Assembly: GCF_019900845.1 (NCBI RefSeq)
Contig: NZ_CP074570.1
Span: forward strand, 1,798,001-1,862,000
Direction: 5' to 3'
DNA: 64,000 nucleotides
DNA from: Paraneptunicella aestuarii
Lineage (GTDB): Bacteria; Pseudomonadota; Gammaproteobacteria; Enterobacterales; Alteromonadaceae
Of the stretch, positions 1 through 64,000 are shown in pieces (the stretch's first letter is position 1; each line of letters starts with the position of its first letter). Below the pieces are notes generated by a model that saw only the letters and a program-made list of their open reading frames with translations, was not told the DNA's origin and did not search any database. The translations under genes were made by a program, and so were the position numbers.

Positions 1-698
1 CGGGACGGCGCGTATTCTAACAATCTGTGTAATGTTTTTGCAATATCAGGATACAGAATACAAACCAAGGCTTCGCAGTCATTTTGGGTTTGGGAAAAAA
101 TATACTCTTCCTTGGTAATCTCAGGTGTGGCGCGGGGAAGGTCGGGATGATTAAAAACCAAACCCGTTGATACCTGTACACCAGGGTTAACAACCAAATA
201 ACAATTTTTTTCTAATTCAATGGGTTGTAGCTGTTCACCAACACCTTCAGCAAAAGCACTATAACCCTTAACAAAAACAGGGACATCAGCTCCCAGTTGC
301 AAGCCTAATTCCTGTAACTCGGAATTATCTAATCCCAACTGCCAGTAATAGTTCAGAGCAATTAATGTGGTGGCTGCATCGGATGATCCACCTCCAAGCC
401 CGCCACCTGTTGGCAGGACTTTGTGCAAGGTGATAGCGCAACCTTTTTTGCAGCCCGTGTGTTGCTGTAACAGTTTTGCCGCTTTATAGATTATGTTGTC
501 CTGCAATGGTACTTCATTGTAGTTACTGGTGATGTCGATATTGCCATCATCTGTTGGCTGGAAAGTCAGTGTATCGCCATAATCCAGGATCTGAAAAATG
601 CTTTGCAGGTCGTGATAACCATCATCACGACGTCTATTAATATGTAGAAAGAGATTAAGCTTGGCGGGAGCAGGCCAAGTGGTTAACTGAGGATCCAT
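1..698 (-). CDS. ispE: 4-diphosphocytidyl-2-C-methyl-D-erythritol kinase, 3' part beyond the window
   Basis: GHMP kinase of the MEP isoprenoid pathway. It phosphorylates the 2-hydroxyl of CDP-methylerythritol with ATP in the cytosol. Reading down from an ATG at 698, the protein opens with the substrate-binding motif PAPAKLNLFLHI and the typical RRDDGYHDLQS stretch. The GHMP ATP-binding loop LPTGGGLGGGSSDAAT lies near residue 95. About 232 codons are visible and no stop is reached, so the C-terminus lies off the left edge. The start codon sits inside the last codons of lolB (16-bp overlap), so the two are translationally coupled, as in Escherichia coli, where lolB-ispE-prs is the order. The family assignment is secure; only the missing C-terminal part is unknown. 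Confidence 0.95.
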   Translation of the reverse strand, partial: MDPQLTTWPAPAKLNLFLHINRRRDDGYHDLQSIFQILDYGDTLTFQPTDDGNIDITSNYNEVPLQDNIIYKAAKLLQQHTGCKKGCAITLHKVLPTGGGLGGGSSDAATTLIALNYYWQLGLDNSELQELGLQLGADVPVFVKGYSAFAEGVGEQLQPIELEKNCYLVVNPGVQVSTGLVFNHPDLPRATPEITKEEYIFSQTQNDCEALVCILYPDIAKTLHRLLEYAPS

Positions 699-1375
699 TT
701 ACTGATTCTTATCTTTATATTGTTGGGGTTGTGACTAAGTTTCAAATTATCAGGTAACCAAACCTTGTCTACCTGTTGAAAACTGTCGTAATGAATTTGC
801 CAGCCATTTTCACGCTTTTGTTTTACCAATGAAGGCAAGCCTTGAGCCGATAGTTGATAGCTGAATTCATTATCTGGAATATAGCCTTTTACTAACTGTG
901 GCAGCATTTTCACAGGGATATCCCAACCAGTAATTCGACGTAGTAAACGTTCAGGGTCGGTGTCCATATATGACTTGCCATCGAATTCCAACGTTGTGAA
1001 GCCATTGTCACTGGTCATTTCCAGCAAGGTAGATCCAATCAGGTTAGTGAGCACGATATGGGAACTGTCCGCCTTTTGTGACCAGTTTATATAAGCACTG
1101 AGTTTTTCATCCGGGGTTTTGATGGCTATGCGCCCTTGAAACTGCCAATGAGTAATACTGTTTAGCCATTGTTGGTGTTGAGTATTGTTTAAACTTTCAA
1201 CCGGTTGTGTGGGAACCGTTGAACATGCGCTAACCAGAATTAATCCGATGACGACAATCGAGATTTTGACTTTGGCTGACAAGAGGCTTTCATTTAGTCT
1301 TCTTGAAATGCCGAGATTGTTGAGTATCAGCCCTTGCAATAACTGGCACAAAAAACGATTCATTAAATGATTCAT
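683..1375 (-). CDS. lolB: Outer-membrane lipoprotein receptor LolB
   Basis: Last component of the Lol pathway. It accepts lipoproteins from periplasmic LolA and inserts them into the inner leaflet of the outer membrane. A hydrophobic signal segment ends in the lipobox LVSAC with the acylated Cys at residue 51 of the longest frame; the roughly 180-residue mature part matches LolB length. The 50-residue leader is too long for a lipoprotein signal. A TTG about 19 codons before the Cys (LSAKVK...) would give a normal leader, so the true start is probably internal. Known LolB hallmarks seen include WQFQGRIAIKTPDEKLSA and the GWDIP region. Divergent from hemA and overlapping ispE, the same arrangement as in enterobacteria. 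Confidence 0.92.
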   Translation of the reverse strand: MNHLMNRFLCQLLQGLILNNLGISRRLNESLLSAKVKISIVVIGLILVSACSTVPTQPVESLNNTQHQQWLNSITHWQFQGRIAIKTPDEKLSAYINWSQKADSSHIVLTNLIGSTLLEMTSDNGFTTLEFDGKSYMDTDPERLLRRITGWDIPVKMLPQLVKGYIPDNEFSYQLSAQGLPSLVKQKRENGWQIHYDSFQQVDKVWLPDNLKLSHNPNNIKIRISKWILS

Positions 1376-1609
1376 TAAACAGAATTAGCGCATTTTTGTT
1401 CGAATTGGTGGGCAATAGTATATCAATTCTTCTTTATGCGTGAGGTAACTTTTAAAGGGCATAAGATTTTCGTACAATGCACGGCGCTCAATTCGGGCTA
1501 CTTTATATTTTACCTGTTTTAATACTGTTTGAGCTTTATCAGGTAAGCCTGCGAATAGACGGATCAGGTTGGGTAGACGAATTGTTATGTGGAGATAAAC
1601 CAAAATCTA

Positions 1610-2866
1610 ATGTCGCTCGTCGTTTTCGGAATTAATCACAATACAGCACCTGTATCTTTGCGGGAAAAGGTTGCCTTTTCTCCGGATTCTCTGGTGGATG
1701 CATTACGTACTTTGCAGGATCACCCCGATGTGAGTGAGTCTGTTATTTTGTCTACTTGCAATCGCACAGAGGTATATGTGACCGCAGCGGAAATGTCGCC
1801 AGAGATGTTATGTGGCTGGTTGGCTGAATTTCACAGTCTGGATCAAGACAGTTTATGGCGGCATGGCTATGCTCATGTTGATTTGGACATGGTTAAGCAT
1901 TTAATGCGAGTGGCAAGTGGACTGGATTCATTGGTGCTAGGTGAACCTCAAATTTTGGGGCAGCTAAAGCAGTCTTTTACCAGCGCCAGAAATGTTGGCA
2001 CCGTCGATTCCATGTTCGAGCAGTTGTTCCAAAAGACTTTTGCAACAGCGAAAAGGGTTCGAACCGAAACAGAAATTGGCGCGAATGCGGTTTCTGTGGC
2101 CTTTACGGCGGTGCAGTTGGCTCAGCATATTTTCTCCTCTTTATCCGATAGCCATATTTTGTTGGTAGGGGCGGGCGAAACCATCGAGTTGGTTGCGACT
2201 CATCTTCATGAACACGGCGTGAAGAATATAACGGTTGCTAACCGTACCGTTGCCAACGGTAAAATATTGGCAGAGAGATTTTCAGGTCAGTTGATTACGC
2301 TGGGACAAATCCCGGCCACATTGTCCAAAATTGACATTGTTATCAGCTCTACCGCGAGCCAATTGCCTATTATAGGGAAAGGTTTGGTTGAGCGTGCATT
2401 ACGTGAACGTCGTAGAAAGCCTATGTTGCTCATTGATTTGGCGGTTCCTCGAGATATCGAAGAAGAAGTTGCCGAATTGGATGATGCCTATTTATATAGT
2501 GTTGATGACTTGCAACAAATCGTGGAGCAAAATATTGCTTCACGAAAAGAAGCTGCAACGGAAGCGGAAAAATTGATAGCCGAGCAGGTTGAGCAATTTA
2601 CTTTGTGGAATAACGCTCAGGGTTCGGTTGATATGCTGCGAAACTATCGTCAGCAAAGTGAGTTACAGAAAGTTAAATTATTGGAAAAAGCCCTTGCTCA
2701 ATTGATCGATGGTCGCGAGCCGGAGCAGGTTGTCACCGAGTTGGCCAATAAGTTAACAAACAGCCTTATTCATGGGCCTACGGCTGCATTGAAAAAAGCA
2801 GCGGAAACTCAGGACAAAGACACATTAGCTCTGCTGCAAAATGCATTAGGGCTTAAGCACGAATAA
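1610..2866 (+). CDS. hemA: Glutamyl-tRNA reductase
   Basis: Catalyses NADPH-dependent reduction of glutamyl-tRNA(Glu) to glutamate-1-semialdehyde, the first committed step of C5 tetrapyrrole synthesis. With the ATG at 1610 the protein begins [20 protein letters not shown], and the catalytic Cys falls at residue 50 in STCNRTEVY, the same position as in E. coli. A nucleotide-binding stretch (LLVGAGE) lies near residue 185, and a helical dimerisation domain ends the chain (about 418 residues, normal). A GTG at 1589 is an in-frame alternative, but it would add seven non-conserved residues. The gene is followed after 14 bp by prfA in the conserved hemA-prfA-prmC order. Confidence 0.97.
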
Positions 2867-2880
2867 TTATCGGAACCGGA

Positions 2881-3969
2881 ATGAAAGAATCAGTTGTTAG
2901 AAAATTGCAAGCCTTGGTAGAGCGATTTGAAGAATTACAGGCACTATTGAGTGAACCTGAGATTATTGCTGACCAAAACAAGTTCCGCGCCTTGTCGAAG
3001 GAATATTCACAACTGGAAGATGTGGTGAAAGGATTTAAAGATTACGAACAATGTCTGGATGATATTGAGACTGCCAAGGAAATGCTGGCAGAAGACGATG
3101 CAGAAATGCGTGAAATGGCCGAGATGGAAGTGAAAGAAGCCAAATCACGTATGGAAGAGCTTGAGCGAGAGCTGCAAATTTTGTTGTTGCCGAAAGATCC
3201 TAATGACGACATGAGCTGCTTTTTGGAAATTCGTGCTGGTGCCGGTGGTGACGAAGCGGCGATTTTCGCTGGCGATTTGTTCCGCATGTACAGTCGTTAC
3301 GCTGAAAAGATGCGCTGGCGTATGGAAGTGGTCAGTTCCCACGACGGGGAACATGGCGGTTATAAAGAAGTGATCGCGAATGTGGTTGGTGATGGTGCTT
3401 ACGGCGTATTGAAGTTTGAATCCGGTGGTCATCGAGTGCAGCGTGTTCCTGAAACCGAATCTCAAGGACGAATTCATACCTCGGCGTGTACCGTGGCGGT
3501 TTTGCCAGAAGTGCCAGAATCTCAAGCCATTGAAATTAATCCGGCTGATTTGAGGGTGGACACTTTCCGTGCCAGTGGCGCGGGTGGTCAGCACGTTAAC
3601 AAAACCGATTCTGCTATTCGTTTGACTCACTTACCAACCGGTATTGTGGTGGAATGTCAGGATGAACGTTCTCAACATAAGAACCGTGCCAAGGCCATGT
3701 CAGTGTTACAGGCTCGCTTGAACAATATTGAGCAGGAAAAACGTCAGGCTGAAGAGGCTTCGGCTCGTAAACTGTTGGTAGGAAGTGGCGATCGTTCAGA
3801 GCGCATTCGTACCTACAACTACCCTCAAGGACGTGTGACTGATCATCGCATTAACCTGACCCTGTATCGCTTGGATGAATTTATTGAGGGCGACGTGGAT
3901 TTGTTGCTGGAACCTATTCGTCAAGAGTATCAAGCCGATCAGTTGGCTTCTTTGTCGGAAGATGTGTAA
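2881..3969 (+). CDS. prfA: Peptide chain release factor 1
   Basis: Class I release factor reading UAA and UAG. The catalytic GGQ loop is at residues 235-237 ([14 protein letters not shown]). The codon-recognition tripeptide of RF1, PxT, is seen as P190-E191-T192, which separates it from RF2 (SPF). Its 362 residues are the normal length. The N-terminal domain 1 is helical and charged; domains 2 to 4 carry the family stretches [11 protein letters not shown] and QDERSQHKN. Gln237 is the expected methylation target of PrmC, encoded by the next gene. The gene follows hemA with a 14-bp gap and probably shares its transcript. Confidence 0.98.
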
Positions 3970-4037
3970 CCATTAGCATTTATTCTGGTTGCAGGTATGA
4001 CTGAAAAGCCTTCGATGACAGGATATGCTCTTTGTGA

Positions 4038-4913
4038 ATGAAACTTGTGAATGAAATGAATATTGCCCAGTGTTTAGCCTGGGCAAAACAAGTGCTATCG
4101 GAAGGTGAATCACCATCGATTGACGCAAAAGTGCTGCTATGTGATGTGCTAAAGCGTGACACTACATTTCTCATTACTTATCCCGAATATCAGCTTTCTG
4201 CTGAACAATTCCAACGCTTTCAAGCTATGGTGGCTCGGCGAGTAGAAGGCGAGCCTGTTGCCTATATTATCGGTACACAGGATTTCTGGACGCTCACCTT
4301 GAAAGTGAATGAACATACCTTGATCCCAAGGCCCGAAACCGAGTTATTGGTTGAGACGGTTTTGTCCCTGGTTACAAGTCATCCTCAGAATGAACAACAA
4401 CATCCGTTAAGGATTTTGGATTTAGGTACTGGCACTGGAGCGATTGCGCTGGCTTTGGCTTCGGAATTACCAAAGGCACAAGTTGAAGCGGTTGACCGCA
4501 TTCCAGAAGCGGTTGAGCTTGCCAAAGAGAACGCTTCTAATTTAGCCATCAGCAACATCAAGATCAGTCAAAGTGATTGGTTTGATAATATCACTGATGA
4601 GCCTTTTCATTTTATTGTCACCAACCCGCCCTATGTTGAAGCTGACAGCCCTTGGTTAGTGCAAGGTGATGTGCGTTTTGAACCTGCCAGTGCATTGACC
4701 TCTGGTGACGACGGTCTTGATGATATTAGGTATATAATCGAACAATCAAAGGGTAGATTACTACTCTCTGGCTGGCTGCTGATTGAGCATGGTTACACCC
4801 AGAGCGAAGCTATTCAGAAACTTTTTCAACAAGCTGGATACCTTAATATTACTGCTGTTGAAGACTATTCTGGTCATCCTAGAATTTGCTATGCCCAAAA
4901 GTGTGTTGCATAA
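4038..4913 (+). CDS. prmC: Release factor glutamine N5-methyltransferase
   Basis: SAM-dependent methyltransferase that modifies the GGQ glutamine of RF1 and RF2. The N-terminal helical domain is followed by the conserved TLIPRPETE region (about residues 94-102). The SAM-binding DLGTGTG lies at 128-134, and the NPPY motif that binds the target glutamine at 196-199. Length (291) is a little above E. coli PrmC (277). A second ATG at 4056 (MNIAQCLAW) is an equally plausible start. Neither has a strong Shine-Dalgarno sequence, so the N-terminus is uncertain by six residues. Next to prfA, as usual. Confidence 0.96.
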   Translation: MKLVNEMNIAQCLAWAKQVLSEGESPSIDAKVLLCDVLKRDTTFLITYPEYQLSAEQFQRFQAMVARRVEGEPVAYIIGTQDFWTLTLKVNEHTLIPRPETELLVETVLSLVTSHPQNEQQHPLRILDLGTGTGAIALALASELPKAQVEAVDRIPEAVELAKENASNLAISNIKISQSDWFDNITDEPFHFIVTNPPYVEADSPWLVQGDVRFEPASALTSGDDGLDDIRYIIEQSKGRLLLSGWLLIEHGYTQSEAIQKLFQQAGYLNITAVEDYSGHPRICYAQKCVA

Positions 4914-4979
4914 AAACCACGAACAAGTTAGTTTTGAATTTGTATAACTTATGAGGTGAGCCACTTTAGAGGTGGGGGT

Positions 4980-6524
4980 ATGTCTGACGATTTTCTTTTT
5001 GCTGATGATGTAGAAGAAGAAACGCTGCCAGAACGTGCTTCATGGAAGGTGCTTATCGTCGATGATGAGCCAGAAATACACGCAGTAACTAAACTGGCAT
5101 TAAATGATTTTATTTTTCAAGATCGCGATATCGAATTTATCAGCGCCCATAGTGGCGAGGATGCTAAGCGGGTATTGCGTGAACATAATGATATCGCGGT
5201 TATTTTGCTGGATGTTGTTATGGAAACTGACGATGCGGGATTACGCGTCGCAAAATTTATTCGCGATGAAATAAATAACTATTTCACCCGTATTATTCTG
5301 CGTACCGGTCAGCCGGGGCAGGCGCCTGAGCTTGATGTCATTCTTAATTACGACATCAACGACTATAAATCTAAAACAGAATTAACATCACAAAAGCTGT
5401 TCACTTCGGTGATTTCGGCTTTGCGTTCTTATCGCGATATTATCAACCTGGAAAACAGTCGTAGAGGATTGGAAAGTATTCTGACGGCGTCTTCAAACCT
5501 GTTCAACCTTCGTACTTTAGATGGTTTTATGAATGGGTTGGTACAGCAATTAACATCCTTAATTGGTGGTGCTGCACAAGAGGTGTCCTATATTTCGGCT
5601 CCGTCTGCCAGCAGTGGGTTGGATGAGTTGGCTGATTATGTGTTGTATAAGGGCAAATGTGGTGATGACAAGGTTTCCGTTAATTCTGTATTGAATTCAG
5701 TTAATGACGAGCAATTGCAAGCGTGTCGCTCGGCTCTAGCCAACAAAAGTGTGGTGATTCAGGATGATTTTCTGGTGGCTTATTGCCACAGCAATCATCA
5801 ACGAGGTTCTTTGTTATTGCTGACTGGATTGCCACGTCCTTTGGACGATTATGATCGTAATTTGATTGAGCTTTTTGCCAGCAATGTGCAGGTCGCTTTT
5901 GAGCAAGTGCAGCTGACCAGTGAAGTTGAAGCCAATCAAAAAGAGATATTGGAGCAAGTGAGTAAAGCTTTGGTATGTCGTTTGAGCGGTGGACGCCATA
6001 TTCAGCGTGTTACTTTGTTATGTGAGTTGTTGGCTCAAAAAGCAGGTTTATCTCAAGATGACATTGATGTGTTGTCGTTAGCGGTGCGCTTACACGATAT
6101 TGGTTCTTTGGTTGTTCCTGTTAACCTATTGAGTAAATCGGGGGAACTGGCTCCTGAAGAGATGGATTTGGTGCGTCAGCATGTTAGTGAAGATATTGCT
6201 GTAATTAAAGATGCGGAGCATCCTGTTATCAAAACTGCGGCGATGCTGGCTCGTGAACAGTATGAATGCTGGGACGGTTCCGGGTATCCCAAATCGTTGA
6301 AACAGGAACAGATACATATTTTTAGCCGTATTCTGGCGATTGTGGATGAGTACGATTCTTTGCGCAATGAAAAGTGTAAGCCGAAATATCGACCGTTGCC
6401 GGAAGTGGTGCAGTATTTTCAGTCTGCAAAAGGGAGTTTGTTCGATCCGCAGTTAGTGGATCTGCTCTTGTCGGACATTGAGCATTTTGAAGATATTATA
6501 TCTAAAAACCCGGATTCACATTAA
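4980..6524 (+). CDS. Response regulator with REC, DUF3369-like and degenerate HD-GYP domains
   Basis: Two-component output protein of RpfG-like architecture. The start at 4980 is chosen because a purine-rich AGAGGTGGGGG lies just upstream; the in-frame GTG at 4956 lacks comparable support. Residues 22-150 are a receiver with acidic pocket D28/D29 and phospho-acceptor D78 (VILLDVV). About 165-325 matches the GAF-like DUF3369 linker. The C-terminal domain has the HD pair (H372-D373), H401, D456 and the GYP signature at 435-437. However, the lysine of HDIGK is Ser376, and the paired histidines before the GYP are Q427-Y428. In active c-di-GMP phosphodiesterases these residues bind metal or catalyse, so activity is doubtful. 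It sits between prmC and sirB2, where enterobacteria have no gene. No partner kinase is adjacent. Confidence 0.88.
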   Translation: MSDDFLFADDVEEETLPERASWKVLIVDDEPEIHAVTKLALNDFIFQDRDIEFISAHSGEDAKRVLREHNDIAVILLDVVMETDDAGLRVAKFIRDEINNYFTRIILRTGQPGQAPELDVILNYDINDYKSKTELTSQKLFTSVISALRSYRDIINLENSRRGLESILTASSNLFNLRTLDGFMNGLVQQLTSLIGGAAQEVSYISAPSASSGLDELADYVLYKGKCGDDKVSVNSVLNSVNDEQLQACRSALANKSVVIQDDFLVAYCHSNHQRGSLLLLTGLPRPLDDYDRNLIELFASNVQVAFEQVQLTSEVEANQKEILEQVSKALVCRLSGGRHIQRVTLLCELLAQKAGLSQDDIDVLSLAVRLHDIGSLVVPVNLLSKSGELAPEEMDLVRQHVSEDIAVIKDAEHPVIKTAAMLAREQYECWDGSGYPKSLKQEQIHIFSRILAIVDEYDSLRNEKCKPKYRPLPEVVQYFQSAKGSLFDPQLVDLLLSDIEHFEDIISKNPDSH

Positions 6525-6636
6525 AAACTCCTCTTTTCTACATAAAAATTGAAGGTAACGATAAAGTTACCTTTAATTTTTCTTTCAATATCAGTACATT
6601 TGCCCACGGTAATTTCGAACTATCATCGAGGATTTT

Positions 6637-7014
6637 ATGTACTTTTTCGTTAAACACCTGCACATGTCAGCGGTTGCTATTAGTTTATCGCTATTTATTC
6701 TGCGCTTTTACTGGTTAAACCGTGACCCGGAAAAGCTACAAAGAAAGTGGGTGAAGGTGGCTCCACACATTGTTGATACTATCCTGCTACTAAGTGCGTT
6801 AACGCTTTGCTTTATCATTCAGCAGTATCCGTTCGTTGATGCCTGGTTAACGGAAAAAGTGATTGGCTTGGTGTTTTACATTTTGATGGGGTTATATGCG
6901 CTTAAACTGGGTCGTAATATGTTGATGCGTTGGTTAGGCTTTTTGGGCGCGATTGCCTGGTTAGTCTTTATCGCTAAAGTGGCGGTTTTAAAGCATCCTA
7001 TTTTATTTGGGTAA
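6637..7014 (+). CDS. SirB2 family inner-membrane protein
   Basis: Small integral membrane protein (125 residues) with about four hydrophobic segments (roughly residues 8-24, 45-63, 74-92 and 98-117). The family signature is KHLHMSAVAISLSLFILR near the N-terminus, with the conserved basic WLNRD and HIVDTILL segments. The biochemical role is not established; the family name comes from a Salmonella invasion-gene screen. The equivalent E. coli gene ychQ lies in the same place, between prmC and ychA, which supports the call. Confidence 0.85.
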   Translation: MYFFVKHLHMSAVAISLSLFILRFYWLNRDPEKLQRKWVKVAPHIVDTILLLSALTLCFIIQQYPFVDAWLTEKVIGLVFYILMGLYALKLGRNMLMRWLGFLGAIAWLVFIAKVAVLKHPILFG

Positions 7015-7375
7015 CGCTTATCTGGTTCTGCCATCTACTTGCCTGGGTGGCAGATCGACTATTAATCCCCTGAATCTTCAATCTATTATCTCCTTTGTAT
7101 CCTTTTCTCTATCTACGTTTTATCTCGCGGTATTGTTATTTCTGAAAAGGTTACAAATTTATGAAACTTTTTACCCTTGTGAATTGTCTGTATTAGAGTG
7201 GTTTTATTCTCGACTTGGTATTTTTTTCTCCGATTGAGCAGCTTTTGATAAAGCTTCTATTTTTTGTTCCGATAAGGTAAAGACACGGTTGCTCGTATTG
7301 TTTTTATTTACCACATTGTGGATAGGTTGAAGTCAGTATTGAGTATAGATTGTTTGGGTTTTATGGGGCGTATTG
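7015..7375. other. Non-coding gap between sirB2 and sirB1
   Basis: 361 bp, AT-rich. One short inverted repeat (CTGCCA at about 7030 with TGGCAG about 14 bases further on) could form a weak hairpin but has no T-tract. An open frame of 76 codons runs through it, but it starts inside sirB2, has no family match and looks like chance. A long untranslated spacer here is unusual, because the two sir genes are normally close. Confidence 0.5.
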
Positions 7376-8188
7376 GTGCAGACAATTCATCAGGCAATAA
7401 AACAGCAGAATTCATTTATGGCAGGCTTGTATCTGGCTGAGCATTTTCAGTCTGATATTGATATTGGTCGCCATATTGTTCAAATCGAAGAATTTATTCA
7501 CGGTGCGAGTGCCGCAGTTCAGAAAGCCTCATCCACTGAAGCAAAAGTGCAACAATACCTTGATTATTTCTATACCGAGTTAGCGTTTTCCGGTGATGAA
7601 AATCAGGCGTTTTCACCCAACTATAATTTTGTTGATAAGGTGGTTGATTATCGAACCGGCATTCCGATGACACTGGCTGTGCTGTTGTGTCAGGTGGGGA
7701 ATGCTGCGGGATTGAGAATGCGTGAAGTGGCATTTCCCGGCCATTATTTAGTGCGCGTTGAAGTTGCACAAGGGCGTTATTGGTTTATCGATCCTGTTGA
7801 TGGCAAGCATCTGGACTGGCATCAGCTTTTAGCTTTGTATCGTAGTATGACTGGGCATGATGAAGCGGAAAATGTGCCTTCGGAAGCGCTTATTCCTGTG
7901 GAATGTGAGAATACTGTCGTTCGTATGCTGCACAATATTAAAGGTGCATTTATCAACAATAAGCAGTATCAGGAAGCTTTGGAATGCACAGAATTATTGT
8001 TGGAGCTTTGCCCTGATGATCCTTATGAGCGCAGAGATCGCGGCTTTTTATTGCACCAGTTGGATTGCCCTCATTTGGCGTTGGCGGATTATCACTATTT
8101 CATTAAACATTGCCCTCAGGATCCTATTACGGATTTACTCAAAATTCAGATTAGCACTATGGGGCAGTGCGATATGATTTGGCATTAG
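7376..8188 (+). CDS. SirB1 family protein: transglutaminase-like domain with TPR tail
   Basis: About 270 residues. The N-terminal half carries the SirB1/transglutaminase-like fold with YRTGIPMTLAVLLCQVG and FPGHYLVRVE, then a histidine/aspartate-containing FIDPVDG segment. The C-terminal third contains TPR-like helices (NNKQYQEALECTELLLELCPDDPYERRDRGFL). E. coli YchA occupies the same locus just before kdsA. No ATG is available: TTG at 7373 and GTG at 7376 are possible starts. GTG has the better spacing from the GGGG at 7365-7368. Function in the family is unknown. Confidence 0.85.
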   Translation: MQTIHQAIKQQNSFMAGLYLAEHFQSDIDIGRHIVQIEEFIHGASAAVQKASSTEAKVQQYLDYFYTELAFSGDENQAFSPNYNFVDKVVDYRTGIPMTLAVLLCQVGNAAGLRMREVAFPGHYLVRVEVAQGRYWFIDPVDGKHLDWHQLLALYRSMTGHDEAENVPSEALIPVECENTVVRMLHNIKGAFINNKQYQEALECTELLLELCPDDPYERRDRGFLLHQLDCPHLALADYHYFIKHCPQDPITDLLKIQISTMGQCDMIWH

Positions 8189-8259
8189 GCAATTGCATCG
8201 TTCAATACCTAAGTGCAATGAGCTATTAAGTGAAACGATAAAGCGGCTCTCGTCAATTT

Positions 8260-8275
8260 CGTGATTTAAATCACA
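8260..8275. promoter_or_regulatory. Candidate CRP-type operator upstream of kdsA
   Basis: The 16-mer has the form CGTGA-N6-TCACA around a perfect 14-bp palindrome (GTGATTTAAATCAC). It differs from the CRP consensus TGTGA-N6-TCACA by one base. It lies 73 bp before the kdsA ATG, in the only sizeable gap between sirB1 and kdsA, and may mark a separate kdsA promoter. The match is seen in the sequence; regulation is inference. Confidence 0.45.
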
Positions 8276-8336
8276 ATCAGTCCTGCGTTTATTCTGCAAA
8301 TCCGTTATCATCTGCCCGTTTCGTAAACTTATGTAA

Positions 8337-9197
<861 letters not shown>

Positions 9198-9215
9198 TAC
9201 CTGTAAACCTGAACA

Positions 9216-9250
9216 GATGTTTCTCGGCATGTTTTGAGAGACATCTTTTT
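9216..9250 (+). terminator. Rho-independent terminator of kdsA
   Basis: A 10-bp stem (GATGTTTCTC pairing with GAGAGACATC, one G-T pair) with a 10-base loop is followed by TTTTT. It lies 18 bp after the kdsA stop, on the plus strand. Confidence 0.85.
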
Positions 9251-9440
9251 CCTGCCCGATTTCTAATCTTGCTTTATTTACGCCTTCATCGCAGAAATAT
9301 TGTCTACATTCGATGCTTTATGTTTAACTGAGGTTTGTTAGCTTGCAATGCAATGAGAAAGTATTGTTTGAGCGTTTGGTGTGAATGTTTTGAAGATGGA
9401 TTTGGAATGAAGATTGATTCGGAGTGCAATGTGATTTCGG

Positions 9441-9479
9441 AATATCCCCACATGGCAGGGAGTACCATGCGGGGTATTT
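9441..9479. repeat. Hairpin in the kdsA / small exported protein gap
   Basis: CCCC-A-CATGG (9446-9455) pairs with CCATG-C-GGGG (9465-9474) around a 9-base loop, with one internal mismatch. There is no T-tract on either side, so it is not a typical terminator. It lies about 75 bp beyond the stop of the minus-strand gene at 9552 and could protect that transcript's 3' end. The rest of the 354-bp gap (9198-9551) shows only the kdsA terminator. Confidence 0.5.
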
Positions 9480-9551
9480 CGTGTCAAAAAACTGAAACTT
9501 TTTAGGTAAGACGGTACTTTGATACTCGCTTACGAAGTTAAAAAGCTCAGG

Positions 9552-9833
9552 TTACTCTGAAATTAAAGTCAGATTTGGTTTTTGTTTAGTGCGATCAAAT
9601 TTCGCCATTGCCAGAAACTGATTAACGTTTTGTTCCAGGCTCATTGTATTTAGTTCTTGTTTAACGATAACCGGTACTTCTGGAGTCGCGATATCATTAA
9701 TTGCTAATTCGATGTTGCTTGCAACTGCTTGGTGCAATTCCTGAGTATTAAACAGGTTTTGTTCAGCTTGTACGTTGTTGCTGATAACTAAAGCGGTTAA
9801 ACTTGCGATTAAAAGAGTTTTTACAGATTTCAT
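9552..9833 (-). CDS. Small exported protein of unknown function
   Basis: 93 residues from the ATG at 9833, which is preceded by TAGGTGAG at good spacing (the in-frame GTG at 9842 is part of that ribosome-binding region). A clear signal peptide, MKSVKTLLIASLTALVISN, ends at a VQA-E cleavage site. The mature protein is about 69 residues, acidic to neutral, without cysteines, and predicted mostly helical. I do not recognise a domain. It stands alone on the minus strand between kdsA and gcvA. Confidence 0.7.
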   Translation of the reverse strand: MKSVKTLLIASLTALVISNNVQAEQNLFNTQELHQAVASNIELAINDIATPEVPVIVKQELNTMSLEQNVNQFLAMAKFDRTKQKPNLTLISE

Positions 9834-10037
9834 AGTTCTCACCTAAAGTAAAATTAATGTTAAAAATGACACGTAATTTGTTAACCGAAGCACTAAGTTT
9901 TGTTGAATCACTTGAAAAACTTGGTGTTTCAGAAGACATGGTAAATATATAACGGATCTCGGGCTGTGAAAAACGAGAAAAAATATGGATTAACCATTAG
10001 AAAAACTAATTAAAGTTTTTGGGTGTTTGTAGTCGTT

Positions 10038-10937
10038 ATGAGTTTTAAAAGATTGCCTCCTCTAAATGCACTTCGAGCGTTTGAAGCTGCAGCTCGTCAT
10101 TTGAGCTTTACCCGCGCCGCAGAAGAGCTGTTCGTGACTCAGGCTGCCGTGAGCCATCAAATAAAAGGGTTGGAAGAATTTCTCGGAATGAAGTTATTTT
10201 TGAGAAAAAATCGTACCCTGCTGTTGACCGAAGAAGGCCAAAGTTATTTTCTGGAAATAAAAGATATTTTTGTGAGTTTGCAAGATGCCACAAACCGTTT
10301 ATTAGCCATGGGGGCAAAAGGCTCAATAACGGTGGCACTTCCTCCCAGTATCGCCGTGCAGTGGATGGTTCCTCGCTTATCTGATTTTGCCCGCCAGCAT
10401 CCTGATATTGATGTGCGAATTAAAGCGGTTGACTCGGAAGATGGTTTTTTAACAGATGACGTTGATTTAGCGATTTACTATGGTAAAGGACGTTGGCCGG
10501 GATTGATGGCCGAAAAATTGTATGCGGAATATCTGGTGCCAGTCTGTTCACCCAGCTTGTTGATGGGCAGTAAGCAGCTGGATACATTGGATGACTTAAA
10601 AAATCATATGTTGTTGCATGATACTTCCCGAGAATCCTGGAAATCCTTTATTCGTCACTTTAATGTGCTCGGCGTTAATGTGAATCAGGGGCCGATTTTC
10701 AGTCATACCATGTTAGTGCTCCAAGCTGCCGCGTTAGGGCAGGGAATTGCATTGGTTGATAATGCATTGGCGCGTCCTGATATTGCGATGGGACGCTTGG
10801 TCTGCCCCTTTGAAGAGCGTATGACAACCAAACAAGCCTATTACATAGTATGCCGAGAAGCACAATCTGAGTTGGGACGTATTCAGACCTTTAGAGATTG
10901 GGTGATGACTCAGGTGGGTGGCGACAACGCAGACTAA
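10038..10937 (+). CDS. gcvA: LysR-type regulator, GcvA-like
   Basis: LTTR of 300 residues from the ATG at 10038 (MSFKRLPPLNALRAFEAAAR). The helix-turn-helix covers about residues 20-55 (SFTRAAEELFVTQAAVSHQI) and has the family hallmark of GcvA, the glycine-cleavage regulator. The effector-binding domain from about residue 90 carries LPPSIAVQWMVPRL and GQGIALVD. The neighbours ygdD and rlmM downstream are those of E. coli gcvA, which supports orthology. No gcv operon lies in the window, so the target is inferred only from the family; GcvA-like paralogues are common. Confidence 0.82.
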   Translation: MSFKRLPPLNALRAFEAAARHLSFTRAAEELFVTQAAVSHQIKGLEEFLGMKLFLRKNRTLLLTEEGQSYFLEIKDIFVSLQDATNRLLAMGAKGSITVALPPSIAVQWMVPRLSDFARQHPDIDVRIKAVDSEDGFLTDDVDLAIYYGKGRWPGLMAEKLYAEYLVPVCSPSLLMGSKQLDTLDDLKNHMLLHDTSRESWKSFIRHFNVLGVNVNQGPIFSHTMLVLQAAALGQGIALVDNALARPDIAMGRLVCPFEERMTTKQAYYIVCREAQSELGRIQTFRDWVMTQVGGDNAD

Positions 10938-10964
10938 TCAGACTTGGAATTTTCAGGATATTTC

Positions 10965-11561
10965 ATGATAAAACCATTTGCTCAGCTAATTCTGGCTCAT
11001 GGAGCTGGTGCGGGTAAAAGCAGTTCTTTTATGCAAGACATGGCGCGATTACTGGAAGAAAAAGGTATTGCGGTTCAGTTATTCGATTTCGATTATATGA
11101 AGGTGGCGACCGAAACAGGGAAGAAACGTCCGCCGGAAAAGATAGATAAGCTACAACAACAGTTTCATGCCCAAATAGCCCTGCGAGATATTTCTCTGCC
11201 GTTATTTATTGGTGGTAAGTCGATGGGCGGTCGAGTCGCCAGTATGATTTTTGCGGGCTTGGACGCCAAAGGATGTGTTTGCCTGGGGTATCCGTTTCAT
11301 CCTCCCGGTAAAACCGACAAACTGCGCATTGAACATTTGCAGACCCTGACTAAACCTTTGTTGGTGGTGCAAGGTGAGAGGGATACTTTTGGTAATCAGA
11401 CAGAAATCCCTGATTATCAGCTACCAGATTCTGTAGCGGTCGAGTTTCTTGGTGATGGCGATCACAGTTTTAAGCCCCGTAAAGCATCTGGATTATCTTT
11501 GGATGAAAATATGCAATTAGCGGCTGATAAGGTTGCAGCCTTTATTCAATCCCATTGTTAG
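10965..11561 (+). CDS. Alpha/beta hydrolase of the KANL3/Tex30 type
   Basis: 199 residues from MIKPFAQLILAHGAGAG. The LAHGAGAGKSS turn resembles the oxyanion region, and the nucleophile elbow is GKSMGGRVAS (GxSxG with Ser near residue 88). The late acid and histidine are likely the Asp of VVQGERDTFG and the His of GDGDHSFKPR. This is the pattern of dienelactone-hydrolase-like/Tex30 proteins. Substrate unknown. It is inserted between gcvA and ygdD, which are neighbours in enterobacteria, and is probably cotranscribed with them (27-bp and 16-bp gaps). Confidence 0.82.
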   Translation: MIKPFAQLILAHGAGAGKSSSFMQDMARLLEEKGIAVQLFDFDYMKVATETGKKRPPEKIDKLQQQFHAQIALRDISLPLFIGGKSMGGRVASMIFAGLDAKGCVCLGYPFHPPGKTDKLRIEHLQTLTKPLLVVQGERDTFGNQTEIPDYQLPDSVAVEFLGDGDHSFKPRKASGLSLDENMQLAADKVAAFIQSHC

Positions 11562-11577
11562 GTTAGGAGAGAGCTTC

Positions 11578-11952
11578 TTGAATTATCTTATTTCTATTGC
11601 TGCACTTTGCGGTGGATTGTCGGTGGCTTTAGGGGCGTTTGCAGCTCATGGGTTAAAGGCCAAGCTGTCTGAGAGTATGCTGATGGTGTTTCAAACCGGC
11701 GTTCAGTATCAGTTTTATCACAGTTTGGCGATGTTGCTGGTGGTGATATTGTATCGACAGTTTGGACAGCCTTTGTTGCTTTGGTCTTATGGCTTCATGC
11801 TGGCAGGCATAGTGTGCTTTTCTGGCAGCTTGTATTTACTTGCTCTGACAGGAAATAAAATCTTCGGGCCCATTACCCCTATCGGCGGAGTGTTCTTTCT
11901 CATCGCTTGGGGCGTTCTGTGTACTGCCGGGTTTAAAATGGGAAATAGTTAA
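11578..11952 (+). CDS. DUF423 inner-membrane protein (YgdD-like)
   Basis: Small membrane protein (124 residues) with four hydrophobic helices. The DUF423 hallmarks are GAFAAHGLKAKL, TGVQYQFYHSLAML and ITPIGGVFFLIAWG. The start is taken as TTG at 11578, since AGGAGA lies 7 bp upstream and the protein then opens MNYLISIAALCGG as in the family. An upstream TTG (11533) would lie in the preceding gene. Function unknown. In E. coli the homologue lies between gcvA and rlmM, as here. Confidence 0.85.
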   Translation: MNYLISIAALCGGLSVALGAFAAHGLKAKLSESMLMVFQTGVQYQFYHSLAMLLVVILYRQFGQPLLLWSYGFMLAGIVCFSGSLYLLALTGNKIFGPITPIGGVFFLIAWGVLCTAGFKMGNS

Positions 11953-12035
11953 TTGCGCATCTTTTTTGGGAATAGAGTAGAATGCGCCCGTTTTGAGTAT
12001 TCCATTAATGAGTAAGCGAGTAAGGTTTAAGTTAG

Positions 12036-13121
12036 ATGGCGGCCGTCCTTTTATATTGTAGAGCTGGTTTTGAAAACGATGCGGCAAATGAATTTATGCA
12101 ACAAGCATCGGAAAGAGGCGTATTTGGTTACGTCAATGCCAAGAAAGGCAGTGGTTATGTAATCTTCGAGTGTTACCAGCAGGAACAGGCCGAACAGATC
12201 ACCAACATTCTTCCCATAGAACATTTAATTTTTACTCGCCAATGGTTTGCTTCTATTTTGCATGTGCAAAATATGGATATTAAAGATCGCGTTGGTGAGA
12301 TTATTCATGCATTGCAGCAACAGGATAATTTTCCTGTTTGTGGCAATTTACGTGTTGAACATCCCGATACCGATGCCGGTAAAGAGCTATCCAAATTTTG
12401 CCGTAAGTTTACCGTTCCTCTAAGACAGTCTTTGCGTCAGCATGGTTTCTTGGCTAAGCAAGAGCAGGATAACGAGAATGAATTGTTCGTATTCTTTACG
12501 GACAATCAAAACTGCTATGTGGGTGTTGCCAATAAAAATAACTGTTCCCCTTTACCTCTGGGCATACTGCGTTTAAAAGCGCCCTCTGATGCGCCGAGTC
12601 GCTCAGCGTTAAAGTTGGAAGAAGCATTTCAGGTGTTTATTCCTAAAATCAAGCATGAAGAGCGTTTACGTTCTGGCATGAATGCTGTGGATTTGGGCGC
12701 TTGTCCTGGTGGCTGGACGTATCAACTGGTTAAACGAGGCATGTTTGTTCAGGCTATTGATAATGGGGCGATTGATCAGTCCTTGATGGACACTGGTCAG
12801 GTTACTCATTTTATGGCGGATGGATTCAGTTATGAACCCAAGAAAAAGAATGTTTACTGGTTGGTGTGTGACATGGTGGAGAAGCCACAACGTGTCGCAT
12901 TACTGATGGCTGACTGGGTGGCCAAGGAATGGTGCGTAGAAGCGATGTTCAACCTGAAGCTGCCAATGAAGCGCCGTTATGAGTCTGTTATGGAATGCAT
13001 GGAGTTGATGCGAGATCATCTTAAAGAGAATGGTTGCCGTAAGTTCTCTTTGCGTGCCAAGCATTTATATCATGACCGTGAGGAAGTGACGGTTCATCTA
13101 AGGCGTCATAGAGTCAGCTAG
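12036..13121 (+). CDS. rlmM: 23S rRNA 2'-O-ribose C2498 methyltransferase
   Basis: 361 residues. The N-terminal THUMP-like domain (about 1-160) is followed by a Rossmann methyltransferase domain. Its SAM-binding motif is VDLGACPGGWTYQL (about residues 220-233), with the K-D-K-E-type catalytic elements in CDMVEKP and FNLKLPMKRRY. E. coli RlmM has 366 residues and the same neighbour ygdD. An 83-bp gap before the ATG leaves room for its own promoter. The 3' end is unusual because of the tandem repeats described separately. Confidence 0.95.
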   Translation: MAAVLLYCRAGFENDAANEFMQQASERGVFGYVNAKKGSGYVIFECYQQEQAEQITNILPIEHLIFTRQWFASILHVQNMDIKDRVGEIIHALQQQDNFPVCGNLRVEHPDTDAGKELSKFCRKFTVPLRQSLRQHGFLAKQEQDNENELFVFFTDNQNCYVGVANKNNCSPLPLGILRLKAPSDAPSRSALKLEEAFQVFIPKIKHEERLRSGMNAVDLGACPGGWTYQLVKRGMFVQAIDNGAIDQSLMDTGQVTHFMADGFSYEPKKKNVYWLVCDMVEKPQRVALLMADWVAKEWCVEAMFNLKLPMKRRYESVMECMELMRDHLKENGCRKFSLRAKHLYHDREEVTVHLRRHRVS

Positions 13122-13145
13122 AGAACCAGCTAGCGAGCCAGCTGA
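13110..13145 (+). repeat. Three 12-bp tandem repeats carrying successive in-frame stop codons
   Basis: Units 13110-13121, 13122-13133 and 13134-13145 share the core CCAGCTAG/CAGCTGA. The first ends with the rlmM stop TAG, the second with an in-frame TAG and the third with TGA. The pattern looks like a duplicated gene end produced by slippage. Confidence 0.6.
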
Positions 13146-13158
13146 TTTGGGGTGCTCT

Positions 13159-15162
13159 TTAGCCTCGCTTTTTAAAGCGCTTTTGAAACAAGGCTACATT
13201 GCGCTTGAACTGCTGTAGCTGTTCTGGCGATGCTTGCGCTTGTTGATAACGTAGCTTTATGAATTCTTCACTCAGCATATTGAACTGCTGGGCGTATTGC
13301 TCACTGCCGTATTGATTCACAACGTGAACAAAATCACTGGCAGCCATGCTTTTCGGCTTAACAATGCCATTTCTTCTCAGGGTTTCCAGCGCTTGTTGGT
13401 AAGCGTGTAGCAGTGGGTCATCAATTTTGGGAAACCATATTCGATAATGAAACAGGGCGAGTAAAATCCCAATAATTAGCATGACGCCCAGAGTTAATGC
13501 TGCTATTCGATAGGGTGACAGGTTTCCAATAATGGACTCAAACAAATTGAGTTGTTTTTTCTGATCGAATCCCAACAACCATCGACTCCACAAATAATCA
13601 GCATTTTCCATCCACATTCTTATCTGATTTAACCATTCAATATTTTTAAGCTTCGCTAATGCAAACGGCGTTTCTGATAAGAAGCTATCTTCGTAAGCAA
13701 CAGCCGCTTCCAAGCCATACAATAATCTGTCTGGTGCAACTAATGAGGTAGGATCGTAACGCACCCAGCCTTTATCCTGTTGTAACACTTCTACCCAGGC
13801 ATGAGCATCGTATTGGTATACGCTCATGTAATCCTGCCCGTGCATTTCGCCGCCTAAATAGCCTGTTACCATACGAGCTGGGATGCCTGCAAGGCGCATG
13901 ATATAAGTCATAGCCCCAGCGTAATGGGCACAAAAACCAGCTTTATCGTCAAATAAAAACTGATCGATGGGGTTATGTGGCATGGCAAACGGGCGTAGTG
14001 TGTAGCGGTATTTACCAGTGAGAAAATGCTGGTTTACCGCGTTGATAAACTCCTGTTCACTTGAATGTCTGGCTCGAAGATTCAATACCCAGGATTGGGT
14101 TTTAGGGTTGCCTTCTTTTGGAAGTTGTAAATTCAGTTCGCGATCCATGCCCGTTATTTCATCTTTCAATTCAGCATTAAAGTAAGACTTTACTTGATAC
14201 TTGAACTGGCTTTGCATGGGTTTGGTTCGTTGCAATTGATAGTCCCGACTTAGCCAGGTTTCCGCATCGCTGGATTGGGCAATATCCAATGCGTATAGCC
14301 AGGTTTGGTGAGTAGGTTCTGCGATGACTTCGTAATCAAAATAAGCGCCAGTTACATTAGGCTGGAATGATTGGCGTAGTTGCCAGTTAAAGGCTTTGGT
14401 GGTTTTTCGTTGTGGCGCAATGCTCCAGGTATGTCCGTCGAAGTGTTCTAATACAATTGCTCGCCAATATCGTTGTTGAGCAGTTGGTATAGCGCCGTTG
14501 AAGGTTGCCCTGAATGCCAATTCAGTTGATTGCGACAGGTCAGCGATATCACCGGGAGTCACCGTTTCACTTAAACCTGTTTCGGCATTTTTGGCACTGG
14601 GCATACGCCAAAGCGGATCGATTTTAGGAATGACCAAGAATAGCAGTATCGCAATGGGGGTTGCTTGTAAGCACTGTAATCCAATGCGATATGCTTGTTT
14701 ATTGAGTCGAGTATTGGGCGAGATATGAAACGCCAGTGAGAGCAATAGCATAAATATGATCAGGCTATAGATCAGGCTATACAAAATGGATTGTTGAAAA
14801 ATAAAGCCACACCCAACCAGAAAAAACACCGTACAGATGAGGCGAAAATAATCCTGGTGTTTGCGCATGGTCATTAATTTTAAGGCACTTGCCATCACCA
14901 GAAGGTTCACCATGCCGAGCAGTAAGCCTAAATGCCACCCAGAATAAACCAACACAATGGCGCTGAGTATCGCGAGCAGGTTAATGGTTCGAATCGTGGG
15001 GAGATGTTTTTGCAGATTGAAAAAAAGTGCAAATCGCATGACGGCAGAGCAAAACACCAATACCTGAATCCAAAGTAAAACAGGCTCGATAAGTGAAAGT
15101 GACGTTATCAATAAGGCGATAGATAGCAGGAAGTGGGACTCATTTTCAGTGCGTTGCATCAT
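13159..15162 (-). CDS. TgpA-like membrane transglutaminase (DUF3488 + transglutaminase core + DUF4129)
   Basis: 667 residues. Six or more N-terminal membrane segments (about residues 10-180) are followed by a large periplasmic domain with the transglutaminase-like catalytic triad: Cys411 (KAGFCAHYAG), His454 (YDAHAWVEV) and Asp470 (VRYDPT). A further helix lies near 555-575, with a cytoplasmic C-terminal tail. This is the architecture of Pseudomonas TgpA, an essential periplasmic enzyme of unclear substrate. It overlaps the DUF58 gene by 4 bp (ATGA), which fixes the start, and is the last gene of the moxR-DUF58-tgpA set. The function of the module is unproven; a role in envelope protein maturation is inference. 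Confidence 0.9.
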   Translation of the reverse strand: MMQRTENESHFLLSIALLITSLSLIEPVLLWIQVLVFCSAVMRFALFFNLQKHLPTIRTINLLAILSAIVLVYSGWHLGLLLGMVNLLVMASALKLMTMRKHQDYFRLICTVFFLVGCGFIFQQSILYSLIYSLIIFMLLLSLAFHISPNTRLNKQAYRIGLQCLQATPIAILLFLVIPKIDPLWRMPSAKNAETGLSETVTPGDIADLSQSTELAFRATFNGAIPTAQQRYWRAIVLEHFDGHTWSIAPQRKTTKAFNWQLRQSFQPNVTGAYFDYEVIAEPTHQTWLYALDIAQSSDAETWLSRDYQLQRTKPMQSQFKYQVKSYFNAELKDEITGMDRELNLQLPKEGNPKTQSWVLNLRARHSSEQEFINAVNQHFLTGKYRYTLRPFAMPHNPIDQFLFDDKAGFCAHYAGAMTYIMRLAGIPARMVTGYLGGEMHGQDYMSVYQYDAHAWVEVLQQDKGWVRYDPTSLVAPDRLLYGLEAAVAYEDSFLSETPFALAKLKNIEWLNQIRMWMENADYLWSRWLLGFDQKKQLNLFESIIGNLSPYRIAALTLGVMLIIGILLALFHYRIWFPKIDDPLLHAYQQALETLRRNGIVKPKSMAASDFVHVVNQYGSEQYAQQFNMLSEEFIKLRYQQAQASPEQLQQFKRNVALFQKRFKKRG

Positions 15163-16154
15163 ACTCGTCTCTCACTTCCCTTTTTTGAAGAATATAATGC
15201 CAGTGCTTTTAAGCATTCTTCTACGTGAGGAATACCTGAATCTGGGGATATTTTCACAGAGCCTAAATCAAGCCCGAAGCGCATATGTTGTTTATTGCAT
15301 TCCAAAACCGACCAACAGAGTTTCCCCAAAGATTGTTCAATATTACTGCTGTCCATTTGGTGTATAGACAGCCACAGGGCTTTGCTTGATGTGCCACTAA
15401 ACCGTTTACTCACTAACCCTTGTCCTTTGGCAACCTGCTTCCAGGCGATTTGATGCATGGGCTCTCCAGGCTGGTAAGGGCTTAAAGTATCAAAATCTTC
15501 TATACCCGATTCTTCGCTTGAAAGTTCCGCGAATTCGCCATCATCTTCTGCCATGACGGTATTTAACGGACATGGAATGGGTTTGGGATAGACCAGCACT
15601 TCGCCTTTAAACTGTAGGTGTGTCCAGCAACGATATAGTCCTAGTGGATAGAAACTCTCTAATGTAATGCGTGGAAGTTTATGTATTCCTCTGGGTAAGC
15701 CCGCAATTGAAATATGAGCCGGATTGGTAAGGTGCTGTGGGTCGATGCTGGTGTGGATCTTGTCACCATAAGGGCTTATATGAACCTTGCCATAGTAGGG
15801 GAGTTTGTCTTCTTGTTCACCCCGGTGACTAAACCAGAGGGGAATGGTTGCCTCTTCGCCTGAAAATATCGGATTAGTACGCCCAATTTGAACGCGAATT
15901 TTTGCAAAGTTACTGTAGCTGGCTGATAGGTTTATCAGGAATAACGCAACCAGAAAAAAACATAGCAGTAGCATTAGATTGTTACTGTAGTTACTGCCAA
16001 GTAAAAAAAGCGCTAAACACAGGATTAAAAATAGAAGGCCAAATTTAGCCGGGAAAATAAAAATGTTGGACATATCCAGCTGATATTGAGTTTGTGCTGG
16101 AATACGTTTATCCAACCAACCTAGTATTCGAGTTTGCCAAAAAGAGGGAGTCAT
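15159..16154 (-). CDS. DUF58 family protein
   Basis: 331 residues. Two transmembrane helices lie at about 33-50 and 55-75. A beta-rich region follows, then the DUF58 signature: DFDTLSPYQPGEPMHQIAWK (about residues 225-244) followed by GLVSKRFSGTSSKALWL. DUF58 proteins are companions of MoxR ATPases and often have VWA-like folds. It sits between moxR (44-bp gap) and the transglutaminase gene (4-bp overlap), so the three are one operon. Confidence 0.9.
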   Translation of the reverse strand: MTPSFWQTRILGWLDKRIPAQTQYQLDMSNIFIFPAKFGLLFLILCLALFLLGSNYSNNLMLLLCFFLVALFLINLSASYSNFAKIRVQIGRTNPIFSGEEATIPLWFSHRGEQEDKLPYYGKVHISPYGDKIHTSIDPQHLTNPAHISIAGLPRGIHKLPRITLESFYPLGLYRCWTHLQFKGEVLVYPKPIPCPLNTVMAEDDGEFAELSSEESGIEDFDTLSPYQPGEPMHQIAWKQVAKGQGLVSKRFSGTSSKALWLSIHQMDSSNIEQSLGKLCWSVLECNKQHMRFGLDLGSVKISPDSGIPHVEECLKALALYSSKKGSERRV

Positions 16155-16198
16155 GATGCTGGATATTCTGTTGCTATCGTTTCCTTCATTATTAAGAC

Positions 16199-17128
16199 TT
16201 AAGCTGCCAGAGGATCGATTTGTTCCAGCAGTTGTTTGCTGAGACTAAATTCGTTTCCTATGTCAGACATTGAGCTTCGCATTCTATGTTCAGAAACGGC
16301 TGGCAGGATGGCTTGTATGTCTTCGGGAACCACGTAGTCACGGTCGTGAATATAAGCCCAGGCTTTAGCGGCATAAAGAATAGCTTTACTGGCTCTGGGT
16401 GACAAAGGGTTGGGGAATAAGTCTGACTCTCTGCTCATGGTGACTAATCTGAGTATGTAGTCCAGAATGGCATTGGAGGAATGAACCTGAATGATATTGT
16501 ACTTAATGTTGTCGAGTTGTTCAGTAGTGACCACTTGTTGTAGTGCTTCCATACTGGCATTGATATCACCGGATAACATGAGTTTTTCTGATTGCCAATC
16601 AGGATAACCCAGATGGATGCGCATAAAGAAGCGATCCAGCTGTGACTCTGGTAAGGCATAGGTGCCTGATTGGTGCATGGGATTTTGGGTGGCAATGACA
16701 ATAAAAGGAGAGGGTAGTTTATAACTGGCGCCGTCGATAGTAACTTGCTTTTCTTCCATTGCTTCCAGCAGCGCGCTTTGGGTTTTGGGATTGGAGCGAT
16801 TAATTTCATCAGCCAATAATACTTGTGTGAACACGGGTCCTTGATGAAGTTGAAATTGTTGGTTCTTACTATCAAAAATATTGACGCCAAGAATGTCAGC
16901 AGGCAAAAGATCCGAAGTAAATTGTACACGATTAAAATGCAACCCCAGTACCTTCGCCAATGAATGAGATAGAGTTGTTTTTCCCATTCCCGGTAGATCT
17001 TCAATCAGTAAGTGTCCCTGACATAGCAAGCAAGTTAGAGCCATTTTGATTTGCTCTTGTTTACCAACAATAACCTGATTTACCTGCTTGATAATTTCCT
17101 GTACTTGAAGATTCATTAACTGACTCAT
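16199..17128 (-). CDS. MoxR-type AAA+ ATPase
   Basis: 309 residues. Walker A is at residues 45-52 (LPGMGKTT), Walker B at about 103-110 (VLLADEIN), sensor 1 in VIATQNP, and the arginine finger region in ALPESQLDRFFMRI. The C-terminal lid includes LSPRASKAIL. MoxR ATPases act as chaperone-like partners of VWA/DUF58 proteins. First gene of the three-gene operon with DUF58 and the TgpA-like enzyme. Its upstream region is the 1 kb AT-rich gap. Confidence 0.93.
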   Translation of the reverse strand: MSQLMNLQVQEIIKQVNQVIVGKQEQIKMALTCLLCQGHLLIEDLPGMGKTTLSHSLAKVLGLHFNRVQFTSDLLPADILGVNIFDSKNQQFQLHQGPVFTQVLLADEINRSNPKTQSALLEAMEEKQVTIDGASYKLPSPFIVIATQNPMHQSGTYALPESQLDRFFMRIHLGYPDWQSEKLMLSGDINASMEALQQVVTTEQLDNIKYNIIQVHSSNAILDYILRLVTMSRESDLFPNPLSPRASKAILYAAKAWAYIHDRDYVVPEDIQAILPAVSEHRMRSSMSDIGNEFSLSKQLLEQIDPLAA

Positions 17129-18139
17129 ATGTTGCTGGTGTTTTTATTACTGTAGCCGATCATTAAACAGATGGGCAGTTTTAAGCGTATGTATGCAAAA
17201 GAGTATTTATAAATATTTGTACAGGACTTAATGGCGTTAGGAAATTCGGTTAATTTTATGCTTATACTTAAAAATGGAATAAATTTGTGGTCATTTTATT
17301 AGCACCCTTGCAAATGGTTAACTAATTTCTTGCCTGTTTTTTTCAGCCAAAAATCAATGCGGTTAAAAAATATTCAGTTTTTGGAATTGGTAATGAGATC
17401 GTTGGAAAGCTTTTATCTAACTCAATAATCAGAGAACATTTTTAATGACCACTATATGTTGTTAATCATGAAGCTCTGATTATCAGTATTTTTGTCTATA
17501 AATTGATAATATTCGAATACGATTTTTGCATTTTAGGGGGGATTGTTCCCAGAGTGTGTTATTAGCGATTATGCACTTTTTAAATAAGATATAAACTACT
17601 TCAGTAGCGCATAATAAAAAGTTTTGATATGAGCTGTTTTAGTAATTTCTTCGTGAGATTTACTTGTAATAGATAGCTTATTTGTTGTCAATTATCCTCG
17701 AGTCCACTTGAAAATAATTCATCAAAATTCAATGCATTATATTGATTTTAGAGGGTTTCTTATGCGCCATTCAGGTTAAATAATCGTATATAATTACGAG
17801 TTTTTTTCGATATCCATTGCAGGTTTGTCTATCAATCACTCCTGAATCTTCAATTGCTCTTCCATAGTTGAGAGGCTGTGCAAAGCATTTACAGGCAACA
17901 GGGCAGAGTTTACAAGGTGATTTTTAGTGTTATTGCTTTAAATCGTGTTGGAGTATTTAACTATTACTATTGTTAGGAAACGTACGAAATAATATAAGGC
18001 GAGAGCTGTAAAAGAGAGATGTTGCAGCGTGTTAAAATTAACGAACATCAAAGATCATAGTCAATGGTATTACGTTAATGATGAGCTTTTAGAGTAGCTC
18101 ATATGTCACAAGATACACGCTGCAATAAAACAATGTTAA
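17129..18139. other. 1 kb AT-rich non-coding stretch upstream of moxR and downstream of hns
   Basis: No open frame of useful size on either strand, no tRNA, and no insertion-sequence ends. Base composition is clearly more AT-rich than the flanking genes, with many A/T runs. The right end (18022-18125) holds nested inverted repeats, listed separately. The remainder may contain the moxR promoter and regulatory DNA; nothing else can be supported. Confidence 0.6.
18022..18125. repeat. Nested inverted repeats directly downstream of hns
   Basis: An outer 11-bp perfect pair TTGCAGCGTGT (18022-18032) / ACACGCTGCAA (18115-18125) encloses ATTAACG (18037-18043) / CGTTAAT (18073-18079) and a hairpin ATGAGCT (18081-18087) / AGCTCAT (18096-18102). 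It starts 15 bp after the hns stop on the minus strand. It could be a structured 3' UTR, a processed small RNA or a DNA-binding site. There is no T-tract typical of a terminator. Confidence 0.55.
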
Positions 18140-18538
18140 TTAGATTTTAAAATCGTCTAATTCAATGCCGTTACTTAGTGCTTCTGAGAATATTTTTGGC
18201 ATTCTACCAATACCAGTCCAGAAGTGTGGCTCACCGTTTTCATCAACCAGTCGATATTTTACAGGACGCTTTTTACCAGACTTGCTGATTTTAGAAATAA
18301 GATCTGATTCGTTTAAATCAGTCAAGCTTAAGCCTGCGGCTTTAAGTTGCTCTTGAATTTGAGCAATTTTTTCTTGCTTTTCAGCTTGAACCTGTTTTTC
18401 TTCTTTTTCTCTTTCTTTTTTATTTTCAATAATTGAGTTCAATTTCGCTACTACTTCTTCTAATTCATCACTACCTAGATCCTTGACCGCACCTTGCAAA
18501 CGTCTGCCGTGAGTCAAAATCTGTAAGAATTCAGACAT
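18140..18538 (-). CDS. H-NS family nucleoid protein
   Basis: 132 residues, the size of H-NS. The N-terminal oligomerisation helix (about 1-70) is followed by a highly charged coiled-coil stretch rich in K and E. The C-terminal DNA-binding domain carries the AT-hook-like core WTGIGRMPKIF (about residues 107-117), equivalent to the W-T-G-x-G-R-x-P motif of H-NS. Such proteins bind AT-rich DNA and silence transcription. An AT-rich kilobase lies immediately downstream. Single gene with its own promoter region; paralogue naming (hns or stpA) cannot be decided. Confidence 0.92.
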   Translation of the reverse strand: MSEFLQILTHGRRLQGAVKDLGSDELEEVVAKLNSIIENKKEREKEEKQVQAEKQEKIAQIQEQLKAAGLSLTDLNESDLISKISKSGKKRPVKYRLVDENGEPHFWTGIGRMPKIFSEALSNGIELDDFKI

Positions 18539-18620
18539 GTTTTTTCCCCGAGTTAGAAAATTAAGTCACAATAAAAATTTATTCATTAATAAAATATAAT
18601 TATATTAAAAATTATGCAAT

Positions 18621-18647
18621 AAAAAAGCGGCTGTTGCCGCTTTTTTT
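18621..18647 (-). terminator. Terminator between etfQO and hns
   Basis: A GCGGC-TGTT-GCCGC hairpin is flanked by A6 on the left and T7 on the right, so it can work in either direction. On the minus strand it follows the etfQO stop by 10 bp. Confidence 0.85.
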
Positions 18648-18657
18648 AAATAAATAT

Positions 18658-20292
18658 TTACATATTTGGATAATTTGGTCCGCCAGCACCTTCAGGTGTA
18701 ACCCAACGGATATTTTGACTAGGATCTTTAATATCGCAAGTTTTACAATGTATACAGTTTTGCGCATTGATTTGGAATTGAGAATTACCTGAATCATCGC
18801 TCACAATTTCATATACACCTGCCGGACAATATCGTTGAGCAGGCTCATCATATTTCGACAAATTAACCTTAATTGGAATATTTTCATCTGCCAATTTTAA
18901 GTGGCATGGCTGATCTTCTTCATGGTTAGTATTGGATAGATAGACTGAAGAAAGCTTGTCAAAACTGAGCGTTCCATCGGGTTTTGGATAATCAATTTTA
19001 CTCGCTTTATTTGCTTCTTGAAGCTGTGCATAGTCTTTGTGATTATCTTTTAATGTGAAGGGTAATTTGCCCTGACATATATTTTGATCGAAGGTATTGA
19101 AAGCCCCTCCAATGATAGAACCAAATTTATGTAATGCAGGGCCAAAATTACGTGAACTATGCAGTTCTTTATACAGCCATGAATTTCTAAAACGTTTTTC
19201 AAAATCAACTGAGGCTGAATCGTTTTTGATGGCTTCAAAAATACTTTCCGCTGCTAAAATGCCAGATTTCATTGCGGTATGATTGCCTTTAATTTTGGCA
19301 AAATTAAGAGTTCCAGCATTACAACCTACCAACATTCCGCCCGGGAATGTCATATTAGGTAAGGAATTGAACCCTCCTTTTGCAATCGCTCTTGCGCCGT
19401 AAGATACGCGCTTTCCACCTTGTAAATATTGTTTGAATACAGGGTGATGTTTCATGCGTTGGAATTCGTCAAATGGACTTAAGTGTGGGTTGGAGTAATT
19501 TAAGTCAATGATTAAGCCTACAAGCACCTGATTGTTTTCAGCATGATACAAATAGGCTCCGCCGCTGGCATCGGATAGCGGCCAACCTGCAGAGTGAACG
19601 ACTAAACCTTCTTTATGTTGTTCAGCCGGTATATCCCAAATTTCTTTGAATCCGATAGCGTAATGTTGCGGAGAGGCGTCTTTATCCAATTCAAATTTAC
19701 TGATTAATTCTTTGCCTAAATGTCCACGACAACCTTCTGCAAAAATCGTGTGTTTGGCTCTTAATTCCATGCCGGGTTCGAAAGAGTCTTTTTGCTCTCC
19801 ATTGATATCCAAACCCATATCGCCAGTAATAACACCCGCAACTCGGCCGTCTTCATAAATAATTTCAGATGCCGGGAAACCAGGAAATACCTCTACGCCA
19901 AGCGCTTCAGCCTGTTCTGCCAGCCAGCGGCAGACGTTACCCATACTCACGATATAATTGCCTTCGTTGTGCATGGTTTTTGGCGTCATGAAGTTAGGTA
20001 AGCGAATGGCTTTTTCTTCGTCTCTCAACAAATAGATATGGTCTTCTGTGACTTTGGTTGAAATGGGAGCGCCTTTGGCTTGCCAATCGGGGAATAGTTC
20101 ATCAAGAGCGCGTGTTTCCAATACCGCACCTGATAAAATGTGAGCGCCGACTTCAGAGCCTTTTTCGACCACACACACCATTAATTCAGTGTTGTTTTCT
20201 TGTGCCAATTGCATAATTCGGCATGCTGTGGCAAGACCCGCCGGACCTGCACCGACGATTACTACGTCAAATTCCATCGATTCTCGCTGCAC
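18658..20292 (-). CDS. Electron transfer flavoprotein-ubiquinone oxidoreductase
   Basis: ETF-QO (ETFDH type) of 544 residues passes electrons from reduced ETF to the quinone pool at the inner membrane. The FAD-binding GAGPAGLATACRI is at the N-terminus, the quinone/membrane-associated region in the middle, and a C-terminal ferredoxin-like 4Fe-4S domain with CIHCKTCDIKDP and a further upstream Cys (CPAGVYE). The GTG at 20292 is chosen because GGAGG lies 8 bp upstream; an internal ATG (MEFDVV) would have no such site. Divergent from etfBA, whose product it oxidises. It points to fatty-acid or branched-chain amino-acid oxidation. Confidence 0.95.
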   Translation of the reverse strand: MQRESMEFDVVIVGAGPAGLATACRIMQLAQENNTELMVCVVEKGSEVGAHILSGAVLETRALDELFPDWQAKGAPISTKVTEDHIYLLRDEEKAIRLPNFMTPKTMHNEGNYIVSMGNVCRWLAEQAEALGVEVFPGFPASEIIYEDGRVAGVITGDMGLDINGEQKDSFEPGMELRAKHTIFAEGCRGHLGKELISKFELDKDASPQHYAIGFKEIWDIPAEQHKEGLVVHSAGWPLSDASGGAYLYHAENNQVLVGLIIDLNYSNPHLSPFDEFQRMKHHPVFKQYLQGGKRVSYGARAIAKGGFNSLPNMTFPGGMLVGCNAGTLNFAKIKGNHTAMKSGILAAESIFEAIKNDSASVDFEKRFRNSWLYKELHSSRNFGPALHKFGSIIGGAFNTFDQNICQGKLPFTLKDNHKDYAQLQEANKASKIDYPKPDGTLSFDKLSSVYLSNTNHEEDQPCHLKLADENIPIKVNLSKYDEPAQRYCPAGVYEIVSDDSGNSQFQINAQNCIHCKTCDIKDPSQNIRWVTPEGAGGPNYPNM

Positions 20293-20705
20293 TGAGATAT
20301 CCTCCGATAAGTTAGCCTGTATCGCCTGTTTTAACTGTTGTTTTATTGATTAAACGGGCGAGTTTTTTGTTCTTTTTATTTAAAAAGGGATGTGCTCCCT
20401 AATTTTGTGGGTGTAATTGTGTTGGTCGAATGGGCATAGGTCAAGTTTTGGATTATGAGAATAAAGAGATTTATATACTCGAAAAACTCAATTATCTCGA
20501 AATTTGCGTCGTAAAGAAAATTTCCCTTGAAATTGCAGAATAACGCTCAATAGTTCAGCAAAATGCGCGTTTCAGGTTGACGTTTACGTAAACAGCAAGT
20601 AGATTGCTCACACTAAATTTAAAGTCAATGTCAACGTTCAAATGAAGCTAACCTGTTTTTACTCCTGATTGGAATGAAAAACAGGTGGTTGATATAGAGG
20701 TCATG
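20293..20705. other. Divergent control region of etfQO and etfBA
   Basis: 413 bp between divergent genes. Contains the palindrome at 20577-20598, a GC-poor leader on the etfQO side, and the AGAGG ribosome-binding site of etfB. No open frame or RNA gene is recognisable. Confidence 0.6.
20577..20598. promoter_or_regulatory. Palindromic operator candidate of the etf genes
   Basis: TTG-N2-GTTTACGTAAAC-N2-CAA forms a 22-bp dyad with a perfect 12-bp core (20582-20593), about 110 bp before the etfB start. The core resembles the TTTACGTAAA-type sites recalled for LiuR (MerR family) in gammaproteobacterial branched-chain and fatty-acid catabolism regulons. That recollection was not checked, and the regulator is inference. 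The window's own PsrA-like protein is an alternative, although the Pseudomonas PsrA site has the opposite half-site orientation. Confidence 0.5.
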
Positions 20706-21455
20706 ATGAAAGTACTAGTTCCGGTTAAACGAGTCATAGACTACAACGTTAAGGTCAGAGTGAAGGCTGACAACACGGGTGTAGATTTGGCTAATACGAA
20801 AATGTCGATTAATCCTTTCTGTGAAATTGCTGTTGAAGAAGCAGTCAGAATGAAAGAGCAGGGCAAGGCAACGGAAGTTGTTGTTGTTTCTATTGGTGAC
20901 AAGAGCTGCCAGGAACAAATTCGTACAGCATTGGCATTAGGTGCTGACCGCGGTATTCACATCGAAACAGAAGAGAATCTTGATTCTTTGCAAGTGGCCA
21001 AACTATTGGCAAAAGTGGTTGCAGAAGAAGCCCCTCAAATTACCATTTTAGGCAAGCAAGCCATTGATTCAGACAACAACCAAACCGGTCAAATGTTGTC
21101 TGCGTTAACCGGTATGCCGCAAGGTACTTTCGCATCTGAAGTCAAAGTTGAAGACAGCACTGTGCAAGTGACTCGTGAGGTTGATGGTGGTCTGCAAACG
21201 GTTGAGTTGAATCTTCCTGCGATTGTAACCACCGACTTGCGTTTGAATGAACCTCGCTATGCTTCTTTGCCTAACATCATGAAAGCCAAGAAAAAACCGA
21301 TTGATGTTAAAGCCGCTGCCGATTTCGGTATTGAGCTGGCTTCCAAAGTGACAACTTTGAAAGTTGAAGCGCCTGCACAGCGTCAAGGTGGTGTGAAAGT
21401 GGCAGATGTTGCCGAGTTGGTTGCAAAATTGAAAAACGAAGCGAAGGTGATCTAA
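20706..21455 (+). CDS. etfB: Electron transfer flavoprotein beta subunit
   Basis: 250 residues from the ATG at 20706 ([20 protein letters not shown]), with AGAGG 5 bp before it. ATG at 20703 and GTG at 20685 are in-frame alternatives. AMP-binding subunit of the heterodimeric ETF that accepts electrons from acyl-CoA dehydrogenases. The family stretches [16 protein letters not shown] and [16 protein letters not shown] are seen. The stop overlaps the etfA start by one base. Confidence 0.96.
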
Positions 21456-22381
21456 TGGCTATTTTGGTTTATGCAGAACACGACAACCAGCACCTGAAAG
21501 CTGAGTCTTACAAATTGGTTAATGCTGCACAGCAAATGGGTGACGACATTCATATGTTGGTGGCTGGTGAAAACTGTGGCGCAGTTGCAGAGCAAGCGGC
21601 AAAAGTGACTGGCGTAGCGAAAGTATTAGTGGCTGATAATGCTGCCTATAAAGATCAATTAGCTGAGAACGTGGCTGATTTGGTTTTGGCCTTGGCTGAT
21701 GGTTATAGCCACTTGTTGGCAGCTGCGACAACTACGGGCAAAAACTTCATGCCTCGCGTTGCGGCGTTGCTGGATGTTGCACAAATCTCTGACATTATCG
21801 CAGTGGAAAGTGCGGATACATTTAAGCGTCCTATTTATGCAGGTAATGCCATTGCGACTGTACAAAGTGCTGACGCTGTAAAAGTGATTACCGTTCGTGC
21901 CAGTGCCTTTGATGCCGCAACGGAAGAAGGCAGTGCTGAAGTTCAAGCGATTGATGTGGTTAAAAGTAGTGATTTGGTTAAGTTCGTTTCTCAAGCGTTG
22001 ACCAAATCTGAGCGTCCAGAATTGACCGCTGCCAGTGTGATTATCTCTGGTGGTCGCGGTATGCAAAATGGTGAGAACTTCAAGTTGTTGGACGGTATCG
22101 CGGACAAATTAGGCGCTGCAATTGGTGCGTCTCGCGCCGCTGTTGATGCTGGCTTCGTACCTAACGATATGCAGGTTGGTCAAACCGGTAAAGTGGTTGC
22201 GCCTCAACTATACATTGCTGTTGGTATTTCTGGTGCTATTCAGCATTTGGCTGGTATGAAAGATTCCAAAGTGATTGTTGCTATCAACAAAGACGAAGAA
22301 GCGCCGATTTTCCAAATCGCTGATTATGGTCTGGTTGGTGACTTGTTCCAGATTCTACCTGAGTTGGAAGCTGCTTTATAA
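21455..22381 (+). CDS. etfA: Electron transfer flavoprotein alpha subunit
   Basis: 308 residues. The C-terminal FAD-binding domain contains SGGRGMQNGENFK, GASRAAVDAGFVPNDMQVGQ and the GISGAIQHLAGMKDSK segment that cradles FAD. The N-terminal domain resembles EtfB. With etfB it forms soluble ETF, and etfQO across the intergenic region closes the electron path to ubiquinone. Translation is coupled to etfB through TAATG. Confidence 0.97.
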   Translation: MAILVYAEHDNQHLKAESYKLVNAAQQMGDDIHMLVAGENCGAVAEQAAKVTGVAKVLVADNAAYKDQLAENVADLVLALADGYSHLLAAATTTGKNFMPRVAALLDVAQISDIIAVESADTFKRPIYAGNAIATVQSADAVKVITVRASAFDAATEEGSAEVQAIDVVKSSDLVKFVSQALTKSERPELTAASVIISGGRGMQNGENFKLLDGIADKLGAAIGASRAAVDAGFVPNDMQVGQTGKVVAPQLYIAVGISGAIQHLAGMKDSKVIVAINKDEEAPIFQIADYGLVGDLFQILPELEAAL

Positions 22382-22407
22382 GCTGCTTTTAATTGCTTTT
22401 TATATTG

Positions 22408-22446
22408 AAAGGGCGCTGATATTTATCAGCGCCCTTTCTTTTTGCT
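22408..22446 (+). terminator. Terminator of etfBA
   Basis: A perfect 13-bp stem (AAAGGGCGCTGAT / ATCAGCGCCCTTT) with an ATTT loop (22421-22424) is followed by CTTTTT. The convergent helicase gene ends about 60 bp further on. Confidence 0.92.
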
Positions 22447-22499
22447 TATTTTCTTTTTGCGTCCGTTCTTTTTGAGAGCCCTTTGTTGGCTATTGACGA

Positions 22500-23855
22500 T
22501 TAATCTTCGATATCGTCATCGAAATCCTGTATTTCTTGATCAAGCGTAGGGCGCTTTTTCTTCTTTAAGAATGGTGCATCACCCACATCTTTTCCTTCCA
22601 TTGTTTTAACCAGTACAGTCTTTCTTGGTTTTTTCTTAACGGCAGCCGAACCTGATTTCCCGTCACTCTGTTTGTTACCAGAAGGTCTCGGTTGGTTTTC
22701 TTTGAAACCTGAAAATTTAGCCGGTAATTCTTCTACTGTCTCAAAGTTAAACTCTTGTTGTAGCTGTTGTTTCAATAGAGTAAAGGTACGCCAGTCTTTC
22801 GGGCCTACCAGAGCAATTGCGGTGCCTTCGTTACCAGAACGACCTGTACGACCAATGCGGTGAATGTATTCATCGGCTGTTTTAGGTAAGTCAAAGTTGA
22901 TCACCAACGATACCGTTGGAATGTCCAGTCCTCTGGATGCCACGTCAGTTGTGACTAATAACTGATGCTTGTTCAGAGAGAAATCCTGCATGATGGCAGC
23001 ACGTTTGCTTTGAATCAGCTCACCACTGAGCGCCGTGCTGTTGATACCCCATTTTTGGCACAGTTCGCTTAAACGGGAGGTGTCTTCGCGCGTAGCGGTG
23101 AAGATAATCGCTTGCTTAAAGGACTCCTTGTTTAACAGGTGTTTAAGCAATAGCTCCTTGTGCTCAATGTGATCCGCAAAATAGAAGTGTTGCTTGATAT
23201 CGGCGTTTGCCTGATCACTGGCATCAATGTTGATGTGCAATGGTTGTTTTTGTAACTCTGATGCCAAGTCGTTTACTAATACGCTGTGCATAGTTGCCGA
23301 GAACATCATGGTTTGGCGTTTACGATGATCAGCGGCCTGGTTGATCTGTTTCAGTTGCTCCTGAAAACCCAAATCCAACATTCGGTCAGCTTCATCCAGA
23401 ATCAGCATTTCCAAGCCATTTAGAAATAAGCTCTTGCCCTGTAAATGGTCAGCCACGCGCCCTGGCGTGCCAACAACGAAAGCCGGGTTTTTGTTCATGG
23501 TTTTGGCTTGATCGTTGTAATTGTCTCCACCAACCAATAGCGCAGCTTTCAAAGGGGTATTCTTGATCAGTTGCAATAACTCGTTGAATACCTGCTTGGC
23601 AAGTTCGCGAGTGGGGGCTAGTACCAACACTCTTGCATCACGTTTACTTAATGCCTTTTGCGTTAAGGTTCTGTGAATAGCGGGGATCAAAAATGCCAGC
23701 GTTTTTCCTGAGCCCGTTTTGGATGAGGCCAGTAGATCCTTTCCTAATAAGGCGTGTGGAATGGCTTGTTGTTGAATGGGAGTTACCGTGGTGAACTCTT
23801 TTAATGCCAGGATTTTTTGAAGACGGTTGTCTAAGGGTAAATCAGAAAATAACAC
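22500..23855 (-). CDS. DEAD-box ATP-dependent RNA helicase
   Basis: 451 residues with all family motifs in order: Q motif (TPIQQQAIP), motif I ASKTGSGKT, Ia APTRELAKQ, Ib TPGR, II DEAD, III SAT, IV and V (TDVASRGLD), and VI HRIGRTGRSG. A short lysine-rich C-terminal extension ends in an acidic tail. It could act in ribosome assembly or RNA decay; it is closer to the SrmB/RhlE group by eye than to DeaD, but I do not assign a symbol. Single gene, convergent with etfBA. Confidence 0.93.
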   Translation of the reverse strand: MLFSDLPLDNRLQKILALKEFTTVTPIQQQAIPHALLGKDLLASSKTGSGKTLAFLIPAIHRTLTQKALSKRDARVLVLAPTRELAKQVFNELLQLIKNTPLKAALLVGGDNYNDQAKTMNKNPAFVVGTPGRVADHLQGKSLFLNGLEMLILDEADRMLDLGFQEQLKQINQAADHRKRQTMMFSATMHSVLVNDLASELQKQPLHINIDASDQANADIKQHFYFADHIEHKELLLKHLLNKESFKQAIIFTATREDTSRLSELCQKWGINSTALSGELIQSKRAAIMQDFSLNKHQLLVTTDVASRGLDIPTVSLVINFDLPKTADEYIHRIGRTGRSGNEGTAIALVGPKDWRTFTLLKQQLQQEFNFETVEELPAKFSGFKENQPRPSGNKQSDGKSGSAAVKKKPRKTVLVKTMEGKDVGDAPFLKKKKRPTLDQEIQDFDDDIED

Positions 23856-24032
23856 TATGGTGCTCGGAAACGATGAATGCGGTCATTATACGGATATACC
23901 AATCTTAGAGATATACATTGTGCGAATTAATAACACACTCTAATCATTTACAGGCAATTTGCGGTAGATCAAAACTCATTTTTACGACAGCGACTAGGCT
24001 TAGCAAAGATTTATAGAGGTCTGTAATTGCTT

Positions 24033-24356
24033 ATGAATACAAATCAAACCCGTGAGATCTTATTGAGTAAACAACGTCGCTTACAGCGTAGGGTTTCCAT
24101 GATTGATCTGGATTTTCGCAGGGAAAGGGACGATGACTTTGAGGAATTAGCCACTGAATCTGAAAATGATGAAGTGCTAAGTGCTTTGCAAAATGAAGCG
24201 ATTGTGGAACTGGAGCAAATAACCAAAGCATTGCATTTACTGGATTGTGGTCGATATGGTAAATGCCTTGATTGTGGTCAGGATATTAGCAAAGAACGTT
24301 TACAGGTGTTGCCTTATACCACTCTTTGCTCAAAGTGCGCCAGTGACGATAGCTAA
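24033..24356 (+). CDS. DksA/TraR-type zinc-finger protein
   Basis: 107 residues from the ATG at 24033. The N-terminal half is a charged helical hairpin (about residues 8-70). The C-terminal half has a four-cysteine zinc finger, CLDC...CSKC, preceded by the DCGRYGKC turn (about residues 75-103). It is shorter than DksA (about 150) and longer than TraR. It lacks the classical DxxDxA coiled-coil tip motif by eye, so an effect on RNA polymerase is uncertain. Monocistronic, with a terminator directly after it. Confidence 0.85.
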   Translation: MNTNQTREILLSKQRRLQRRVSMIDLDFRRERDDDFEELATESENDEVLSALQNEAIVELEQITKALHLLDCGRYGKCLDCGQDISKERLQVLPYTTLCSKCASDDS

Positions 24357-24375
24357 AAAAGAAAGCCATCAAAAG

Positions 24376-24412
24376 AAAGCCATCCTTGGCAACACCAAGG
24401 ATGGCTTTTCTA
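24376..24412. terminator. Terminator between the zinc-finger gene and scoB
   Basis: The stem AAAGCCATCCTTGG / CCAAGGATGGCTTTT has a 5-base loop and ends in TTTT. It serves the plus-strand gene and, by symmetry, may serve scoB from the other side. An incomplete copy of its left arm (GAAAGCCATC) lies just upstream at 24361-24370. Confidence 0.88.
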
Positions 24413-24428
24413 TTAATCAGACTAGAAA

Positions 24429-25085
24429 TTAGAACTGCATTTCAGGGACGTCGCCTTCTACGACTAATTCACCTTCAGTTTTCGCTTTAATCTCTTCAAC
24501 CGATACACCTGGCGCTCTTTCAATCAGATAAAACGCTTTGTTGCGTACTTCCAAAACAGCCAGGTCTGTGATGATACGAGTAATACAGTTAACACCTGTT
24601 AGTGGCAACGTACACTCTTTCAACAATTTCGACTCACCATCTTTGTTTGCATGAGTCATGGTAACAATGATGTTTTGCGCACCGGCTACCAAGTCCATTG
24701 CGCCACCCATACCTTTGACCAGCTTGCCCGGGATCATCCAGGAAGCGATGTTGCCGTTTACGTCTACTTCAAATGCACCCAGTACAGTGACATCAACGTG
24801 ACCACCACGGATCATGGCAAAGCTGTCGGCAGAGTTGAAGATCGAAGCGCCAACGGCTGCGGTAACTGTTTCTTTACCAGCGTTAATCATGTCAGCGTCA
24901 ACCTGTTCTTCAGTCGGGTAAGGGCCCATACCTAACAAGCCGTTTTCCGATTGCAACATAACGTGAATATCGTCAGGGACGTAGTTAGCTGCCAGAGTAG
25001 GAATACCAATGCCGAGATTGACATAATCACCATCTTTGAATTCTCTCGCTACACGCATAGCGATTTGGTCTCTTGATAATGCCAT
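24429..25085 (-). CDS. scoB: 3-oxoacid CoA-transferase subunit B
   Basis: 218 residues. The catalytic glutamate is Glu47 in [11 protein letters not shown], the SENGxxG motif of class I CoA-transferases. Glycine-rich stretches ([17 protein letters not shown]) are as expected. With ScoA it transfers CoA from succinyl-CoA to acetoacetate or a related 3-oxoacid, feeding ketone-body, leucine or fatty-acid catabolism. The acceptor is not fixed by the sequence; 3-oxoadipate transferase is a close alternative. It follows scoA with a 2-bp gap. Confidence 0.92.
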
Positions 25086-25087
25086 GA

Positions 25088-25798
25088 TTAGTTTCCTCCT
25101 GCCGGACGGGTTACTCGACGCTCGATACGCTTCTCGAAAGTGCCTTGAATAACGCGATCAATGAAAATACCCGGAGTATGAATTTCGGTAGGTTTCAACT
25201 CACCAGGCTCAACAATTTCTTCAACTTCCAGAACGGTGATTTTGCCAGCAGTGGCTGCCATAGGGTTGAAGTTCATTGCTGTGTCGCGATAAATACAGTT
25301 GCCTAGTCTGTCTGCTTTCCAAGCCTTAACGATAGCGAAGTCGCCTACAATACCTTCTTCAAGAATGTATTTACGACCATTGAATTCACGCACTTCTTTG
25401 CCTTCAGCGACTGGTGTACCGTAACCCGTTGCAGTATAGAAACCGGGGATACCTGCACCGCCAGCACGCATTCTTTCAGCAAGCGTACCTTGAGGAGTCA
25501 ATTCAACTTCCAATTCGCCAGACATCAGCTGCTTTTCAAATTCAGCATTTTCACCGACATAAGAAGATACCATTTTCTTGATTTGGCGATCTTCAAGTAA
25601 GATGCCCAAGCCAAAACCATCAACACCACAGTTGTTGGAAACGATGGTTAAGCCTTTTACACCCATCTTTTTGATTTGAGCGATTAATCCTTCAGGAATA
25701 CCGCATAGGCCGAATCCGCCTGCAATGATGGTCATGTCGTCAGTCAGACCAGCCATGGCTTCTTCGTAACTGGTGACCACTTTATTGAAACCTGCCAT
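25088..25798 (-). CDS. scoA: 3-oxoacid CoA-transferase subunit A
   Basis: 236 residues. The N-terminus carries [17 protein letters not shown], the CoA-transferase A signature, followed by [11 protein letters not shown]. The middle section has [12 protein letters not shown]. Works as a heterodimer with ScoB. The two genes form a pair, and the divergent LysR gene at 25906 is the likely regulator. With etf it suggests oxidation of acyl or branched-chain substrates. Confidence 0.93.
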
Positions 25799-25905
25799 TT
25801 TTACTCCGCAGTTTATGAATTTGTTATCATTATTGGAAACAGTTGTTAATATGTAAAATTAAATAAATTTCTTAATTAATAAATAAATTTTATTAAATTG
25901 CGCTG
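25799..25905. promoter_or_regulatory. Divergent promoter region of scoAB and the LysR gene
   Basis: A 107-bp, very AT-rich gap. A direct repeat AAATAAATTT occurs twice (about 25861-25870 and 25882-25891), with TTAATTAA between. It fits an autoregulating LysR operator region by position; the exact T-N11-A box cannot be defined. Confidence 0.4.
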
Positions 25906-26799
25906 ATGAATATCTCATTAAAACAAGTTAAAGCCTTTGTGAAAGTAGCACAATGTCGCAACTATGCCGAAGCGGCTGAGCGATTACATGTTTCGCAGCC
26001 TGCCTTATCGATTGCTATTCGCAACTTGGAACAAACCATTGGGGGGGCTTTGTTCAGCCGTTCAACACGTAAAGTGGAACTCACACCTGAAGGACAGGAG
26101 TTTTTTCCGGTTGCCAAACGGTTATTGCAAGATTGGGAAGAAGCCTGCTCCGATTTGAATAACCTGTTTAGTTTGCAAAAAGGGAAACTCACTATTGCCG
26201 TTATGCCGTCGTTTGCAGACACCATGCTGCCTAAGGTGTTACTGGCGTTTCATGATTCTTATCCCAACATCAGTATTTCAGTACAAGACGTTGTTATGGA
26301 ATCAGCAATGAATGCAGTCAGAGAATCTCGTGCAGAGCTGGGTATTACTTTCGAAAGCGATACCCTTGATGGTTTGGACTTCTTGCCTTTGTTTGATAAT
26401 GACTGTGTTTTGATCTGTCAGCCTGAACACGAGCTAGCGTTGCAAAACGAAGTGGATTGGGACCAAATCAGTGCATTTCCCTTTGTTGCTATGAACTGGG
26501 GCTCAACGATGCGACGCTGGATCGATGAAGCTTCAGTTGAGCACAATCTAACCTTGAATATAACAGCCGAAGCCGGGCAGTTAGTAACGTTAGGGCAATT
26601 CGTTGCAGTTGGTATGGGGATCTCGGTCGTGCCAGCCTTGTGCCGTATTCAAATGGAAAACAAAGGTTTGGTGTGTCGACCTATTCGCAACAGTGGTTTG
26701 ATTAAACAGGTTGGCATTGTTCGGCGTCAGCGGGGCAGTTTGTCTGTGGCGGCGAATGCGTTTATGGAGTTATTACTGGCTGAGAAGTTTGATATTTAA
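25906..26799 (+). CDS. LysR-type regulator divergent from scoAB
   Basis: 297 residues. The HTH at about 15-40 (CRNYAEAAERLHVSQPALSIAI) and the extended linker helix are followed by a two-lobe effector domain starting near residue 88 (KLTIAVMPSFADTMLPKVL) with GMGISVVPALCRI. By LTTR practice it probably controls the adjacent divergent CoA-transferase genes. The effector is unknown. Translation begins 107 bp from the scoA start. Confidence 0.88.
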   Translation: MNISLKQVKAFVKVAQCRNYAEAAERLHVSQPALSIAIRNLEQTIGGALFSRSTRKVELTPEGQEFFPVAKRLLQDWEEACSDLNNLFSLQKGKLTIAVMPSFADTMLPKVLLAFHDSYPNISISVQDVVMESAMNAVRESRAELGITFESDTLDGLDFLPLFDNDCVLICQPEHELALQNEVDWDQISAFPFVAMNWGSTMRRWIDEASVEHNLTLNITAEAGQLVTLGQFVAVGMGISVVPALCRIQMENKGLVCRPIRNSGLIKQVGIVRRQRGSLSVAANAFMELLLAEKFDI

Positions 26800-26847
26800 C
26801 TTTAGTATAGAGATAGAAAGAGATGGGAAAACTTGGGGAAGTAAGCC

Positions 26848-26875
26848 GTCGGGCGGGGTGCGTAAGTTGCCCGAC
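26848..26875. repeat. GTCGGGC / GCCCGAC hairpin after the LysR gene
   Basis: A perfect 7-bp GC-rich stem with a 14-base loop in the 115-bp convergent gap. It has no T-tract, so it is at best a weak terminator. Confidence 0.4.
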
Positions 26876-26914
26876 AGCTCAACATTACTCGGTATTTTTA
26901 TTACTTTGGCTGTT

Positions 26915-27676
26915 TTACCATTTTTTCTTGGGTGCAAACAAGACATCCAATTCGTCTTTTTCTTTTTCAAGACGTCTGGCGGCATCTTCTGCGTTTGAAT
27001 TACGCAGGTTCTCCTGGATCTGATTCAGTAACTGCTCAAGGTGAGCTTTCTTGGTTTTGGTGTACTCGTCTTGAGCAGGAAAGTTGCTCAAGGCGATAAT
27101 GGCTTTTTCCAAATATTGGCGAGCAGAACCCATCATTTGTGATTTAATTGCGGAGTCGGCTCTACGATAAAGCGTGTCTACGTTGACTCGCAACTGCATT
27201 CTATCCAGTCGTTTGTCTTCGGCAATAAAGGTTTGTGTGTCCACTTTACCTTTGCTGTGCTCAGAACGGAGCAGGGCGCGAAGTTTCTTGAGGCTTTGAA
27301 TACAAAGAATGATTTGCTTATCGTTATCCGGGAGAGTGATGTTTTCGTCAACTTCTGCGGGACTGGGCGTAATATTGTTAATTCTTTCACTGGATTCTTT
27401 AACTCGCTGCTTAATATCTGCGGCTTTGGGGTTAAGTTCCAGAATGATCTTCAACGCATTGTATATGCGTTTATGCATGATGAGTGCGAGGTTAGGGGAA
27501 ACAGGAATTTGACCGGAAGCCAATAAGACGTTTTCTGTCTCATCGACAATAGATTTTTGCTTGGCAATCTCGGTACGTCGCTCGGCTTCAACTTTTTCTT
27601 TGTGTTGCTGAATGGCGTTGATCATTATTGCCAACACTATCAACGTAACAATTAAAATAATAACTATTGTAAACAT
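26915..27676 (-). CDS. Membrane-anchored coiled-coil protein of unknown function
   Basis: 253 residues. One N-terminal membrane helix (about residues 2-22, very hydrophobic) is followed by a long charged, largely helical cytoplasmic part. The middle carries a proline-interrupted region (ITPSPAEVDENITLPD); the C-terminus is E/K-rich coiled coil. No catalytic motif is recognisable. It follows the histidine-kinase gene by 59 bp on the same strand and may be cotranscribed, suggesting a shared process. I do not recognise the family with certainty. Confidence 0.65.
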   Translation of the reverse strand: MFTIVIILIVTLIVLAIMINAIQQHKEKVEAERRTEIAKQKSIVDETENVLLASGQIPVSPNLALIMHKRIYNALKIILELNPKAADIKQRVKESSERINNITPSPAEVDENITLPDNDKQIILCIQSLKKLRALLRSEHSKGKVDTQTFIAEDKRLDRMQLRVNVDTLYRRADSAIKSQMMGSARQYLEKAIIALSNFPAQDEYTKTKKAHLEQLLNQIQENLRNSNAEDAARRLEKEKDELDVLFAPKKKW

Positions 27677-27735
27677 TCGTTTTGAGTATCCCGTCTTTTA
27701 TTATTTGCGTTCTTACCTGGACGTGTAGTGAAATC

Positions 27736-28428
27736 TTACGGTAATTTCAGCGTAAATACACTACCCCCAAGCGAACCACCATTCGCCAAATGAACGCTTC
27801 CCTTTTTATCGCCATTTATGTGAGCTTCTGCAATCATTCTAGCAAAAAAAAGTCCTAAACCTGTTCGACCACTACTAATATTGAAGTCGCGCATGTTAGT
27901 TTCATTGTTCTTTAGCATAATATCGGGATAACCCGGACCATCATCTTCAATAGTAATCACAAAATAGTCATCTTTCTCGTTTGCGTGTATCAATATTTCA
28001 TTATTACCGTATCGCATTGCATTAATAAGTACATCATTGAGCATAACATTAATGAGATCCGCATCCAGATACCAAGACATATCGTCTTCTGGCTTTTCAA
28101 CGGTCAACTTGATGTTTTTGTGGCTGATGTAGTTTTGATTCGCTGCAAAAAGTTCATCCAGAATATCTTCGACAAAGTGTTCCTGAATGTTTAACGGTAG
28201 CTGATCCAGCTTGACTCTATACAAGGAAAGTAGCTGTGCTAACCCGGTATTTAGCCTTGATGCTTCATATTGAACCGTAGCAATTTGATCGCCTTGCTTT
28301 GTTCCGACGGGAAAATATTCGCCCATGTTTTCAATGGATTGCATGAGCAGAAGCAACGAGTTCTTCATGTCGTGTACCGCCGAAGCGAGCACGGCAGAAA
28401 AATCTATACGGTTGTTGCGATCTGTCAT
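27736..28428 (-). CDS. Short cytoplasmic sensor histidine kinase
   Basis: 230 residues, with no membrane helix and no sensor domain. The phospho-acceptor helix carries His19 in SAVHDMKNSL, and the HATPase domain has the N box (DVLINAMRYG), G1 (DDGPGYP) and G2 (GRTGLGLFFA). It therefore looks catalytically complete but needs an external sensor or receiver partner. No response regulator is adjacent. The membrane-anchored coiled-coil gene downstream is the nearest candidate partner. Confidence 0.85.
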   Translation of the reverse strand: MTDRNNRIDFSAVLASAVHDMKNSLLLLMQSIENMGEYFPVGTKQGDQIATVQYEASRLNTGLAQLLSLYRVKLDQLPLNIQEHFVEDILDELFAANQNYISHKNIKLTVEKPEDDMSWYLDADLINVMLNDVLINAMRYGNNEILIHANEKDDYFVITIEDDGPGYPDIMLKNNETNMRDFNISSGRTGLGLFFARMIAEAHINGDKKGSVHLANGGSLGGSVFTLKLP

Positions 28429-28652
28429 GGTTACAAGGTTTTTGCTATTTCGAGTTCTATTAACCTGGTTATCTTATTGCGACTCTTAAGATGGGTCAAA
28501 CATAATCATTTTTATGTCGTTTTACGCCATAACTTATTATTTCAAAAGGCGAAAAATTGGGAAATGTGGAATTTTTTTTAAAAACTTATGGAATTAATTC
28601 TTCCGTAGGTATATATAATTTGCATAATAAAATTTAAAGAAAGAAGAGTTAG

Positions 28653-29639
<987 letters not shown>

Positions 29640-29663
29640 TCCGCAACAGCTCAGGCTAAATAA

Positions 29664-29707
29664 AAATGATGTGCTCAGGCTTTTAAGCAAGAAGCACATC
29701 ATTTAAT
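29664..29707. terminator. Bidirectional terminator-like hairpin between cysB and sdaA
   Basis: A perfect 12-bp stem AAATGATGTGCT (29664-29675) / AGCACATCATTT (29693-29704) encloses a smaller GGCTT/AAGC hairpin. The A/T ends act as T-tracts in each direction between the convergent genes. Confidence 0.7.
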
Positions 29708-29714
29708 TAGCGTT

Positions 29715-31088
29715 TTAACACTCAATAATATTCACAGCCAAACCGCCTCGAGCGGTTTCTTTGTATTTGGACTTCATGTCATTACCTGTGTCCCACATGG
29801 TTTTAATGACTTTATCCAGCGTGACTTTTTGCACACCTGTACCGCGTAATGCCAAGCGAGAGGCGTTAATCGCCTTGATTGCACCCATGGCATTACGTTC
29901 AATACAGGGAACCTGAACTAAACCGCCGACCGGATCACAGGTTAATCCCAAATTGTGCTCCATGCCGATTTCCGCAGCATTTTCTACTGAATCAGGAGAA
30001 CCTCCCAGGATTTCGGTTAATGCACCTGCTGCCATTGAACAGGCGACGCCGACTTCTCCCTGACAGCCTACTTCCGCGCCAGAAATAGACGCATTTTTCT
30101 TGTAAAGGATGCCGATGGCTGCGGCGCAGAGTAAAAAGCGCGCGGCTGTTTCTCGATCGACAGGACGAACAAATTTGTCGTAGTAACTGAGCACTGCTGG
30201 AATAATGCCCGCTGCTCCATTGGTGGGTGCGGTGACTACACGTCCGCCAGCGGCATTTTCTTCATTAACCGCCAATGCAAACATATTCACCCAGTCCATG
30301 GTTTGCATGGGATCTTGCGTTTTTTCATTACATAAACGGCGATATAAACCGGGTGCTCGGCGGGTGACTTTAAGCCCGCCTGGCAAAATACCTTCCGTTG
30401 TAATGCCGCGCTCTATACAAGCTTGCATCACTTGCCAGATAGACCAGAGCTTATCCAGCACTTGTTCTTTGGACTGAAAGACCTGCTCGTTTTTCATCAT
30501 TAGTGTGCTGATGCTGAATCCATTCTCTTTGCATTTACCAATAAGCTCTGCGGCGCTTTCAAAAGAATAGGGAACATCTTGCTCTGCGTGCTTTAACGCG
30601 GTTATTTTTTCTTGCTCGAAATCTTCCGCTTTAATAATAAAGCCGCCACCAATGGAGTAATAAGATTGGCAGGCCACTTCTTTCCCGGCTGAGAATGCAC
30701 GTAAGGTCATGCCATTGCTATGCAAAGGTAAGCATTTGCGACGATGAAAGACGATGGCATTTTCACGAGGAAATTGAATTGCCTGAGTGCCGTTTAGCAT
30801 TAGTTGTTCGGTATTCGCCACTGTAGCAAGCATTTGATCGACTTGATCGGCGTCTACGGTTTCTGGAGTTTCACCCAGTAAGCCTAGAATAACGGCTTTT
30901 CCAGTACCGTGCCCTTTGCCGGTTTGTCCCAGTGAACCAAAGAGTTCTACAGTGACACTATTCACTTGCTCAAAAAGCTCTTTGCGTTTGAGTACATTAA
31001 TAAAATCATGAGCTGCCCGCATGGGGCCGACAGTATGGGAGCTGGAAGGGCCAATCCCGATACTGAACATATCAAAAACACTTATCAT
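29715..31088 (-). CDS. sdaA: L-serine ammonia-lyase (iron-sulfur type)
   Basis: 457 residues. Deaminates L-serine to pyruvate with a 4Fe-4S cluster. The N-terminal beta domain shows [18 protein letters not shown]; the alpha domain carries the cluster cysteines in [18 protein letters not shown] and VQVPCIERN. The single-chain fused form is as in enterobacteria; sdaA and sdaB cannot be told apart by sequence alone. E. coli has the same pabB-nudL-sdaA order, which favours sdaA. Confidence 0.94.
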
Positions 31089-31242
31089 TGAAGTCGCAGG
31101 GTAGGTTACTTTAATCGTTTAATTGCTATTGTGGCTCGACAATGAGCAACGGGGAAGGCTGACCAGCGAAGCGACATAGTCTCTTACTGTAAAGATTTGT
31201 TTCTAAAGTGGTTTTCAGAGTAATGAAAGTTGCGCTTTGGGG

Positions 31243-31821
31243 TTATAAATTTTCAGTCAAATGGTTCGACAGAATTCTCACAAATGCCGCTGTCGCTCCC
31301 CAAATATAAGTATCTTCCCAGGGAATGAAGTAAATGGAGTAATCGACACCATTGCGATGCACGGGTTCTGCAATGTGGTTGCGCTTGTCGACCAAGTAAG
31401 ACAACGGAACTTCAAATACCTGCTCAACTTCATTCCGGTCGAGCTCCAGATCAAAATAAGGCTCGATTAAGCCAACATAGGGCGTGACCTCGTACCCTGA
31501 AACGGTGCGAAACGACTGCAAATTGCCAATAATCTTGGTGTACTGACGTGACAAACCGATTTCTTCTTCGGTTTCTCTTAAGGCCGTTTCTTTCAGGCAG
31601 CTATCGTAATCTTCGTGGCGTCCACCCGGAAAACAGATTTGTCCGGCATGGTGTTTTAAGTGAGAAGCACGCTTGGTGAACAGCACAGTTAACTCGTCCC
31701 GACAGACAACCGGGCAGAGCACTGCGGCTTTTTTTCCTGCTCGTCTGAGCGGAAAATCTTGTTCATCTTCAATTCTACGCAGGTGGTGAAACCGTTGTAA
31801 AAACTGCGCTTCGTTCATCAA
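31243..31821 (-). CDS. nudL: Nudix hydrolase, CoA pyrophosphatase type (NudL-like)
   Basis: 192 residues. The CoA-recognition motif LFTKRASHLKHHAGQICFPGG (first part of the NuCoA motif) is followed by the Nudix box ending RETEEEIGL. Such enzymes cleave CoA and its derivatives to 4'-phosphopantetheine and ADP. The start is MMNEAQF; the second Met is equally possible. Conserved neighbour of pabB and sdaA. Confidence 0.9.
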   Translation of the reverse strand: MMNEAQFLQRFHHLRRIEDEQDFPLRRAGKKAAVLCPVVCRDELTVLFTKRASHLKHHAGQICFPGGRHEDYDSCLKETALRETEEEIGLSRQYTKIIGNLQSFRTVSGYEVTPYVGLIEPYFDLELDRNEVEQVFEVPLSYLVDKRNHIAEPVHRNGVDYSIYFIPWEDTYIWGATAAFVRILSNHLTENL

Positions 31822-31857
31822 AGTGTTGTACCTCTAGACATTCATGTTTGTACTAAA

Positions 31858-33264
31858 TCATGGCTTCTGCTGTGTTGCCAGTAACGGCAGTATTTTAGCC
31901 ACTTTGTCTAATGTTTCCTGATATTCCAGTTCTGGTTTAGAGTCAGCTACAATGCCGCCGCCAGCCCAACAATATATGTTATTGTTTTCCAACAACAAGG
32001 TGCGTATGCAGATGTTGCTGTCCATATCTTGATTGATACCCAAGTAACCAATACTGCCACAATAAATATGACGATGATTCGGTTCCAACTCCTCAATAAT
32101 TTGCATCGCCCTTATTTTGGGAGCTCCAGTAATGGAACCGCCGGGAAATGCATCTTGTAGCAGTTGTAAGGGCGAACAATCTGATTTCAACTTCCCGGTG
32201 ACTGTGCTAACTAAATGATGAACCGCAGGAAAGCTTTCTATATCAAACAGTTTAGGCACGTTTACGCTTCCTGGCTGACAATTTTTACTCAAATCATTTC
32301 TCAGTAAATCGACAATCATCAGATTTTCAGCACGATCTTTAGGAGAGCTTTGCAATTCTTTTGCCATCTCTAAATCGTTTTGGGCTTCAGGCATTCTCGG
32401 ACGCGTGCCCTTTATGGGCTTGGTCTCGACAATGTTGTCTTTTACTGCAAGAAAACGCTCGGGCGAAATGCTTAAAATTGCACCATGTTGGGTATTCACA
32501 TAGGCCGAAAATGGTGCACTGTTGGCATTGCGTAGCATTTCATAGGCCATCCATTCATCACCGGAATATTCACTGGCAAAACGTTGTGCCATGTTAATCT
32601 GGTAGCAATCGCCCGCTAGCAAGTATTCATGAATACGGTTCAGGCAGGATATGTATTCTTCTTTACTTAGATTGCTGTGCCATTCTTTCTGCAATGTAAA
32701 TGGTTCAGCGTGCTCTTCCTGTTGCTCGATATTAAACAGCGATTCCAGATAGGTTTTGCTTGGGTGAGGGTAGTTGGGGTGATAACAGAAATAAAACCCA
32801 TTATTTGCTTTATCCTTAATAACCGACCAACTGTAAATGCCTACTTGCAATCCCGGCGTGTGATATTCATTGGCTGATACATTATCGACCTTTTCCAGTC
32901 CTTTGCCCCAGTCGTAACCAAAGTAGCCCATAGCGCCCACAATGAATGGTAGGTGAGTATCGGGATTCGATGTGTTTTCAAATAACCTGTTTTGAACCGC
33001 AGTGATTGTGTCTATAACGCTTAATGCTTCAACATCAGGCAACGGGAATTTGGAGTCCAACTGGCAATGTTCTTGTTCAATGGTAATAGTCGCAATGGGT
33101 TCTGCGACAAAAATATCAAAGCGTGCGTCCTGATGTTGGCTCTGGGTTGAATCCAGTAAAATTGCCCCCGTTAATTGCCTAAAAGGCTTAAATAATTGGG
33201 TGATATCGACATCAATGTTTGTTTTGATGCCGGATGCAAGTTGTTGTATCTGAATCTTATGCAT
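31858..33264 (-). CDS. pabB: Aminodeoxychorismate synthase component I
   Basis: 468 residues. Chorismate-binding domain in the C-terminal two thirds: SPERFLAV, the active-site lysine motif PIKGTRPR, RNDLSKNC and GGSITGAPKIRAMQ. The N-terminal segment corresponds to the PabB/TrpE tryptophan-pocket domain. It makes 4-amino-4-deoxychorismate for folate with the glutamine amidotransferase PabA, not encoded here. Length and the nudL neighbour fit PabB rather than TrpE. Confidence 0.93.
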   Translation of the reverse strand: MHKIQIQQLASGIKTNIDVDITQLFKPFRQLTGAILLDSTQSQHQDARFDIFVAEPIATITIEQEHCQLDSKFPLPDVEALSVIDTITAVQNRLFENTSNPDTHLPFIVGAMGYFGYDWGKGLEKVDNVSANEYHTPGLQVGIYSWSVIKDKANNGFYFCYHPNYPHPSKTYLESLFNIEQQEEHAEPFTLQKEWHSNLSKEEYISCLNRIHEYLLAGDCYQINMAQRFASEYSGDEWMAYEMLRNANSAPFSAYVNTQHGAILSISPERFLAVKDNIVETKPIKGTRPRMPEAQNDLEMAKELQSSPKDRAENLMIVDLLRNDLSKNCQPGSVNVPKLFDIESFPAVHHLVSTVTGKLKSDCSPLQLLQDAFPGGSITGAPKIRAMQIIEELEPNHRHIYCGSIGYLGINQDMDSNICIRTLLLENNNIYCWAGGGIVADSKPELEYQETLDKVAKILPLLATQQKP

Positions 33265-33671
33265 TAATTTTCTTAAATCGATCTAAAGCGGCACTTTTTG
33301 TTTTTCTTGTTAAGTCACTCGTTGAATCACTTGCTCTGTATGGTTTAAGTCTGGCCTGCGTGCCGGAAATAAAGCATGGTGCGACTGTGATTTGAACAAG
33401 GAAAAAGTGCGTTTGTCATGGAGCATGAAAGGCAAGCAGGTTATCATATTGTGCTATTACTTAGAAACACGCAGTGGAGATAGGAATTCGTTTTGCGTAA
33501 AGGTTTCTCGGCGAGTGAGTTGTTGAGCTATCTTTCAGGATTAACTAAAGAGCAAATTCCTATCTCAAATTCAGGGTTAAAGCTCTTTTCTATCTATTTC
33601 TACCTAAGTGATAGACAGTCTGAGTTTTAAGCCGAATGTTAGGCAATCATGATATTTTTTACGAGGCACAC
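33265..33671. other. Divergent gap between pabB and fumarase
   Basis: 407 bp. It holds a perfect 12-bp inverted repeat (GAGATAGGAATT at 33477-33488 and AATTCCTATCTC at 33555-33566) and a 45-codon open frame at 33493-33630, listed separately. The fumarase ribosome-binding site is GAGG at 33663-33666. No RNA gene is recognisable. Confidence 0.5.
33493..33630 (+). CDS. Doubtful 45-residue small open frame
   Basis: A TTG start is preceded by AGGA at about 8 bases, with a stop at 33628-33630 just before the fumarase leader. The predicted peptide (MRKGFSASELLSYLSGL...) is amphipathic with a hydrophobic patch near the C-terminus. No family is recognised. An in-frame TAG lies 12 bases upstream, so the frame cannot extend. 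It overlaps the 12-bp inverted repeat. It may be a leader peptide or chance. Confidence 0.2.
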   Translation: MRKGFSASELLSYLSGLTKEQIPISNSGLKLFSIYFYLSDRQSEF

Positions 33672-35201
33672 ATGACCGTTATTCGTCAACAGGACTTTAT
33701 TGACAGCATCGAAGATGCTTTGCAATTCATCTCCTATTATCACCCTCTTGATTACGTTAAAGCTGTGGAAAAGGCTTATGAGAAGGAGCAAAGTCAGGCG
33801 GCTAAAGACGCAATGGCGCAAATTCTCATTAACTCTCGCATGTCTGCCGAAGGTAAACGTCCTATTTGTCAGGACACGGGTATCGTTACCTGCTTCGTGA
33901 AAGTGGGAATGGGCGTGCAATGGGATAAAACCGATATGACGGTACAGGAAATGGTGGACGAAGGCACTCGCCGCGCATACACCAACCCTGACAACCCGCT
34001 TCGTGCATCCATTGTTGCGGATCCTGCGGGTAGCCGTACCAACACCAAAGACAATACGCCAGCCGTTGTGCATATTGATCTGGTTCCTGGTGACGAGATT
34101 GAAGTGATGATCGCTGCGAAAGGCGGCGGTTCAGAGAACAAATCCAAAATGGTCATGCTTAACCCAAGCGATTCGATTGCAGATTGGGTTGTTAAAACCT
34201 TGCCAAGTATGGGCGCTGGATGGTGTCCGCCAGGCATGTTAGGTATTGGTATTGGTGGTACAGCAGAGAAAGCTGCGGTATTGGCAAAAGAAAGTTTGAT
34301 GGATCCTGTTGATATTCAGGAATTAATGGATCGCGGCGCGGAAACCACAGAAGAAAAACTGCGTTTGGAAATCTTCGACAAGGTCAACAAACTGGGTATT
34401 GGCGCTCAAGGTTTGGGCGGCTTAACTACGGTTGTTGATATTAAAATTAAATCCGTTCCAACTCATGCTGCATCCAAACCGGTTGTGATGATCCCGAACT
34501 GTGCGGCAACGCGCCATGTTCATTTCCATTTGGATGGTAGCGGCCCTGCTGAATTGAAAGCGCCCAAGTTGGAAGATTGGCCAGAAGTGACTTGGGAAGT
34601 GGGTGAGAATACTCGTCGTGTGAATGTTGATACCTTGACCCCAGCAGACATTCAAGAATGGAAAATGGGCGAAACTGTTCTGTTGTCAGGCACAATTCTG
34701 ACTGGGCGTGATGCGGCTCATAAACGCATTCAAACCATGCTGGAAAGCGGTGAAGGATTGCCAGAAGGCGTCGATTTCACCAATAAACTCATTTACTACG
34801 TAGGCCCGGTTGATGCAGTCGGTGACGAAGTGGTTGGCCCCGCTGGCCCTACAACAGCAACTCGTATGGATAAATTCACTGATATGATGCTGGAGCAAAC
34901 CGGCCTTATCGGCATGATCGGTAAAGCTGAGCGTGGCCCTGCGGCGGTAGAAAGCATCGCGAAGCACAAGTCTGTTTACCTAATGGCGATTGGTGGTGCG
35001 GCGTATCTGGTTTCTAAAGCCATCAAGAAAGCGCGTGTTGTTGCGTTTGAAGACTTGGGAATGGAAGCGATTTATGAGTTTGAAGTGGAAGATATGCCCG
35101 TCACCGTAGCGGTAGATAGCACGGGTGCTAACGCGCATGAAACTGGCCCTGCGATTTGGAAAGCGAAAATCGAAGAGTTAGACAAGGCGCTGAGCAAATA
35201 G
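33672..35201 (+). CDS. Fumarate hydratase class I
   Basis: 509 residues from the ATG at 33672, preceded by GAGG at good spacing; the upstream start at 33636 lacks this. Oxygen-sensitive 4Fe-4S fumarase interconverting fumarate and malate in the TCA cycle. Cluster-region cysteines are in PICQDTG, GWCPPGMLG and PNCAATRHVHF. The C-terminal beta domain has VGPVDAVGDEVVGPAGPTTATR. Long single-chain type, as E. coli FumA/FumB. Terminator follows. Confidence 0.95.
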   Translation: MTVIRQQDFIDSIEDALQFISYYHPLDYVKAVEKAYEKEQSQAAKDAMAQILINSRMSAEGKRPICQDTGIVTCFVKVGMGVQWDKTDMTVQEMVDEGTRRAYTNPDNPLRASIVADPAGSRTNTKDNTPAVVHIDLVPGDEIEVMIAAKGGGSENKSKMVMLNPSDSIADWVVKTLPSMGAGWCPPGMLGIGIGGTAEKAAVLAKESLMDPVDIQELMDRGAETTEEKLRLEIFDKVNKLGIGAQGLGGLTTVVDIKIKSVPTHAASKPVVMIPNCAATRHVHFHLDGSGPAELKAPKLEDWPEVTWEVGENTRRVNVDTLTPADIQEWKMGETVLLSGTILTGRDAAHKRIQTMLESGEGLPEGVDFTNKLIYYVGPVDAVGDEVVGPAGPTTATRMDKFTDMMLEQTGLIGMIGKAERGPAAVESIAKHKSVYLMAIGGAAYLVSKAIKKARVVAFEDLGMEAIYEFEVEDMPVTVAVDSTGANAHETGPAIWKAKIEELDKALSK

Positions 35202-35260
35202 TCCAAGCATTATTTTCAACTCATTGAAAATCAAATAAAAACAATCAGGTCATTGATTGA

Positions 35261-35301
35261 AAAAGCGAGTTTGTTAGACAATAACGGCTCGCTTTTGTTT
35301 T
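35261..35301 (+). terminator. Terminator of the fumarase gene
   Basis: AAAAGCGAG (35261-35269) pairs with CTCGCTTTT (35288-35296), followed by GTTTT; the loop is 18 bases. Confidence 0.8.
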
Positions 35302-35338
35302 GAACATCATACTGAACTAACCAGGAACGAAAACCTTC

Positions 35339-36811
35339 ATGTCTGAACTTGTCATTGTGATCATTGCCGTTATTGCCTTAGCCAGTGGACTTGCTATTGG
35401 CATGCTGATACAGCGCCAAAAGCAATCTCAGCTATTACAAGGGGAAGCGGAGAAGTTACAGCAAACTCACTTGAATATGGCATCTATTGAAAAGGAACGC
35501 TCTTTTCTACAGCAACAGGTACAGGCAATGAAAATGGATATGGAGCGTATTCAGGATGAAATATCCGATATGCGCCATCGAAACACGGAGTTGGAGAAAG
35601 ATAACGCTCGGTTTCAAGAACAGGCTTCGCAAGTGCCAGTCCTTAAAGAACAAAGTGCTCATTGGCAGCAACGCTATGAGAATAGCCAACAGGCTGTGGC
35701 TGAGTTAGACAGCCAACTGCAAGCCGCACTTGCGAAGCATGCACAGGAAAATAAAGCCAACGAAGAAAAGCTGGAATTGCTAAAGCAGGCAGAAGTTCAG
35801 CTACAAACGCAATTTGAGAACCTGGCGAACAAGATTTTCCAACAGAAATCCGAGAAGTTTGCGGAAACCAACAAAGCTGGAATGGACGCCTTGCTCACGC
35901 CATTAAAAGAGCAGATAGAAAGCTTCAAAAAGCAGGTGTCGGATCAGCATATCCGTGATGGTCAGGAAAGAGCGTCACTTAAAACCGAAATTTTGAATTT
36001 GCGTGAACTGAATCAGAAGATCACGCATGAAGCCGCCGCATTAACCAAAGCCTTGAAAGGCGACAACAAACAGCAAGGTAACTGGGGTGAAGTGGTATTA
36101 GAGCGCATTTTAGCGGAATCCGGTTTGCGTGAAGGCCATGAATTCGATACGCAGGGGCAGTTTAAAGATGAGCATGGCAAAGCCTTTAAACCGGATGTGG
36201 TTGTGCATTTGCCTCATGATAAAGACGTTATTATCGACTCCAAAGTGTCGTTGAGTGCTTATGAGCAATACTTCAATACCGAAGATGCAGAGTTAAAGAA
36301 AAGCTTCCTCAAGGAACATGTCAGCTCCATTCGCACCCATATTAAAGAGTTGAGTAAAAAGGATTATCAGAAGTTATCAGGCATCAAAACATTGGATTAT
36401 GTGTTGATGTTTGTACCAGTGGAGCCGGCTTATTTGCTGGCGATCGACCAAGAGCCGGATTTGATTAAATTGGCAATGGACTCGAATATTATGCTGGTTA
36501 GCCCAACTAACCTGATGGTGGCGTTACGCACTATCAATAATATTTGGCAGTATGAATATCAGAATCAAAATGCGCAGCAAATCGCAGAGAAAGCCGCGGC
36601 TTTGTACGACAAGTTTCATGGATTTGTCTCAGATATGGAAAAACTGGGGGACAATTTGGGAACCGTGCAGAAGCGTTATGATGAGGCTTGTAAGAAGTTG
36701 TATTCAGGAAGAGGCAATCTGGTTCGTCGTGCCGAAGAGTTTCGAAATCTGGGTGTTCAAACATCCAAAAAACTGGATAAAAACTTGTTAGAACAAGCAG
36801 ATGATGAGTAG
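35339..36811 (+). CDS. rmuC: RmuC family protein
   Basis: 490 residues. One N-terminal membrane helix (about 3-24), a long coiled coil (about 30-165) with many Q/E/K, then the RmuC domain. The domain shows ALTKALKGDNKQQGNWGEVVLERIL, DVIIDSKVSLSAYEQY and FVPVEPAYLLAI, a restriction-endonuclease-like fold. RmuC limits recombination between short inverted repeats in E. coli. Monocistronic. Confidence 0.93.
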   Translation: MSELVIVIIAVIALASGLAIGMLIQRQKQSQLLQGEAEKLQQTHLNMASIEKERSFLQQQVQAMKMDMERIQDEISDMRHRNTELEKDNARFQEQASQVPVLKEQSAHWQQRYENSQQAVAELDSQLQAALAKHAQENKANEEKLELLKQAEVQLQTQFENLANKIFQQKSEKFAETNKAGMDALLTPLKEQIESFKKQVSDQHIRDGQERASLKTEILNLRELNQKITHEAAALTKALKGDNKQQGNWGEVVLERILAESGLREGHEFDTQGQFKDEHGKAFKPDVVVHLPHDKDVIIDSKVSLSAYEQYFNTEDAELKKSFLKEHVSSIRTHIKELSKKDYQKLSGIKTLDYVLMFVPVEPAYLLAIDQEPDLIKLAMDSNIMLVSPTNLMVALRTINNIWQYEYQNQNAQQIAEKAAALYDKFHGFVSDMEKLGDNLGTVQKRYDEACKKLYSGRGNLVRRAEEFRNLGVQTSKKLDKNLLEQADDE

Positions 36812-36953
36812 CGCTTTTTCTTGCCATAGAGTACAACAGGATGGAAATCCGCTATACAAATCATAAATTTGCGTCTATTGTCGCTTTTGTACCCATTTGA
36901 GTTTGAAAGGAAGTGATTCGGCTGGTTGAAATGCTGATCCAGAGTATGTCCAG

Positions 36954-37511
36954 ATGAACAAAATTAAGCTGATGGAAATATTAGCCAGAATTCCCTTGTT
37001 TGCAGGGCTATCGCCTGCTGAACGGGAAGTTTTGCTCAAGATGACTCGAAACATAAAGCGTATTAAGGAAGAAAAGATACTTATCAAGGAAGGGGCTCAT
37101 GAGCCTTTTTTCTACATCATTTTAGCGGGCAACGCTGAAGTTCTTCATAAAGGAAAGATTATCGGTAATCTTCATCCAGGTCAGTTTATCGGTGAAGTGG
37201 GATTTATCTGTAAAGAACCCCGATCAGCCACTGTGATAGCCAAGGAAAATATGGTGGTAATGCTGATTAATTCCGATGATTTCCGCAAGCTGCCCTCCCG
37301 TGTTCGTGAATCCATTAAAGACAAGATTATCTCCGGCCTGGTTGAGCGCGTGACCAAAATGAATACCAACACGATCCGCTATGAAGACCAAATCGACGAG
37401 CTCAAAGTGAAAGTGAAGAATTATGAGGAAGATCCTCGTTTGCAAGGGCGAGGCAGTGTGTTTGATAAGCAAGCGGACGTAGCAACCAAAGAAGGCAAGG
37501 ATATCCGATGA
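36954..37511 (+). CDS. Cyclic-nucleotide-binding domain protein without output domain
   Basis: 185 residues. Residues about 10-125 form a cNMP-binding beta-roll with the phosphate-binding cassette FIGEVGFICKEPRSATVIA (Glu and Arg retained). A helical C-terminal tail of about 60 residues carries no HTH or enzyme. The stop overlaps the start of the following lipoprotein gene by 4 bp (ATGA), so the two are translationally coupled. The ligand (cAMP or other) cannot be decided. Confidence 0.85.
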   Translation: MNKIKLMEILARIPLFAGLSPAEREVLLKMTRNIKRIKEEKILIKEGAHEPFFYIILAGNAEVLHKGKIIGNLHPGQFIGEVGFICKEPRSATVIAKENMVVMLINSDDFRKLPSRVRESIKDKIISGLVERVTKMNTNTIRYEDQIDELKVKVKNYEEDPRLQGRGSVFDKQADVATKEGKDIR

Positions 37512-38203
37512 CGGTATTTTCCTCACACTTAACCAAGCGATATTCTATCGCTGCTTTCTCTGTTATTGCCGCTGGTGGCCTTTGGGGATGCGCTTCTGCT
37601 CCCAAGCCTGAAATTAGAGTGACCGATTCTTATCAATTTAATTTTTCCTCAAAATCGGGAAGTAGTCTTTGGCAGAAAACCTTGAATAAGGGATTGTGTC
37701 AGGTACAGGTGAGTGCCCAGTTTGACAAGGTGTACACCCAAAGTGCCCGTGAAGCCGTTATTGAAGCAGAAAGCACGCAAGATGCTCCAGATAGCATGAG
37801 CATTCCATACCTTCGTTTGTCATTGATGAATGATGAAGCTCACAACAAACCGCATAACGAACAACAAAAGCACTTTTCGTTAACTGCTCAATACGATGCC
37901 GACAGCTCACAAGTACGGTTTTATTTGTCGCATGCAAACGGTGGCGGTGAATATCTGCCTTATACTACTCGTTTGCAACAAGGGTTTTCTATTCTTATGC
38001 AGCCTTTTGCTAAAGGCGATATTGGTTTGAATGTGACGGATGCCGCTGTATTGAACTCTTCCGCTAACCAGGCAGGGTATAATGCACAAGAGCCAGTCAA
38101 GTACCATGCTTACCCTGAGTTTTTAGCGCAAAAGGTGCTGCTTGAAGTGTTTGCTTCTGATGTCGAGGTTACGCTTTTGGATGTTATAACCGGATGTGAG
38201 TAG
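37508..38203 (+). CDS. Lipoprotein of unknown function
   Basis: 231 residues. An N-terminal signal peptide ends in a lipobox LWGC (Cys near residue 28), followed by ASAPKP. The rest is beta-rich by inspection, with one further Cys near the N-terminal part (GLCQVQVS) and one at the C-terminus. No domain is recognised. Coupled to the cyclic-nucleotide-binding gene by a 4-bp overlap. Confidence 0.75.
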   Translation: MTVFSSHLTKRYSIAAFSVIAAGGLWGCASAPKPEIRVTDSYQFNFSSKSGSSLWQKTLNKGLCQVQVSAQFDKVYTQSAREAVIEAESTQDAPDSMSIPYLRLSLMNDEAHNKPHNEQQKHFSLTAQYDADSSQVRFYLSHANGGGEYLPYTTRLQQGFSILMQPFAKGDIGLNVTDAAVLNSSANQAGYNAQEPVKYHAYPEFLAQKVLLEVFASDVEVTLLDVITGCE

Positions 38204-38227
38204 GCGTTTTGGGTTATAACTACAAAG

Positions 38228-39163
38228 TTACAGGCTGATATCACCCGCCATCAGTAGTTTATTGTTTGCATCTCGTAATTCTATCTGGCGAACACCTTCT
38301 TTCTCGCCGCTGTTTTCACTATTGCTCTCGTCACTAACTAATACACTCACTTTCTGATTATTCAACTTGGCTGGGCTGACAAATCTAACGTGGATGCTTT
38401 TAACTGGTGCTTGAAAATGCTGCTGTACGGTTTCAATACTGCGGGTAAACATACCAAAACCATGCAGCACTTTTTGCTTGAAAGGCGAGAATCTGGCAAT
38501 GAATCCAATCCAGTGAATAGGGTTAAAATCACCTGTTAGTAAGGCAAAGTTCCAACCATCGTTTGGTTCGACCGTCCATTGACCAATTTTCTCAAAATCA
38601 ATCACTTCAGACTCTTTGCTGGTTTTAGGCTTTTTACTTCTACCCAAAATAAACACAGTATGAAACGATGCGGTATAGCAGTGGGGAATATTGGCAGTGC
38701 CTATGATCAGTTGCTGATGAATTCGGGCTTTACCGTCGTCTTCGCTAACCTCAAGCATTTTGCAGGTAATATGCAAAGGCTCGCCCAGTGGAATAGGGTG
38801 AATAACCTCAAGACCGACTCCCTGATTAATAATGCCCAGCAATGGGTAGCGCAATTGTTTTAGCTGTTGTGCGCAAACTGAAAGTGCAAACTGGGAGAAC
38901 AAATGAGCGGGGAGATGTTGAGTATTCTGTTCAAATCGCAGATTGTCTGATGTTTCGATACCAAAGGTGCACCACTGTTGATATTGCGAGACCAATTCTT
39001 CGCTTGGTGAAGGCAAAACAACATGAACATCGTCAATTTGGGCAGGGTTGGTTTTAGGGCGGTTAACCGGAAATATTGAAGAAAGCAAAATGCCACTAAG
39101 AGTTTTTAACATTGCCCCTTGATGGCTGATCATACGAAAAGGAATTTTCATTGCTTTCCTCAA
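38228..39163 (-). CDS. MaoC-like double hot-dog protein
   Basis: 311 residues (an ATG at 39151 is an alternative start). The second half has the hydratase motif LLTGDFNPIHW (Asp and His of the MaoC active site) followed by QKVLHGFGMFTRSIE. The first half is a degenerate hot-dog domain. Probably a 3-hydroxyacyl-CoA dehydratase or acyl-CoA thioester-binding protein. Tail-to-tail with the lipoprotein gene, only 24 bp apart. Confidence 0.82.
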   Translation of the reverse strand: MRKAMKIPFRMISHQGAMLKTLSGILLSSIFPVNRPKTNPAQIDDVHVVLPSPSEELVSQYQQWCTFGIETSDNLRFEQNTQHLPAHLFSQFALSVCAQQLKQLRYPLLGIINQGVGLEVIHPIPLGEPLHITCKMLEVSEDDGKARIHQQLIIGTANIPHCYTASFHTVFILGRSKKPKTSKESEVIDFEKIGQWTVEPNDGWNFALLTGDFNPIHWIGFIARFSPFKQKVLHGFGMFTRSIETVQQHFQAPVKSIHVRFVSPAKLNNQKVSVLVSDESNSENSGEKEGVRQIELRDANNKLLMAGDISL

Positions 39164-39226
39164 GTGGTTGGTTAAGCGATCTTTTTAGGATCGTTAATTT
39201 ACTCGCTTTCTATTACCTGCTTTTTA

Positions 39227-40669
39227 TTACTCGCCGTCGACTACTCGGGTTCCCCACAAATCGTACTCGTCGGCGTGTTCAATCAATACTTCTACAAAGT
39301 CACCCGGGTTCACTTCCATATCACCATTTAGGTAAACCATACCGTCGATTTCGGGGGCGTCAGCGTAGGTTCTGCCAATCGCGCCTTCGTCATCCACTTC
39401 GTCGATAAGCACCATCATAATGCAGCCAATACGCTTCTGTAGCTTCGCCGCGCTAATCGCCTGCTGTTTTTCCATAAAGCGCTCATAGCGTTCTTGCTTG
39501 ATCTCTTCTGGAACCGGGTCAGGAAGGTCATTTGCTTTAGCGCCTTCAACATCGGAGTATTTAAAGCAGCCAACACGGTCTAATTGCGCTTCATCCAGAA
39601 AATCTAATAATTCCTGGAATTCTTCTTCGGTTTCACCCGGGAAACCAACAATAAAGGTGGAACGGATAACCAGCTCAGGGCACATCTCTTTCCACTTTTT
39701 AATGCGTTCAAGTGTGCGTTCTGTCGCCGCAGGGCGCTTCATTAATTTAAGAATTCGATGGTTGGCATGTTGAAATGGAATATCCAGATACGGCAGGATT
39801 TTCCCTTGAGCCATCAACGGAATGACGTTATCAACAGAAGGGTAGGGATAAACATAATGCAAGCGCACCCAGATCCCTAAATGACTCAGTTGTTCGCAAA
39901 GGCTAACCATGTCGGTTTTTACCGGCATGCCATCCCAAAAACCGGTACGATGTTTTACATCCACGCCATAGGCGCTGGTATCCTGAGAAATCACCAATAA
40001 TTCATTCACGCCAGCATCACGTAAGCGTTGTGCTTCACTTAAAATGTCACCTACCGGACGGCTAACCAAATCGCCGCGCATGGCTGGAATAATGCAGAAA
40101 GTACAGCGGTGGTTACAGCCTTCCGATATTTTCAGATAGGCATAATGACGCGGCGTGAGTTTGACACCATGCTCAGGCACCAGATGTTCAAAAGGATTGT
40201 GTACAGGGCGAGGTAGATTATCGTGTACTTGTTGCACTACGGCTTCATAGGCATGAGGGCCGGTAATGGCAAGTACATTGGGGTGAACTTCACGGATTTC
40301 ATCTTCTTTCACACCCAAACAGCCAGTAACAATCACCTTACCGTTTTCAGCAAGGGCTTCACCAATGGTATCCAGCGATTCTTGAACCGCGCTGTCGATA
40401 AAGCCACAGGTATTCACAATCACCAGATCCGCATCTTGGTATGTGGGCACAACATCATAACCTTCAGTGCGAAGCTGAGTTAGAATGCGCTCAGAATCCA
40501 CCAGGTTTTTAGGGCAGCCCAAAGAAACAAAACCCACTTTGGCATTGTGAGATACTTCGCCAGAAACGTCCTGTGATTCGCTTTCCTGACGTGACGCCTG
40601 CTGCTCCAGCACCTTTTTGGGAGTATCTAACGTGGTGGTTTTGTTAGGATTAAACTGTTCAACTGTCAT
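39227..40669 (-). CDS. rimO: Ribosomal protein S12 methylthiotransferase
   Basis: 480 residues. N-terminal UPF0004 domain with three cluster cysteines (LGCPKN, NTCGFID, TGCLG). The radical SAM motif is CNHRCTFC, and a C-terminal TRAM domain ends [14 protein letters not shown]. It adds a beta-methylthio group to an aspartate of S12. About 45 N-terminal residues before [12 protein letters not shown] are longer than in E. coli and low in conservation; the true start could be downstream. Confidence 0.94.
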
Positions 40670-40700
40670 GCTGCGCCTTATTTTACTTGCGGTGAATTCT

Positions 40701-40734
40701 TGTACATGTACGCTGCATACGTACTGTATACGTA
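40701..40734. repeat. Tandem 11-bp repeat upstream of rimO
   Basis: CTGCATACGTA (40713-40723) and CTGTATACGTA (40724-40734) are direct repeats with one difference. They are preceded by TGTACATGTACG, a related palindrome, and followed by a GC-alternating run. The block lies about 32-65 bp before the rimO start and may be an operator or promoter element. Confidence 0.45.
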
Positions 40735-40787
40735 ATAGCGCGCGCGGATTATACAGGAACTCAAAGCCATGATAAACACGACTTGGT

Positions 40788-41531
40788 TTAGGTAAACAGC
40801 TTTTTCAGTTTTGCTTTGGTTGCACGCCAATGCGTTGCAGGTACTGTGGGGGCCAGACTGACCAGGTTTAAATATTCCTGATGGCTAACGGTAACTTCTC
40901 CACCATGCGCGAGCATGACACTGGAAGGCCTTAACTGTTCAACTCTCTCAAGTGATTTTCGATATCTATTGGGGTAGAAAACCGGAAACGGTGGAATAAA
41001 TTTTCCTCTGACTTTTACCGCCAAATCTGCCACGTAAACCTTACGAGTGGGGACATGAAAAAGCGATATGTCTCTGTCGGTATGCCCCTGAGTTTCAATA
41101 ATCTGCCAATCTTCAAAACCGGGAATAACATCATTGTTTTTAAGTAAATGATCTGCGTTTAACTTGCGGGAATACCAAATCAATTTCTTTTTCTTTTTGA
41201 GTCGGTTGGCGACCCACAGCGTTAGCAAAATATCGCTCATGTACATCAACCAGCCGTCGATGCCGCTATACCATTCACCCTCTGCAAAGCCGGAAATAAT
41301 CTTACAACCAAAGCGTTTCTTCAGAGCATTGGCAGCTCCAGCATGATCGGGATGCATATGTGACACAACCACAGCCCTAAGCTGCTCAATAGGGCGGTTT
41401 AACTCTTGGGTAATAAAGCGTTCGATGCGCTTAATGTCAGCTCTACAACAACCATCCAACAGTAAAACCTTGTCGTCATAAACGGCGAAATAGATGGACT
41501 GAATGTATCCCTGGATTTGGTGTATTTCCAC
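40788..41531 (-). CDS. MBL-fold metallo-hydrolase
   Basis: 247 residues. The zinc-binding motif HMHPDHAGA (HxHxDH) lies near residue 58; further ligands are likely the His of TQGHTDRD and the Asp of VYVADLAV. No extra domain. Substrate unknown; general annotation only. Single gene, same strand as rimO. Confidence 0.88.
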
Positions 41532-41653
41532 TTAACGGTCTTTTGAGTTTGCGATTAAACACCTAGTCTAAGCGCATTGCTATTGGTGTGGCAATGGTTC
41601 AGCGCTGTCTGCAAAAACATTCACCAATATTCAAGAGACACTGCGGTCACTAG

Positions 41654-42379
41654 CTAATTCATCACCACTTCCAACGGGCAATATTCATCCGGGGTATTGC
41701 CATCGCAGCCGGTATATGAGCAGTAATCTTCGGTGGTTTTAACCGGGGTGGGGAACTGGCTTTGGTTGGCGATACAAGTGTTAATGTCTACGCCGGTGCA
41801 GTATTCATAATGGGTGGCGCGTGAGATCACATGAATATTGCGCTCAAAGGCTTCCATTTTGGCCTTTTCTTCTCGGCAGAAGATTTTCTTGCTGAGATTA
41901 CTGTATTTCTTATCTTGCTCTGTCCATTTTCCGGGCGTGCCAATGACAGCCAGAATAATCGGACTGGTTTTGGGAAGAACCGCTGCGCCACATGAAGCAA
42001 AAGCGGCTGAGGTTGAGTTCCAGTCTCCTTCGCCAGTGCATTGCAGACCGGTATCAATACCTTGCTCCAAATGAATTCCCAGAGGCGTTTGGTTTAGCAG
42101 TTTACTGTTATAGCGTTTTGCCAGTGTGCCTGCTGCTTGCATTTGTGTTGCTTCCATTCCGTCGGCACTTGGGCAGTTATTGCAGCTCCATAAAATCAAC
42201 GATTCCCAGCTTTCATCCATATTAAACAGTGCTTTGCATTCTGCTTTTGTGGGATTGTTTGCTACCTGTCTGGCTTTATCTGAGCAAGTGGGTAGGGCAT
42301 TGGTTGTTGCTTCCTCACTGTAACTGTTTAAAGAGAAGAATAAGGCGCTAAATGTCAGAAAGTTAAGAACAGATCGCAT
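41654..42379 (-). CDS. Cysteine-rich exported protein of unknown function
   Basis: 241 residues from the ATG at 42379 (MRSVLNFLTFSALFFSLNSYS), which gives a normal signal peptide; an in-frame start at 42409 would lengthen the leader. The mature part has about 15 cysteines, including CNNC and CSYTGC, consistent with several disulfides in the periplasm. No domain is recognised. It lies beside the 106-bp palindromic element. Confidence 0.7.
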   Translation of the reverse strand: MRSVLNFLTFSALFFSLNSYSEEATTNALPTCSDKARQVANNPTKAECKALFNMDESWESLILWSCNNCPSADGMEATQMQAAGTLAKRYNSKLLNQTPLGIHLEQGIDTGLQCTGEGDWNSTSAAFASCGAAVLPKTSPIILAVIGTPGKWTEQDKKYSNLSKKIFCREEKAKMEAFERNIHVISRATHYEYCTGVDINTCIANQSQFPTPVKTTEDYCSYTGCDGNTPDEYCPLEVVMN

Positions 42380-42755
42380 TGCAGGAAATACCTCTAGATA
42401 AGTGTGCATAACTGCAAGTCACCTACAGAAATTGATCGCAGACTCGACGTGGATCCGTCCTTGGAGTCTCCACAGCCGCTTCCCTGCGGCTGAGGGGCTG
42501 CTCACCACTTCTGTAGGTGACTGATTATTTGGGGCAGTTATTTGGGCTAACGTACAGCATAAACGGGTTGATTTAATTTTATTTATACACTAGGCATTTT
42601 GAGCGCTAATGTCGAGTAATTAAATTACCTATTTGTAATGAGATAAGAGAAGTCTGGTGCTTGGATACAGCAATAATTGAGAATGGCTAATAATTAACAG
42701 GATGCTATTTGTTCGCTTGACTATAATTTGGTTAATAGCCCTATTAATAGTGTGA
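42380..42755. other. Intergenic region holding the long palindrome
   Basis: 376 bp between the Cys-rich protein and the first hybrid kinase. It contains the element at 42417-42522. The remainder is AT-rich and probably contains the kinase promoter; nothing else is recognised. Confidence 0.5.
42417..42522. repeat. 106-bp palindromic element with perfect 14-bp ends
   Basis: AGTCACCTACAGAA (42417-42430) and TTCTGTAGGTGACT (42509-42522) are exact inverted copies. An inner hairpin CAGCCGC (42473-42479) / GCGGCTG (42486-42492) has a 6-base loop. The inner part is GC-richer than its AT-rich surroundings. No coding potential. By form it is a dispersed intergenic repeat or MITE-like unit; no second copy is in this window. 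Confidence 0.6.
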
Positions 42756-45116
42756 ATGCTTAAGTCAATGCGATCCTCTCCTGTTACTCAAAGAACAATC
42801 ATTGCTACCATCGTTGCTAGCTTTGTGGTTCATATTGGCGCTTTCATTCTTAGTAAAGGGCCTTTACAAGAGTGGCGCTTTGAACACTTACCTTTTCATA
42901 GCGCGATTGAATTCTCTGGTACATTGATTGCGTTATTGGTCGCTTACTATTTGGTTATTTTGCACCGACGTAATGAAGGAACCAGTTTTAATCTCATTAT
43001 TGCTGGAGCCTTGACGGCGATGGGGGTCATGGATGGCGTTCATGCCTTGGCTGAGCCGGGGCAGCTATTTGTGTGGTTGCATTCAGTTGCTACTTTCTTC
43101 GGTGGTTTGCTGTTTAGCATGATTTTATTGCCGAAACGTTTTGTCTACAGGCTCAATATGTTTTGGCCTATATGGACTGGCTTGATTTCCCTGTTCGTGT
43201 GTTTCCTATCTGTTATTTTTTCTTCCTCATTACCTAAATTGGTTGGGCCTGAAGGCTTTACTCCCTTGGCTATAATGCTGAATTTTGTGGGGGGAGTGTT
43301 GTTACTGATGGCTGCTGTGAAGTTATTACTTTGCTATCGCGAGTCAAAAAATCCGGATGATCTGTTATTTGTTTTACATTGTTTTATGTTTGGCCTTGCT
43401 GCAATCATGTTTCAGCAGTCCTTACTTTGGGATGTGTCATGGTGGGGATGGCATGCGTTACGTTTTGCAGCCTATGCTGTGGCGTTGCTGATTGCGTTAA
43501 AAAATGAGGTGTTGGCTCAGGATCACGCATTACGTTTGAATCAGGAACTGGATCAGGAAGTGAAGGAAAAGCGCACACTGTTGGATCAGGTTAATGAAAG
43601 TCTGGAGCAAGTTCAGAACCAGCAAAATATAATTCTCAATAATATCAACGATGCCATTGTGATTACTGACCGTAAAGGTCGCATAGAAGTGTTTACCGAA
43701 CCGGCAACAAGAATGTTTGGTTATCAAGCCAATGATGTTTTAGGGCACAATGTTGCGTTATTGATGGATGGTGAAATTGCATCTGGGCATGATCGTTTAA
43801 TGGCTGGTTATACACCTGGTCAAGCATCGAAAGTGATAGGTCGTAATAGAGAAGTGTTAGCTCAGACTCGAGAAGGAAGAAAGTTTCCAATTGAGCTATC
43901 GCTGACTGAATTTTACGTTAATGGGAATATGCATTTTATTGGCATGATCCGCGACATTACCACTCGTAAAAAATACGAAAAACAATTGAGAGAGGCGAAA
44001 GACGCGGCGGAACAGGCTAATCTGGCTAAGAGTGCTTTTTTAGCTAATACAAGTCATGAAATCAGAACGCCGATGAATGGTATCTATGGATCTTTGCAGC
44101 TGTTAAAGAATGAGCCTTTAAGCCAATTTGGACAAGAGCTTGTAGCGACAGCATTAAGGTCTACCAGGCATATGCTTCATACCGTCAATGATATTTTGGA
44201 TATCTCGGATATTGAAGCGGGTAACGTAAAACTGCAAAAGGTAGATTTCAATGTAAAAGAGATTGTGGATGATACATTGAAATCGTTACGCCAGGATGCC
44301 AAAAAGAAAGCTATTGTATTGAATTTTATCAATAAGCTCGCCAAAGAAAGACGCTTTGGTGATCCGGCTCGTTTACGTCAGATAGTGGAAAATCTGCTAA
44401 CTAACTCACTCAAATTTACTAAAAAAGGAAGTGTTGATTTAACGTTATCTGAGTTTAAAACTCAGTCTGAAAATGGCATTGAGATTAGAGTTAAGGATAC
44501 CGGGATTGGTATGGATAAAGAAACCGCAGGTAATTTGTTTACTCTGTTTAGCCGAAGGCTCAATGGTTCCAATGATCCATATAAAGGCGTTGCGTTAGGA
44601 ATGGCAATCACTAAAGCGCTGGTTGATATAATGGACGGCCATATTTGGGTTGAAAGCGAACCTGGTGTGGGAAGTGAAATTATTATTCATATTCCGTTGC
44701 CTGAATCAAAGGGCGAATTCGCACCACATGTAAAGTCAGAAGTAGCAAGTACAAACCTGACAAACAAACGTATTTTAATTGTTGATGATAATGAAATTAA
44801 TCAAGCGATAGCTCAGGCTATGTTACAAGTTAGAGGGGCTCATGTTGAGCTCGCTGAGAATGGGGAGATTGCTGTTAATTATGTTTCTCAATATCGACCA
44901 GATTTAATTCTGATGGATATACAGATGCCTGTAATGGATGGTATTACTGCTTGTGCGAAAATCAAAGCTGAATACCCTGATCTTCCAATTGTTGCCCTTA
45001 CTGCAAATGTAATGAAAGAGGACTTGCTGGAGTACGAAAGAGTAGGATTCGATGATTGTATTAGTAAACCTATCGATCAGGAAGTTCTGCATAGATGTAT
45101 TAATAATCTGGTGTGA
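42756..45116 (+). CDS. Hybrid sensor histidine kinase with multi-helix membrane domain and PAS
   Basis: 786 residues. Seven or eight hydrophobic helices (about residues 14-250) are followed by a short coiled coil, a PAS domain (about 290-405), and HisKA with His434 (NTSHEIRTPMNG). The HATPase has an N box ENLLTNSLKFT and G1 DTGIGM. A receiver follows, with D677/D678 and phospho-acceptor Asp721 (LILMDIQMP). The usual GGTGLGL of the ATP lid is replaced by YKGVALGM, so ATP handling may be altered. No HPt domain. The membrane part resembles MASE-type sensors but I cannot name the subtype. Separate from the downstream cluster by 800 bp. Confidence 0.9.
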   Translation: MLKSMRSSPVTQRTIIATIVASFVVHIGAFILSKGPLQEWRFEHLPFHSAIEFSGTLIALLVAYYLVILHRRNEGTSFNLIIAGALTAMGVMDGVHALAEPGQLFVWLHSVATFFGGLLFSMILLPKRFVYRLNMFWPIWTGLISLFVCFLSVIFSSSLPKLVGPEGFTPLAIMLNFVGGVLLLMAAVKLLLCYRESKNPDDLLFVLHCFMFGLAAIMFQQSLLWDVSWWGWHALRFAAYAVALLIALKNEVLAQDHALRLNQELDQEVKEKRTLLDQVNESLEQVQNQQNIILNNINDAIVITDRKGRIEVFTEPATRMFGYQANDVLGHNVALLMDGEIASGHDRLMAGYTPGQASKVIGRNREVLAQTREGRKFPIELSLTEFYVNGNMHFIGMIRDITTRKKYEKQLREAKDAAEQANLAKSAFLANTSHEIRTPMNGIYGSLQLLKNEPLSQFGQELVATALRSTRHMLHTVNDILDISDIEAGNVKLQKVDFNVKEIVDDTLKSLRQDAKKKAIVLNFINKLAKERRFGDPARLRQIVENLLTNSLKFTKKGSVDLTLSEFKTQSENGIEIRVKDTGIGMDKETAGNLFTLFSRRLNGSNDPYKGVALGMAITKALVDIMDGHIWVESEPGVGSEIIIHIPLPESKGEFAPHVKSEVASTNLTNKRILIVDDNEINQAIAQAMLQVRGAHVELAENGEIAVNYVSQYRPDLILMDIQMPVMDGITACAKIKAEYPDLPIVALTANVMKEDLLEYERVGFDDCISKPIDQEVLHRCINNLV

Positions 45117-45914
45117 GTGCAGTTAGTTTGCTCAAAATGCCTTGGTTTAATGTGTAGAACAGGGAGCCTGAAATAACGTTTTTTGCTTCGTAGTTCATAT
45201 TTTCTATTTATCAAATACTCTCCAATTAATATTTTTCATGTTATTGTTTTTTTTAATGATTTTTTATTTCAAAATTTCGTTTTGTTATTTTGTTAAACGT
45301 TTTTATGTTTATTTATTATTAGTCTAACTTACTTTTTTCCTAATCGATCTTTTTGTCTTTTGTGAAGCCCTTTGTTTAATTGGGTTAAGGCTGTGATTTA
45401 TATTTTGTATGAAAAAATATATTTAATTGTAATGCAGGGAGGGCATGATGTTTTATCTAAAAATGTGAATGGGCTATATAGTCAATTAATGAAAAAGCAG
45501 TTACCTGAAAGCGAGCGTATTGCTGAATGCTAAATTTCTGTGGCTGACTTGCCGTTAATCACAATTATTTAGGTGATTATTAAGAGTCTTTTCCTTGGAG
45601 GCGTTTACTTGTTCAGGTTGCTTGAGTCGACCGTTGGGGGGATTTTAGTCTTCCTGTATTCTGACTTACGACTACACTATATTGATTAGGCTTTTCCCTC
45701 GTTTCCCCCAAGACTCTATCTTGGCATTGAGATATATTTCCCTTTTTCTTGTTAATTAATGTTATAAATATGGTGATTGGGGTTTCCTTTAGGATTATGG
45801 ATGGTATCTTGCAGAGAGGATGCTATCTAAAAAATGGGTCGTAGACAGATCTAACATGGTGGAATTTAACCAGAAAGGGAAAATAATAACGACTAATCAA
45901 TAATTGGTTCTCAT
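45117..45914. other. 800-bp AT-rich gap before the binding-protein gene
   Basis: Strongly AT-rich, with T-runs. Contains a 33-codon open frame at 45432-45533 (an ATG without a clear ribosome-binding site; sequence not recognised) and a small inverted repeat TAATCAC...GTGATTA (about 45556-45580). No RNA gene or mobile-element end is visible. It probably contains the promoter of the downstream signalling cluster. Confidence 0.45.
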
Positions 45915-46892
45915 ATGCACTTCAATATTGACATTAAGTCATTGTTTTATAATTTTTTTATAGCAGTAACATTGTTGCTTTCCGGGGCTTTGCTCGGTTG
46001 TTCTGAACGCCCTCAACTTAATAAAATCGTCTTGGCTACAACTCCCTGGATTGGCTATTACCCTCTGTACTTTGCTGAACAAATAGGCCTTGATGAAGAG
46101 CTGGGTATTGACCTTCGGCTAATCGAAAACCTGTCTATTGCTGATTTTCGTCGGACTGTGGTGAAAAATCATATTGATGGTTTTGCCAGCTCCATGTCTG
46201 AAGTGACTCAGATAAATCAAATCCTGGAGCAACCTATGGATTTGGTTTTATTTCCCGATTATTCAAATGGAGGTGATGTTATTGTTGCCAATAAACAAAT
46301 TGAATCATTGGCGGATTTGCAAGGCCAGCCCGTTGGTTTTGAATGGCAGGCTTTAAGTCATTATGTTGTTCAAATAGCTTTTGACTCTGTTGGTATTTCT
46401 CAGCCTAAAGTTGAGCATGTTGAAGCCGAGCAGGTGAATGCAGAATCTATGCTGTCATCGGGGGCTATTCAAGCCTATGTCACTTATCCACCAATTTCGA
46501 CTCAATTGTTAAAATCTGAAAATGTACATGTGATCTTTAATAGCAGCAGCACACCTTACAAAATAATTGATGTGATTATGTTAAAAGGGGACAGGGATCC
46601 TGTCCTCAAGAAAGATTTGCGTCGTCTCTGGGAAGCGGTGATGAAGAAAATCAACAATAATCCTGAGCCTTTTCTCGCCTTTATTGCAGAACAATTAGGT
46701 GTTGATGTTGAGCTGGCAAAGAAAGAAATTTCAGGCGTTGAATTTTTGGATTGGCGGCAACAAGCTCATTTGCATGAAGAACCTGAAAAAGTGAAAAAGT
46801 TGCTTAAACTTGCGTGTGAGATTACCCCTGCTACAGCGTTAAGATGTTTAAAAGATTTGGATTTGATTCATTTTGTTGACCCTCAACTATAA
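45915..46892 (+). CDS. Orphan periplasmic binding lipoprotein, NMT1/TauA (ThiY-like) type
   Basis: 325 residues with a lipobox LLGC (Cys29). The mature protein has the NMT1/SsuA-like fold signature at its start (KIVLATTPWIGYYPLYFAEQIGLDEELGI), with the conserved SLADLQGQPVGFE and GAIQAYVTYPP stretches. Relatives bind thiamine precursors, taurine, nitrate or bicarbonate for ABC importers. No permease or ATPase gene is near. It is followed on the same strand by a periplasmic-sensor kinase, so a sensing role is plausible. Ligand unknown. Confidence 0.85.
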   Translation: MHFNIDIKSLFYNFFIAVTLLLSGALLGCSERPQLNKIVLATTPWIGYYPLYFAEQIGLDEELGIDLRLIENLSIADFRRTVVKNHIDGFASSMSEVTQINQILEQPMDLVLFPDYSNGGDVIVANKQIESLADLQGQPVGFEWQALSHYVVQIAFDSVGISQPKVEHVEAEQVNAESMLSSGAIQAYVTYPPISTQLLKSENVHVIFNSSSTPYKIIDVIMLKGDRDPVLKKDLRRLWEAVMKKINNNPEPFLAFIAEQLGVDVELAKKEISGVEFLDWRQQAHLHEEPEKVKKLLKLACEITPATALRCLKDLDLIHFVDPQL

Positions 46893-47114
46893 TCTACGTG
46901 ATGCTCTTCACATAAAAGAGCAATGTTAGTAGCTAAAAGAGTGCCGGATAGATAGAATCCATCAGGTAATATAAATGTCCATAATTGTGTTGTGTATGCC
47001 GATGTGGTCTGAAGCCGAGGTTTAAGCGATGTCGCTTGAGTATAACAGTACTGTCTTTGGTATCATCTTCTTGTCTTGCGTGTTCGCTCATCTCATGTGT
47101 CAGCAGGAGCAATA

Positions 47115-49340
47115 ATGAAGTGGTCTATTTCCACCAAGGTTTTGCTTCCCATGGGCGTGTTGTTCATGCTGTTTTTTCTTGCCCAAAGCTATTTAATCAA
47201 TCGGTCGACTCAAGGCATTCTCCTTGAAACTTCTCGTAATCGAGCTCAAGAAATGGCCGATGCAGCTGTATTAGCCTTGGAAGCTGACTTAGGGCGCAGT
47301 AATTTCACTCGTGTTGCGACAAACCTGGCGAGTTCAGAGGAAGTTGAGTTCGTTATTTTTGTTGATAAGCAGTCAAACCAGATTATAGCTTCCAGTAGTT
47401 TTAAATACCGCAAAGATATTATTGATTTACCCGGAGAACTTCGTGAAAGAGTGCAAAGTGCGTTGAGAACACGAAAATCGCAGTTTGTTGATCTTGGAAA
47501 TAATGATTTTTGGTTTAGTTACAATATTCGTACAGTGCCTAAAGGTAGCAAGGAATTAAAGAATTATTTAATGCTTATTAAATGGAGTGGTGAAGCTGTT
47601 AACAAGGCGATAGAAGATGCGAATCAGATCCATTTTCTGTATTTGTTTTTAGGCTCAATTATTTTTGCATCATTAGGTTATGCTCTGTTTCGGCAATTTA
47701 CGCTAAACCCACTTGATAAATTGATGAATAGCATTAATAGAAAAGAACCGGGAGAGGTATATAAAGATTTTCCTGATAGCGGCTATGATGAATTTCAATT
47801 GTTATCGAATTCGCTGTACCAAATGTCTTTGACTGAACTGAAAAGTTTGGAAGCGATGGAAAAAGCGAAAGAAAAGGCCGAAGACATGTCGGCACTTAAG
47901 TCGGCATTTCTTGCCAATATGAGCCATGAAATCAGAACCCCGATTAATGGTATTCTCGGCTTGGTTCAGGTAGCTCAAAAGTCTGATAGTCCAGAGCAAA
48001 TTCAACAGTATCTACAGAAAATTTTTCTTAGCGGACAAACCCTGGTTGGCATTATCAATGACATTCTGGATTTTTCGAAATTAGCGGCTGGCAAGGTGGT
48101 GATTGATAATATTGACTTTTGCCCTGATCAGTTAGTTGAGCAGGTCATTGAGTTGTGCCGTAATAATGCTGATTTAAAAGGGCTTAAACTACATGCGAAT
48201 TTAGCCGCAGATTTGCCTTTAAGTATTCGCTCAGATCCTCTTCGCTTGCACCAGATTTTACTTAACTTGGTTAACAATGCCGTTAAATTTACTGAGAGTG
48301 GTTCGGTAACTATCGATATGTCGATGGAACTGACAGAAGAGCAAATTTGGTTAAAGGGTAAGGTTATCGATACTGGCATTGGTATTCCTGAAGCTAAGCA
48401 GACAACACTCTTTGACGAATTTGTTCAGGCTGATGGTTCTACTACCCGTAAATATGGTGGTACGGGATTAGGGCTGACTATCAGTAAGAATTTGGTCGAT
48501 TTGATGGGCGGTGAAATTGGTGTTCAAAGCAAGGAAGGAAGAGGTAGTTGCTTCTATTTTAGCATTCCGGTTTTACCCAGTGCCCATTTTGAACTTCAAG
48601 AAAAACTGAAAGATGTGCTGGCGTTGATAACAGTCGAAAATGGTGATCTGGAGTCATGTGGTCTTTCTGCGCCTATGTTGGCATTGATAAAACGTTTAGA
48701 CGTATTTAGTAAAGGTGAGAGAAGGGTGCGTTTGTGCTCTTTGGGGGAATTTTTGGATATGGGAAATCTGGGAGAGGATTTCACGGTTATTGTTAATGCA
48801 GATGAAGTGTTATTGAGCTCTCGTAAATTACCTCCTAATGTTCACCCCTTATACACCAGCGTTAACCGGGAATCATTGATTAACCTTTTGTACAAAGGGG
48901 TGGTGTCTCTATCTCAGCCGAAAGGTAATAAAGAGGGAGCATTTGAACCTTTTGATTCAGAGAACAAAAAACGCATATTGCTGGTAGAAGACAACATTAT
49001 TAATGCCGAAGTGGTTATGGCAATGTTGGCTGAACAACACATAGAGGTTGTGCATGTTGAGAATGGTGAGCTTGCCGTTAATTTCCTGAAGGATAATGCT
49101 GCCGATCTGGTCTTGATGGATGTACAAATGCCCGTAATGGATGGTTACACTGCGACTCGTGAAATAAGGGAAACATTACATTTGGATATTCCTGTTGTGG
49201 GATTGAGCGCAAATGCATTACCGGATGAAATTAAGAAAGCCAAAGCAATGGGGATGAATGATTACCTGGCCAAGCCTATTATTAGAGACATGCTGTATGA
49301 AAAAATGCGCCAGTGGTTGTCGGTTGATAAAGTGGTTTGA
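47115..49340 (+). CDS. Hybrid sensor histidine kinase with periplasmic sensor domain
   Basis: 741 residues from the ATG at 47115, preceded by AGGAG at 6 bp; an upstream start would add an unrelated leader. TM1 is at about 8-27, a periplasmic sensor at 28-173 and TM2 at about 174-192. A HAMP-like linker is followed by HisKA with His271 ([14 protein letters not shown]). The HATPase is intact ([25 protein letters not shown]). A degenerate middle region (about 505-620) is followed by a receiver ending DYLAKPI. No HPt domain. It lies between the binding protein and sixA, the latter with an 8-bp gap. Confidence 0.92.
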
Positions 49341-49348
49341 GGCTGATT

Positions 49349-49870
49349 TTGAAACATTTGGTATTGTGTCGTCATGCTAAATCAAGTTGGAAATATCCCG
49401 TAGAGGACTGTTATCGCCCACTTAATAAAAGGGGGTTGCTCAATGCTGTTGATATGGCCAGATGCCTGGCAAATGAAGAATTGAATGGAAAATCCTTTGA
49501 TTGTCCACAATTGATCTTGTGTTCTCATTCTGTACGCACTTATGCGACAGCGCTAGCCTATATTGAGGAAAATCGCTGGCCGATCAGTGTGTTATCTTTG
49601 GAACCCTTGATTTATGAAGCATCCGGCCAAACGCTTCTTTCTATTCTTGCGAAAGTAAAAAAGAGTGTTAACTCACTTTGGTTAGTGGCTCACAATCCGG
49701 GTTTGAATTTGCTTGCAGAATATCTGCTGGGTAAAGAATTGGAGAATATCGTTACCAGTGCGCAATTACATATATCGCTTGATATTGAAAATTGGAAAGA
49801 ACTCCTGGAACAAAAGACCATTGTTTCCAAGTCCAAACTAGTGCATTGGCTACAGCCATCTATGTTGTAG
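49349..49870 (+). CDS. SixA-type phosphohistidine phosphatase
   Basis: 173 residues. The start is taken as TTG at 49349, because GAGG lies 7 bp upstream and gives MKHLVLCRHAKSSW, the SixA N-terminus. TTG at 49337 overlaps the kinase stop. The RHG catalytic histidine is in LCRHAKS, and the second His is likely that of VAHNPGLN. E. coli SixA removes phosphate from the ArcB HPt domain. Here it follows a hybrid kinase at once, so it may act on that phosphorelay. Confidence 0.87.
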   Translation: MKHLVLCRHAKSSWKYPVEDCYRPLNKRGLLNAVDMARCLANEELNGKSFDCPQLILCSHSVRTYATALAYIEENRWPISVLSLEPLIYEASGQTLLSILAKVKKSVNSLWLVAHNPGLNLLAEYLLGKELENIVTSAQLHISLDIENWKELLEQKTIVSKSKLVHWLQPSML

Positions 49871-50067
49871 CGTCTCTTTTTCAATACCTATACTTTAATG
49901 ACTCCCACTAAAGAGGTTGCTATAGTGAGAATGTTGATTCGAGAATAATCACTTTAAACCTGTTCTAGCAATACTTAGATGCAGGAACGTTTGTGAGTTG
50001 GGGAAGTCACAAGTGAACATATCAATATTTCATCTCTGATATGGGGCAGAGACTGATTGAATGATGA

Positions 50068-52602
50068 ATGGTGAATGGATTGGGTAAAAGCAAAGAGATT
50101 TTTAAAAACCTTGATGTCAATCTTTCTGTTGAGTCTATGCAGCATATTTATTTGCAGGCTCGGGAAAATGAACCCAACAGTAGTGATTTCGTGCTCAAAA
50201 TGGAGGTTCGCAGGCTTCTAAAACCTTGTCGCCAGGTGATCGATTTGCGTGGCAAAGTGGATGGGATTTGTGAACGTTATGAGTATGAGGATATCAATCA
50301 CTTTATGGATCCTGTCGCGGCTCAGGTGTTTGAAAAACAACTCGGTGTTTTCGGTGATTTTACGATTGGTGTATTTGAAGCTGTGCATAAAACCGAAAAC
50401 AATTTTCGGGTTCGTTATGAAAAATCTGTCGTTGAGGCTCAAGAAAGCTTCAAGGCTGGCAAGTCACCTGCACTAGCGCAGCAGTCGGTCGAGACCCAAT
50501 CTGCACCTCAAATATCGTATCTGGTTCCCTCGTATTGTTTTGCTGATATTGACCGTAGAAAGGAAGAAAGAATGAATTTCTTCTGTAAGGTCGAATTACG
50601 TTCCGATTGTAATGAAGTATTTGAAGCCCGTTCTCTGGATCTTTCCTTACATGGCATTCGAGTACGTACCAATAGTGAAATGCAGTTCTCCGTGGGGGAC
50701 GTATTTCAACTCTATTACACCGGATTGGAAAACAAGTATGTATTGAATGATGTCAATGGAGAGCGATATCAAGTCGTTAATATCATTCGTCATGATGACG
50801 AGCGGCAAATCGGATTAAAACGCATTCAGGTAACGCTTTATGACAAGGTGACGGTATTTTTACGTGATCTGATACGTACCTTGAAACCGGTGAGAAAGGT
50901 GAATGTGAGTAATTCACTGCGCTCGCTCAATATAAAAGGCTTGGAGCAGTATTTTATTAAAGGCTCCAAGTCATTTCCGGTCTTTATAGTTCATTCTAAA
51001 GGTGAGTTCTATCCTCGATACGCTTTATCCAATGAAGTGAGTGCCAAATCGCTTTGTTATTGGAGTAACAAGCAACAGCAGCATTGTTTATCCGTATTAT
51101 TAAGTCAGGAGCGCCTCTCTTATATTATTGAGCGGGGAATTACCGAGCTATACGCCTATGCCTTTAATACCACCAGCAAAGATGATGTGGTTTTTTATAC
51201 GGCTATGGATTATGAGTTAAAGGACAACGAGCTATTGCGTAGCTCTTTTCTTGCTTATGCTACCAGGCAAGCCAGTTGGCGAGTTTATAAACTACAAGTT
51301 AAAGAGATCTCTGAGCAGCAAAGTTATCGCCCGTTGACCACTCCTCAGGCGAAAAAAGAAATGGAAGAGGGGAAAATTCCCATTTCTGTGCGAGCCTTAA
51401 AAGTAGTACGAGCGCTGAGTCATATGGTGCTGATGACAGATATTACCGATGAAACTCAGGTTTTGGCCTATCATCGCCATAAAGTCAGCCAGAAACACTA
51501 TAAGGCGCTATTACGATTTCGTCAGGCAGAGCCTGATGAGTCAAAGTCATTTAGTATGATCCAGCTTAATAACTTGCGCGGTGATATTAAGCAAACACGC
51601 AGCCCGTTTCCTGTGAGAACCAATGTTATTCTGGAAAAAGACGGTGTAAAACAGGATGGTGTGACCGATTTGGTAACCCCTTATTTAATCCGGGTTGGAT
51701 TGAGAGAAGGGTTGCCCTGGCAAGAAGGCGAAGTGCTAAAGATTACCTTCCCTGAGTTGAAAACGCGCTCCAAGCATCACCAAATGGTTGATCTACCTTT
51801 TGAGGTTGTCGATATTGGTGCCGGCGGTAAATTTGTCTCGTTAAAACCGTTCAAAAAGCGAGATAGTGATATTCACACAGCGGAACATTTCTTTATTAAC
51901 TATTCGCGAACAGTAGCTGAAAAGCACCTCAATAATCCGCCATCAAAGATTGAGGATTTACCCGATGCATTACGCAATTTGTATGTGAATAATGCCTTGA
52001 ATTTTGGCTTATATTTTAAGCTTCATGGTAAATATCGATTACCCGCAGCCATGTCTCGCCCGGTTATTCCTACTCGAATTGCGACCTTGTTCAATTTGGG
52101 CATTGAGGCCGACAGAACCAGTAATGTTCAAAATATGTATACCCTGTTTTCTGATGGCGAATATGAACAACACTTTGTCACTGAAATACTCAAGATGATG
52201 CCTTCCAAGGGTAAACCAGAACTGAGGGAAGGGGTGATGAAAGAAATTTTTATTGCTTACCATCCTGACGCTAGCTCGCTTGAGAAAATGGTTACAAGTA
52301 AGCCAAGTGAAGACTTTGCCAGCAATATGGAACGCCAAGACTATATTGCTACCTGTTTGGCTCGTGGGATTTTCTTTTCAGTTACTGTATGGTTTTCTCA
52401 ATCAGCGGATATTGACTGGGAATTTTTGAAAGAAGAGCGAAACTACGTGCGCAAAAACGCCAGTGAGGAACTTACCCAGTTTGAAAATGAGCTGAAAAAA
52501 ATCATAGGGGTAGGAGAGGTTATCGATACAACGGATGAAGTCATGCGTCGATATGGATTTAGCGAAGAAGAGATCTTATTGAATCGAAAACCCAGTGAAT
52601 AA
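50068..52602 (+). CDS. Large PilZ-domain protein
   Basis: 844 residues. One PilZ domain near 160-280 has the c-di-GMP-binding motif R164-K-E-E-R168 and D191-L-S193-L-H-G196. A second, looser PilZ-like stretch lies around residues 500-600 (RSPFPVRTNVIL, VDIGAGGKFVSL). The rest is unknown, beta-rich in the middle and helical at the C-terminus. It is 197 bp after sixA with no clear terminator between, and is ended by a terminator. It is a likely c-di-GMP effector; the output is not evident. Confidence 0.85.
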   Translation: MVNGLGKSKEIFKNLDVNLSVESMQHIYLQARENEPNSSDFVLKMEVRRLLKPCRQVIDLRGKVDGICERYEYEDINHFMDPVAAQVFEKQLGVFGDFTIGVFEAVHKTENNFRVRYEKSVVEAQESFKAGKSPALAQQSVETQSAPQISYLVPSYCFADIDRRKEERMNFFCKVELRSDCNEVFEARSLDLSLHGIRVRTNSEMQFSVGDVFQLYYTGLENKYVLNDVNGERYQVVNIIRHDDERQIGLKRIQVTLYDKVTVFLRDLIRTLKPVRKVNVSNSLRSLNIKGLEQYFIKGSKSFPVFIVHSKGEFYPRYALSNEVSAKSLCYWSNKQQQHCLSVLLSQERLSYIIERGITELYAYAFNTTSKDDVVFYTAMDYELKDNELLRSSFLAYATRQASWRVYKLQVKEISEQQSYRPLTTPQAKKEMEEGKIPISVRALKVVRALSHMVLMTDITDETQVLAYHRHKVSQKHYKALLRFRQAEPDESKSFSMIQLNNLRGDIKQTRSPFPVRTNVILEKDGVKQDGVTDLVTPYLIRVGLREGLPWQEGEVLKITFPELKTRSKHHQMVDLPFEVVDIGAGGKFVSLKPFKKRDSDIHTAEHFFINYSRTVAEKHLNNPPSKIEDLPDALRNLYVNNALNFGLYFKLHGKYRLPAAMSRPVIPTRIATLFNLGIEADRTSNVQNMYTLFSDGEYEQHFVTEILKMMPSKGKPELREGVMKEIFIAYHPDASSLEKMVTSKPSEDFASNMERQDYIATCLARGIFFSVTVWFSQSADIDWEFLKEERNYVRKNASEELTQFENELKKIIGVGEVIDTTDEVMRRYGFSEEEILLNRKPSE

Positions 52603-52650
52603 GAGTTCGTATTACTTTTGCTAAGGCTCGTGTATTGAAATCAAGAATGA

Positions 52651-52680
52651 AAAAGGCGTTCAAAAGAACGCCTTTAGCTT
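52651..52680 (+). terminator. Terminator of the PilZ gene
   Basis: A perfect 10-bp stem AAAGGCGTTC (52652-52661) / GAACGCCTTT (52666-52675) with an AAAA loop, A-rich upstream and T-ending downstream. It can serve both the PilZ gene and the convergent peptidase gene. Confidence 0.82.
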
Positions 52681-52695
52681 ATATGCAAGGGGTGT

Positions 52696-54543
52696 TTACC
52701 AACCGCACTGACGGCCTTTATTTTGCTCATCTAACCAGGTTTTAAGTGGAGCAAAGTAATCAAGAATTGCTGTTGCATCCATTTCTGGCTTACCTGTTAA
52801 TACTTCCAGAGCTTCTTGCCAAGGTTTGCTTTGACCCATCATCAACATTTTATTTAATGCTGCGCCAGCTTCTTTGTTATTCGCAATAGAACAGCGATGA
52901 ACCGGACCTTCGTCACCCGCAATTTCACACAAAGCTCTGTGGAATTGGAATTGTAAAATATGAGCAAGGAAGTAGCGGCTATATGGTGTATTACCTGGAA
53001 TGTGGTATTTCGCACCTGGGTCAAATGCATCCGCAGGGCGCTCTACAGGTGATGCTACGCCTTGATATTGCTCACGTAGTTCCCACCAGTATTTGTTGTA
53101 ATCTTCAGGCTTGATCTTGCCGGAGAATACACCCCAGCGCCATTTATCAACTAGCAAACCAAATGGAACGAAGGCAATTTTGTCCAAAGCGGTTTTTAAC
53201 AACATACCAATGTCGTTTGACGCATCAGGAATTTCGTCAACCAAGCCGATGCCTTTCAGGTATTTAGGTGTGATGGACAATGCGATGGTGTCACCGATAG
53301 CTTCATGGAATCCATCGTTTGCAGAGCTTTGGTACAACAGAGGCTGCTTGTTATAGGCACGCTGATAGAAGTTATGGCCTAATTCGTGGTGAATAACGGC
53401 GAATTCTTCCCCTGTTTTCTGGATACACATCTTAATACGCAGGTCGTCTACGTTGTCCAGGTTCCAGGCAGAAGCGTGGCACACAACGTCGCGATCAGCG
53501 GGTTGTTGGAACATCGAGCGCTCCCAGAAAGTCTCTGGTAGAGGTTCAAATCCCAAGCCTGTAAAGAAAGCTTCCGCTTGCTTAACCATTTTGATTTCGT
53601 CATAGCCGTTGTCTTCCAATGCTTTGGTCACATCAATGACTTTCATTTCCTGCTCTGGCTTAACAACATCATAGATATTGGACCACGTTTGTGCCCACAT
53701 ATTGCCAAGCAGGTGAGCTGGAATAGGCTTATCTTGTGGAACAATATCTGTGCCGTAAGTTTCACCCAGTTCAGCTCTTACGTGGCAGTGAAGTGCATCA
53801 TAAAATGGCTTTACTTGCCCCCATAGACGATCAAGCTCTGCTTCAAAGTCGTCAGATTTCATGTCATATTTGCCGCGCCAAAGCTCACTGATATCAGCAA
53901 AACCAAGCTCTTGAGCTCCCTTGTTCGCGATTTCAACTTCTTCCATATAAAGAGGTTTCATGGGAACAGAGACTTCTCGCCAACCTTTCCAAAGCTCCAA
54001 CAGTAATTCTGGGTCGCGTTGAGTCGCCATAATGGAACTCATTTCTGTCAGAGTCATACATTTCTTGTTGTCACCGTCGCCTTGGCAGTATTTTCCAGAG
54101 CCATACATGCCTTCCAGGTCTGTCTGAATTTGAGCTAAACGCTCAGATTGCTTGGCATCGGACGGTGGTGGTAATACCAGGGAATGACGCAACAAGTCCA
54201 ACATACGACGAGTGTCAGCGTCTACTTCTACATTGTTGAATCTGGCCGATTCTTTAGCCATTTCAGAAGCTTTGCTGGAAACACGCTCACCAAGATAAGC
54301 CGAAACATTGGCTGTATCCTGATTAATATAGGTTTGATAAGCCCACGCTGCTTGAGCTGCTGGTAAGGAAAGCTTATTTAATTCTTCCTGAGATTGTTTC
54401 AGAAACTCTTTTGCTTCTGCCGCAGTAGCTTGAGGGGAAACTTTGGCACTTGTGTCGTTTTTAGGTGATTGTTCAGAGCATGCTGAGAGACCGAGCACTG
54501 CGCTGATAAGCAGTGCCAGGCTGGAGGATTTTGCTTTTATCAT
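52696..54543 (-). CDS. M2 family metallopeptidase lipoprotein (ACE-like dipeptidyl carboxypeptidase)
   Basis: 615 residues. Lipobox LSAC at 19-22 (Cys22) followed by a Ser/Lys-rich linker. The zinc site is His386-Glu387-x-x-His390 in HHELGHNFYQ, with the third ligand Glu414 in GFHEAIGD. Like eukaryotic angiotensin-converting enzyme relatives, it should remove C-terminal dipeptides from peptides in the envelope. Probably anchored to the outer membrane. Single gene, divergent from the PsrA-like gene. Confidence 0.94.
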   Translation of the reverse strand: MIKAKSSSLALLISAVLGLSACSEQSPKNDTSAKVSPQATAAEAKEFLKQSQEELNKLSLPAAQAAWAYQTYINQDTANVSAYLGERVSSKASEMAKESARFNNVEVDADTRRMLDLLRHSLVLPPPSDAKQSERLAQIQTDLEGMYGSGKYCQGDGDNKKCMTLTEMSSIMATQRDPELLLELWKGWREVSVPMKPLYMEEVEIANKGAQELGFADISELWRGKYDMKSDDFEAELDRLWGQVKPFYDALHCHVRAELGETYGTDIVPQDKPIPAHLLGNMWAQTWSNIYDVVKPEQEMKVIDVTKALEDNGYDEIKMVKQAEAFFTGLGFEPLPETFWERSMFQQPADRDVVCHASAWNLDNVDDLRIKMCIQKTGEEFAVIHHELGHNFYQRAYNKQPLLYQSSANDGFHEAIGDTIALSITPKYLKGIGLVDEIPDASNDIGMLLKTALDKIAFVPFGLLVDKWRWGVFSGKIKPEDYNKYWWELREQYQGVASPVERPADAFDPGAKYHIPGNTPYSRYFLAHILQFQFHRALCEIAGDEGPVHRCSIANNKEAGAALNKMLMMGQSKPWQEALEVLTGKPEMDATAILDYFAPLKTWLDEQNKGRQCGW

Positions 54544-54882
54544 AATATTAATAATCCTGAGTTGTTGCTGTATTCTATCGTCGAAGTGATGAGTGAACCC
54601 TTGTGTCTTTTAGATAACAGTTAACAGGTTAAAACCGAAAATTAATGTTACCTTCACTCTCCTCGACATTCCCATGTATTAAAATAATCGGCCAGTATAA
54701 TCAAAAAACGACGGATAAACAGACTTTGTATGTAAGCGGTGATTAATTTGCGATAAGTAGCGCAAATAATGAGATAGGGACTTTTATTTTTTACGGAATT
54801 TATTGAGGTTGAGGGCGTTTACCCTGAGGCTTGGATCTTATGGCGATAGGTTAGGCATCTACAGACTTGCACTTTCGTAAAC
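54544..54882. other. Divergent gap between the M2 peptidase and the PsrA-like gene
   Basis: 339 bp, AT-rich. No operator or RNA gene could be identified with confidence. It must hold both promoters. Confidence 0.45.
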
Positions 54883-55587
54883 ATGCCTATAGAGTCAGGT
54901 GGATATGATTGGATTTTGTATTGCTCTGTGAACACGAAAAATAAAATTCTTAATGCTGCCGAATTGTTGTTCTCTGAACTGGGATTTGACAACACATCAC
55001 TGCGCTCGATTACCAGTAAAGCGGATGTAAACCTCGCATCAGTGAACTACCACTTTGGTTCCAAAAAAGAACTTATTCAGGCGGTTCTTGATCGATATCT
55101 TGGTGTATTGATGCCGGAAGTGGATAAACGCATCAATCTTCTCTCTGAGCACCACCCTAATGCTAATGCAGAAAATTTGTTTGAGTTGATGGTTGAGCCG
55201 CTTTTAATGCTTGATTCGGTAAGGCCCAATGGTACTCGTACTTTTGTGCAGTTATTCGCGAAAGCTTACTATGAATCTCAAGGGCACGTGCGCAAGTACA
55301 TCAATATCCATTACGGCGATGTTATGAAACGTTTTAATGGAGCCTTGTATGCCACGGTTCCTCATTTACCTAAAGAAGAAGTGTTTTGGCGTTGGCATTT
55401 TGCTTTGGGATCTTGTGTTTTCACAATGGCTTCAAGCCGGGCATTAACGGATATCGCTGCGGCAGATTTTCACGAGAAGATGGATATAGCTGAACTGATC
55501 CGCAAGGTTATCCACTTTGTTGCTGCGGGTTTTGCTGCGCCTGGCGCGGTGAACATCAAACTATATCCCGAGAGAGATATAGCCTGA
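54883..55587 (+). CDS. psrA: TetR-type regulator, PsrA-like
   Basis: About 220-234 residues. The HTH runs through SLRSITSKADVNLASVNYHFGSKKELIQAV, which resembles Pseudomonas PsrA closely, including the NLAxVNYHFGSK motif. The C-terminal domain fits the PsrA effector-binding region. PsrA senses long-chain fatty acids and represses beta-oxidation and etf genes in pseudomonads. The start is uncertain: ATG at 54883 has no ribosome-binding site, and GTG at 54928 (VNTKNKIL) matches the family better. Monocistronic. Confidence 0.82.
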   Translation: MPIESGGYDWILYCSVNTKNKILNAAELLFSELGFDNTSLRSITSKADVNLASVNYHFGSKKELIQAVLDRYLGVLMPEVDKRINLLSEHHPNANAENLFELMVEPLLMLDSVRPNGTRTFVQLFAKAYYESQGHVRKYINIHYGDVMKRFNGALYATVPHLPKEEVFWRWHFALGSCVFTMASSRALTDIAAADFHEKMDIAELIRKVIHFVAAGFAAPGAVNIKLYPERDIA

Positions 55588-55642
55588 TGTAATTGGCGTT
55601 TTCTTTTAGTGTTGACTCAATGAGATTAAGTCAACATATGGT

Positions 55643-55906
55643 TTACTCGTATAAACCTAAATGCGCTTTGGCATAAGCCTCAAAGTCAGTAAATCCTCCG
55701 ATATGTTCTTGATCCAAAAAGATTTGAGGTACGGTTTCTACCGGTTTACCCACGGTTTTTTCCAAATCAGCCTTGCTGATACCTTCTTTTTGAATGTCGA
55801 TATAGCGAAATTTGAAGTCATCGCGCTCTTCACTTAACTTTGTTGCTAAATCTTTTGCTCTTACACAATAAGGGCATCCTTCACGTCCAAAAATGACAGC
55901 GTACAT
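55643..55906 (-). CDS. grxA: Glutaredoxin 1 (GrxA-like)
   Basis: 87 residues from the ATG at 55906 (MYAVIFGREGCPYCVRAKDL), with GGGAGAA upstream. The redox motif is CPYC at residues 11-14; KPVETVPQIFLDQEHIGGF supplies the glutathione-binding TVP and the GG turn. Reduces disulfides using glutathione, including ribonucleotide reductase. Length and sequence fit E. coli GrxA. Confidence 0.94.
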   Translation of the reverse strand: MYAVIFGREGCPYCVRAKDLATKLSEERDDFKFRYIDIQKEGISKADLEKTVGKPVETVPQIFLDQEHIGGFTDFEAYAKAHLGLYE

Positions 55907-56134
55907 TGTTTTCTCCCGGTTTTTTCTTACAGTCATATAAGAAGAATCATCATTTAATGTGACTATTCTAGTTCATGTATTTCAATGGAAAAGACGATTA
56001 ATTCGATTTAATTCATCAGTAATTACGATTAACCGGAGATTGACGCATTTTTGATAGGTTGCCGGGCAAATGATTGTATTTTCTGGCACATCTTTTATAT
56101 TGGTGCGCAATAAAAATCATTATAAAGACCCTTT

Positions 56135-57166
56135 ATGGCACCAATAATGTTAGATCTCACCGGATATGAGCTGACTCCGGAAGAAAAAGAGATCCTTGAA
56201 CACCCCTTGGTAGGTGGAGTCATTCTGTTTACTCGCAATTATCACGATGTCACACAAGTAAGAGAACTTGTTCGGCAAACTCGCGCAGCGGCACGAAATG
56301 AATTGCTGTTCGCTGTTGATCATGAAGGGGGGCGTGTACAACGTTTTCGTCAGGGGTTTAGTGCCATTCCTGCAATGGGAAGTTTGCAGAATTCCTTTCC
56401 TGAAGATATCAATACGGCCTGTCAGTATGCCAAAAGCTTTGGTTGGTTGATGGCAGCTGAAGTGCAAGCTGTTGATATTGATATTAGTTTTGCGCCGGTA
56501 CTGGATATTCACGGTATCTCAGAAGTGATTGGCGACAGAAGCTTTAGCGACAACCCGCAAGATATCATTTCAATAGGCGCAGCTTTTATTGAAGGGATGC
56601 GAGAAGCGGGCATGAAGTCAACAGGCAAGCATTTTCCGGGTCATGGTAATGTCCTGGAAGATTCCCATATTGCTATCCCTGTTGATAAGCGAGCGAGAGG
56701 AGATGTTTTCAACATTGATATGTCTGTATTTAAAGCCGTTCATGAGCAGGGACTGTTGGATGCCGTGATGCCAGCGCATGTGATTTATCCAGACGTGGAC
56801 GACATGCCGGCGGGTTTTTCTGAGGTTTGGATTAAACAGATTTTGCGTCAACAGCTAGGGTTTGATGGTGTTGTCTTTTCAGATGATTTAGCGATGGAAG
56901 GTGCGACAGGCATTGGTAGCTTTACTCAACGTGCTGAAGCGGCATTTAACGCGGGTTGTGACATGGCATTGGTATGTAATCACCGAAAAGGCGCTATTCA
57001 GGTGTTGGATGAGTTATCCCATGATTATATCAACGCAACGTCAAACAGACGTTTAGCGACTATGTTGATGTCACAAAGAGCGGATAATAAAGCTTGGGCT
57101 CAGCTACAACAGTCCACCCGCTGGAATGAAGCCCAGAAGCAGTTAGAGAAGTATCATGAGCAATAA
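56135..57166 (+). CDS. nagZ: Beta-N-acetylglucosaminidase
   Basis: 343 residues, glycoside hydrolase family 3. The substrate/general-acid loop is KHFPGHGNVLEDSH (about residues 167-180). The nucleophile aspartate is in VFSDDLAMEGA (about residues 249-259). It removes GlcNAc from anhydro-muropeptides in cytosolic peptidoglycan recycling. Its last 11 bp overlap the start of the following transporter gene, so the two are coupled. Confidence 0.95.
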   Translation: MAPIMLDLTGYELTPEEKEILEHPLVGGVILFTRNYHDVTQVRELVRQTRAAARNELLFAVDHEGGRVQRFRQGFSAIPAMGSLQNSFPEDINTACQYAKSFGWLMAAEVQAVDIDISFAPVLDIHGISEVIGDRSFSDNPQDIISIGAAFIEGMREAGMKSTGKHFPGHGNVLEDSHIAIPVDKRARGDVFNIDMSVFKAVHEQGLLDAVMPAHVIYPDVDDMPAGFSEVWIKQILRQQLGFDGVVFSDDLAMEGATGIGSFTQRAEAAFNAGCDMALVCNHRKGAIQVLDELSHDYINATSNRRLATMLMSQRADNKAWAQLQQSTRWNEAQKQLEKYHEQ

Positions 57167-58607
57167 TAAAGACGTTGAACCTGTATCGAATCGCTCTGAG
57201 CCTGAAAATTCGGGAGAACCAGAAAGCAGGGGAAAAATATCCTTTAGCTTTTGGGTGATTGTTTCTGCCTTTATTGCATCCACTGTTTTAGGATTGGGAA
57301 CCAGCGCTGCCGGATTCGATACACCTATTGCCTGGACTGCGGCGATAACCCTGTTCACGGCCATTCTTTGGGTCACTGAAGCGTTACCTATTCCGGCTAC
57401 TTCTCTCATCCCCTTTTTTGCCTTTCCCTTAACCGGAGTGCTCAGCCATAGTGAGGCGGCATCGTCATTGGGAAGTCATGTCATTATTCTGTTGATGGGC
57501 GCGTTTATGCTCTCTAAGGGCATTGAGAAGTCGAATGTTCATCAGCGCTTTGCTTTATATATGATCCGGATTACTGGCGGACAAAGCGCCAAACGCTTGG
57601 TTTTTGCCTTTATGATCACCGCCGCGGCTCTTAGTATGTGGATATCTAACACCGCTACAACCCTGATGTTACTGCCCATTGCGCTAGCGGTTCTACAACC
57701 TATCAATAATCCCAGAGTGGCGATTGCCATCCTGCTGGGTATTGCCTATGCCGCCAGTTTGGGAGGCGTGGGTACGCCAATTGGTACGCCGCCAAACATC
57801 ATTTTTATGAGTGTTTATCAGGAACATACGGGAACAGAGATTAACTTTATTGAATGGATGAAGTTTGGTGTGCCTATTGTCTTGTTAGCTATTCCTGTCA
57901 TGGCGCTGTGGCTAACCCGAGGCTTAGGGGAATTAAACGATTTTCATCTTCCAGAAGTAGGTGAGTGGCGATCTCAGGAGAGACGTGTTATTGGGGTGTT
58001 TGCCTGTGTTGCATTAGCCTGGATAACGCGTCCATTTTGGACTGAGGCATTGCAACTCAACTCGGTTGGAGATAGCACCATTGCACTTGCTGGCGTGGTT
58101 GCCATGTTCATGGTGCCAACCGGAAGTGGTGTTAAAAACGATAGGCTGTTGGATTGGCAAACGGCGAATAATATCCCTTGGGGAATGTTATTGTTATTTG
58201 CTGGTGGCATTTGTATTGCCAAGGCATTCACTGCATCTGGTTTGAGTAAGGAAATCGGGAATTTTCTGAGTGTACTGAATGAATTTCCTCTACTGTTATT
58301 GATATTGAGTATTTGTATTTTTGTGACTTTCCTGACCGAAATCACCTCGAATACTGCAACGGCAACACTGCTTATGCCCATCTTGGCGGTAACAGGTAGC
58401 TCTATGGGGATTGATCCTGCTTTGTTGATGATCCCTGCTGCGATTAGTGCCAGTTGTGCCTTTATGTTGCCTGTTGCGACAGCTCCTAACGCGATTGTGT
58501 ACGGTACAGACAAGTTCAAAATCAGTGATATGGCAAAGGAAGGTGCAGTGCTTAATATTTTGGTTGCTTGTGTTGTTGCGACAGTGTCGTATTTATCCTT
58601 GGGATAA
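57156..58607 (+). CDS. SLC13/DASS anion transporter
   Basis: 483 residues with about 12 membrane helices after a polar N-terminal tail of about 28. The two family SNT motifs are in MWISNTATTLMLLPIA (first half) and EITSNTATATLLMPIL (second half), which build the sodium/dicarboxylate site. The GTPPNIIFM hairpin is also seen. Probably a sodium-coupled dicarboxylate (or sulfate) importer. The start overlaps nagZ by 11 bp; a link with recycling is possible but not shown. Confidence 0.88.
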   Translation: MSNNKDVEPVSNRSEPENSGEPESRGKISFSFWVIVSAFIASTVLGLGTSAAGFDTPIAWTAAITLFTAILWVTEALPIPATSLIPFFAFPLTGVLSHSEAASSLGSHVIILLMGAFMLSKGIEKSNVHQRFALYMIRITGGQSAKRLVFAFMITAAALSMWISNTATTLMLLPIALAVLQPINNPRVAIAILLGIAYAASLGGVGTPIGTPPNIIFMSVYQEHTGTEINFIEWMKFGVPIVLLAIPVMALWLTRGLGELNDFHLPEVGEWRSQERRVIGVFACVALAWITRPFWTEALQLNSVGDSTIALAGVVAMFMVPTGSGVKNDRLLDWQTANNIPWGMLLLFAGGICIAKAFTASGLSKEIGNFLSVLNEFPLLLLILSICIFVTFLTEITSNTATATLLMPILAVTGSSMGIDPALLMIPAAISASCAFMLPVATAPNAIVYGTDKFKISDMAKEGAVLNILVACVVATVSYLSLG

Positions 58608-58641
58608 TTGCTTTTGCTATTCCCATTAATTAAAGGTTAAA

Positions 58642-58667
58642 CCACAGCCGCTTGAATGCGGCTGTGG
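58642..58667. terminator. Terminator between the convergent transporter and isonitrile-fusion genes
   Basis: A perfect 10-bp stem CCACAGCCGC / GCGGCTGTGG with a TTGAAT loop. On the plus strand it is followed by a short T-run (TGATTT) and on the minus strand by a T-rich run, so it can serve both genes. Confidence 0.8.
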
Positions 58668-58684
58668 TGATTTAATCCCTCATT

Positions 58685-60631
58685 TTAAACAATCGCTTCC
58701 AACTGATTCGCTTTCCTCTTTCTATACAGCTGTTGGTTCTCGTAGCTTAAGTGTTTGAATGGGCTGTTGATTGCTGGGGGTTGTAGTTGAATACGCCAAA
58801 GTTCTCGATAGCCTTTGAATTCGGTACGGCCATGGAGCATTGTCTCGTTATTAATGAGGATGGCGTCACCGGGCTGCATGGCGAGTTTAAACATATTGGA
58901 TTCCGACATGCATATGGCTCGTAGAATCTTTTCCAATTGCGCCATGTCTTTGAACTCTGGTGAATCAACAATTTTGGAATAATTCGGCTGGATAGTGTTT
59001 GGGTGGTCTTTGCTATCCCAGACTTCCCACCATCGAATAATGTCTTCCTGTAGCCATTTGGAGTGCATGACGATAGGGTACACTCGTTCAATGCCGCCAA
59101 AATAGCTTTGTTCAGTGAAATAGCTTAAGTGGGTATTGCGTAGCGATTCTCGTAAGTGTCCATTGATAGACAAACTGGCATTTAGAGTATCCACTAACAA
59201 ACTGAGTCCTTGCTGAGCAGGATCGGCAGTCTCCATTCTATGGCAATAGAGGGTGAATTCCCGGGGGGTGTAATCGCTGTATTTATGAATGCTTTGATCA
59301 ATGTTCATATAAGCGGGCGGGCTATTGAGATCCCAGTGAATCGGTAATCCTTCTTCAGAATCAACCGAAGAGGGCGGCTTGCCTTGATGACCTATCTCGG
59401 GGGCTACAACATGGGTGAATCCAAATTTCCATGGGATCATCTTACCGCGTTTTTGATACCAATTTTCGTAGTCTTTCGAGGTGTGGAAACGCTCGAAATT
59501 TCTAAGTACGACTACGCCAAACTGTTTGTTTAAGGCAGTTAGCTCATTATTGTCAAAATCATGCAATGACAAGCCGGTGTTTTTACCGTCGATAATGAGC
59601 CCGCACTGATGACGGATTAAAGACAGTTCCAGTTTGCAATATTGTTCTAAAACAGAGGGTTTTGCGCTTGATAGTTTTATCAGTAGCCAAGGTGAGTTTT
59701 TATATTGAACTGGCAATAAAACCTGAGAGCCAATATGGGTCTCTACCTGATGTTCGATAAGGGGAGCAATGCTGAATTGTGCATTGGATGTATCAAATAG
59801 CACGGTGTTATGCCAAGGGGTTTTAATAGAACCTTTTTCGATGACGCTTTTCTCAAATAAAGCCACACTATATTTGCTTCCATTAAATGGATGGTCATGA
59901 ATGCTAAGTCGGATATAGTCGTCGTAGTGTTTTGCCAGGAATTTATCCAGCGCTTTACCTTGTAACATCATGCCTTTGGCAATATCGGATATACGCTGAT
60001 TCCTTTCTTTTTTGGTCATAGCGTTAGTGAGTGGTCTTTGGTCTTCGCACATGAATCGCTTCATGCCGATGTAAGTCAGGTGTACGTTTTCATCGGTTTC
60101 AAGCAAGTTGTCAAAGTTGTCCTGATACTGCTTGTCTCCATAAAGTGCCCGTAGTGCATCGGAATATTCATGCACTTCATAGGCAGCAAACTCTTGGAAA
60201 TGTTGAAAGTTTGTGACGGCAATAATGTCGCTGGCGTTGAAGCTGTTGATGATCTGCTTCAAGCCTTCTGAATACTGGTAATGGTGAGTCAAATCGACAC
60301 TAATGAACTCACTGAATGTATGGTAGTCAGAAAATATCGTAACAATAGAGCCTTGCGGATAGATAGACTCTATATTTCTGATGGTTTTAACCAGCTTTTT
60401 GATAGCTAGATATTCCCCCATATCAGGCTTTGTCCCCAACACTTTATTGCGGTTGACTGACTTACAGGGAAACGCAGGTAGAATAAATCGAATCGGTTGC
60501 TTATTTTCTACATGTAGTTTTATTTGGCTTTTAAGTTTTTCATATCCTTCGTGTGTGGAATTATTACAGATTAAAACTTCTTGAGTTAATTCAAATAATA
60601 TTAGATCAACAATATTTTCATTATCGCGCAT
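58685..60631 (-). CDS. Fused isonitrile synthase (PvcA/DIT1-like) and Fe(II)/2-oxoglutarate oxygenase (PvcB/TauD-like)
   Basis: 648 residues. Residues about 45-300 match the isocyanide synthase family: LPAFPCKS (51-58) and DMGE (70-73), then TIFSDYHTF (98-106), IRLSIH (240-245) and TPWH (271-274). Family members convert the amine of Tyr or Trp plus a C1 from ribulose-5-phosphate into an isonitrile. The SDG triplet I recall for characterised members reads SDY here (101-103). Residues about 350-620 are a TauD-type oxygenase with iron ligands His432, Asp434 (HWD) and His600 (MLHGR), and a 2-oxoglutarate Arg at 613 or 609. In Pseudomonas these are separate genes, pvcA and pvcB. No pvcC/D, peptide synthetase or exporter lies nearby. 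The amino-acid substrate cannot be read from the sequence. Confidence 0.87.
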   Translation of the reverse strand: MRDNENIVDLILFELTQEVLICNNSTHEGYEKLKSQIKLHVENKQPIRFILPAFPCKSVNRNKVLGTKPDMGEYLAIKKLVKTIRNIESIYPQGSIVTIFSDYHTFSEFISVDLTHHYQYSEGLKQIINSFNASDIIAVTNFQHFQEFAAYEVHEYSDALRALYGDKQYQDNFDNLLETDENVHLTYIGMKRFMCEDQRPLTNAMTKKERNQRISDIAKGMMLQGKALDKFLAKHYDDYIRLSIHDHPFNGSKYSVALFEKSVIEKGSIKTPWHNTVLFDTSNAQFSIAPLIEHQVETHIGSQVLLPVQYKNSPWLLIKLSSAKPSVLEQYCKLELSLIRHQCGLIIDGKNTGLSLHDFDNNELTALNKQFGVVVLRNFERFHTSKDYENWYQKRGKMIPWKFGFTHVVAPEIGHQGKPPSSVDSEEGLPIHWDLNSPPAYMNIDQSIHKYSDYTPREFTLYCHRMETADPAQQGLSLLVDTLNASLSINGHLRESLRNTHLSYFTEQSYFGGIERVYPIVMHSKWLQEDIIRWWEVWDSKDHPNTIQPNYSKIVDSPEFKDMAQLEKILRAICMSESNMFKLAMQPGDAILINNETMLHGRTEFKGYRELWRIQLQPPAINSPFKHLSYENQQLYRKRKANQLEAIV

Positions 60632-60790
60632 GATTTTACCCTGCTTTTGTAAAATTTCGTGATTATGAAAAAGTAGAAGCCTAATTTATTTGTGTCAAAT
60701 GGATAATAATTAGAGCTTGGATTAATCAAGTATGGTTAACTCTTTTTTGCGGTAATTTAAATGCTCGCTTTGTTTTGTTTTTTGCTCTTT

Positions 60791-61456
60791 CTATTTAATT
60801 ATGTTCAATAGTTCACTAAATGAATTAAGTACAAAGTCAGGATTTTCTGATGCAATGGGCTTACCGTGATTGTATCCATAAGTGAATGCTGCAACGGGAA
60901 TATGGGCATTTCTCGCTGCCTGAATGTCATTACTTGAATCGCCAATCATCATGGTTTCTTCGGGCTTGTATCCCCGTTCTGACATGCATTTGAGCAGCAT
61001 TTCAGGATGTGGTTTTTTGTTCACTACATCGTCACCACCAACAAAAAACGGGAAGTAGCTGCTAATGTTCAAGGCATTCAATATAGGGGCAATCATTGCT
61101 GTTGGCTTGTTTGTCGCTATCGAGAAATCAAGCTCTTTTTCCTGTAATTTATCTAAAGTTTCAATAACTTGAGGGTAAAGGTGCGTTTTGTCGGTGCAAC
61201 ATTGCGCGTAATGATGTTTGATGCTTTGAAGTGCTTTGCCTTTCATTTTTTCAATGGCATCAGTATCTTCTAAAGCGTTCTCTAAAGCGCGAGCCAGTAA
61301 AACTTCGATACCTTTGCCGACCCATTCTTGTACCTGTGTTTCTTCCACCACCGATAAGCCAAATTCCAGCAAGGTTTTATTCAATGCCTGAGCTATATCT
61401 GGCGCGCTATTTACCAAGGTACCATCCAGATCAAAGATAAGAAATTTTACGGTCAT
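60791..61456 (-). CDS. gph: HAD hydrolase, phosphoglycolate phosphatase type
   Basis: 221 residues. HAD motif I FDLDGTLVNSAP at the N-terminus (nucleophile Asp near residue 9), motif II around SIATNKP, motif III lysine in KKPHPEMLL, and motif IV IGDSSNDIQAARNA. The length and the QALN segment fit Gph, which removes phosphate from 2-phosphoglycolate. It is not near dam/rpe as in enterobacteria, so a paralogue (for example MupP-like) remains possible. Confidence 0.82.
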   Translation of the reverse strand: MTVKFLIFDLDGTLVNSAPDIAQALNKTLLEFGLSVVEETQVQEWVGKGIEVLLARALENALEDTDAIEKMKGKALQSIKHHYAQCCTDKTHLYPQVIETLDKLQEKELDFSIATNKPTAMIAPILNALNISSYFPFFVGGDDVVNKKPHPEMLLKCMSERGYKPEETMMIGDSSNDIQAARNAHIPVAAFTYGYNHGKPIASENPDFVLNSFSELLNIIK

Positions 61457-61784
61457 ATGAATGCCTGATAAGAGAGATTAAGGGGGTGTTGCAGTGCTTT
61501 TTTCTATAACAATTCAAATGAATGGACAAGGTTTATCTCTGTTTTTAATCTCATAAGTTCACATTCAAGAATTTAAGGTTTTTAGATTTGAGAATATTAA
61601 ATAATCATTTTTTTGATTGTTATGTATTTAAAGTCATACTTTTTTATAATTTGATATTCGCATTTAATCTTCATTTACTAAAAATAAAGATAAGGTTTAG
61701 CTCTTATTGAGTGCGAATGAGCTTATGAAAACCTGATTCTGCAATCTATCAAGCGATTGGATTGCGCATTCACCCTTTGAGGGA
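61457..61784. other. Gap between the CsiV-family gene and gph
   Basis: 328 bp, very AT-rich. No open frame, RNA gene or convincing terminator. It should include the gph promoter on the minus strand and any csiV terminator. Confidence 0.45.
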
Positions 61785-63563
61785 TTACTCATTCATAAAA
61801 TCAGGGATTTTGTAGCGCCTGATTTGTACGACCATGCCAAACATGGGGTGATCAAAATAGTGCATTTGGCGGCTGATCACTCTACGCAATTGCTGAAAGT
61901 GATAAGGCTTCAGGAAGTACAGTGGTTGAGTGGGCATGGCTGAGTTGTCATTTGAATTGCTTTCAGTGACTCCAGATTGAATGCCGTTGCCCTCGTCTGG
62001 TAACTCTAAAGGAGGCTGAAATGCTTGCAATATGCGCTCTGGCAACTGATAGCCTTGCAATAACATGGGCTGACGGAAGTTCAGTTTGCTGTCGATATGC
62101 AAATACGGCGTGCGACCAATATTTTGTAAATAAACTCTAAACATGCCGTCCAGCTCCCAAATATCTTTGTTTGCTTCGTTCTGAGCCATGTCTGGTATAT
62201 CAATGAGGATAGATGCTGATTGGGGACTATCTGCACCTCTTAATTCCACTTTATCCAGTTCTGCCAGTGCCTGTTTGATGTCATTTAGCATCTTATCTTC
62301 TTCGGACATCCATTCTTCTGACAGAAACGCTGTTGAGCTTGAGCTTTGCTCCCGGGGATGCTCTTGCGCATGAGAGTTTGTGTTTTTCTGCTTGTTGGCT
62401 GAAAGCATTTCTGGGGGCATGGGATAGCCGTTGTAAGCAAATTCGTTTCCGTAGTTTTTACCTGCGATTAATCTAAACCCGGGTGACTGTTGTGGGCCAA
62501 ACTTAACCGGTTGTCGCCATGCCAGATGCAGCATGGTTTCTAGTCCACGCATACGGTTTATATCTCTTGCCAGCTTTTTCAGCGCTAACTGTGATGCTGG
62601 CAGTAAGTATGGGCTTCTAATATCGTCTCGGTTGAAGCTATCAACAATATTGGGTACTGATTCAATAAAAATGCTGTCTATTTCAGATAAAGGTAAATAA
62701 TCCAGTAAATCGGGGTTTGCCAAGCTGGGATCAATAACATCATTTAGCCAAAAGCGCGGCTTGTTATTGCTAAATGAACAGCCCAGATCGGCAGGGATCT
62801 CCCAGTGAGCCAGTTGATATTGCTGCTTCTCTGTTTGAAACGTCATTGCATCATAAATTGCTTGTGGGGTAGATGCTTCTTGAGCTTCATCAAGTTCCTG
62901 AGCGTTTTCAGAAGTAGTGATATTGTCTGAGTAGCTTGCGGTTTGAACTCTTTCTTTTAGAGGAAAACTTTCTGGGGAAGACGAGCCCGAATCTATTGTG
63001 TTACTTGATTCCTGTGCTGTTTCTGGCACTTCATCTGGATTTTCACCTGGTCTTTCACCTGGTCTTTCATCAGGCATAGAAAAAGCCATTTGCAGGCTTT
63101 GTATTTGCCTCTCTTCTTCAGACATTCCATTGAGTTGCTCTTCTCTTTCATTGCTTATTGCTCTGCCACCGCGCAGATCCATGCCTTGCTCTTGATAAGA
63201 GGCTTGAGAATGATATTGAGGAAATACATCAACCGGAGTTAAAGGCTCAAATACGCTTTCGTCTATGCTAAATGCTGGTGCGGTTTGCTTTGGAAATGCG
63301 ATGCTTTCCTGTTGATAGCAATTGGGAAGAACCTTGTTTAGACGGCTGATATCTGGGTGCAAATAAGGTGTTAGCAAGTCACGCACACCTTGCATTTCAA
63401 TTGGCTGCAATGCAAAAGGAAAAGATTCGGTGAGTTGCGAGCCATCAATATTGCGTTTGAATACGATGACTTCAATATCGAACCACCAATCAGGCTTTTG
63501 CTGCGCTTGTGCATTGACAGAGAATACACTGGTAGCAGCTATGAGTGCGCTGCATAGCTTCAC
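61785..63563 (-). CDS. csiV: CsiV-family envelope protein with a long disordered insert
   Basis: 592 residues from a GTG at 63563, chosen because it gives a normal signal peptide (MKLCSALIAATSVFSVNAQA). A longer frame to 63734 would overlap mfd and lacks a signal at its end. The mature N-terminus WWFDIEVIVFKRN and the C-terminal MHYFDHPMFGMVVQIRR are the family hallmarks. Between them lies a low-complexity stretch rich in E, S and P with ERPGERPGENPDE-like repeats. The family is named after a Vibrio protein linked to peptidoglycan and septal processes. The mfd neighbour supports the call. Confidence 0.8.
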   Translation of the reverse strand: MKLCSALIAATSVFSVNAQAQQKPDWWFDIEVIVFKRNIDGSQLTESFPFALQPIEMQGVRDLLTPYLHPDISRLNKVLPNCYQQESIAFPKQTAPAFSIDESVFEPLTPVDVFPQYHSQASYQEQGMDLRGGRAISNEREEQLNGMSEEERQIQSLQMAFSMPDERPGERPGENPDEVPETAQESSNTIDSGSSSPESFPLKERVQTASYSDNITTSENAQELDEAQEASTPQAIYDAMTFQTEKQQYQLAHWEIPADLGCSFSNNKPRFWLNDVIDPSLANPDLLDYLPLSEIDSIFIESVPNIVDSFNRDDIRSPYLLPASQLALKKLARDINRMRGLETMLHLAWRQPVKFGPQQSPGFRLIAGKNYGNEFAYNGYPMPPEMLSANKQKNTNSHAQEHPREQSSSSTAFLSEEWMSEEDKMLNDIKQALAELDKVELRGADSPQSASILIDIPDMAQNEANKDIWELDGMFRVYLQNIGRTPYLHIDSKLNFRQPMLLQGYQLPERILQAFQPPLELPDEGNGIQSGVTESNSNDNSAMPTQPLYFLKPYHFQQLRRVISRQMHYFDHPMFGMVVQIRRYKIPDFMNE

Positions 63564-63681
63564 TTTGATACTCGCTCTTGCTCTTATTTGCTCGTTTCGA
63601 GTTGATGTGTTTTGAGAGAGCCGCAATTTAGCGTCAGAACGAGTCGTTATTCCCTTGCTAAAATTCTTATGTATCAAAGGG

Positions 63682-64000
63682 TTAGGCCGCCTGTTTAGTG
63701 AATTCTTGTAACATATCGCCGATAAGTTTAACACGCTCTTCGGCGTTGTCCGTGTTTATTTTAAATTTCAGTCGTTGTGGGCCATCCAGTTTGTAAATGT
63801 TGGATTGCGCCTGAATTAAACTGATGATAAAGCCGGGATCCACCTTGGTATTTTGGGTGAATTCAATAAAACCTCCGCTCTGACTGGCTTCAATTTTCTG
63901 AATACCTACCTGTTGCGCCAGCATTTTCATTTCACTGATCTTGAACAGGTTTTTGGTGGCATCAGGTAACAAACCAAAGCGGTCAATCAGCTCAACCTGA
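63682..64000 (-). CDS. mfd: Transcription-repair coupling factor, C-terminal end only
   Basis: 106 residues are visible, reading in from the right edge with ELIDRFGLLPDATKNLF and ending at the stop at 63682. This is the C-terminal TRCF domain of Mfd (about 1150 residues), which binds UvrA in free form and is normally occluded. The rest of the gene lies beyond the window. It precedes csiV on the same strand. Confidence 0.9.
   Translation of the reverse strand, partial: QVELIDRFGLLPDATKNLFKISEMKMLAQQVGIQKIEASQSGGFIEFTQNTKVDPGFIISLIQAQSNIYKLDGPQRLKFKINTDNAEERVKLIGDMLQEFTKQAA

Follow-up and report, generated by a model that had tools for sequence, protein, structure and literature searches.

The window is the whole stretch of DNA that was analysed, 64,000 nucleotides from Paraneptunicella aestuarii. 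On its minus strand it carries a gene in which an isonitrile synthase (ICS) is joined to a putative Fe(II)/2-oxoglutarate-dependent desaturase, with a hairpin at one end and a gene for a phosphatase of the HAD type at the other. The features of the locus are as follows.

58641..58668, no strand assigned: hairpin with an 11-bp stem between the convergent fused gene and a DASS transporter gene (-28.5 kcal/mol, z -5.9 by folding)
58685..60631, minus strand: fused isonitrile synthase / Fe(II)-2-oxoglutarate desaturase gene (from the ORF list, Pfam, relatives and AlphaFold)
58790..59572, minus strand: TauD/PIsnB-like Fe(II)/2-oxoglutarate oxygenase domain, residues 354-614 (Pfam TauD)
58793..58807, minus strand: R609, the expected 2-oxoglutarate arginine, to R613, equivalent to PIsnB Arg265 (profile alignment)
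58832..58834, minus strand: distal iron ligand H600 in LHGR, equivalent to PIsnB His250 (alignment)
59330..59338, minus strand: HxD iron ligands H432 and D434, aligned with PIsnB His101 and Asp103 (numbering of PMC9467999)
59777..60523, minus strand: isonitrile synthase domain, residues 37-285 (Pfam DIT1_PvcA)
60317..60331, minus strand: SDYHT, residues 101-105, in place of the SDG of PvcA (motif alignment)
60632..60790, minus strand: gap of 159 bp between the phosphatase gene and the fused gene
60791..61456, minus strand: phosphoglycolate-phosphatase-like HAD of 221 aa, a candidate partner, upstream on the same strand (Pfam, NCBIfam, motifs)

The fused gene starts with ATG and encodes a product of 648 aa. 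Pfam places DIT1_PvcA (PF05141) over residues 37-285 with 211.6 bits (cut-off 26.4) and TauD (PF02668) over residues 354-614 with 62.3 bits (cut-off 27), and this combination on one polypeptide is what defines a two-domain ICS-DOX protein (Lim et al. 2018). The Pfam, PDB-profile and AlphaFold comparisons were concordant for both halves, which strongly supports the fusion proposed in an earlier, sequence-only reading of this DNA. The N-terminal half has the PvcA fold and the family-invariant residues, and the solved oxygenases nearest to the C-terminal half are PIsnB and PvcB; most of the structures matched by Foldseek cover residues 311-623. The predicted model of the fused protein has a pTM of 0.94, with a single, confidently predicted arrangement of the two domains. 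A total of 412 relatives were found with E<=0.001, of which 120 were listed, and the first 41 matches listed, the window's own entry P0001 included, cover, each as a single polypeptide, at least 90% of the chain. With this architecture so common among the relatives, a read-through caused by a sequencing error joining two genes was ruled out. Judged from sequence and predicted structure, the protein is real and intact, and almost certainly a bifunctional isonitrile enzyme. Composition gave no signal of a recent foreign origin, the GC content of the gene being 41.6% as compared with 40.5-46.2% in the seven neighbours computed. In a plasmid search of 13 records, one place covers at least 80% of the query, at 23.8% identity.

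The gene had also been described as standing alone and closed by a terminator, and both statements hold in part. The folding statistics show the hairpin to be real and it is a probable terminator, but its T tract is weak, and it was found by folding whereas the consensus terminator scan of the minus strand reported none. No synthetase, flavin enzyme or exporter is encoded by the four neighbours scanned with Pfam (nagZ, the DASS symporter, the HAD and csiV), but with a HAD phosphatase gene 159 bp upstream the fused gene is not isolated. The two genes sit between DASS and csiV in the window, DASS adjoins csiV-mfd in two of the four relatives examined (G034 and G010), and the fused gene and the HAD gene thus appear to lie in one insertion. 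A genome of the same genus, G001, has an NRPS-PKS gene on the far side of DASS (L082:2-6205, minus strand). The flank of DASS could be a site where accessory genes of secondary metabolism are housed.

Fusions of an ICS with an oxygenase are described in PMC5974471 and PMC10153163, and the architecture is therefore not new. Two-domain ICS-DOX proteins are known from bacteria (V. cholerae IsnAB) and fungi (A. fumigatus XanB and IcsB), all with both domains in one chain as in the window, and XanB has been proposed to turn L-Tyr in two steps into a xanthocillin precursor (Lim et al. 2018, PMC5974471). Among fungal ICS proteins, 36.2% are of the ICS-TauD type (Nickles et al. 2023, PMC10153163). The statement of the sequence-only reading that characterised bacteria have two adjacent genes is accordingly incomplete, since IsnAB is a single chain (PMC5974471). 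PvcA and PIsnA (PDB 3e59, 9dh4, 9dhm), in contrast, are separate proteins with SDG that are 25-29% identical to the window protein in structural alignment, and PIsnB and PvcB (PDB 7tcl, 3eat, 4ylm) are likewise separate. The named fungal fusions among the matches listed are 22-25% identical to the window protein over at least 90% of the chain, and the three that were checked have SDG or SDA where the window has SDY.

The window enzyme is thus of a known kind, yet it belongs to a distinct clade marked by SDY that has an animal branch. Among the rows of its own class of bacterial fusions (class A), some of which are near copies, 33 of 35 have SDY and the other two SDF. SDY is also found in all 14 animal-like rows and in P0048, as well as in P0133 and P0142; the remaining six rows have SDG (five) or SDA (one), and a second class of fusions (class B, described below) has SDG in all 16 rows checked. 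The alignment therefore marks SDY as a signature of the clade, not a quirk of a single gene. In a 99-row ICS tree, 30 window-like bacterial fusions, 16 animal-like rows and the long-branched P0048 form one clade with an SH-aLRT support of 100, apart from the PvcA-type and fungal rows; the support is 91 for the bacterial side and 92 for the animal-like side. A careful tree of 37 rows, with the other families left out, separates bacterial from animal-like members with a support of 100/100. For the 99-row tree, 18 PF05141 loci were tried as monodomain rows and 17 were kept (L018 was left out), six class A near-duplicates were marked for removal, and the rows L006, L047 and L048, labelled '_mono', are in fact class B fusions. 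A program warning pointed out that the long branches of classes A and B join in this tree, and we make no claim on their mutual relation.

The named animal members are Clytia hemisphaerica (P0036) and Rhopilema esculentum (P0142), the latter a 391-aa piece on a contig of 15.0 Mb. The EukProt record P0133 presumably stems from Aurelia. A limited literature search found no paper on isocyanide synthases in cnidarians. In the relevant passage of Lim et al. 2018, ICS is ascribed among eukaryotes to fungi, oomycetes, one amoebozoan and one moss, without mention of animals (PMC5974471). A further eukaryotic-looking group in the ICS tree consists of P0053, P0054, P0058, P0062-P0064 and P0074; two of these, P0053 and P0054, have SDGRV in an ICS-TauD fusion, and the only member with a name, P0074, is from the rotifer Rotaria sordida.

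We propose that the fused protein is, with high probability, a single-chain isonitrile factory working in two steps, with tyrosine as the most likely substrate, desaturation as the second reaction and the HAD maybe clearing phosphate. In the N-terminal domain, an isonitrile acid would be formed by condensation of ribulose-5-phosphate with the amino group of an aromatic amino acid, L-tyrosine being the likeliest, and such a ribulose-5-phosphate route to isonitriles has been described (PMC7949033). The C-terminal Fe(II)/2-oxoglutarate domain would subsequently desaturate this acid to a vinyl isonitrile or an isocyanoacrylate. Finally, the Gph-type HAD may, by analogy, dephosphorylate the sugar-phosphate remnant or another phosphorylated by-product, a function also assumed for the HADs that adjoin, or are fused to, class B proteins. 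The two putative steps of isonitrile acid formation and desaturation rest on strong homology, whereas the HAD step is put forward as a hypothesis.

The HAD protein scores 154 bits to HAD_2 in Pfam and 238.9 bits to PRK13222.1-2 in NCBIfam (cut-off 225), and its motifs DLDGT, TNK, KKPHP and GDSSND are intact. Its best relative elsewhere among six genomes is 42% identical (G010), the other HADs of genome G000 are at most 33% identical to it, and it is the most Gph-like HAD found in its genome. In a comparison of HADs, with one G000 row left out, it groups with canonical Gph and apart from the HADs of class B. The chances are about even that it is an ordinary phosphoglycolate phosphatase unrelated to the isonitrile gene, as the family score and the grouping with Gph would suggest; as no HAD of its genome was found to be more Gph-like, it may be a housekeeping gene, and 159 bp is a long gap for an operon. 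Furthermore, at the other class A loci examined the fusion never has a HAD gene as its immediate neighbour, and none was found beside the other intact ones (nine neighbours of the P. spelaei and two Vibrio loci, and two Algicola neighbours). When four HADs were compared by blastp with the fetched loci, the only HADs recovered lay farther off: two Vibrio loci have weak ones about 5-6 kb away, and three have a canonical Gph at a distance of about 8 kb.

The apparent insertion that the HAD gene shares with the fused gene argues against such a chance neighbourhood, as do the class B fusions. These ICS-TauD proteins, grouped in the present analysis, are from Thalassomonas, Pseudoalteromonas, Shewanella, Dickeya and Pseudomonas. 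Like the window protein they have the ICS followed by the TauD domain in one chain; they differ in their separate branch of the ICS tree (three rows), their SDG, an identity to the window protein of 27-30% (four compared) and a second, separate ICS gene at six of six loci examined. A HAD phosphatase is adjacent or fused at six of six loci examined. In Thalassomonas haliotis it forms the N-terminal part of the fusion (822 aa); it lies between two ICS genes in G030, and between a monodomain ICS and the class B fusion in four Dickeya-like genomes. The second ICS of G030 is 62% identical to the Thalassomonas one, and its contig ends before any TauD part. Fused HADs are present in seven of 53 class B proteins, and a further 11 have an N-terminal domain with an HC[AV]ANYR loop. 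The usual PTP/DSP loop is CX5R, from which this loop differs. Three of six such domains scanned gave a weak match to PF22741 (25-32 bits, two of the three exceeding the cut-off of 27), and the domain is weakly assigned as PTP/DSP-like, with its activity unsure; the Pfam scan covered eight of the 53 class B proteins as well as P0150, the protein of G014. Because the window HAD groups with Gph, we read its parallel with the class B HADs as one of function and not of common descent. By this analogy, ribulose-5-phosphate-dependent isonitrile synthesis may involve the HAD as a partner that has gone unrecognised. Among the literature matches listed, there was no pairing of an isonitrile or isocyanide synthase with a HAD or phosphoglycolate phosphatase.

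The hallmark motifs claimed from the sequence alone (FPCKS, DMGE, LSIH, TPWH and HxD...H) could all be located in the translation, with FPCKS at residue 54, DMGE at 70, SDY at 101, RLSIH at 241, TPWH at 271 and HWD at 432. D102, R241, I244, H245, K253, P272, W273 and H274 are invariant across 70 aligned ICS rows, window included, and all mappable catalytic residues are present in the window protein. Its score to the L-Tyr isonitrile synthase PvcA equivalog (NCBIfam NF045653) is far below the cut-off (113.4 vs 600 bits), and tyrosine is therefore not assigned by the equivalog rule. The iron triad H432, D434 and H600 of the oxygenase half is complete, and the profile alignment matches R609, R613 and W401 to Arg261, Arg265 and Trp74 of PIsnB. 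By analogy with TauD, the R609 position is expected to be the arginine that binds 2-oxoglutarate. In PIsnB, Arg265 anchors the substrate carboxylate with Trp74 as its partner (PMC9467999), and this anchor is conserved in the window as R613 and W401.

According to the published product rule, Lys/Arg107 with Asn/His188 marks the PIsnB type, giving a vinyl isonitrile, and Leu107 with Cys188 the PvcB type, giving an isocyanoacrylate, although swaps of one residue at these positions left the product unchanged (PMC9467999). The window has S452 and W535 in place of the K107/N188 of PIsnB or the Leu/Cys of PvcB, and assignment of a product type from these residues was abandoned, as neither type fits. 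A vinyl isonitrile is slightly favoured over an isocyanoacrylate, because the profile is nearer to PIsnB than to PvcB. The insert after HxD is longer in the window than in these enzymes, and the stretch reads HWDLNSPP, not HWDGMYKP. These departures, along with SDY for SDG and the low equivalog score, would fit another oxidation such as hydroxylation, or an amino acid other than tyrosine, leading to an undescribed isonitrile. We regard this as rather unlikely, given that the closest solved oxygenases are exactly PIsnB and PvcB and that the carboxylate-anchoring R613 and W401 are kept.

Whether the oxygenase half is active bears on the proposed two-step route, and for this the class A loci of known context are informative. 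They number 16: the window, Algicola, Marinomonas, two Pseudomonas and 11 Vibrionaceae, these being all the PF05141-bearing Vibrionaceae among 329 genomes searched, and all 11 are fusions. Fifteen could be assessed; L011 (P. antarctica) was set aside for its altered C-terminal end. This Pseudomonas antarctica ORF (L011:9884-11797, plus strand) is fused, lacks the distal iron-ligand region and has an unrelated end near the contig end. The iron site and the arginines are intact in five of the 15 (the window, Algicola, P. spelaei and two Vibrio), none of which has a PvcB or FAD hydroxylase gene within about 4.5 kb. In the other ten the site is broken, and each of these loci has both a separate PvcB-like gene and a FAD_binding_3-type hydroxylase gene, with a LysR gene in nine; nine of the 11 Vibrionaceae relatives are of this kind, unlike the window with its intact site and neither enzyme. 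The separate PvcB-like protein of V. penaeicida scores 263 bits to 3eat. The LysR of this species has counterparts with 55-56% identity at the two intact Vibrio loci, which lack PvcB. When one PvcB was used as query against whole genomes, it matched only the fused domain (23-24%) in four intact genomes (those of the window, Algicola and the two Vibrio), and it found matches of 62-100% in nine of nine broken Vibrionaceae genomes, one of which had supplied the query and gave the 100%. Iron sites lost from the fused chain where PvcB is encoded separately look like the natural trace of one enzyme taking over from another; counted as independent pairs, the association amounts to one on supported branches and two on the best tree, and is not significant. 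In G884 the separate PvcB is split over two frames (L073:11780-12681, minus strand) and the fused oxygenase is broken as well, so that the pathway itself may be decaying there.

The mean identity in the broken class is 37.2% for the oxygenase vs 68.4% for the ICS (90 pairs), and in the intact class 53.0% vs 50.0% (77 pairs), a contrast that is expected in part, as the iron site served to define the classes. The near copies L066 and L070 were left out, and pairs with an ICS identity of at least 90% were dropped (one of 78 intact and one of 91 degenerate). The broken oxygenase domain has a w of 0.065-0.12, about twice that of the ICS half or more, in four close pairs, of which three come from one group; six pairs were computed, two of which were saturated. 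These values suggest that the broken domain is retained for some non-catalytic reason. Among 16 class A rows without context, eight are intact and eight broken, and P0016 of this set has intact iron ligands and has lost both arginines. It is very improbable that the window protein makes the isonitrile acid only, with its oxygenase half a structural pseudo-domain as in most Vibrio relatives: ten of the 15 loci did lose iron ligands with the oxygenase still in frame, purifying selection on the broken domain points to a non-catalytic role, and P0016 illustrates that intact ligands alone are no proof of activity, but the window has all ligands, both arginines and the cation-pi tryptophan, and no separate PvcB was found in its genome to make the domain dispensable. 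The intact site, together with its loss only beside a separate PvcB at loci of known context, suggests that the oxygenase half of the window protein is active, in line with the proposed two-step route.

A broader speculation, to which we give somewhat less than even chances, is that phosphatases are an unrecognised part of ribulose-5-phosphate isonitrile synthesis, with HADs recruited at least twice, and that jellyfish may make amino-acid isonitriles via a bacterial-type enzyme. The recruitments would be that of a Gph-type HAD beside the window gene and that of a different HAD clade, adjacent or fused, in class B, and the PTP/DSP-like domain fused in further class B proteins would also count. 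The SDY-type single-chain enzyme is common to Gammaproteobacteria and medusozoan animals. Isonitriles bind transition metals, and are known as chalkophores, antimicrobials and inhibitors of insect phenoloxidase (PMC10153163 and PMC5974471 among the sources). With its one-gene route, intact oxygenase and a clade shared with jellyfish, the window enzyme is a compact test case for how the domains cooperate and how the product is controlled. The candidate phosphatase partner deserves an assay: a recurring partner of this kind, if true, would point to a missing step, the fate of the phosphate of ribulose-5-phosphate, and would provide a new marker for mining genomes for isonitrile pathways.

Other unusual ICS proteins were seen in the course of the analysis. 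P0072, P0077, P0083, P0089 and P0149 combine a TetR-family regulator domain with an isonitrile synthase domain in one protein of 526-554 aa, and are perhaps product-sensing or self-regulating synthases. In G289 (L077:8718-11306 and 4583-6676, both minus strand), an 862-aa fusion of cNMP-binding, isonitrile synthase and DUF924 domains is encoded next to genes for a TauD-cytochrome P450 fusion, an O-methyltransferase and a second ICS.
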